IMG/VR virus record: IMGVR_UViG_3300042988_000092
Coordinates: 1 to 23,285 of that record
Length of the DNA stretch: 23,285 bases
Source of the DNA: a virus
Strand: one strand, 5' to 3'
The translations under genes and the position numbers were made by a program. The notes under the pieces were generated by a model. It saw only the letters and a program-made list of their open reading frames with translations. It was not told where the DNA came from and did not search any database. Numbering within the stretch: the first letter of the stretch is position 1; each line of letters begins with the position of its first letter. Positions 1-23,285 of the stretch are shown here, piece by piece.

Positions 1-196
1 CGACTTTCGGCTCAATGACTTCAGTGACTTCTTTGACTTCGCCAGTCATGCTCGACACGGCGCGTGTGACGCTCACAGGCTGACCAAAATCAATCACGCC
101 ATTCACGGCCAACTGCCTTGCCATGTTGTCGTCTGCCTCAATCTGAGCGCCTTTGCGGCCAAGGTGGCAATTCATTTTCAGAGTGTAAACAGTCAT
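1..196 (-). CDS. Truncated small protein downstream of capsid gene
   Basis: The reading frame starts with ATG at 196 and stays open for 65 codons to the window edge, so the C-terminus is missing. The protein begins MTVYTLKMNCHLGRKG and has a mixed hydrophilic composition with several short Val/Glu stretches near the visible end. I see no signal peptide or membrane segment and do not recognise a family. It lies 13 nt beyond a strong terminator that follows the major capsid gene, so it is probably expressed at a reduced level by read-through or from a promoter I cannot see. Its position after the capsid gene would suit a minor head or head-tail joining protein, but that is only positional inference. 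Confidence 0.6.
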   Translation of the reverse strand, partial: MTVYTLKMNCHLGRKGAQIEADDNMARQLAVNGVIDFGQPVSVTRAVSSMTGEVKEVTEVIEPKV

Positions 197-208
197 GGAT
201 AAACTTTC

Positions 209-240
209 AAAAAATGGGGTGAGCCACCATGGCCCACCCC
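209..240 (-). terminator. Intrinsic terminator after capsid gene
   Basis: On the minus strand a 10-bp stem (arms 231-240 and 216-225, loop ATGGT at 226-230) is followed by ATTTTTT (215-209). The stem is GC-rich. Its one non-Watson-Crick position is a G-U pair on the minus strand and would be an A-C mismatch on the plus strand, which fits minus-strand transcription. It sits 12 nt past the capsid stop codon. Confidence 0.85.
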
Positions 241-251
241 GTTTCGCCTAA

Positions 252-1484
252 TTAGGCAGAGGCCACGTCGAACGAGCCTTTGGTGAAGGCTTTTGGCAGT
301 TCGATGCCAAAGCCGTAGCGCTCCTCAGCCAAGATTGCCACGCCGTTCTTGACGAAGTAATCGCTGTGCGACTCGCTGACACGGATGTCCATCTGTTCGC
401 GGTCATAGATGGTCGCGCCCATTGTCCAGTCGCCCAGCAAGAAGTCGCCCTGGGCCATCGCGTTGGACACGATGACAGGAACGCGCCACAGACGCTGTTC
501 ACCACCGTTGGGCACAGTCACCCAGATGTAGTGACCATCGCTGCCCTTGGCTGTTTCCAGGGTTTCCCAGTCGATTGGGTTCACCACCAGGCCGTTGATG
601 TTGTAGTACTCATACGTCTGGCACTTGGTGATGGCCGAACGGATGTGGTTCAACATTGCGCCAGGCAGGTCGGCATCGGTTGTGCCAGTGGCGATTTCGC
701 CAACAGTGGACACGCCAGAGTCAACCATCAGACCGGTCAGGCTTTGGTTTGTGCCAGCGCCGTACAGCAACTGAGTGTCGCTCAACAGGTTCAGGCCGTA
801 CATCAGCTTGGTGTCAACCAGACGCTGGAGCATTGGAGCATCGGACAGCACTTGACGGCTGGCAGCGATCCAGTGAGCCATTGTACGGACGGGCACAGTG
901 ACCAGTTCGTATGTCAGGTTCGACTCAGCTTTGGACTGGAACTCACCTGCGCCGATGGCGGTGGATGCAGAGCCTGGCTGTTGCAGACCGGCGTTGTTCG
1001 TGAACACGTTTTCACGCATCACTTCAACGGCATTGCTCGAAGTTGGGATGCTGGTCAGCAAGTCGCGGATGAAGGCGGTACGCTGTGCAGGCATCACCAC
1101 ATCGGCGCGGCGCTGAGGTTGCACCAAAGCACCAGCAGAAGCAGCCAAGTTGGACAGAGCCTTGTTCACGCGCACAGAGTCAGTGCCGTTGCTGCGGGCG
1201 TTTTTGTAGGCGTTGGATTCAACAAACTGTTGACCCAGCGATTTGGCTTCAGCAGCGCCGCCGAATTGGCGTTGTGCAGCTTTTTCCATTTCGATGACGC
1301 GAGCGTCGATGCGATCCATGTCACCTTTGATGGTGTCCAGGCGCTCAGTGGCTTGAGTCAAAGCCTTGCGGGTGGCCTCAGTGGCTTCGCCGTATTGCTT
1401 GATTTCGCTGTCGCGCTTGGCGACGGCGGTTGTGATTTCGGACTTAACGGCGTCCAAGTGACCTTTGAGTTCGGAAATGTCCAT
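252..1484 (-). CDS. HK97-family major capsid protein
   Basis: This 410-aa protein forms the icosahedral shell. Residues 1-75 are charged, Ala/Glu/Lys-rich and coiled-coil-like (MDISELKGHLDAVKSEI), matching the delta/scaffolding domain that HK97-fold capsids carry and that the neighbouring protease removes. The remainder fits the capsid fold: a segment with AQRTAFIRDLLTSIP, then the VPVRTMAHWIAASRQVL region and a C-terminal part ending in YGFGIELPKAF. Length is normal for the family. An in-frame extension to 1532 exists, but GGAG lies about 6 nt before the ATG at 1484 and the extension would overlap the protease gene, so I chose 1484. The gene follows the protease by 13 nt and is closed by a terminator. 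The exact cleavage site is not visible to me. Confidence 0.95.
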   Translation of the reverse strand: MDISELKGHLDAVKSEITTAVAKRDSEIKQYGEATEATRKALTQATERLDTIKGDMDRIDARVIEMEKAAQRQFGGAAEAKSLGQQFVESNAYKNARSNGTDSVRVNKALSNLAASAGALVQPQRRADVVMPAQRTAFIRDLLTSIPTSSNAVEVMRENVFTNNAGLQQPGSASTAIGAGEFQSKAESNLTYELVTVPVRTMAHWIAASRQVLSDAPMLQRLVDTKLMYGLNLLSDTQLLYGAGTNQSLTGLMVDSGVSTVGEIATGTTDADLPGAMLNHIRSAITKCQTYEYYNINGLVVNPIDWETLETAKGSDGHYIWVTVPNGGEQRLWRVPVIVSNAMAQGDFLLGDWTMGATIYDREQMDIRVSESHSDYFVKNGVAILAEERYGFGIELPKAFTKGSFDVASA

Positions 1485-1497
1485 GATTTTCTCCAGT

Positions 1498-2163
1498 TTA
1501 GATTCGGGCCAGATCGCCCAGTGCAGAGTCAATCAAGCTCTTAACCTGATCGACAGACAATGGCGGCTGTCCCTTGGATTGAGTGCCTTGCAGCGGCTCA
1601 CCCTTCAACAGTGCCGTAATGCTGAACAACTCGTCCAGCAATTCTTTTTTGGCCTTTGCGTTCAGGTCGTGGCCTTCCGCAAATTGCCGCAGTTCTTTGA
1701 GCGTTTTCACGCCTGTGATGATGGCCTGATCGTTTGCAGGCCATGTGACCAAGGAAAACTCAAACAATTTTCCTTCGTAGATGTGACGGATACCAGCCTG
1801 GTCATATTGCGACTTGCCGCCAGGGATGGAAAAGCCAACGCTCATGCGGTCAATCACGCCATCGCGCATCAACTCCAGCGCCTCGTCGCCTTGGCGGGTC
1901 TTGCTGATCTTGCCCTTGACCCAAAGACCCTTGGCGTCTTCGCGCATATCAATCGGCATACCAATAGGCGAGTCGCTGCGATGCTGCCACAAGACCTTGA
2001 TGCGGCCTGAAGGGAAGCCTTCTTTGATCGACTTGGCAAACGCGCCTTGCTCGATGATGTCGTCATCGCTGTCGGTGTTGCCGTATGCAGCAGCGTAACC
2101 CTCGAACGTGCGTTCTTCGGCGTTCAGCGCGGCATCATCAAATTTCAGGCTTTTGAATTCCAT
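1498..2163 (-). CDS. HK97-family prohead protease
   Basis: This is a serine protease of the U35 prohead family, which cleaves the capsid delta domain and itself during head maturation. In the 221-aa form, the N-terminal EGYAAAYGN is followed by the catalytic His in WQHRSDSPIG (about residue 61), the Ser in IDRMSVGF (about 108) and an acidic residue in LFEFSLVTWPAN (about 135), the usual order for the family. The C-terminal 60 residues are charged and probably dispensable after activation. Two ATGs are possible, at 2169 and 2163. GAGG lies only 1-2 nt from the first but about 7 nt from the second, so I prefer 2163; the difference is two residues. It sits between the head-morphogenesis gene and its substrate, the capsid gene. 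Confidence 0.93.
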   Translation of the reverse strand: MEFKSLKFDDAALNAEERTFEGYAAAYGNTDSDDDIIEQGAFAKSIKEGFPSGRIKVLWQHRSDSPIGMPIDMREDAKGLWVKGKISKTRQGDEALELMRDGVIDRMSVGFSIPGGKSQYDQAGIRHIYEGKLFEFSLVTWPANDQAIITGVKTLKELRQFAEGHDLNAKAKKELLDELFSITALLKGEPLQGTQSKGQPPLSVDQVKSLIDSALGDLARI

Positions 2164-2214
2164 ATTCATCCCTCACTTTTGCGAATTATCGCATTGGTCT
2201 ATGGTGTGTCAAAC

Positions 2215-2997
2215 TTAATCGGTCAAATACACCACGGCGCATCGGCAGTTGATGAGGTTCCCTGCGCTTGCGCTTGGATCACCTGGAAACATCAGCTGCT
2301 CACCACCAACATCAAACGCCTCATTCATGCCAACTACTTGGCCGTCAGCATCGGCATGGTCAAACTCGTCTGGCGGCGTTGTTCTGGTTCGCTCATCCTG
2401 CGCTGACACCCACTCTTTTTGCATTTTGAGGCCGGTCAACTCAGCGCCAGCCTGCGCCCCATAGTTTGCGGCTGTGTGCGTTTCGGTGCGGGCAATAATG
2501 TTGGCTCGGGTTGCAGACATTGGCGCGGCATAGTCTCGGATGTTCTTTCCGATTTGCACCACGCTCAGTCCTTCGTCGTAGCCGTTGCGAATCACCGTGC
2601 GGATCTGGTTTTCTGTTGTTCGGTCAATTTGGGTCACGCGCCGCGCCACCCATTCAAGGATGAAAGTCTCCAGTGCGCGGTTAAAAATGTCCATGATCCC
2701 GGCTTTGGTCACGTCTGCGCCTGGGTGCGACTTGGCCTCAGTCAGTATGCGCTTGCCAAAATACGATGCAACCGTGCGGTAGTTTGTCGCAAAGGCCTGC
2801 GCCATCGCCAGTTTGCGGTCATCAATGGCCTGCGAGATGGCAAGCTCACCGCGCTTTTCAAACGCATCGGCCACTTGGCGTACTGTCTTGGCAAGCTCAA
2901 TGCGTAGGCGGTTTTCAAACTTGGCACTCATGCGGGTCTGGATGGCGTCATCCATCGCCCGCTGGCGCTGTTTGTTTGATGGGTTGATTGCGCTCAT
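2215..2997 (-). CDS. MuF/SPP1 gp7-like head morphogenesis protein
   Basis: This 260-aa protein matches the minor-head family typified by Mu F and SPP1 gp7, which associates with the portal and a few copies of which enter the head. The first 130 residues are helical and rich in Arg/Lys/Ala. The conserved C-terminal domain is clear: IIARTETHTAANYGA (about 167-181), WVSAQDERTR (196-205), the histidine in EFDHADADGQVV (211-222), then VGGEQLMFPGDPSA and the closing LINCRCAVVYL (248-258). The gene overlaps the portal stop codon by ATGA, so the two are probably translationally coupled. C-terminal domains of this family are sometimes toxins, but here the domain has ordinary length and no added module. 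Confidence 0.88.
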   Translation of the reverse strand: MSAINPSNKQRQRAMDDAIQTRMSAKFENRLRIELAKTVRQVADAFEKRGELAISQAIDDRKLAMAQAFATNYRTVASYFGKRILTEAKSHPGADVTKAGIMDIFNRALETFILEWVARRVTQIDRTTENQIRTVIRNGYDEGLSVVQIGKNIRDYAAPMSATRANIIARTETHTAANYGAQAGAELTGLKMQKEWVSAQDERTRTTPPDEFDHADADGQVVGMNEAFDVGGEQLMFPGDPSASAGNLINCRCAVVYLTD

Positions 2998-4286
2998 TCT
3001 TTGCCGTAGGCCAGAGCCTTGAGCATTTCAGGCGACAGGCCGGACAGTTGCAGGTTGTCTTGCGCCGCGGTAAATCCTGCGGGCAGCAAGCCGCCTTGCA
3101 GGTATCCGATGTCGCCGCCCTCGATTGGTTCAACTCCCAACTTCAAAAGCTCGCTGATTGTGTTGAAAGGCACGCCCATATCAAACAGCTTTTTGGCCTC
3201 GTCCAGCTTCTTGGAGTAATCCTCGCGCAAAGCCTCCACGCCACCCAAGTCGTAGTCGATGTACCACTCAGGGCCAAACTGCGCGGCCAATTGTGCGTTC
3301 AACTGCGAGCGGATCATGCGCAAAAGCGGCGTGATTGTGTCTGCCCAAAAAATCTTGCGGGCTGTCTCAATGTTCGCCAAGGTGGCGTTTTCCATGATGC
3401 CAACCATGACGGGCGGCACACCCATGGCTGAACAAATCTCCTCCCAGACCTTGGTGCGGCTGTTCACAAAGTCCAGCTCAACGGCTGACTGGTTTAAGGT
3501 CTTGATGTCGCGGGTTGTGAAGAATGGAGCGCGGGCATTGTTGCTGCTGGCTTGCTTTTCCTTGTGCAACTCACGCAAACGGCTCATTTGTTCTGCGGTT
3601 GTCTCGGGGTCGATCACAATGGCATAGTCGCTTATGCCTCGGTTGTGCATCGAGTTCAGTTGCCACTGGCTTGACTCGCGGTCAACGTCCACGGCGCGGC
3701 CAGCGGCTTGGATTGTCGGCATCCCAAAAAGGAAATCATTGGGGTTGACGGTCTTGACGTGCACCATGTCTTCTGACTGGATGTCACGCGAAACCCCGCC
3801 GTATTGGTAGCGGTAGAGTTCAACAAGGCGCGTTTTGCCTGCCTGAATCTTGATGCCTTGAGGTAGCATAGGCCAGACTTCGACGGGCGCATTTGCGTTG
3901 CCTGCGCGAATCAGCGACCAATACGAATTGCCAGCCAGGTCAATATGCTGGCTCATAAGCTCGGTCATTTCTGACCATGAAAAGTCAGGATTCGGGTTGT
4001 CGATCAGCTTTTGCAGTGGAGATTCCGGCGCTTCAACCATCGTGCCATCGCGCTGCTTTTTCTTTGCCACCCATGGGATTTGACCGACAGATTGGGCGCG
4101 GCGGTTGACGCAAGCGTAGAAGATGGCCGAGGCCTTCAGTCCTTGCTCAATCGCCACCTCTGTGTCCCACTTTTGAAACTGTGGAGCCGTGCGGCTCATG
4201 GTCATCAAAAGCTCAGGCAAAGTGACGGACTTCAACTCAACAGTTGGCGCGTTCTTGAATCGTTTGAAAAAATTGAAATCCATCAT
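2994..4286 (-). CDS. HK97-family portal protein
   Basis: The portal is the dodecameric ring at one head vertex through which terminase pumps DNA. The 430-aa protein has the usual family length and signatures: KASAIFYACVNRRAQSVGQIPW near residues 50-72, SPLQKLIDNPNPDFSWSEM around 88-106, NSYWSLIRAG, a central block with DFLFGMPTIQAAGRAVD, and ICSAMGVPPVMVGIM followed by TARKIFWADTITPLLRMI. Two adjacent ATGs are available (4286 and 4283). AAGGA lies 3 nt before the first and 6 nt before the second, so the second may be the one used. The gene begins 6 nt after the 652-aa repeat protein and ends with an ATGA overlap into the MuF-like gene. Confidence 0.94.
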   Translation of the reverse strand: MMDFNFFKRFKNAPTVELKSVTLPELLMTMSRTAPQFQKWDTEVAIEQGLKASAIFYACVNRRAQSVGQIPWVAKKKQRDGTMVEAPESPLQKLIDNPNPDFSWSEMTELMSQHIDLAGNSYWSLIRAGNANAPVEVWPMLPQGIKIQAGKTRLVELYRYQYGGVSRDIQSEDMVHVKTVNPNDFLFGMPTIQAAGRAVDVDRESSQWQLNSMHNRGISDYAIVIDPETTAEQMSRLRELHKEKQASSNNARAPFFTTRDIKTLNQSAVELDFVNSRTKVWEEICSAMGVPPVMVGIMENATLANIETARKIFWADTITPLLRMIRSQLNAQLAAQFGPEWYIDYDLGGVEALREDYSKKLDEAKKLFDMGVPFNTISELLKLGVEPIEGGDIGYLQGGLLPAGFTAAQDNLQLSGLSPEMLKALAYGKE

Positions 4287-4292
4287 GGTTCC

Positions 4293-6251
4293 TTAAAACA
4301 CTTTTGTCGAGCCGTAGTAAACGGCAGAAACGGCAGCGCTTCCATAGTAAATATCAGTGATATTCGTTGCGCCATAGTATATGGTCGAGGCGGGCGCTGC
4401 AATTTGACCATTGATGTAGCTTACGGACAAATAGTCGTTACTGCCCGCTGTGAAGCTAAGGCCCGTGTTGTTGCCTGCGTCGGTTGAGTTTGCACCTACG
4501 TTCCACGCTGTTGGTTTCTTCAGGATCGCTTGCGTGGTGTTGGTTGAACCAAGCTGCAATAGGTTTCCCAATGCGCCGCTGATCGTGAAGCTGGTGAACT
4601 CGTTGGTCGTGCCTCCAGTGAACTGGATGCGGCCAATGGCTGTGTTGGTCAGCCCTGCGAACTTGTTGGAACCTGTGACGGTCAGAGTACCCGTGCCGCC
4701 TTGGTTCAACGTTGGGTAGGTCTGGATGCCACCGCCGTTGAATGTCTTTGCCAGTGCATTCGTAAGGCTTATCGATCCGCCGCCTGAGGCCGTAACTGTT
4801 AGGTTCGTGGCGGTTGTCAACCACGCACTAGCGCCCGCCGTGGCAACAACCCAAGCGCCGCCACTGAACTTTAGATGCCTCGCCTTTGTTCCGTTGAAGT
4901 TGACACCTACTGAAGCCGCCGTGCCGGTCGTCGTTACGTTGTAGCCTGAGTCATCAAAGGTTCCACCGGTCAATACCAGCGCTGGATAACTCCCAAAGGA
5001 CGCTGCACCTGACAGCTTTACCAACCCGCCTGGAGAGTCGATAACGACGGTCATCGGGAACGCCTTGCCCGCGCTCGTAATCGTTTGGGTGCCACGTCCG
5101 GCGAAGTAAATTGTTGATATTCCAGTGACGGTAGTCCCTGTACCGTTGATCCAGTTGCCATAGATTGCAGGTGTAGTCGAACCTGTTGCCAGCGTCATCG
5201 TGTTGCTGGTGCGGGCAGACATATCAATCGTGCCGATGTTGTAGGCTGCGTTGATGGTTGTTGTCGTGCCTGTGCCTGGGCTTGTCGATGTAAAAACAGC
5301 CGTGTCTTGCGCCAACGGAAAGTTGGTCAACGCCGCTGCGCCGCCTGCCGTTGCGGCCCATGCCGTAGCAGACCAGTTATTGCTGCCAGCCAAGTTCCAA
5401 TACACCGTCTTCGCCGCATCAAACGTAATCCCGCTGTTGCCCTTGCAGTCGCCCAACCGAGTCCCGCTGACAGGAGCAGCAGCACCAGCAATGGTGATGT
5501 CACGGAAGTCGATGTCTTGCAGCGATGCAACAGCAGCGCAGGTCAGTGTGCGTGTTGTGCCGATGGTGTTTGAGCGCACGAAAGTCCGCATCGTGGCGTT
5601 GGTTCCTGCGGAGAGCGTCAGAGTGCCGTTGATAGTTTGGTCAGCATCAAATTCGATTTGTGCAATGCCTGCTGCGGTGCGCCCTGCAATTGTCAGATTG
5701 TTGAACGTGTTTGCCCCGCTGACGGTTGGCGCAGTCAAGGCTGCGCTTGTGAACGACACGTTGTAAAACGTCTTGCCACCTCCGGTCAACTTTGTAGAGC
5801 CCGCCGCAGACAAAGTGATTGATGATGTGCCGGCATTGAGCGTCAGGTTTGTGGCCGTAGTAAAAACGACACCAGTAGCTGAACTGAGCGTCACAATTGA
5901 CGATCCAAGACTGATTGTGCGTATGGCTGCGCCGCCAGACTGCAAGGACCCGGCTGCAATTGTGTAATTGTTGCTGGTGAATGTTCCTGCGGTAACTGTG
6001 ATCGACCCTGTTGTCGTGAACGCTGCTCCAAGGTTCAGTTCAATTCCTGTGTTGTTGATCGTTGTCGTGCTGACAGTCACGCCACCGTTGGTAAACGTGA
6101 CAACGCCAGTGCCCGAGTTTGCATCAAATGTTGGCGTGTCAGCCGAGCCTGGAACGGAAGCACCACCAGCGCCGCCAGACGTGGCAGACCAGTTGGCCGT
6201 GTTGCCACTGCTCCAGGTGCCTGCGCCGCCAACCCAAAAGCGTGCCGCCAT
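4293..6251 (-). CDS. Large Ser/Thr/Gly beta-repeat protein, probable virion adhesin
   Basis: This 652-aa protein is very rich in Thr, Ser, Gly, Asn and Ala, with alternating hydrophobic and polar residues as in beta-helix or beta-solenoid adhesins. A Trp-containing module appears twice: FWVGGAGTWSSGNTANWSAT at residues 5-24 and VYWNLAGSNNWSATAWA at 283-299, each followed by a Gly-rich stretch and an Asp-X-Ala/Pro-X-Phe motif. Between them lie many TxTI/LTLSAG-like strands. Residues 598-617 (LSFTAGSNDYLSVSYINGQI) resemble a segment I associate with other phage surface proteins. The C-terminus has three near-decad YYG repeats. There is no signal peptide. It is flanked by a 57-aa gene (start-stop overlap) and the portal gene. 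I infer a head-decorating fibre or receptor/adhesion protein; no experimentally known homologue is recognised. Confidence 0.75.
   Translation of the reverse strand: MAARFWVGGAGTWSSGNTANWSATSGGAGGASVPGSADTPTFDANSGTGVVTFTNGGVTVSTTTINNTGIELNLGAAFTTTGSITVTAGTFTSNNYTIAAGSLQSGGAAIRTISLGSSIVTLSSATGVVFTTATNLTLNAGTSSITLSAAGSTKLTGGGKTFYNVSFTSAALTAPTVSGANTFNNLTIAGRTAAGIAQIEFDADQTINGTLTLSAGTNATMRTFVRSNTIGTTRTLTCAAVASLQDIDFRDITIAGAAAPVSGTRLGDCKGNSGITFDAAKTVYWNLAGSNNWSATAWAATAGGAAALTNFPLAQDTAVFTSTSPGTGTTTTINAAYNIGTIDMSARTSNTMTLATGSTTPAIYGNWINGTGTTVTGISTIYFAGRGTQTITSAGKAFPMTVVIDSPGGLVKLSGAASFGSYPALVLTGGTFDDSGYNVTTTGTAASVGVNFNGTKARHLKFSGGAWVVATAGASAWLTTATNLTVTASGGGSISLTNALAKTFNGGGIQTYPTLNQGGTGTLTVTGSNKFAGLTNTAIGRIQFTGGTTNEFTSFTISGALGNLLQLGSTNTTQAILKKPTAWNVGANSTDAGNNTGLSFTAGSNDYLSVSYINGQIAAPASTIYYGATNITDIYYGSAAVSAVYYGSTKVF
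4296..4382 (-). repeat. Three tandem ~30-bp repeats encoding a YYG decad
   Basis: The last 29 codons of the 652-aa gene encode IYYGATNITD, IYYGSAAVSA and VYYGSTKVF in series. The repeat is visible in both DNA and protein, with a 10-codon period and a conserved hydrophobic-Tyr-Tyr-Gly-Ser/Ala core. Such repeats could form a short beta-stack cap or a binding tip. Confidence 0.8.
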
Positions 6252-6420
6252 TACTCACCTGCCACTTCTTCAGCAGGAGGCGCAGTCACCACGGCTATCC
6301 AGTTGTCGCGTCGCTCTGCCTTCATTGCCTCGATCTGCTCGTCGGTCAGGCCGTGATCGTCGGGCAGGTGCAGGGCATCGCGGAACAGGCCGTGCTCGGT
6401 TTGGAATTCAAAGTCGATCT

Positions 6421-6424
<4 letters not shown>
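6251..6424 (-). CDS. Small 57-aa protein between fibre genes
   Basis: This gene starts with the ATG at 6424, which overlaps the collagen-like gene's stop codon (ATGA), and ends in a TAA that overlaps the ATG of the 652-aa gene (TAATG). Both junctions are those of a coupled operon, and this is the main reason to call it real. The 57-aa product begins [21 protein letters not shown], is acidic, and has a helical middle ([16 protein letters not shown]) followed by a short Ala/Pro/Glu tail. It has no membrane segment. I do not recognise a family by function; small proteins of this look sit next to fibre genes in other phages, so an accessory or chaperone role in fibre assembly is a guess. Confidence 0.75.
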
Positions 6425-7328
<904 letters not shown>

Positions 7329-7332
<4 letters not shown>

Positions 7333-7676
7333 CGAGTCACCTCGCGCTCAAACGTCACCGCGCCATATAGGATGGCCGTTACAAAGCCGCTGGATGATTC
7401 AAGCTCCAAGTCGTAAACACCGCATCCAGCAGTGATGGCCGCTGTCGTGTCGGCGTCGATCTCCAAGACAATCGTGCCAGCGTCACCGCCAAGCGTGATT
7501 CGATCGTTTTCGGTTGTCAGTTCAACGATGACGTCAGGATTGCAAACGCCTTGGCGAATCTGCATCCGTGCGGTGTAGCCGGTCAGGTCAACTGGAACGC
7601 CTTCGGAATCTTTCCAGACAAGGTTTTGCAGGAATGTCGAACCCTGCCGAATGGTGATGTCGTATTCTGCTGCCAT
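7329..7676 (-). CDS. Beta-sandwich virion-associated protein, 115 aa
   Basis: The protein begins [21 protein letters not shown] and continues with [30 protein letters not shown] and a closing [12 protein letters not shown], a pattern of short beta strands with turns. I associate this pattern with a conserved phage protein often found beside fibre or head genes, but I know of no assigned activity. It contains two Cys (in GVCNPD and AGCGVYD) and no membrane segment. The start at 7676 lies 9 nt after the preceding gene's stop, and the stop overlaps the collagen-like gene by ATGA. A role as adaptor or base for the collagen-like fibre is plausible from context only. Confidence 0.75.
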
Positions 7677-7685
7677 GTTTTCCCC

Positions 7686-8186
7686 TTATCGGCGCACGAA
7701 AAGCACGCCATTGTTGCCAGCGTTCAAGACCATGGCGATTGGCAGTTCAATCGTGTGCGTGCCTTTGGTCAGGCCACCTGCAATGGTTGGGTGCGGATAA
7801 AGAACGTCACCATCCACCCATGTCTCGCCAACCACTGAGCCATCGCTATCAATGCCGATGATCTCGCCAAATGTCGTCACCAGGCCTGTCGCGTTGTTGG
7901 CAATCGACGATTTGGCCACACCAATGATGAACATGGGGTTAATGTCAACGGCTGACTTCGCTGCCTTGATTTTCCCACTGCTGCCATCCGACCCAGCGGC
8001 CATGACCAAATCACCCTTTGCGATTGTCACGCCAGACTTGTTGACCACGGTAATCATGTCTTGCCCCATGACATCGGACACGGGCACTTTGACGGTTACG
8101 CCGTTCTGCACGATTGGGATGTATTCATCCCCTTGCAGGTGCGCGGCCAGTGCCAATTCGGAAATCTTGAGCGTCGGTGCTGTCAT
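7686..8186 (-). CDS. Putative head-decoration or fibre-base protein, 166 aa
   Basis: The N-terminus (MTAPTLKISELALAAHLQGDEYIPIVQNG) resembles the short attachment segment that phage fibre and spike proteins often carry. The middle (ITVVNKSGVTIAKGDLVMAAGSDG) and the rest (GVAKSSIANNATGLVTTFGEI, GDVLYPHPTIAGG) suggest a compact beta-barrel like those of small capsid-decorating proteins. GAGGA about 8 nt before the ATG at 8186 supports the start. It follows the terminase gene after 37 nt and precedes the 115-aa protein by 9 nt. I cannot assign it to a named family with confidence; structural protein is the best guess. Confidence 0.7.
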   Translation of the reverse strand: MTAPTLKISELALAAHLQGDEYIPIVQNGVTVKVPVSDVMGQDMITVVNKSGVTIAKGDLVMAAGSDGSSGKIKAAKSAVDINPMFIIGVAKSSIANNATGLVTTFGEIIGIDSDGSVVGETWVDGDVLYPHPTIAGGLTKGTHTIELPIAMVLNAGNNGVLFVRR

Positions 8187-8223
8187 TGGGCGATCCTCGG
8201 GTTTTGCGGCATTTTAGGCCGGA

Positions 8224-9606
8224 TTACAGAAATTCCATAACGATGTCGCGCTTGGCCTGCGGGTTGAGCATATCTGAGATGGCGTCCATCATGGGGTCTA
8301 GCTGGTCGTCATGAGCGCCATTGGGAAATACGCTCGCCTCGGCCAGCAGGTCGGACAGCCATGGCGCGGACTGAGGCAAAAGCACGTTTCCGGCCTGAAT
8401 TTGTGGTGCCACATCCATAGCTCGGGTAACTTTGTCGGTGTTGCGCTGGATCGGGATCACGGGCACGCCCTCGCGCTTGAGGGTCTGAATTAGGCCAGTG
8501 CCGGATGCCTTATCCTCAACCTTCATTGCTCGCAGTGTGCCGTTTTCCATGGCGCGGTGCTTTGCCCAAAAGGCGCGGGCCTGGATCAAAAGCTCTGGCG
8601 CTTCCCATTTGCCGCGCACCATGTCTAGGATCACCGCCTTGCCTTCCTTGGTCTTGCCCCAGCACTCAAAGACCGAATAGTCGTTCTGTTCTTTGGTTTT
8701 CATGGCCGTGTCGGCGTAGATTGTGCGGTACTCCAGCGCAGGGGCGACTTGGTAATAACGCCACCAGTCATCTTTGAAAATACCGCCGCCAATGGGTGCT
8801 GGGTTTTGCATATACTGGCCCGCAAATCGGTATGCGTCCGTGCTTTCCATGCGGCGCAGGTCATCCAGCGGGAATTGCTCGGGCCAGAATGACTGATCGT
8901 CCTCAATGGCCGGGATGTTGACGTGATCCCATGACTCGCCATTGCCGCCGCCAAGCAAAAAGCCGCTGAGGTCTTTTTCATGCAGGCGCTGCATGATGAT
9001 GACAATCGGCGTTTCTGGGCTGTTTTTACGGCTTTCCATGGTCGTGGAAAACCAGTCAATGACGTTTTGCCGCATGATCGGGCTGTTGGCCTCGCCAGCC
9101 TTATGAGGATCGTCAATCAGGATTGCGCCACCAAAGCTCGCACGCATCTTGCCTGCGCCGTAGCCGGTAATCGTGCCATCGTTGCCGGTGGCATACACCA
9201 CGCCGCCTTGCTCCGTCCTGAATTCGTCCTTGGCGTTGGAGTCGCCGCGCATTTGAGGCGGTCCGAAAATCTCGGCAAACACCTCATGCTGCATCACCGC
9301 GCGGGCGTTGAATGTGTTGTTTGTCGCCAAGCGCTTGGAGTAGCTGGCGTGGATAAACTCGGAATCTGGCCAATTGCCCATGCACCAGGCGATGAAGTTG
9401 ATAACGGCAATCTCTGTTTTTCCTGATCTAGGCGGCACGTTGATGATTAGGCGCTTGGATTTTCCCAAGACCACGCGCTCAAGTGCGTTGCAAATTGCAG
9501 CTTGGTGCCAATTTTCCTTCAATGCCATACCTTTTCTGGCCTTGAACATGGCTTTTGTGAATGTCAGCAGGTCGCTCCTGCAATCTGCAATCTGCTCTGG
9601 CGTCAT
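8224..9606 (-). CDS. terL: Terminase large subunit (packaging ATPase/nuclease)
   Basis: TerL drives DNA into the prohead and cuts it at the start and end of packaging. The 460-aa protein has a Walker A motif VPPRSGKT (57-64), Walker B AILIDDP (161-167) and a coupling motif IIMQRLHEKDLSG (203-215). The C-terminal RNase H-like nuclease has candidate metal ligands D299 (IYADTAM), E364/D365 (VEDKASG) and D433/D434 (AHDDQLD). Length and motif order are normal and both domains appear intact. The start overlaps the small subunit's stop codon by ATGA. I cannot tell cos from pac packaging from the sequence alone. Confidence 0.96.
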   Translation of the reverse strand: MTPEQIADCRSDLLTFTKAMFKARKGMALKENWHQAAICNALERVVLGKSKRLIINVPPRSGKTEIAVINFIAWCMGNWPDSEFIHASYSKRLATNNTFNARAVMQHEVFAEIFGPPQMRGDSNAKDEFRTEQGGVVYATGNDGTITGYGAGKMRASFGGAILIDDPHKAGEANSPIMRQNVIDWFSTTMESRKNSPETPIVIIMQRLHEKDLSGFLLGGGNGESWDHVNIPAIEDDQSFWPEQFPLDDLRRMESTDAYRFAGQYMQNPAPIGGGIFKDDWWRYYQVAPALEYRTIYADTAMKTKEQNDYSVFECWGKTKEGKAVILDMVRGKWEAPELLIQARAFWAKHRAMENGTLRAMKVEDKASGTGLIQTLKREGVPVIPIQRNTDKVTRAMDVAPQIQAGNVLLPQSAPWLSDLLAEASVFPNGAHDDQLDPMMDAISDMLNPQAKRDIVMEFL

Positions 9607-10016
9607 TCTGAGTGTTTGCGGGAAAGCGCAGCCAAAACGGCATCTCCAAGAATTGCGCCAGACATTGACCCGTCGCTATTTGTCACATCGACTTTTTTGG
9701 GCGCGTTGAATCCGTGCATGGCATTTAGCTCTTTAACGGCTGAAACCTTCACTGCCCCATTGCCCTCTTTGTACGCTTCCAAAAGCGCCTGAACGCTCAT
9801 TTCTCGCGTCCAAAGGGCTTTTTGCGTCAGCTTCTCGCGCAGTTCGGCAACCCTAAGTGAAACCTCTGGCTTTGCCATGATCTTGCTGGCCGCATCATGG
9901 ATTGTCGGCTGCTTGGTTTCTGGCTTGACATTGAAGGCCGTGCGGTATGCATCAGACTGGGTCATCCCATCGGCAATGCACTGAGCGAACTTCTCCTGTT
10001 TCGGCGTCAAACTCAT
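9603..10016 (-). CDS. terS: Terminase small subunit
   Basis: This 137-aa protein recognises phage DNA and loads the large subunit. It begins MSLTPKQEKFAQCIADGMTQ and continues SDAYRTAFN, the typical helix-turn-helix opening of the Terminase_2 small-subunit family. ASKIMAKPEVSLRVAELRE and a helical central region containing VSVQALLEAYKEG-like sequence follow. The C-terminal part, with Asp/Ser- and Ala-rich segments, probably contacts the large subunit. AAGGAAAGAAT immediately precedes the ATG at 10016. It is the first gene of the packaging block, after a 184-bp gap, and overlaps terL by ATGA. Confidence 0.9.
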   Translation of the reverse strand: MSLTPKQEKFAQCIADGMTQSDAYRTAFNVKPETKQPTIHDAASKIMAKPEVSLRVAELREKLTQKALWTREMSVQALLEAYKEGNGAVKVSAVKELNAMHGFNAPKKVDVTNSDGSMSGAILGDAVLAALSRKHSE

Positions 10017-10192
10017 ATTCTTTCCTTGTTCTGGCCCGTTCCCAAATTAACACCTTACAACTTACGGCTTTCCGGTGATTGACCTCGCAGCGTCATGAGT
10101 TCTCTTGCGGGTAGCGCTGGTCTGGCATTTGGGCTTTTTGACAAGTGGGCATCCTTATCTGAAAGTTGGAAAGCCCCGCCAACTGCGCGAAT

Positions 10193-10222
10193 TTTATGCG
10201 TTAATCCTTTGGGTGTGGACAA
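10193..10222 (-). promoter_or_regulatory. Weak candidate promoter upstream of terminase genes
   Basis: On the minus strand TTGTCC (10222-10217) and CATAAA (10198-10193) are separated by 18 nt, each matching the sigma-70 consensus at 4 of 6 positions. They lie at the start of the 184-bp gap before the terminase genes. That gap also holds a small hairpin (AGTTGG at 10164-10169, CCAACT at 10179-10184) and a GGGCTTT/AAAGCCC inverted pair (10131-10137, 10170-10176). I see no other gene there. The promoter call is weak. Confidence 0.22.
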
Positions 10223-10440
10223 TTATCAGGCGGCACGATCACGCACCAGACTGATTCAAATTGGCCTCTTGAGCTTAAGTTGATTGTCCACCTATCAATG
10301 TAAGCATCAGGCATAGCCTGGAGGCTTTTGTAAACAACCATCTGACTTGCACCGATGTACTCGGAAATGCTGCGAGTCGTCATGCCATCATCAAACTTCC
10401 TCAAAAGAAGGCGAATTTCAGGATGGCGTGATTTGCTCAT
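10201..10440 (-). CDS. Small HTH-like phage protein, 79 aa
   Basis: Residues 1-45 (RLLLRKFDDGMTTRSISEYIGASQMVVYKSLQ) look like a helix-turn-helix: an acidic-polar first helix, TTRSISEYIGA as turn and SQMVVYKSLQAM as recognition helix. The C-terminal half contains SRGQFESVWCVIVPPDNCPHP, with two Cys and a Trp, a compact tail of unknown role. The start overlaps the previous gene by ATGA and the gene is last before the 184-bp gap preceding terminase. A transcriptional regulator of the adjacent late genes would fit, but I cannot show DNA binding from sequence. Confidence 0.72.
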   Translation of the reverse strand: MSKSRHPEIRLLLRKFDDGMTTRSISEYIGASQMVVYKSLQAMPDAYIDRWTINLSSRGQFESVWCVIVPPDNCPHPKD

Positions 10441-10685
10441 GGCTGTATTTTTGCAGAATTGGCCGTTTGTTTTAAATTTTCACGGACAGGCTCTGTTTTT
10501 TCCAGTTCCTCAATGGCGCGTTTGCAGTAAATCGCAGCGTCCAAAAGCTCCTCATATTGGTGTTGCAGCCATTCTTTGAGGTTTAGTGGGTTTTGCTCAA
10601 TGCTGACGCCGTATTTTTCCAGGCCAAGCCGCTGGCGCTTTGCGATGTCTTGGCAGACTCTGGCTTCTGTTCCTTGGGCTGTCAT
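10437..10685 (-). CDS. Conserved small phage protein, 82 aa
   Basis: The protein has the pattern VCQDIAKRQRLGLEKYGVSI, then LKEWLQHQYEELLDAAIYCKRAIEEL, then a polar tail. I associate it with a small helical protein common in phages of Proteobacteria. The EELLDAAIY helix with spaced acidic residues is reminiscent of MazG-like nucleotide pyrophosphohydrolases, but the full metal-binding set is not evident, so no activity is assigned. It overlaps its neighbours by ATGA at both ends. Confidence 0.75.
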   Translation of the reverse strand: MTAQGTEARVCQDIAKRQRLGLEKYGVSIEQNPLNLKEWLQHQYEELLDAAIYCKRAIEELEKTEPVRENLKQTANSAKIQP

Positions 10686-11158
10686 GTCGCGTATTCTCCA
10701 TGCAATGCCTTTCTAGCTGCCGATGCCGCAAAAGCCGCAGCCTCCACTGATGCAAATGATCCTATGTGTTTTTGCCTTCCGTTTACCTTTGCGTAAGCAA
10801 TCCACTTTTTGTCTCGCTTGTGAAAGCGAACGCCCTTGATGCCGCTGGTGCTATTTGCTGGCGCTTCCCGATTGCAGACATTTTGTGAAATAGTCGCAGG
10901 ACGTAGATTATCAATGCGATTGTTAGTCTTGTTCCTGTCAATATGGTCAATCATGTCCGGCACATATCCGTGTTGAAGCAAATATATCAGACGATGTGCC
11001 GTGTAGGTTTTTCCGTTCAATGTGACATTGACATAGCCGCGACCACCAACAGCGCCAGCAGTCTTGCCAATCACTGTTGTATTGCGGCATTTCTTCCAGA
11101 TCAATTGACCATCGCAATAGTCAAAGACTTCTTGCAGTTGTTCTTGCGTAAGATTCAT
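10682..11158 (-). CDS. HNH homing-type endonuclease with AP2 domain
   Basis: This 158-aa protein has an HNH nuclease core in the order H55 (AHRLIYLLQHGY), D71-H72 (MIDHID), N80 (KTNNRIDNLR) and a QNVCNR segment. An AP2-like DNA-binding domain follows at 106-155 (GIKGVRFHKRDKKWIAYAK, HIGSFASVEAAA). Such proteins are free-standing mobile endonucleases that cut intronless targets and spread their own gene. It overlaps both neighbours by ATGA, so it has settled into the operon without disturbing flanking frames. It is clearly paralogous to the minus-to-plus partner at 22465-22953, with the H55 and D71-H72 positions coinciding, but its base composition is closer to its neighbours, suggesting an older or better-ameliorated insertion. 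Confidence 0.92.
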   Translation of the reverse strand: MNLTQEQLQEVFDYCDGQLIWKKCRNTTVIGKTAGAVGGRGYVNVTLNGKTYTAHRLIYLLQHGYVPDMIDHIDRNKTNNRIDNLRPATISQNVCNREAPANSTSGIKGVRFHKRDKKWIAYAKVNGRQKHIGSFASVEAAAFAASAARKALHGEYAT

Positions 11159-11427
11159 TTGGTTTCTCCTCTTGCTCGAATTTTCCCCGCAAAAATGTTT
11201 AGCGTGTGACTTACTGCGGAAGGGAATCCCGCTTTTGTGGACTCAAGAGCAAGTTCGTTACACATCGCTGCGAACTTTGCGCGTTCAATGCTCCGCTCAT
11301 CAGCGCGGACAAGGGCTTCAAAGGCTTGCAAAGAAAATTCATCAATCTCTGCCTCCAGTACACCAGCAAACTGTGCAGGTGAAAACTTGATTCCAGCCTC
11401 ACGGGCCATGTCTATCGTGTCTCTCAT
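11155..11427 (-). CDS. Conserved helical phage protein, 90 aa
   Basis: The protein reads as mostly helical: MRDTIDMAREAGIKF, an acidic VLEAEIDEFSLQAFEALVRADERS segment, then KFAAMCNELALEST and a basic tail. The FEALVRADERS motif occurs in many small phage proteins whose function I do not know. No cofactor, metal site or membrane segment is seen. It overlaps the 50-aa gene upstream and the HNH-AP2 gene downstream by ATGA. Confidence 0.7.
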   Translation of the reverse strand: MRDTIDMAREAGIKFSPAQFAGVLEAEIDEFSLQAFEALVRADERSIERAKFAAMCNELALESTKAGFPSAVSHTLNIFAGKIRARGETK

Positions 11428-11576
11428 GCTGTCACCTGCGCCATTTCCCAGCCAAGCTGAAAGTAATTCCAGCGAACGGCAAGACTTTGGTTGACGTACT
11501 TACCCTTGGAAAGAGTGAAGTCTGTATGACCTTTGGCCCGCATGATGGCTTCAAATACTCGTTGTGATTGGCTCAT
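11424..11576 (-). CDS. Small conserved phage protein, 50 aa
   Basis: The ATG at 11576 lies 1 nt past the glutaredoxin stop codon, and the TGA overlaps the next gene's start (ATGA), so the gene exactly bridges two others. The product is MSQSQRVFEAIMRAKGHTDF followed by TLSKGKYVNQSLAVRWNYF and QLGWEMAQVTA. The FEAIMRAKGHTDF/YVNxSLxxRWxYFQLGWEM pattern is one I associate with a widespread small phage protein of unknown function. There is no membrane segment. Confidence rests on fit to the overlap chain plus the recognisable pattern. Confidence 0.8.
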   Translation of the reverse strand: MSQSQRVFEAIMRAKGHTDFTLSKGKYVNQSLAVRWNYFQLGWEMAQVTA

Positions 11577-11577
11577 T

Positions 11578-11811
11578 TCAGACTCCTAATTGTTTTAGTG
11601 CTGCTTGCAACCCGGCCAAGCCGCCGACACGCTGGCCGTCGATGACAATCTGGGGCATCTGCCGGGCTTGCGGGTATCGGGCGAACAAGTCTTGCAGCAC
11701 CACCGAGTCGTCAACGCTGCGCTCTTCCCACTCCAACCCCTTGGACTTCAACAGTTGCTTGGCTGCCACACAGTTGGGGCACGCGCTCTTGGTGTAAATG
11801 ATGATGTTCAT
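11578..11811 (-). CDS. Glutaredoxin-like protein
   Basis: This 77-aa protein has the thioredoxin-fold pattern of a small glutaredoxin/NrdH: IIIYTKSACPNCVAAKQLL with a CPNC redox active site (residues 11-14), a YPQARQMPQIVIDG segment with the cis-Pro (MPQI), and GGLAGLQAAL as last helix. It would reduce disulfides using glutathione or thioredoxin reductase in the cytoplasm. Phages often carry one to support ribonucleotide reductase, but no reductase gene lies in this window. It follows a 23-aa open frame by 1 nt and precedes the 50-aa gene by 1 nt. CPNC is unusual next to the commoner CPYC or CVQC. Confidence 0.9.
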   Translation of the reverse strand: MNIIIYTKSACPNCVAAKQLLKSKGLEWEERSVDDSVVLQDLFARYPQARQMPQIVIDGQRVGGLAGLQAALKQLGV

Positions 11812-11812
11812 T

Positions 11813-11884
11813 TCAGTCTTTTGTTAGGAAGTAGACGTATGCGATGAAAGCAATGGTTAAGCAAATTGTTTGTATGTCGCTCAC
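11813..11884 (-). CDS. Possible 23-aa single-pass membrane peptide, GTG start
   Basis: A GTG at 11884 overlaps the stop codon of the winged-helix-like gene (GTGA) and the frame ends in TGA one base before the glutaredoxin ATG. The peptide would be MSDIQTICLTIAFIAYVYFLTKD, given here in two parts: a polar start MSDIQTI, then a hydrophobic stretch CLTIAFIAYVYFL and a charged end TKD. The perfect fit into the gap and the membrane-like core support a real gene. Its small size and the lack of a clear ribosome binding site argue against certainty. Confidence 0.45.
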   Translation of the reverse strand: MSDIQTICLTIAFIAYVYFLTKD

Positions 11885-12207
11885 GCTCCAATCCCCCGTG
11901 ACTTGATTTGCATGGCATCCATCGCGCCAGGGCGAACCGGCACAAATTCCTTGAATACCAGCGGCTCGTAAATGAATTGCTTTTGGACTGTGATCTTGCC
12001 AATCCTTGCCAAGCCTTCATTTGTCAGGCGGTATTTGCGAAGTTCGCGGGCTTTTTTTGGCAGGCCGACGATCATGCTTTGCTGCTGCATATAGTTCACG
12101 ATTCGATGCAATCCGGCCATTCCAAGCAATCGCTCCAAAGCCAAATAGTCTTGCGGGCCGTTCAGGTGAAGTGCGTTCAAAATTGCTGCGTGTTTTACGT
12201 TTGTCAT
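11881..12207 (-). CDS. Winged-helix-like phage protein, 108 aa
   Basis: The N-terminal 70 residues resemble a winged helix: KHAAILNALHLNGPQ, YLALERLLGMAGLHRIVNYM, then a strand-rich RELRKYRLTNEGLARIG wing. The C-terminal tail ends FVPVRPGAMDAMQIKSRGI, a motif I associate with small phage DNA-binding proteins of unknown role. The protein probably binds DNA or acts as a transcription factor, but this is inferred from fold-like pattern only. It overlaps the 51-aa zinc-ribbon-like gene at its start (ATGA) and the putative 23-aa peptide at its end (GTGA). Confidence 0.75.
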   Translation of the reverse strand: MTNVKHAAILNALHLNGPQDYLALERLLGMAGLHRIVNYMQQQSMIVGLPKKARELRKYRLTNEGLARIGKITVQKQFIYEPLVFKEFVPVRPGAMDAMQIKSRGIGA

Positions 12208-12359
12208 TGGTTGTTCCCGTTATGGCCGCAATCGGCGCATGGTTGTTCTGTGTCTTCGCCGTGGCGGTGTTTGCACCAGCAGCACGGGGCGCTGAATGTC
12301 GATCCTTCTGGCTCGAAATGATCGTTTTTGACGATTGGAATCCAGTCTGGTTGATTCAT
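12204..12359 (-). CDS. Small Cys-rich zinc-ribbon-like protein, 51 aa
   Basis: The ATG at 12359 and the TGA at 12204-12206 overlap the two neighbouring genes as ATGA at each end, so the frame exactly fills the gap. The 51-aa product contains CCWCKHRHG (four metal-type ligands, two Cys and two His besides the paired Cys) and CADCGH later, spaced as in a zinc ribbon or treble-clef-like fold. The rest is polar with an N-terminal NQPDWIPIVKNDHFEPEG. Zinc binding and a nucleic-acid role are inferred from the ligands; no named family is recognised. Confidence 0.78.
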   Translation of the reverse strand: MNQPDWIPIVKNDHFEPEGSTFSAPCCWCKHRHGEDTEQPCADCGHNGNNQ

Positions 12360-12622
12360 TTGTCATCTCCAGTGGCTTTGGCGATGGCGGCGCGGGCTTT
12401 GCGTTGCTGCGGCCCATCAAAAGGAACCGCCATTTCCACCAACGCAACCATTTCCTGTAACGCCTCCAGCAATTCAGGCGCTGCGGCGATTAGGCTGGCG
12501 TCTCGCTCGGAACAGACTGCCACCATGTCGATCTGTCCTTGCGCTCCAATGCACCAGTCATCAGCCATGATGGCGTTTGGATCTCGCTGGGCTTCCCACG
12601 GCCCCGGTGTGTGCTTGCTCAT
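12356..12622 (-). CDS. TPGPW-type small phage protein, 88 aa
   Basis: The protein opens MSKHTPGPWEAQRDPN and has a middle strand block (WCIGAQGQIDMVAVC), then ASLIAAAPELLEALQEMVALVE, a pattern I associate with a very common phage family of unknown function. It is related to the next gene upstream (12619-12888), with the same order of TPG-W opening, strand block and DA-LIAA helix, so the pair looks like a tandem duplication. It overlaps both neighbours by ATGA. Confidence 0.82.
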   Translation of the reverse strand: MSKHTPGPWEAQRDPNAIMADDWCIGAQGQIDMVAVCSERDASLIAAAPELLEALQEMVALVEMAVPFDGPQQRKARAAIAKATGDDK

Positions 12623-12888
12623 GCTGCACCCCGCACTTCGTCAATGATTGCGCAAATGGCCGCTACTTTGTCGCTTTTGATGCCGTACAAATGCTCAGCC
12701 AATGGCAACAAATCTTGCACGGCTTGGTAGAGGTCTTTAGATGCTGCGATCAGGCGGGCATCGGCTTCGTTTGTCTCTGGAAAGTGCCCACGAGCCGATG
12801 CAACCGGCAAACAACCACCTTCTTGGCAAATGTCAATCCATCCAGCGCCTGATGCCTTGCCAACTGTCCATTTTCCTGGTGTGAACAT
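12619..12888 (-). CDS. TPGKW-type small phage protein, 89 aa
   Basis: The protein opens MFTPGKWTVGKASGAGW, continues with ICQEGGCLPVASARG and NEADARLIAASKDLYQAVQDLLPLAEHLYG, and matches the arrangement of its neighbour at 12356-12622. A GTG at 12900 is in frame and overlaps the previous stop codon, but GAGG lies 6 nt before the ATG at 12888, so I chose 12888. Function is unknown for the family as far as I know. The gene follows the 44-aa membrane protein and overlaps the next gene by ATGA. Confidence 0.8.
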   Translation of the reverse strand: MFTPGKWTVGKASGAGWIDICQEGGCLPVASARGHFPETNEADARLIAASKDLYQAVQDLLPLAEHLYGIKSDKVAAICAIIDEVRGAA

Positions 12889-12896
12889 GACTGGCC

Positions 12897-13031
12897 TCAC
12901 TTTGAAAGGTGAACAAACAGCAGCGCGGCCAATCCGACGCCTATTGCTACTGCCAGCAAAACTCCCATTGCGGACTCTGCGCGGCTGTTGATTTTTTGAG
13001 CCTGACGCTCATAGTGCCATTGATGTTTCAT
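12897..13031 (-). CDS. Small single-pass membrane protein, 44 aa
   Basis: The frame runs from ATG at 13031 to TGA at 12897-12899 (9 nt before the TPGKW gene's ATG). The product starts MKHQWHYERQAQKINSRAES, a charged N-terminus, followed by a hydrophobic span AMGVLLAVAIGVGLAALLFV and a short HLSK end. One membrane segment with a charged N-terminus is clear. Upstream is a 78-nt gap with a possible promoter. Holins and other small phage membrane proteins can look like this, but nothing marks it as a lysis gene and no endolysin is nearby. Confidence 0.72.
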   Translation of the reverse strand: MKHQWHYERQAQKINSRAESAMGVLLAVAIGVGLAALLFVHLSK

Positions 13032-13077
13032 GTCTGACTTTCGGTTGTGGCCGCAAGATGTTTGCCGCCTGTTTTGA

Positions 13078-13107
13078 ATTCTAATCTAATATTTTGCTCT
13101 TGTGCAA
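13078..13107 (-). promoter_or_regulatory. Candidate minus-strand promoter, with nearby hairpin
   Basis: On the minus strand TTGCAC (13107-13102) and TAGAAT (13083-13078, 5 of 6 matches to TATAAT) are 18 nt apart, in the 78-nt gap before the 44-aa membrane gene. The region is AT-rich and includes an ATTTTGC/GCAAAAT dyad just upstream. This would allow separate control of the small-gene cluster. The -35 match is poor. Confidence 0.3.
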
Positions 13108-13109
13108 AA

Positions 13110-13286
13110 TTATTTTTTCATGTCCTGCATGGCCTTCGCCAAGTCAGAATCAATCCCAGCGAACAAGCCAGAGTCGCACGCTGCAAGCTCCTTTGCGTAG
13201 TGCCATGCCCACGCCTTCCATGCTGGCTGTTTTGCAAGATCAATCAGCCTCTCAAGTTGCTTGCGGTAGATAAGTTCGCAGTCCAT
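13110..13286 (-). CDS. Small conserved phage protein, 58 aa
   Basis: The product begins MDCELIYRKQLERLIDLAKQ, has a Trp-rich core PAWKAWAWHYAKELAACDSG and ends LFAGIDSDLAKAMQDMKK. The WKAWAW-x-x-AKEL / GLFAGI pattern is one I associate with a widespread small phage protein of unknown function. Two ATGs are possible, 13289 and 13286. GGAGG is 1 nt from the first and 4 nt from the second, so the second is more likely. The first overlaps the previous stop codon as ATGA. Downstream comes the 78-nt gap. Confidence 0.82.
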   Translation of the reverse strand: MDCELIYRKQLERLIDLAKQPAWKAWAWHYAKELAACDSGLFAGIDSDLAKAMQDMKK

Positions 13287-13561
13287 CATTCCTCCGCATT
13301 TGCAATGGCCGCATTGATGCGATCAACGATGCCAAGCGGAACATCGTACTCGCTCCAATATGCGGCGCTTTCTTGAAGTTCTTTCAGCACGGCCAGCAAT
13401 TCATCGCGCTCGGCCTTGATGGCGTTGAAGTGGTCAACGCAGTCAATGTTGGCGGCGTGCAGGCGGCGTAGCTCAGCGGCTGCGGCTTTGTCCCATCGCG
13501 TTGACAAGCTCATGATTTCCAATTGATCGGCCAGTCGCAGGGCTTCTGGTTTATCGCTCAT
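13286..13561 (-). CDS. Coiled-coil phage protein, 91 aa
   Basis: The protein starts MSDKPEALRLADQLEIMS, then AAAAELRRLHAANID and FNAIKAERDELLAVLKELQES, a long heptad-like helical region, and ends with a shorter helix of IVDRINAAIANAEE. This layout is common among small phage proteins of unknown role. An in-frame ATG at 13573 exists, but GGAGGAAGGC sits just before the ATG at 13561, making it the better start. That ATG overlaps the previous gene's stop codon (ATGA). Confidence 0.82.
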   Translation of the reverse strand: MSDKPEALRLADQLEIMSLSTRWDKAAAAELRRLHAANIDCVDHFNAIKAERDELLAVLKELQESAAYWSEYDVPLGIVDRINAAIANAEE

Positions 13562-13878
13562 GCCTTCCTCCAAACGTTCTTAGGTGAGCAATGGCAAGTT
13601 GCAGATTCTTGCCGCTTGTAGCCAATGCTGCGGATCACGTTGGCCTTGCTCGCGGCCATGAACACTCCACCCCATGCGCGGGCGTCTGGCGGCTTTGGCA
13701 TACCGCATGACTCAGCCCAGACCCTTACTTGCTCGGCCATGAACGCCTTGCCTGGGTTTTGCTTCATAAACAAAAGCATCATCACGCTGGCTTTGTCAAA
13801 CCAGTCGCCGTGGATTCGCTGCGCGTGATTGACGGCGCGGGTGATGCCGGTGTCTCGGCGTTTTTCAGCTTGTTTCAT
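13558..13878 (-). CDS. Conserved phage protein beside helicase, 106 aa
   Basis: The start at 13878 is preceded by GGAGACAATA; a longer in-frame extension to 14145 would overlap the helicase gene entirely and is not used. The product is MKQAEKRRDTGITRAVNHAQ, then WFDKASVMMLLFMKQN, KAFMAEQVRVWAESCGMPKPPDARAWGG and a tail with SIGYKRQESATCHCSPK. The MPKPPDARAWGG motif is one I associate with a family found next to phage replication genes; its activity is unknown to me. Two Cys near the end (CHC) could bind metal. It lies 10 nt after the helicase stop. Confidence 0.82.
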   Translation of the reverse strand: MKQAEKRRDTGITRAVNHAQRIHGDWFDKASVMMLLFMKQNPGKAFMAEQVRVWAESCGMPKPPDARAWGGVFMAASKANVIRSIGYKRQESATCHCSPKNVWRKA

Positions 13879-13888
13879 TATTGTCTCC

Positions 13889-14869
13889 TCATGTCTTGTA
13901 ATGCGGATAGTTTGGGAAAAATAGCGGGTAAGCGTCACTTGATTCGCGGTATTGCTGGCTGTCCATGTCAAACCACAAATTGATCTGCGGCTCGCCATCG
14001 CTTGAGCCTTCGTAGTTGCGCTGCTTCCTGACAAAAAGCACCTGGTCAGGCTCTTGGCCTTTTTCACCACCTTTGCCAGACCGGATGGCGATCTCCTTCG
14101 ATTTGTTCCTGAAGACCAGAATGATGTTGTCCACCTGGTCGGCAATCGCTCCAGACCCTTTTAAGTCGTTCTTGTCTGGCAATTCCGTTTCCTTGCTTGG
14201 CTTTTTCAGGTGATGCACGATGTGGACGTGAATCTGGTTATCGCGGGCAATGCTGGTCATTTCATCGACAAAAGCCTTCTGCCCGTTGTAGTCATCCTCA
14301 CCGCTGACCACCTTTGCCAAGTTGTCAACAAAGACGTGCTGAAGGCCAAGCTCGACGGCGCAATATCTGACCATGCCAATGACCAACTCCCTGTCTGCCG
14401 TTCCTTGCTGGTCGTAAATCCACAGCCGCCGGTCAACCCATCCGCCAAACTCGTCATAAAGCTCGTCAATCGCTCGAATGCCATCCCTGCCTTGGAACTC
14501 TGGAGAAAATGGATTCATGCCCGCATACATTCGCGCCATGCGCTGAATTGTCATGTGCGGCTTCATCTCAAAACTGGCAATGCACAATTTTTGCTCTTGG
14601 CCGATCAGTGAAAGCGCCACCATGCTGGTGACAAGGCTCTTGCCGTGGCCGTTCTGACCAGCCCAGACAGTAACCTCACCTGGCCGGAAATCAAAATTGT
14701 CTCGGGTCTTCGGCCATGGCAAAAAAACCTTCTTCTCGTTTTGTTTGATGCGCAGTCGGTCTTTGAGCGTTTGCGTGTAGTCGGCGGCGTTCTTCACGTT
14801 CGCCTTTGCATCCGACTCTTTCAGGTACTGCCTGAAATCAATCGAATCTGACGTGATGATTGTTGTCAA
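13889..14869 (-). CDS. DnaB-like replicative helicase, TTG start
   Basis: This 326-aa protein has only the RecA-like helicase domain of DnaB/gp4-type helicases. It shows Walker A GQNGHGKS (71-78), Walker B VFVDNLAK (179-186), HHLKKP (219-224), the loop GSGAIADQVDN and a likely arginine-finger segment RKQRNYEG (281-288). It should form a hexamer that unwinds DNA at the fork. No primase domain and almost no N-terminal collar (about 50 residues before the core) are present. No ATG precedes the core; TTG at 14869 has GGAGG 5 nt upstream and gives a natural N-terminus (MTTIITSDS). An alternative start at 15040 would read through another gene. The start overlaps the 125-aa gene by 32 nt. Confidence 0.9.
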   Translation of the reverse strand: MTTIITSDSIDFRQYLKESDAKANVKNAADYTQTLKDRLRIKQNEKKVFLPWPKTRDNFDFRPGEVTVWAGQNGHGKSLVTSMVALSLIGQEQKLCIASFEMKPHMTIQRMARMYAGMNPFSPEFQGRDGIRAIDELYDEFGGWVDRRLWIYDQQGTADRELVIGMVRYCAVELGLQHVFVDNLAKVVSGEDDYNGQKAFVDEMTSIARDNQIHVHIVHHLKKPSKETELPDKNDLKGSGAIADQVDNIILVFRNKSKEIAIRSGKGGEKGQEPDQVLFVRKQRNYEGSSDGEPQINLWFDMDSQQYRESSDAYPLFFPNYPHYKT

Positions 14870-15215
14870 TCTGGCCTCCAAAATCTTTAAAAAACAACTG
14901 GCTTTTTGATGCCGTCTTTGAGTACGGGTCTTGCGTTGGCGCTGGGTAGCTGCTTGCGGCCACGATAGACGCGCCCATGGCGATACACTTTTCCAGCAGC
15001 TGATCGGCTCTCGCTTCGCTGTTGCTTTCAATGAAAACAACCATGCCGATCACAAAGCGTAAATCCAAGTCAACTACCGCATCGCCGTGAACGCATACCC
15101 TTGGCAAGTCGCCGTATTTTGTCCAGTCGGTGTCGAACGGATAATCGTAGATTGCCACACTTGCTGGCTTCTTGCTTGCCATCCTCATTTTTATGAGGTC
15201 AATGTGTCCCTTCAT
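14838..15215 (-). CDS. Unknown protein between replication genes, 125 aa
   Basis: The frame can be opened from 15296, but the ATG at 15215 overlaps the stop codon of the DUF1376 gene (ATGA) and is preceded by AGGTGGA, so 15215 is preferred. The product is MKGHIDLIKMRMASKKPASV, then a WTKYGDLPRVCVHG segment, DLDLRFVIGMVVFIESN, a helical ARADQLLEKCIAMGAS and a polar tail. There is no clear motif that I recognise. Its place between the DUF1376 protein and the helicase suggests a role in replication, perhaps as a helicase or initiator partner, but that is context only. Confidence 0.75.
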   Translation of the reverse strand: MKGHIDLIKMRMASKKPASVAIYDYPFDTDWTKYGDLPRVCVHGDAVVDLDLRFVIGMVVFIESNSEARADQLLEKCIAMGASIVAASSYPAPTQDPYSKTASKSQLFFKDFGGQIDNNHHVRFD

Positions 15216-15883
15216 ATTCCACCTGTCAGCAAGGATGGCTGAGGCGTTGCCTGAACCTTGGCATTTCGACACCAGTTGCGCCAAGTGGCCTCCCAATCCA
15301 GCTTGGCGGCGTTTCGCCCACTTGTCGCCACCCAGTAGTCTCGAAACTTCTCGGCCTCAAGTCTGACCGTTGCTGTCTCCCAGCCCATTGTCTCCAGCGT
15401 CCACTCTCCCCATGCCTTTGGAAGTTGCCAATCAGGCGAAAGCCTTTTTCCTTTGGCCTTGCCGACAGGCGGGGCACAAATAACTGGTTCTTGGTTTATG
15501 GTTATTGGTTCTTGGTTAGGTGGCGCTTCGTTTACGGCATGTGAACGACTCGTGCTTTTTTCTTTACGCTTCGCCTCGCGTTCTTGTGCGATTCGTTTGT
15601 TTGTGTCGGCTTTTGAGTGATACTCAAGAAGCTCTGCAAGGACGCGCTCTTGCACATACTCACCGTCTGGAGACAGCGTAAAAAAGCGGCCAAGGACAAA
15701 CTTTACAGCCTCAATCTCGGCTTCAGTGCTGGCCCATGTCCATTCAATGGCTTCATCAAGTGTTGGGAATTTTTCACGGTCATAGCACGAATCAATCAGA
15801 AGCGTGTACGCTCCGTGCTGAAGCATTGATAGGCGGCCACATTTTTTGGCGTAATCGCCAAGATTTCTCTTGTAATAATGCAC
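15212..15883 (-). CDS. DUF1376-type replication protein, GTG start
   Basis: The N-terminal half matches the DUF1376/YdaU pattern: HYYKRNLGDYAKKCGRLSML, YTLLIDSCYDREKFP, and FVLGRFFTLSPDG. A Lys/Glu-rich linker and a Pro/Gln-rich stretch follow. The C-terminal half has DWQLPKAWGEWTLE, FRDYWVATSG and DWEATWRNWCRNA, the pattern seen at the end of phage helicase-loading or initiator proteins. It probably recognises the origin or recruits the helicase encoded two genes downstream. No ATG gives a sensible start. GTG at 15883 has GGAG 8 nt upstream and begins exactly at the conserved HYYKRN, giving 223 aa. An ATG at 15919 lacks a binding site. Confidence 0.85.
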   Translation of the reverse strand: MHYYKRNLGDYAKKCGRLSMLQHGAYTLLIDSCYDREKFPTLDEAIEWTWASTEAEIEAVKFVLGRFFTLSPDGEYVQERVLAELLEYHSKADTNKRIAQEREAKRKEKSTSRSHAVNEAPPNQEPITINQEPVICAPPVGKAKGKRLSPDWQLPKAWGEWTLETMGWETATVRLEAEKFRDYWVATSGRNAAKLDWEATWRNWCRNAKVQATPQPSLLTGGI

Positions 15884-15988
15884 GATGGCATCTCCGCAAA
15901 TCTCCCAGAAAAGAAACAAAGGCAGGCGGGGAGTTCGCTTTTCGGTCAGGGGATCAATCCCGACCTAGCCTCGTTTCAAATAATTCTA

Positions 15989-16108
15989 CTAGACACCAAG
16001 TCGTTTTGCAATCGCCTTGCAGGCGGCTTCAATCTGTTCTTGCGTTGCGTCAGGATGCAAATGCAGCCAAGTTGACTTTTCGCTTTCGTAGCGCTTGTGC
16101 TTATCCAT
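15989..16108 (-). CDS. Small conserved-looking protein, 39 aa
   Basis: The frame runs from ATG at 16108 to TAG at 15989-15991, with a second TAG immediately after. The product is MDKHKRYESEKSTWLHLHPD followed by ATQEQIEAACKAIAKRLGV, a compact protein with a charged first helix, a Trp and a second amphipathic helix. The RYxxEKxxWLxxxPDAT pattern resembles very small phage proteins I have seen next to replication genes. It lies just past the terminator hairpin, and a weak AGGA is 10 nt before the ATG. No function is known to me. Confidence 0.6.
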   Translation of the reverse strand: MDKHKRYESEKSTWLHLHPDATQEQIEAACKAIAKRLGV

Positions 16109-16120
16109 TTTCTGGAATCC

Positions 16121-16174
16121 TAAAAAGAAAAAGCCCTTGAACCCCCGTGGAATCAGCACGGAAATTCAAGGGCT
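16121..16174 (-). terminator. Intrinsic terminator formed by the second hairpin
   Basis: The second hairpin described for the structured RNA (stem up to 18 bp with wobble pairs, loop CUGAUUC) is followed directly on the minus strand by TTTTCTTTTTA (16131-16121). That is the classic shape of a Rho-independent terminator. It would end transcription of the methyltransferase-rusA operon before the replication genes; read-through or a separate promoter must then feed the replication block. Confidence 0.85.
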
Positions 16175-16230
16175 AGGCCTTTGACGGCTTTAAAGTATCT
16201 GGCCCTGATTCGACCAACTTTAAAACCGTC
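16132..16230 (-). ncRNA. Two-hairpin structured RNA with complementary (kissing) loops
   Basis: Minus-strand RNA from 16230 to 16132 folds as two hairpins. Hairpin 1: a 14-bp stem (16230-16217 with 16196-16183), a 3-nt bulge, a 5-bp stem (16216-16212 with 16204-16200) and loop GAAUCAG (16211-16205). Hairpin 2: a 10-bp stem (16174-16165 with 16141-16132), three U-G pairs (UUU with GGG), a 5-bp CCGUG/CACGG stem and loop CUGAUUC (16156-16150). The two 7-nt loops are perfect reverse complements. Five G-U pairs (one in each stem of hairpin 1 and three in hairpin 2) would be A-C mismatches on the plus strand, so the RNA is minus-strand. It starts 12 nt after the rusA stop. No family is recognised; function unknown. 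Confidence 0.75.
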
Positions 16231-16241
16231 TGAGTGTTATT

Positions 16242-16598
16242 TTACCCAATCATTCGCATCGGCTCAAGGTTTATTTTCACCATCCCGCCGACATCGCCAG
16301 CCAATGAAAAACTCATTGTCCACTTGCTGTCGTCCACGCCGCTGATCTCGGCTACTGCGTCGATGGCTTGCTTGATCCTGGCGATGCAGTTGTCCAGGTC
16401 AATCCTGCGCTTTGATGGCGGGTAAAACGTGATTGTGGCGTGCAGGCGTGGCGAGTCAATCCGGGTCAGGCCTTGCTGCCTTGCGGTGATGTAGCAAGCC
16501 TGGCGGTAGTCTTTGGCGGCGCGGGCTTTGATGGCCCAGTGCCCGCGCGCGTTAGGGCTTAGGTCTGGCGATGGCCATGGCATGGTCAGCTCAATCAT
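16242..16598 (-). CDS. rusA: RusA-family Holliday junction resolvase
   Basis: RusA is a dimeric endonuclease that resolves four-way DNA junctions. This 118-aa protein has family length and pattern: IELTMPWPSPDLSPNARGHW near the start, ATITFYPPSKRRIDLDN with D67 and D69, K76 in ARIKQAIDA, and D89/D90 in ISGVDDSKW, corresponding to the conserved acidic residues and lysine of E. coli RusA. The ATG at 16598 overlaps the methyltransferase stop (ATGA) and has GAGG 7 nt upstream; a start at 16631 would overlap more and is not needed. Phage RusA works on recombination or replication junctions and debranches DNA before packaging. It pairs with the ERF, exonuclease and SSB genes of this window. Confidence 0.92.
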   Translation of the reverse strand: MIELTMPWPSPDLSPNARGHWAIKARAAKDYRQACYITARQQGLTRIDSPRLHATITFYPPSKRRIDLDNCIARIKQAIDAVAEISGVDDSKWTMSFSLAGDVGGMVKINLEPMRMIG

Positions 16599-18094
16599 TG
16601 GATGGCCTCTTGAATCCGTTTGCCGATCCATCGGACCACTGGCACGGCCCAGCTGTTGCCAAGCGCTTTGTATCGAGGCCCGTCGGGGCAGTCCTCAATG
16701 GTTGGGCCGCGCAGCGTCATGCCGCGCTCTGCAAGCAGGGATTCGTAGATCACGCCTTTGCGCTTCGCCTCTTGCGCCGTCTTCCAAGGGATCGCGGTGT
16801 AGTTGTCGGGGAAACCTTGCAGGCGCTCGCACTCCACCGGGGTGAGGCGACGCACGGCCATAGGGGGTGTGGTGGTGCAGGCCAGTGCCTCGGCCTCGAC
16901 TCGCTCGTTACCTGTGCGGCTGTACGGTGGGCCAGATGAACCCATGCACGGCCCGACTTCGGCTGGAGCCATAAATGCCTGCGCCACCGCCTGCGTGCCA
17001 CCATCGGTGTCCAGCGGGCCGGCGCGGCCTTGCCATGAGTCAGGGTCTTGGCGTGCGTTGAAGCCGATGGGCTGGGCCGGGACAATCGCCACCGCATCGG
17101 CACATGAGCGGCTGTCCTGCGTGAATGCCAAGTCTGCTTGCCAGCCCTTACCCTGCGGCCCGGCGCTGTCTTTGCGTCCAATCTGTGCGTGCTGTAACGC
17201 ATACGCCGCAATCGGCGCTTCATGGTTGCAGGTCAGGGTCTGACCACGGTCAAAGCCGATTTCAGCACAGCCTTGTCCGTTGGCCATGGTAATGATGGCT
17301 GGCAAAGGGTGGCCGCTGCCTGTTGGAGAGCCTTTCAAAAGTGGCCCGGTTGGTTCGTCTGCTGTGTGCCTGTTTCCTTCGTAGTCGATACCGCCAGCAA
17401 GGCCGCTTCCAGCGCTGGGGGCAGAGTTTTGCCACGCTTTTCGGCTCGGCGCAGAATCCCGGCGCACGCCGTCGAACTCAAGAAGAACCGCTGCGGGATC
17501 GAAGTCGTCTCGAGCACTTGCGACAACGAACACACGTCGGCGTCGTTGGGCCACTCCGAAATATTGGGCGTCGAGGACGCGCCACGCGACTGCTCTTTGG
17601 GGGCCATACACACAACCTGCGTTCGTCCATTTTTCCCCTGATGGGATGATCGGATCATCTTCCCCGGCAAGTGCGCCAAGAAAACAGCCGAAGGCGTTGT
17701 CTTTGGTGCTGAGGACTCCTGGCACGTTTTCCCAGAAGATGATTGCCGGGTCATCTCGTCGAACAGATCGAACATGGTCAATTGCATTGGCGATACCTAC
17801 AAAGGTGAGTGAAAGATTGCCCCTTGCATCGTCAAGGGAGTTACGAAGGCCAGCAACAGAAAACGCTTGGCAAGGCGTGCCGCCGCAAAATAGGTCGGGC
17901 GCTTCAATTTCGCCAGAAAGGATGCGCTCTGGTAGTGCGGTCATGTCGCCAAGGTTTGGAACATCAGGGTAATGGTGCGCCAGCACGGCGCTTGGAAATG
18001 GCTCAATTTCGGCCAACCATGCAGCACGCCACCCCAATGGGTGCCATGCCACGGATGCGGCCTCAATGCCAGAACAAACAGATCCAAATCTCAT
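16595..18094 (-). CDS. C5-cytosine DNA methyltransferase
   Basis: This 499-aa enzyme transfers methyl from SAM to C5 of cytosine. Motifs are complete and in order: I (FGSVCSGIEA, 3-12), IV with catalytic C75 (GGTPCQAFSVAG, 71-82), VI (ENVPG, 122-126), VIII (QRRRRVF, 183-189), then the target-recognition region (about 200-415), and IX/X (RLTPVECERLQGFPDNY and KALGNSWAVPV, 476-486). The variable region is long, over 200 residues, with Gly/Gln/Pro-rich low-complexity stretches. No restriction enzyme lies beside it, so it is probably a phage anti-restriction or regulatory methylase. Its ATG overlaps the 67-aa gene's stop. Its target sequence cannot be inferred here. Confidence 0.95.
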   Translation of the reverse strand: MRFGSVCSGIEAASVAWHPLGWRAAWLAEIEPFPSAVLAHHYPDVPNLGDMTALPERILSGEIEAPDLFCGGTPCQAFSVAGLRNSLDDARGNLSLTFVGIANAIDHVRSVRRDDPAIIFWENVPGVLSTKDNAFGCFLGALAGEDDPIIPSGEKWTNAGCVYGPQRAVAWRVLDAQYFGVAQRRRRVFVVASARDDFDPAAVLLEFDGVRRDSAPSRKAWQNSAPSAGSGLAGGIDYEGNRHTADEPTGPLLKGSPTGSGHPLPAIITMANGQGCAEIGFDRGQTLTCNHEAPIAAYALQHAQIGRKDSAGPQGKGWQADLAFTQDSRSCADAVAIVPAQPIGFNARQDPDSWQGRAGPLDTDGGTQAVAQAFMAPAEVGPCMGSSGPPYSRTGNERVEAEALACTTTPPMAVRRLTPVECERLQGFPDNYTAIPWKTAQEAKRKGVIYESLLAERGMTLRGPTIEDCPDGPRYKALGNSWAVPVVRWIGKRIQEAIQ

Positions 18095-18294
18095 AAAACA
18101 ACTTTCATGTTTTCAAACAAATCGCCCTGGCCGTTGCTTTCAGGCTTCACGGGCTTGATGAACTTCAGCCGACTATTGCGCCATGACTTTGGCATCAGTC
18201 CAGCCTTGGCCGCGCACCTCGGGCCGATGGCTTCTCGGCCAATCATGACGAATGGCTTTGTAGGTCGGCCACAAAGTGCGCAGATTGATTTCAT
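18091..18294 (-). CDS. Small zinc-ribbon-like phage protein, 67 aa
   Basis: The N-terminus has ICALCGRPTKPFVMIGREAIG followed by PRCAAKAGL, a Cys-X2-Cys...Cys pattern like a treble clef or half zinc ribbon. The C-terminal 35 residues are basic and polar (RLKFIKPVKPESNGQGDLF). The CALCGRPTxPxVMIGREAIGPxCA opening is familiar from small phage proteins of unknown function. It overlaps the methyltransferase start downstream and the 154-aa gene's stop upstream, each by ATGA. Confidence 0.78.
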   Translation of the reverse strand: MKSICALCGRPTKPFVMIGREAIGPRCAAKAGLMPKSWRNSRLKFIKPVKPESNGQGDLFENMKVVL

Positions 18295-18755
18295 ATGATT
18301 CGCCTTGCACCACCAGAGCGAATGACGGTCTTCACGTAGTCCACCGCTTTTTCAAGCTGCGCGACGTTGATGACTTCAAGCTGTGCGTCGTGGATTTCCA
18401 TTGCCAGGTTGAGTGCGTTCAGTTCGTTGGCTTTGAAGACAAACCGATCGCCCTTCTGGACGCCACGGGCGCAAAGCTCCTTCAGTGCATCCTGACCTGC
18501 TCGGATTTCGGTAGCGTATTCATCGCCAACGCCATCAATCGCCAAAGCCTCTGCGATGTTCATTGCCGCAATCAAAATGTCCATGTCGCTGCGTGTGGCA
18601 TGGCCCTGCGCAGTTGATGCCATTGCGCCGTGGTTTTTGATTTTCAGCATTGCCAAAGAGTCGCCAGTCTGGGTAAGTGGCTTGAATCCAGACAAGACGT
18701 AGTTGACAACATCGGCGCGGATTTGCCTTGGCCGGTATGCGCTGCGCTTTCTCAT
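18291..18755 (-). CDS. Conserved phage protein, 154 aa
   Basis: The protein opens MRKRSAYRPRQIRADVVNYV and continues LSGFKPLTQTGDSLAMLKIKNHGAM, DMDILIAAMNIAEALA and a helical end EKAVDYVKTVI. The RKRSxYRP...VVNYVLSGxKP...IKNHxAM layout is one I associate with a widespread phage family of unknown function in early regions near SSB and replication genes. The basic N-terminus could bind nucleic acid. No catalytic motif is seen. Both ends overlap neighbours by ATGA. Confidence 0.8.
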   Translation of the reverse strand: MRKRSAYRPRQIRADVVNYVLSGFKPLTQTGDSLAMLKIKNHGAMASTAQGHATRSDMDILIAAMNIAEALAIDGVGDEYATEIRAGQDALKELCARGVQKGDRFVFKANELNALNLAMEIHDAQLEVINVAQLEKAVDYVKTVIRSGGARRII

Positions 18756-19015
18756 TCAAACCCCAGTTCTGCCTTGAAGGCAGACAATGCCATAACCAGC
18801 GCATGGGCTTGGTCATAATCCATGCAAACGTAGTTGTCCTGCTCATGTGAGCAATGCGACGGGAAACGCGCAATGTAGCCATTGCCAGTGTTTGTCAGTG
18901 CGCATCGTGTTTTGCCAGCGATTGAGTAGCCCTTGCCAGCAACAACAACGGCATTGTCCTTGTCTCGGAAAACATGGTCTTGCAGGCCTTCACAAATGAA
19001 AAGTTGCTCGTTCAT
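18752..19015 (-). CDS. Small unknown phage protein, 87 aa
   Basis: The ATG at 19015 overlaps the HTH/HNH-like gene's stop codon (ATGA) and is preceded by GGGACT; the in-frame ATG at 19027 has no better support. The protein starts MNEQLFICEGLQDHVFRDKD and has several His/Cys positions (CALTN, HCSHEQDNYVCMDYDQAHAL) and a short C-terminal helix ending FKAELGFE. The Cys/His pairs could bind metal. I do not recognise a family. Confidence 0.72.
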   Translation of the reverse strand: MNEQLFICEGLQDHVFRDKDNAVVVAGKGYSIAGKTRCALTNTGNGYIARFPSHCSHEQDNYVCMDYDQAHALVMALSAFKAELGFE

Positions 19016-19533
19016 AGTCCCGCCCATGGGTTGTTTTTGTATTGCTTGTAGCCTCTGCCGCTTCTGATTCGATTGACCACATCAAAGTTAATGCCAAGCT
19101 CACGCGCGATGCCTTTGTGCGTGCCCTCCATGCTCCTGATTTTTTCGATCAACTCAAGAGGATGCGGCGATCGCTCGCGTGCGGCCAGCGCCAGCTTGTA
19201 ATTGCGGGCTGGGTTCTTGTGATACTGCGTGCGCTTGGCTGCGTCCGCCGTCAGCATCTTGCGGGTCTTCATGGCGACGTGCCCAGGATCGACGCAAAGA
19301 GGATTGCCGCACGATGTACTAGCCAGCAAGCCATCTGTTTTCAGATTCAGCACGTTGGCAGCAATCCATCTGCGAACAGGCATCAATTTTTTATTGATGT
19401 TGATGTAAGGCACGCCAGCGACTTTACTGCTTGCTTTTGCGCCATCCCAGATCAGGCAATCGCCGTCTTCGTGGCTTTTTGATTGGATGAACTCCATGGT
19501 GATTGGCTCACCGGGTTTTCGTCTGACTTTCAT
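19012..19533 (-). CDS. HNH/HTH-like phage protein, 173 aa
   Basis: The product begins MKVRRKPGEPITMEFIQSKS. DGDCLIWDGAKASSKVAGVPY and TSCGNPLCVDPGHVAM follow; C-GNPxCVxPxH is the zinc/HNH-like core typical of a phage family. C-terminally TPLELIEKIRSMEG-like sequence and GIARELGINFDVVNRIRSGRGY form a helix-turn-helix, with RSGRGYKQYKNNPWAGL at the end. I associate this with a DNA-binding phage protein carrying a degenerate HNH fold. An in-frame ATG at 19599 would extend it through a structured inverted-repeat region with no ribosome binding site, so I chose 19533, which starts exactly at the conserved RRKPGEPIT. Whether it still cuts DNA is not clear. Confidence 0.75.
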   Translation of the reverse strand: MKVRRKPGEPITMEFIQSKSHEDGDCLIWDGAKASSKVAGVPYININKKLMPVRRWIAANVLNLKTDGLLASTSCGNPLCVDPGHVAMKTRKMLTADAAKRTQYHKNPARNYKLALAARERSPHPLELIEKIRSMEGTHKGIARELGINFDVVNRIRSGRGYKQYKNNPWAGL

Positions 19534-19547
19534 AGTGTCTTTGATTT

Positions 19548-19707
19548 GCAATTCATTGAGTGTGGCGACTGGCGCCAATCTCCAGTTTGTCCAAACCATG
19601 CGACTGAAGCCACCAAAAAGTTCCAGGAATAGTGGACGTTTCCTGTTTGGTTATGGCTTTCGCTGATTCTGACTTGGCTGTCAATAACGCCACACTTAAT
19701 GAATTGC
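19548..19707 (-). repeat. 160-bp nested inverted repeat (leader RNA or MITE-like element)
   Basis: Arms of 20 bp (19548-19567 and 19688-19707) pair with one mismatch, which is G-U on the plus strand and A-C on the minus strand. Inside, further pairs nest in order: GCCAA/TTGGC (19574-19578, 19674-19678), GCGA/TCGC (19600-19603, 19660-19663), AAGCC/GGCTT (19607-19611, 19655-19659), ACCAAA/TTTGGT (19612-19617, 19646-19651) and CAGGAA/TTCCTG (19624-19629, 19640-19645) with a 10-nt loop. That is about 46 paired positions. The element lies 14 nt upstream of the ATG at 19533 and fills almost the whole intergenic gap. No target-site duplication or U-run is visible. It may be a 5'-leader RNA, a DNA cruciform or origin-like element, or a mobile miniature element. 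Confidence 0.7.
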
Positions 19708-19740
19708 ATTAATTGTTGTTGATGGGAATTTTATTGTATA

Positions 19741-20064
19741 TCAATTTTCAGGAATTGGCACATCATCAGGCCACAATCCTAGTTTTGTCAGCTTTTCCAC
19801 GGTCTTTTTGTGTGCGGCCTCCCACATTTCCTGGCGCTCCGACTTGGTCATGGCTGCGCCCTGGTCAAGCGCGTGATGGCATCGAAAACAGAGCGAGGCG
19901 ATCAGGTTGTCATCAGCCTTGATGCCGCGCCCCTTGCCTCCGCCGCTGTTGGTATGAGCCGCGCAAATTGTCCCGTCATCAGCGCCGCAATGCTGGCATG
20001 GAATCTCGCGGGCGTTGCGCATCAGGGTTTTGCTGCGGACGTAATCGTGCTTTGGGAATCTCAT
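19741..20064 (-). CDS. HNH-type nuclease, 107 aa
   Basis: The protein has the pattern REIPCQHCGADDG, CAAHTNSGGGKGRGIKAD, and LIASLCFRCHHALDQG, with two Cys pairs for zinc and the His-Asn-His-type residues of a small HNH nuclease (CAAHTNS as first His, CHHALDQ as last). The C-terminus is helical and charged. This architecture resembles small phage HNH proteins in recombination modules, and the position beside SSB and the DUF1367 protein suits that. It overlaps the DUF1367 gene by ATGA. The catalytic set looks intact but target and role are unknown. Confidence 0.82.
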   Translation of the reverse strand: MRFPKHDYVRSKTLMRNAREIPCQHCGADDGTICAAHTNSGGGKGRGIKADDNLIASLCFRCHHALDQGAAMTKSERQEMWEAAHKKTVEKLTKLGLWPDDVPIPEN

Positions 20065-20585
20065 GCCATTGACAAAATTTGTTCAATCACCGCATCAAGC
20101 TGGGCGCGATCTTCGTATGTCGTCAGCACGCGCTGAAGCAGGACATTTACCACGGCAGAGTAAAGCGCCTCAAACTCGTGTTCTTCCATGTTGCCAAAGG
20201 CGATGGACTTGGCCTTGAGCGACATTGCGCCATCAAGCGTGAAAGTCTGCTCGTAAAAGCCAGCCAGGATCGTCACATCGCTGCGGAATTGGTCAAAGTC
20301 CTTGGCGATCTCCATGCCCTTGAATTTGGTCGCCGGTTGCCATGCTTCAAAGCCAAGATTCAGCAGGGCAAAGAACTTGCGATGGAATTTGAGGTTACGC
20401 GGGAACGATGCCTCCATGTTGACGATCTGGCCGGGCTCGGACTTGATAAGCCGTGACCACAGCTTTTTCCATGCGGCAGTGTCTTCTTCGGTGCGGCCTT
20501 CAAAGCACTTGAAAAGAAGGGCGCGAGCGCCCTCTAGTTCTGCTGGGATGGCTTGGCCGGTGCGTTGGATGGTGAATTTAGCCAT
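20061..20585 (-). CDS. DUF1367-family phage protein
   Basis: The start at 20585 gives MAKFTIQRTGQAIPAELEGA, matching the DUF1367 opening; a longer frame to 20717 would overlap the small protein upstream for its whole length. Key positions are PGQIVNMEASFPRNLKFHRK, FFALLNLGFEAW and MEIAKDFDQFRSDVTILAGF, typical of the family, found in phage recombination/ninR-like regions with no settled function. The gene overlaps the 60-aa gene's stop by 8 nt (ATGGCTAA) and the HNH nuclease by ATGA. A structured DNA-processing or recombination accessory role is suggested by context only. Confidence 0.85.
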   Translation of the reverse strand: MAKFTIQRTGQAIPAELEGARALLFKCFEGRTEEDTAAWKKLWSRLIKSEPGQIVNMEASFPRNLKFHRKFFALLNLGFEAWQPATKFKGMEIAKDFDQFRSDVTILAGFYEQTFTLDGAMSLKAKSIAFGNMEEHEFEALYSAVVNVLLQRVLTTYEDRAQLDAVIEQILSMA

Positions 20586-20760
20586 TTGCCAGCGCTGATT
20601 CTGTCCACCAGGCCTCAACGGCGCGGCCATCTGCGCATTTGTAGCGCAGCAAATATGAAGGCTCTGATACCGCATATTCTGCGCGGGCAATGACAATGCC
20701 TTCTTCTTGGCTGGCAATGATTTTTACACTGTCGTTCAGGTTAAATGCAAACTTGCTCAT
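20578..20760 (-). CDS. KOW/SH3-like small phage protein, 60 aa
   Basis: The protein is MSKFAFNLNDSVKIIASQEE followed by GIVIARAEYAVSEPSYLLRY and KCADGRAVEAWWTESALANG. The NDSVKI...EEGxVIARA pattern with YLLRYK-x-DGRxxEAWWxE is typical of a small beta-barrel (KOW/SH3-like) phage protein. Function is unknown; such folds bind nucleic acid or proteins. AAGGAG lies 7 nt before the ATG. The 113-nt stretch between it and ssb holds no convincing gene, only a short Cys-containing open frame that I reject. Confidence 0.8.
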   Translation of the reverse strand: MSKFAFNLNDSVKIIASQEEGIVIARAEYAVSEPSYLLRYKCADGRAVEAWWTESALANG

Positions 20761-20873
20761 GATTTCTCCTTGGTTAAAAAAATGGTGGGCCTACTCGCTG
20801 CGTCTGTTGGTGGCACGGTGCCCGTGCATTGCAATACGCCACGCTCACAGCATCCGCTTTCAGCCCGTAAGCG

Positions 20874-21296
20874 TCAGAATGGCACGTCGCTGTCCATGTC
20901 ATCAAACCCGTTGGCATCTTGCGCCGGTGCAGGACGTGCCGCTGGCCGTTCTTGGCGTTGCGCCGGTTGTGCTTGGTCACGTTGGCCTGCAATCAATTCA
21001 ATTTCCAGCACGGTCGCCGCCAACTTATGGCCTTGGCCGTTCTTGCCTTCGTATGTCTGGATATGCGGGTCGCTCAGGACGGCGTAAATCTGCGAGCCTT
21101 TGAGCAAATAAGGCGCGAGCGATTCGGCACGCTTGCCCCAAATGGATGCGTCGATCCATTGGGATGGACGTTTTCCGTCGTCTCCTTTTTTGCCGTAGTT
21201 GTAGGCCAGCGACAGTTGGGCGACAGCATCTCCGCGCGGCGTGTGACGTACTTCAGCGTCCCGGCCAATGCGAAAAACTCCAGTGATTTGAGCCAT
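20874..21296 (-). CDS. ssb: Single-stranded DNA-binding protein
   Basis: The OB-fold is recognised from TGVFRIGRDAEVRHTPRGDA, QLSLAYNYGKKGDDGK, QWIDASIWGKRAESLAPYL and KGSQIYAVLSDPHIQTYEGK. A disordered Gln/Pro/Ala-rich linker (about 108-127) and an acidic tip ending DDMDSDVPF follow, equivalent to the DDDIPF tail that recruits recombination and replication proteins. At 140 aa it is a normal-length phage SSB. It protects ssDNA and works with the ERF annealing protein and exonuclease encoded on the other strand. AAGGAAGATC precedes the ATG. It lies 10 nt after the XRE regulator. Confidence 0.95.
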   Translation of the reverse strand: MAQITGVFRIGRDAEVRHTPRGDAVAQLSLAYNYGKKGDDGKRPSQWIDASIWGKRAESLAPYLLKGSQIYAVLSDPHIQTYEGKNGQGHKLAATVLEIELIAGQRDQAQPAQRQERPAARPAPAQDANGFDDMDSDVPF

Positions 21297-21306
21297 GATC
21301 TTCCTT

Positions 21307-21654
21307 TCAGTATGAACTCAGCGCGTCATGCGCCGTTTGAATTGACTTGGCGGCTTTCGCCAGGTCTTGCTTGACTTCGCCAGCGATGGCTTTGGCCTTG
21401 ATGCTCTTTTGTTGGATGGCCCCAAGCATTGACGCTTTTTCAACGCCATCATCGGTTTCTGCGTCAACGTGGATGCCGCAAATGTAGCGGGCCACCACCA
21501 AGATGCGTACGGGCTTTGGGATGGCTGTATCGTTCTCGTAGCCTGATGCGGCAGCTTGCTTAACGCCGATCGGCCCCCAAAACTCAGCCTGACCAAGACC
21601 CAGCGTCTTGCGCAGCATCCTGACTGACTCGTTTGTGATTTCTTGCTCTTTCAT
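21307..21654 (-). CDS. XRE-type helix-turn-helix regulator, 115 aa
   Basis: Residues near 5-55 form a helix-turn-helix: EITNESVRMLRKTLGLGQAE, then FWGPIGVKQAAASGYENDTA with IPKPVRILVVARYICG. This matches Cro/CI-like phage and plasmid regulators; the FW-x-x-x-GVxQxxxSxYE motif is diagnostic. The C-terminal half is a helical Lys/Ala/Gln-rich region, possibly for oligomerisation, with no LexA/CI-type autoprotease. An ATG at 21726 is in frame, but GAGG sits just before 21654, so I chose 21654. Sitting at the divergent region and first in the minus-strand operon, it probably controls both early transcripts. Confidence 0.85.
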   Translation of the reverse strand: MKEQEITNESVRMLRKTLGLGQAEFWGPIGVKQAAASGYENDTAIPKPVRILVVARYICGIHVDAETDDGVEKASMLGAIQQKSIKAKAIAGEVKQDLAKAAKSIQTAHDALSSY

Positions 21655-21719
21655 ATCGTCCTCGGTTGTTCGATGGCGCATTGTAGCGTGATTTTTTGTT
21701 ATCCCGAGAAAATTATTTT

Positions 21720-21753
21720 CAGACAATCGCTCAAAATTACATTACAATAATTT
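21720..21753 (+). promoter_or_regulatory. Plus-strand promoter with overlapping dyad operator candidate
   Basis: CAGACA (21720-21725) and TACAAT (21743-21748) are 17 nt apart, 4 of 6 and 5 of 6 matches to sigma-70, with transcription towards the ERF gene at 21791. A dyad AAATTA-8-TAATTT (21734-21739, 21748-21753) overlaps the -10 element and could be an operator for the XRE protein. On the minus strand a TACAAT -10-like element lies at 21685-21680 without a good -35. Confidence 0.5.
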
Positions 21754-21790
21754 CCGTGGCACAGTCGCCATGCAAACTGAAAGTTAGACC

Positions 21791-22321
21791 ATGCAAAAAA
21801 TCGCATCGGCGCTTGTCAAGGCTCAGAAGGCTTTTGGCCCAGCGCTCAAGTCGTCAACCAATCCGCATTTCAAAAGCCGCTATGCCGATCTATCGGCCTG
21901 CGTTGAGGCTGTCGTTGATTCGCTCAATGAACACGGCATCATGCTTATGCAGCCAACCCATGAATGTGAGCACGGCGTAACAGTTGAAACGCTGTTCATC
22001 CACGAATCTGGCGAGACATTCAGCGCCGGTCGTTTGCACGTTCCAGCGGCCAAGCAAGATCCGCAAGGATACGGCTCTGCGCTGACCTATGCCCGCCGTT
22101 ATTCGCTCATGTCTGCCTGCGGTATCGCGCCAGAAGATGATGATGGCAATGCGGCCAGCAAAAAAGCCCCGCCCAAAAAGGAATCTCTGACAAACGCTCG
22201 ATTTGGTCAAGCCGTGGAGCGCATCAAGGCGGGCCAATACACCACTGAAAAACTGCGCGATACATTCGCACTCACGGCAGAGCAAGAGTCTGCACTTGTG
22301 GAGGCGCTCGCAAATGCTTGA
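21791..22321 (+). CDS. erf: ERF-family single-strand annealing protein
   Basis: This 176-aa protein belongs to the ERF superfamily, recombinases that anneal complementary strands (P22 Erf-like, analogous to lambda Bet). Typical segments are MQKIASALVKAQKAFGPAL, STNPHFKSRYADLSACVEAV, FIHESGETFSAGRLH and the diagnostic KQDPQGYGSALTYARRYSLM / CGIAPEDDDGNA. The C-terminal 45 residues are a charged linker and a small helical domain. The stop codon overlaps the start of the original exonuclease frame (ATG at 22314), showing that the two genes were once a coupled pair. It is the first plus-strand gene after the divergent control region; the ribosome binding site is weak (GAAAG). Confidence 0.94.
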   Translation: MQKIASALVKAQKAFGPALKSSTNPHFKSRYADLSACVEAVVDSLNEHGIMLMQPTHECEHGVTVETLFIHESGETFSAGRLHVPAAKQDPQGYGSALTYARRYSLMSACGIAPEDDDGNAASKKAPPKKESLTNARFGQAVERIKAGQYTTEKLRDTFALTAEQESALVEALANA

Positions 22322-22373
22322 CCATAAATTGATCTTTCGCGCATCGGCGCTGGCCGATGTGATGTTAAAATAA
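22314..22373 (+). pseudogene. Remnant of the original exonuclease 5' end
   Basis: The frame opens with ATG at 22314, overlapping the ERF stop, and reads MLDHKLIFRASALADVMLK before TAA at 22371-22373. Its IFRASALADVM corresponds residue for residue to KFRASSLAEIM at the start of the intact exonuclease frame (22955). The DNA is GC-richer than the copy downstream (CGC GCA TCG GCG CTG against AGA GCA TCA TCT TTG). It is therefore the left stump of the gene that the HNH insertion interrupted. Homology ends right after the Met, where the inserted sequence begins. Confidence 0.75.
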
Positions 22374-22376
22374 GGC

Positions 22377-22440
22377 GTGGCTACCTTTAGCGGGGGAAAA
22401 GGCGATTCGTTACCGCCCTGCCACATCTTCACAGTAACGA
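22377..22440 (+). promoter_or_regulatory. Structured leader before the inserted HNH gene
   Basis: Between the remnant and the HNH gene are about 90 nt with local symmetry: GTGGC/GCCAC (22377-22381, 22420-22424) and TCGTTAC/GTAACGA (22407-22413, 22434-22440). These two pairings overlap and cannot form together, which could act as a switch or simply reflect chance. The stretch is GC-richer than the HNH gene that follows. AGG lies 7 nt before the ATG at 22465. Confidence 0.35.
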
Positions 22441-22464
22441 TTTCCACCAATAACGAGGTGCGAC

Positions 22465-22953
22465 ATGATTACCCATCAAGAAGTTTTAGAAACGTTTGAT
22501 TACGTTGAAGGTTTCTTATATTGGAAAAAAACATTATCCAATAGAGCAATAAAAGGAACAAAAATTTACGGAACAAATCCGCATGGATATGTTCAGCTAG
22601 GATTTAAAAATAAAAAAAGATTAGCTCATAGAATAATTTTTATGATGCATCATGGATATATCCCAGAAACAATAGATCATATAAACGGTATAAAAAACGA
22701 CAACAGAATAGAAAATTTGCGAGATGTTGAAACATATCAAAATTGTTGCAATAGGCTTCCAAGATTTAATGATTTGGAATACAAGGGAGTTTCATTTCAT
22801 AAATATTCAAATAAATGGAGAGCAAGAATAAGATTCAAAGGCAAAGAAATTTGCATTGGATATTTTAAAAATAAAGACGATGCAGCAAAAGCATATGTAA
22901 CAAAAGCAATTGAACTGCAAAAAGAATTTTCTATATATGAATCAAGGAAATAA
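22465..22953 (+). CDS. AT-rich HNH homing-type endonuclease with AP2 domain
   Basis: This 162-aa protein has an HNH core colinear with the 10682-11158 gene: H55 (AHRIIFMMHHGY), D71-H72 (TIDHIN), N80 (KNDNRIENLR) and a QNCCNR segment. An AP2-like domain follows (YKGVSFHKYSNKWRARI, CIGYFKNKDDAAKAY). Such proteins cut specific sites and spread their own gene. Composition is foreign: 28% GC in the 120 bases I counted (22501-22620) against 58% in 60 bases of erf. It lies inside the former start of the exonuclease gene. The gene's end (AAGGAAATAAA) supplies the ribosome binding site for the exonuclease ATG 1 nt downstream, so the insertion preserved expression. Confidence 0.93.
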   Translation: MITHQEVLETFDYVEGFLYWKKTLSNRAIKGTKIYGTNPHGYVQLGFKNKKRLAHRIIFMMHHGYIPETIDHINGIKNDNRIENLRDVETYQNCCNRLPRFNDLEYKGVSFHKYSNKWRARIRFKGKEICIGYFKNKDDAAKAYVTKAIELQKEFSIYESRK

Positions 22954-22954
22954 A

Positions 22955-23285
22955 ATGAAATTTAGAGCATCATCTTTGGCTGAAATAATGTCAGATCCTC
23001 GCGCAAAAGGAGAGACGTTATCAGTTGGGGCCAAAACAGCAATTTATAAAATGGCGCGTGAATTTGTCTATGGATATGACGAGCGCGTCACCAGCAAGCC
23101 AATGACCAAGGGCATCCAGTGTGAAGACCAGTCCATTGAACTGCTCAATTCAGTGCTGTTTGCCAGCCACACAAAGAACACAGAGCGCAAAACAAACGAA
23201 TGGATCACTGGCGAGTGCGACATCTTCACCGGCTCCAAAATAATTGACATCAAGTCGTCGTGGTCGCTTGCCACGTTCCCGGCGC
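22955..23285 (+). CDS. YqaJ-like viral exonuclease, 5' part
   Basis: The open frame from 22955 reaches the window edge (110 codons visible). The sequence MKFRASSLAEIMSDPRAKGE, KPMTKGIQCEDQSIELLNSV and WITGECDIFTG with IIDIKSSWSLATFPA has the pattern of the YqaJ/lambda-exonuclease-like family, which resects dsDNA ends 5' to 3' so that ERF can anneal strands. GECD and DIKSS are the PD-(D/E)XK active-site segments. AAGGA precedes the ATG. The first 30 or so codons are AT-rich like the upstream HNH gene and change to the GC-richer local style by about 23045-23060, so this 5' end seems to have arrived with the insertion. Confidence 0.9.
   Translation, partial: MKFRASSLAEIMSDPRAKGETLSVGAKTAIYKMAREFVYGYDERVTSKPMTKGIQCEDQSIELLNSVLFASHTKNTERKTNEWITGECDIFTGSKIIDIKSSWSLATFPA

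Follow-up and report, generated by a model that had tools for sequence, protein, structure and literature searches.

What is the RNA encoded between a resolvase gene and the small open reading frame (ORF) that follows it in this phage, and which of the two genes does it serve? In the window, the whole 23,285-nt stretch of viral DNA analysed here (IMG/VR record IMGVR_UViG_3300042988_000092), the element occupies positions 16121 to 16230 on the minus strand. A sequence-only reading had described it as two minus-strand hairpins with exactly complementary 7-nt loops, and the minimum free energy (MFE) fold of positions 16240 to 16110 matches as drawn. Hairpin 1 (16183 to 16230) consists of a 14-bp outer stem and a 5-bp inner stem, separated on the 3′ side by a 3-nt bulge (GAU, 16199 to 16197); 98 to 99% of its cells are paired, and an alignment of homologues has double changes at 13 of its pairs. 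Its loop (loop 1, GAAUCAG, 16205 to 16211) has the family form GNNNNAG. The linker, AAAGGCCU (16175 to 16182), for which the family consensus is GGC and then either CUA or UGA, leads to hairpin 2 (16132 to 16174), an 18-bp stem including three U-G pairs whose loop (loop 2, CUGAUUC, 16150 to 16156) has the family form CUNNNNC. Hairpin 2 is followed by UUUUUCUUUUU on the minus strand, and terminator scan and alignment place the U-tract, UUUUCUUUUU, at 16121 to 16131. The suggestion that hairpin 2 also ends transcription agrees with the terminator scan, which independently lists it as a predicted intrinsic terminator of canonical form, with a G+C-rich stem and a U-run. The window element has an MFE of −57.5 kcal/mol (z = −6.7 versus dinucleotide shuffles). 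There are five G-U pairs in total, as counted earlier, and these identify the minus strand as the folding strand.

Relatives of the RusA protein in a viral collection led to further copies of the two-hairpin element behind rusA, in which both loops had changed jointly to GGACUAG/CUAGUCC; two further loci (L019 and L021) carry it after rusA with other loop sequences again. Two pattern scans, in which the query was the outer stem of hairpin 1 plus the linker and the loop sequence was left out, returned about 30 more distinct members. Loop complementarity was perfect in all complete members and in none of the false positives. Alignment A1 (35 rows), in which GGC and the A of the linker are invariant, came from a finder that required 7/7 loops, and the evidence free of this selection consists of the pattern-scan matches and the matches of a covariance model built with both loops treated as unpaired (loop-blind; its calibration was short). 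The loop-blind model found two extra members missed by both patterns, a second copy in G013 (GUGCAAG/CUUGCAC) and one in L194 (GUACCAG/CUGGUAC), each with a 7/7 loop match.

Loops 1 and 2 are exact Watson-Crick complements in all 37 distinct homologues, which come from environmental phages and contain 13 different loop pairs. The loop match is therefore not due to chance. Independent change of the two loops had been named beforehand as the observation that would speak against the contact, and compensatory change as the one to look for. The loops change together: four of the seven kissing pairs vary and covary, the changes are always double-sided and never single-sided, and the 259 cells of the kissing helix (37 sequences) are all Watson-Crick with zero G-U. 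Shuffling or sliding the partners lowered the pairing and covariation measures, and the top two column pairs by mutual information in the whole-element alignment are kissing pairs. At the level of comparative sequence analysis, we regard the loop-loop helix as established. The stems also covary strongly, including G-U exchanges, which again assign the RNA to the minus strand. Geometry is nearly constant in the family (14 bp, 3-nt bulge, 5 bp, 7-nt loops, about 18 bp, and a linker of 6 to 8 nt), which argues for a kissing contact within one molecule and not between molecules; retention of complementarity through compensatory change is likewise what an intramolecular kissing loop calls for. In two members, L005 and L047, the upper part of hairpin 2 is identical and the base stems differ, which suggests recombination between phages inside the element.

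An earlier proposal was that the contact protects the 3′ end of a rusA-methyltransferase mRNA. The gene upstream in the window encodes a RusA-like Holliday junction resolvase (16242 to 16631, minus strand; phrog_34, E = 4e-22). Its stop codon is overlapped by the −10 hexamer of a predicted sigma-70-type promoter on the minus strand (16239 to 16267; −35 TTGAGC at 16267 to 16262, 17-nt spacer, −10 TAAAAT at 16244 to 16239; 9/12 match), with a predicted RNA start near 16231 on that strand and a family RNA length of about 105 to 115 nt. Among homologues, the −10 hexamer ends 6 to 9 nt before hairpin 1 in 23 of 23 distinct upstream contexts, and T1, A2, and T6 of TATAAT are present in every one of these. 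The mean −10 match is 5.0/6, versus 2.4 at random positions in the same loci (maximum 3.0 among 2,000 draws), and a scan of the sense strand gave its best −10 match at the same offset before hairpin 1. No conserved antisense −10 or promoter was found across 31 members, and an antisense-RNA model was rejected for lack of one. Downstream in the window, a Shine-Dalgarno (SD) sequence (AGGA, about 16121 to 16118) precedes a 39-amino-acid ORF (15989 to 16108, minus strand; MDKHKRYESEK...). Homologous ORFs of 39 to 43 amino acids stand behind the element in L037, L047, L067, and L080, and in several phages an ORF with the family pattern (..YE.EK..WL..HPDAT.EQI..A..AIA.RLG) stands behind it; this ORF family has no Pfam or PHROG match.

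Genes upstream of the element vary among members (rusA, small HTH/Cro-like proteins, and others). Those downstream vary too (DUF1376, MARIRTVKPE-type, HNH, helicase, and the 39-amino-acid ORF), belong mostly to the replication module, and are co-directional, with an SD and then a start codon directly past the U-tract in each member. Protection of the rusA mRNA was accordingly not supported and was rejected: the upstream genes are unrelated, a −10 box lies before the element, and an SD/ATG lies after it. Because the element is always found between a −10 box and an SD/ATG, it is better described as a 5′ leader, or else as an RNA in its own right, than as a 3′ element of rusA, and its earlier placement is probably wrong. 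As far as sequence can tell, the feature is larger than first described, running from a predicted promoter at one end to the SD of the next gene at the other, and its architecture would be that of a promoter, kissing hairpins, and terminator in a leader that precedes genes of replication type. Among relatives that share these downstream genes, most are without the kissing RNA; since carriers are a small minority, the element is dispensable for the downstream gene.

Other RNAs occupy the same position. An int-alpA RNA (RF02996; 15901 to 15975, minus strand; 35.6 bits versus a gathering score of 35.8) lies next downstream of the element and is preceded by TTGCAA-17-TAGAAT, and a covariance search placed a second window copy at 22374 to 22439 on the plus strand; the RF02996 model had no match at 16121 to 16230. 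In about half of the fetched DUF1376-type loci, an int-alpA-like RNA stands directly after the −10 box, according to a regular-expression classification that is approximate. One upstream gene end and promoter are followed by the kissing RNA in L050 and by an int-alpA-like RNA in L256 to L258. Likewise, the promoter after rusA is followed by the kissing RNA in L005, by int-alpA in L004 and L012, and by a third terminator RNA in L003, L007, and L008. The leader slot looks interchangeable among RNA types, and int-alpA and the third-type RNA probably serve the same job in it as the kissing RNA.

These other occupants have long-range pairings of their own. In int-alpA-like leaders (the window copies and L124 to L323), which stand ahead of replication genes, the loop pairs with a segment near the SD, and the pairing covaries. 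Complementarity between the loop and the segment just downstream is at least 5 nt in 37 of 37 unique loop segments (mean pairing of 5.9 versus 3.3 with partners shuffled), and this pseudoknot may be absent from the Rfam model. The final stem of the int-alpA-like leaders is weaker and A+U-rich. The third leader RNA consists of a hairpin, an NNAGUA segment that pairs with UACUNN in a hairpin loop, and a strong terminator at the end; it occurs at L003:3417, L008:3399, L084, L128:2405, and L192:2403 in three compensating versions (GUAGUA/UACUAC, GAAGUA/UACUUC, and GCAGUA/UACUGC), and it too is probably undescribed. In L040, the kissing element is followed by a piece reading GGCTAG...GGAAGTCATGAGCCTAG, possibly a decayed int-alpA-like RNA, as if two leader cassettes had been stacked.

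Several known systems share parts of this design. Like the kissing RNA, int-alpA is a phage leader running from the −10 box to before the SD, with the same promoters and genes in relatives, and in these phages its loop takes part in a covarying long-range helix; it differs in being a three-way junction of about 71 nt without the two-hairpin kissing fold. RNA I and RNA II of ColE1 also have 7-nt, fully paired kissing loops, with a terminated RNA of about 108 nt, but they form an intermolecular antisense pair, whereas the contact in the window element would be intramolecular. In pT181, a terminator precedes the replication initiator gene. The pT181 attenuator is a leader hairpin that kisses in trans with an antisense RNA, as described in PMC3753616. 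The window element shares with pT181 a leader terminator (predicted) between promoter and gene SD; it differs in that a single RNA carries both loops, and a scan of 31 members gave no conserved promoter for an antisense RNA. Gifsy-1 IsrK, according to the abstract of PMC4825925, comes from a phage promoter whose products are a short RNA ending at a terminator and an mRNA made by read-through; IsrK activates translation by targeting, in trans, this transcript of its own. The two RNA products are a predicted likeness to our element; a kissing-hairpin architecture is not described for IsrK in that abstract. The HK022 put RNA is portrayed in the available portion of PMC9378689 as a V-shaped RNA of about 70 nt that contains a triplex, lies (as putL) just downstream of the phage early promoter, and acts in cis to suppress downstream termination via the zinc-binding domain of the RNA polymerase β′ subunit. 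Both RNAs have two stem-loops ahead of early genes and directly downstream of an early promoter, although for the window element the promoter is predicted and "early" is taken from its position in the replication module. In contrast, put is without a terminator in the element, and complementary loops are not described in that portion of PMC9378689. A blastn search of the phage collection gave no match of HK022 to the window element, and no sequence relation to putL or putR was found.

The order of promoter, structured RNA, terminator, SD, and replication gene leads us to read the element as a promoter-proximal attenuator with the kissing loops building its core, a reading to which we assign a probability of about 0.5. 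RNA polymerase starting at the local promoter would make hairpin 1 first, and loop 1 would capture loop 2 while hairpin 2 emerges from the polymerase, so that a single compact tertiary body would form, with the 3-nt bulge allowing the short inner stem to turn back. Most polymerases would then halt at the U-tract and release a stable short RNA, and the level of read-through would determine the amount of replication-gene mRNA; a factor of the phage or the host, or antiterminated polymerases arriving from upstream, would set that level. It is plausible that the kissing contact tunes termination, as first suggested, and the helix could help or hinder it. The covariation of an all-Watson-Crick kissing helix, kept in the members found by the loop-blind model, favours this attenuator, as do the near-fixed geometry, the −10 box in every upstream context with no conserved antisense counterpart, the SD/ATG of replication-type genes directly past the U-tract, and the cassette swap with int-alpA-like or third-type RNAs at one promoter. 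Against it, hairpin 2 and the kissing helix are structurally compatible and can coexist, and mutual information revealed no alternative antiterminator helix beyond the known helices and near-register shifts, so that no conformation was found that would make a switch. Tight packing of phage genes could alone explain an SD beside the terminator, and the weak end stem of the int-alpA-like leaders and the small minority of carriers among relatives with the same downstream gene also count against attenuation.

The main rival to the attenuator is a phage sRNA that stands alone and acts in trans, for instance as a regulator or as a decoy that binds protein. It would be delimited by promoter and terminator and stabilised by the kissing fold, with the next gene merely adjoining. 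A predicted promoter of its own at the base of hairpin 1, a strong predicted terminator, one copy per phage as the rule, the Rfam typing of the alternative occupant int-alpA as an sRNA gene, and the movement of cassettes among different neighbour genes all fit this idea. We nevertheless consider it less likely than attenuation, given that every member lies directly before a co-directional SD/ATG, at swap sites common to other leader RNAs, and that there is no conserved unpaired seed: both loops are consumed in cis, and conservation is confined to the GGC linker.

Plasmid incompatibility is a precedent for loop types that do not cross-react. By analogy, loop 1 of one RNA might pair in trans with loop 2 of another nascent copy and confer an immunity or copy-number-like specificity. 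The 13 loop types invite this thought, as do loops that differ in about half of the element pairs at least 90% identical elsewhere, the two copies with different loops within one phage (G009 and G013), and the replication-type genes downstream. Fixed geometry and within-molecule covariation are instead what a cis contact predicts, no conserved antisense promoter was found, and neither the pattern scan of a genome collection nor a search of 369 genomes gave prophage copies; we hold this specificity to be unlikely. Little probability, too, falls to an ordinary closely packed terminator or 5′-end stabiliser, in which the contact protects the RNA or aids termination without regulation. The canonical stem and U-tract and the very stable fold fit such an element, but an ordinary terminator would need neither an immediate upstream promoter nor exact covariation of distant loops.

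The kissing RNA is apparently an uncatalogued regulatory RNA. The impression that it belongs to no recognised family held up: the window and nine homologous loci gave no Rfam 15 match at gathering scores for it, and at E ≤ 5 the element had weak matches alone, judged chance. Other blastn matches, including that to phi80 M3 RNA, were 19 bp only and were set aside as chance. Members are found on environmental viral contigs and in one assembled phage genome, MW202710.1 (Manatee Spring), in which UOF80823.1 follows the RNA, at a site upstream of ninB. Copies are usually one per phage, with two in G009 and G013. The element was not found in a plasmid collection; the pattern scan of the genome collection gave four matches, all chance on inspection, with unmatched loops; and model R2 found none in 369 genomes of one bacterial class, evidence made weak by a fast filter. 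The nearest terminase is that of Pseudomonas phage MR14 (73%), and from our reading of the sources, the environments are largely freshwater. A bolder and doubtful extension is that the kissing hairpins, the int-alpA-like RNAs, and the NNAGUA/UACUNN type, as pseudoknotted families unrelated to one another, could be swappable parts at one promoter/replication-gene control point, acting protein-free to reprogram or gate RNA polymerase as a general RNA-based early-gene switch of freshwater phages.

The RNA family described here is not in Rfam 15 and comes from phages known from environmental sequence only; covariation proves its loop-loop tertiary contact with unusual clarity. Through the interchange, int-alpA, which is already catalogued, gains a definite location between the promoter and the SD of a replication gene, and leader-RNA control becomes open to a simple reporter test. 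Further, 13 kissing pairs that all differ from one another occur naturally on a single scaffold, and they could serve as ready-made RNA parts for tests of orthogonality.

Follow-up and report, generated by a model that had tools for sequence, protein, structure and literature searches.

The closest precedent for the arrangement described here is provided by the mORF hybrids of fungal mitochondria, which are known from atp6 of Allomyces and from atp6, atp9, cox2 and nad3 of Glomus (PMC3630166). In these an endonuclease gene is accompanied by a C-terminus of foreign origin, the native one being displaced, and the displaced native end is closer to the relatives than is the inserted copy (91-98% versus 64-81% nucleotide identity; PMC3630166). 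A second comparable system is the intronless homing of T-even phages, typified by SegF, SegG and MobE, for which the part of PMC2988022 drawn on here describes free-standing endonuclease genes, co-conversion of their flanks, and ribosome-binding sites of several endonucleases lying within RNA structure; seven free-standing cassettes of T4 are described there as promoter-less. A stump combined with a replaced gene start is not among the arrangements described for T-even endonucleases in that part of the source, nor is one mentioned in the excerpts used of a survey of Skunavirus HNH genes (PMC12724721) and of a study of nuclease genes at exchange boundaries (PMC10448857).

Two RNA families also enter the comparison. 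The int-alpA RNA (RF02996) is typed in Rfam as an sRNA gene, its name referring to int and alpA. The C4 (RF01695) and CI RNAs possess an exposed antisense element, which has two target sites on the same transcript.

Analysis of a viral contig of 23,285 nucleotides (IMG/VR record IMGVR_UViG_3300042988_000092, positions 1 to 23,285; this whole stretch is termed the window below) revealed an exonuclease gene which is interrupted shortly after its overlap with the upstream erf gene. The insert spans 22365 to about 23077 and comprises a -10-like box, an RNA leader, an HNH gene and a diverged exonuclease 5' end, giving the following order of features:

21791 to 22321, + strand: erf, coding for an Erf-like ssDNA annealing protein (Pfam ERF 5.6e-24; phrog_2324 1.2e-44)
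22314 to 22373, + strand: stump of the native exonuclease start, MLDHKLIFRASALADVMLK followed by a stop, matching the start in L002-L009
22366 to 22371, + strand: -10-like box TAAAAT at the left insert edge, with TGT before it (extended -10 form; consensus match only)
22374 to 22439, + strand: int-alpA-class RNA leader, P1 enclosing P2 and P3 (Rfam RF02996; covariation in P1 and P3)
22465 to 22953, + strand: HNH_3/AP2 endonuclease gene, 28% GC, GC3 0.19 (Pfam and PHROG matches)
22944 to 22948, + strand: Shine-Dalgarno AAGGA of the new exonuclease, within the HNH 3' end (by inspection)
22955 to 23077, + strand: foreign replacement exonuclease 5' end, 39% GC, GC3 0.27, of low identity to local alleles
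23078 to 23285, + strand: native exonuclease remainder, of high identity to local alleles and extending beyond the window end

The erf stop codon (TGA, 22319-22321) overlaps the ATG at 22314 of a short ORF that ends in TAA (22371-22373). All eight IMG/VR loci that serve as local alleles (L002-L009) continue uninterrupted from erf into the exonuclease through the same stop/start overlap (gcaaATGCTTGA), and the N-terminus at this overlap, MLDHK[LI]IFRAS followed by variants of xLADIM, is the true start of their exonucleases, which are 85-90% identical to that of the window over residues 3-110. As these loci carry the stump sequence as the start of an uninterrupted exonuclease, the stump in the window is the native exonuclease start. 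At the DNA level it is identical to the local alleles at 25-27 of 36 nucleotides, 6 of those nucleotides lying already beyond the insertion point. Comparison with L004 gave 25-30 matches per 30 positions across the 330 nucleotides ending at the insertion point, and the correspondence is lost directly after 22364. Native DNA in the stump ends at this position; the last two sense codons and the stop are derived from the insert, with the -10-like box encoding the last sense codons and the first base of the stop. The insert, being present in the window and absent from L002-L009, thus constitutes a presence/absence polymorphism at one site among close relatives. One of these relatives, L002, has an in-frame stop in its exonuclease frame (3001-3324; GIQC*DQSIE), which might be a true nonsense mutation or a sequencing error.

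The product of the HNH gene matches Pfam HNH_3 (4.8e-15, 55.4 bits against a cut-off of 24.8) and phrog_99 (4.5e-56), with a weak AP2 match (1.9e-4) that lies under the curated cut-off of that family. One base past its stop the exonuclease restarts at 22955, opening with MKFRASSLAEIM and matching the exonuclease family phrog_5715 (3.7e-36). In a codon-by-codon comparison, with codons numbered from FRAS, the identity of the new 5' end (codons 0-38) to L002-L009 was 59-64%, or about 61%; from codon 39 on the exonuclease is 88-95% identical to L002-L006 and L008 and 83-86% identical to L007 and L009; L002-L006 and L008 have a mean identity among themselves of 91% in both the 5' part and the remainder. 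The breakpoint between foreign and native sequence is sharp, at about 23077/23078, 39 codons in, and past it the exonuclease has 53% GC and a GC3 of 0.74. The rise in GC3 from the HNH gene (0.19) through the new 5' segment (0.27) to the remainder of the exonuclease (0.74) fits an AT-rich donor. The donor itself was not found, given that the closest known relatives of the new 5' segment (L198-L200; FRASSLAEIM...KMAREFVYGYD) reach merely 67% nucleotide identity.

Much of this architecture had been recognized in a first-pass annotation, which reported the erf overlap, the stump ORF, the HNH gene and the second exonuclease start with the right coordinates, and anticipated uninterrupted relatives in which erf overlaps an exonuclease beginning with a FRAS-LA-M segment; both the overlap and the segment are present in L002-L009. 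Its remark that the stump and the new start use different codons is borne out, 20 of 30 nucleotides being common to the two. Likewise, its proposals of an AT-rich source for the HNH gene and exonuclease 5' end, of recombination within the exonuclease, and of a new ribosome-binding site for the restored gene agree with the GC3 values, the nucleotide mosaic at about 23077 and the AAGGA at 22944-22948, respectively. The AT-rich block does run into the exonuclease as it had stated, but for 39 rather than about 30 codons. The leader that it noted before the HNH gene is also present, but instead of a plain spacer it is a structured RNA which, together with the -10-like box, is new relative to that annotation.

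Two further HNH-like genes are encoded by the window on the opposite strand. The first (10682-11158, - strand) is a second HNH_3/AP2 gene that overlaps the genes on either side by 4 nucleotides and lacks an int-alpA-class leader; it has the appearance of a further insertion between coupled genes. The second (19012-19599, - strand; phrog_826, phrog_1872) overlaps the next gene by 16 nucleotides.

The leader of the window belongs to the int-alpA class by a narrow pass (36.1 bits against the RF02996 gathering score of 35.8); many related leaders exceed this score, reaching up to 66.1 bits. The covariance model of C4 gave no match at the window leader. P4 cI was considered as an origin of int-alpA and rejected, the P4 cI region matching C4 and not int-alpA. 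An exact 22-mer of the window leader is present in 89 viral contig stretches, where the ORFs that follow the leader are of two kinds, replication genes (mostly DUF1376-like, MHYYxFNIGDY) and endonuclease-type genes. The 3' end characteristic of the latter leaders (CCACCAATRAYGAGGTGCGAYATG) is found in 61 stretches, and the 39 distinct leader-borne proteins include 28 with HNH_3 and 3 with NUMOD4. Many members of the class are preceded, about 15-21 nucleotides 5' of the leader CTA, by a TAAAAT or TATAAT-like box. A relaxed int-alpA pattern recovered loci (L296-L413) in which, among the matches listed, int-alpA-class leaders that have sites complementary to their loop stand before phage genes of very diverse kinds, replication and endonuclease genes being only some of them. 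Nearly all leader-HNH units derive from viral contigs of environmental origin; the pattern of the endonuclease-type 3' end had no match in reference bacterial genomes, named phage isolates yielded one short leader match (MW202520.1), and no leader was recovered by Rfam at gathering in the 20 loci scanned among the HNH protein-search relatives L082-L106. The window itself carries a second int-alpA-class leader (15880-15985, - strand), found by pattern and lying under the Rfam gathering score, which precedes its DUF1376-like replication gene (GTG start, VHYYKRNLGDYAKK); the loop of that leader is CTCCC with the partner GGGAG, unlike the loop of the HNH leader.

Within and downstream of the HNH leader the following elements can be distinguished:

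22408 to 22413, + strand: P3 loop CGTTAC, the proposed antisense element, covarying with both downstream targets
22434 to 22439, + strand: target 1, GTAACG, complementary to the P3 loop (covariation, helix 4)
22445 to 22460, + strand: putative hairpin CACC-AATAACGA-GGTG with target 2 and the HNH Shine-Dalgarno (by inspection)
22452 to 22455, + strand: target 2, AACG (covariation with the P3 loop)
22455 to 22460, + strand: HNH Shine-Dalgarno GAGGTG, adjoining target 2

Since stump and leader folded together display no unusual stability (z -0.12), the case for a structured RNA is made by covariation and complementarity. Across 54 leaders, P1-P3 and the helix of the loop with downstream sequence have 98.5% paired cells and a covariation of 0.280 (0.136 when shuffled; reached by 0 of 500 shuffles), and slid versions of the structure attain 0.103 at most. 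P2 says little in this respect, being near-invariant because the leaders were selected by their P2 stretch. The helix between loop and target 1 (helix 4) has 96% of its cells paired, with changes on both sides in 5 of 6 pairs; that between loop and target 2 has 97% paired and a covariation of 0.482 (0.246 when shuffled; again 0 of 500 reach it). The counts for both targets derive largely from two loop types, CGTTAC and CATCAC, and contain noise from one row (row 54 of alignment A1, the DUF1376 leader of the window) misaligned by MAFFT. A comparison of 57 distinct loops is for these reasons more telling. This set was assembled with one leader per loop from a relaxed pattern that leaves the loop and downstream sequence free (among the matches listed) and from other leaders. 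Among these matches, at least one complementary 5-mer is present downstream of 50 of the 57 loops, as against 16.5 expected with loops swapped (maximum 28), and at least two downstream of 32, as against 3.0 (maximum 9). Judged by these sequence comparisons, the leader is an RNA with a predicted antisense loop and two targets. In the small sample of contigs from which two leaders were read, the loops differ in 4 of 4 (the window, L120, L127 and L183); L127 has two leader-HNH units (3407-3496 and 5951-6046), with loop types AACCAC and CATCAC.

Gene ends flanking leader-HNH units are similarly replaced in other genes. In L275, L294 and L295 the start of rusA (MHVTFQVEGTPVGKG or MHITFKVEATPVGKG) is cut and runs into the -10 box of the leader, and in L275 and L295 a new rusA start past the HNH gene (MTFSVTFSVEATPVGKQ or MTFAVTFSVEGNPVGKQ) leads back to the local rusA. 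L451 has the same stump and leader, at which point its sequence stops; L168 has a rusA-like stump in a contig ending within the HNH gene, and L136, whose stump is 9 nucleotides at most, was left out. Intact rusA alleles (L452-L456) establish that the stump sequence is the true start. Against these alleles the new 5' segment has roughly 40-80% identity per 18-nucleotide block over the first 54 nucleotides, past which identity to the nearest alleles is mostly above 80%. The mirror image, with a replaced 3' end, is seen in a Ref-like gene of L114, L116 and L263: the upstream copy ends GIHGMGT[NK]AFERHYNITQKELLQWVL, and a native 3' remnant persists past the HNH gene, GSKGFVDYYDITQQELLEWTLNKI, a sequence that forms the intact end in L290 and L293. 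Most other leader-HNH units occupy positions between genes without disturbing their neighbors: the preceding gene stops at the -10 box or close to it, and the HNH gene stops at the start codon of the following gene or close to it. Stump-forming events are hence a minority. Weak candidate duplications in L183, L282, L265 and others were dropped on account of internal stops or wrong frames.

The earlier suggestion that an endonuclease gene can be inserted without killing its host gene is thus strengthened, the same outcome being seen in rusA with independent intact alleles and, mirrored, at the Ref-like 3' end. Of the other phages with the same HNH gene and exonuclease start that it proposed to look for, none was found among loci L002-L081, L197-L253 and L415-L450, where no HNH gene immediately precedes the exonuclease. 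In L038, L042, L043, L054 and L081 HNH genes do lie about 600-2000 bases beyond the end of the exonuclease match, in L038, L042 and L043 near the far end of the exonuclease, a pattern which suggests that both borders of the exonuclease are invaded.

We consider it likely that these structures result from intronless homing accompanied by replacement of a gene end, in which the leader-HNH unit enters, a stump is left, a 5' end is imported and the leader limits translation. The locus combines an endonuclease domain in an open gene, a presence/absence polymorphism, a converted right flank and the lack of an intron match, which are the criteria used for homing endonucleases. The free-standing unit would consist of the -10-like promoter box, the int-alpA-class leader and the HNH_3/AP2 gene. 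Its enzyme would have cut the exonuclease gene of a phage near codon 17-18, and the template for repair would have been a donor carrying the unit immediately before a diverged exonuclease gene rich in A+T. The right side would have been closed by homologous recombination about 40 codons downstream of the exonuclease start, which exchanged the native 5' end for that of the donor; on the left, the unit would have been attached to the broken end without homology, so that 17 native codons persist as a stump behind erf. This direction and order of events are likewise presumed. The replacement start would keep the exonuclease whole and supply its new ribosome-binding site; it probably also removes the cleavage site and, being diverged around the presumed cut, may resist the enzyme. 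The leader probably limits HNH translation, its P3 loop having two predicted pairing sites further along, of which the second adjoins the Shine-Dalgarno. More generally, the HNH enzyme might cut an intact allele shortly inside the gene that adjoins the HNH gene in the donor.

Alternatively, the HNH gene might have been a passive passenger, moved with the neighboring gene start by the illegitimate exchange at gene borders that is typical of phage mosaicism, its endonuclease being inactive in the event. Phage genomes do exchange blocks, with nuclease genes reported at exchange boundaries in the excerpt of PMC10448857 used here, and cleavage by the HNH enzyme is at this locus a presumed step. However, such exchange does not readily explain the recurrence of stumps at conserved codons close to where two unrelated genes, the exonuclease and rusA, begin, the junction with a leader-HNH unit falling in either case at the -10-like box of that unit, and we regard it as unlikely. 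The presence of the segment in two copies could also mean that the exonuclease 5' end was duplicated locally in tandem, on either side of the HNH gene, and that the copies then diverged. This is very improbable, as the stump matches the local alleles whereas the new segment has a higher A+T content and an identity to those alleles of about 61%, and divergence in place would not stop sharply at 23078, where 88-95% identity resumes. An assembly chimera of two phage genomes, which deserves mention in that the exonuclease case comes from one metagenomic contig, is more improbable still, given that reading frames and ribosome-binding sites are intact where the parts join and that four contigs (L275, L294, L295 and L451) have a parallel stump-leader structure at rusA. 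Finally, the location of the HNH gene inside a gene might recall a group I intron spliced out to join stump and exonuclease, an explanation that can practically be dismissed because no Rfam intron family (E up to 10) and no group I intron core was found over 22200-23285, the RNA found is int-alpA, and the copy past the HNH gene possesses a start of its own and contains the stump codons again, so that splicing would not simply restore the gene.

Intronless homing with replacement of a gene end would imply that a parasitic gene for a DNA-cutting enzyme can invade a pair of tightly coupled genes while the host gene survives, by bringing along a diverged copy of the end that it damages, and this imported end may also protect against the parasite's own enzyme. 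This solution, already known from fungal mitochondria at the 3' ends of genes, is here encountered in no fewer than three phage genes, 5' as well as 3' ends being affected, and the intact alleles offer direct substrates for cleavage. The int-alpA RNA, named after its neighbors, thereby gains a specific, testable mechanism, albeit a predicted one. A more speculative possibility, which we put forward tentatively, is that such units are widespread selfish phage endonucleases, whose equipment comprises a promoter, an int-alpA-class leader serving as self-targeting antisense RNA, and a spare end for the gene invaded, and that the loop acts as an incompatibility type by which a resident unit or replication gene silences incomers with the same loop, as do the P4 CI and P1 C4 RNAs.

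In its closing helix with two hairpins, its putative antisense loop and its two predicted targets, the leader is reminiscent of C4 and the P4 CI RNA; it resembles their logic and is not a C4 member, P4, as positive control, matching C4 where the leader does not. With int-alpA it shares the structure and conserved blocks, but in contrast to the Rfam typing it occurs before HNH, DUF1376-like replication and many other phage genes, and has a loop with two downstream targets. As in the intronless homing of T-even phages, insofar as the part of that account used here describes it, the unit is free-standing and its flank converted, and the ribosome-binding site of the endonuclease lies in a putative RNA hairpin; unlike the T4 cassettes described there as promoter-less, units of the window type appear to carry a promoter box and an int-alpA-class leader. 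The nearest likeness is to the mORF hybrids, since the window, rusA and Ref-like cases all have a foreign gene end and a displaced native end around an endonuclease gene. The Ref-like cases correspond to the described mORF form, with a replaced C-terminus. The window and rusA cases differ from it in being phage cases in which the N-terminus is the replaced end and the endonuclease gene is of the HNH type and accompanied by a structured RNA leader. Thus, the window works like a mORF hybrid yet departs from the described form, of which it is the N-terminal counterpart.
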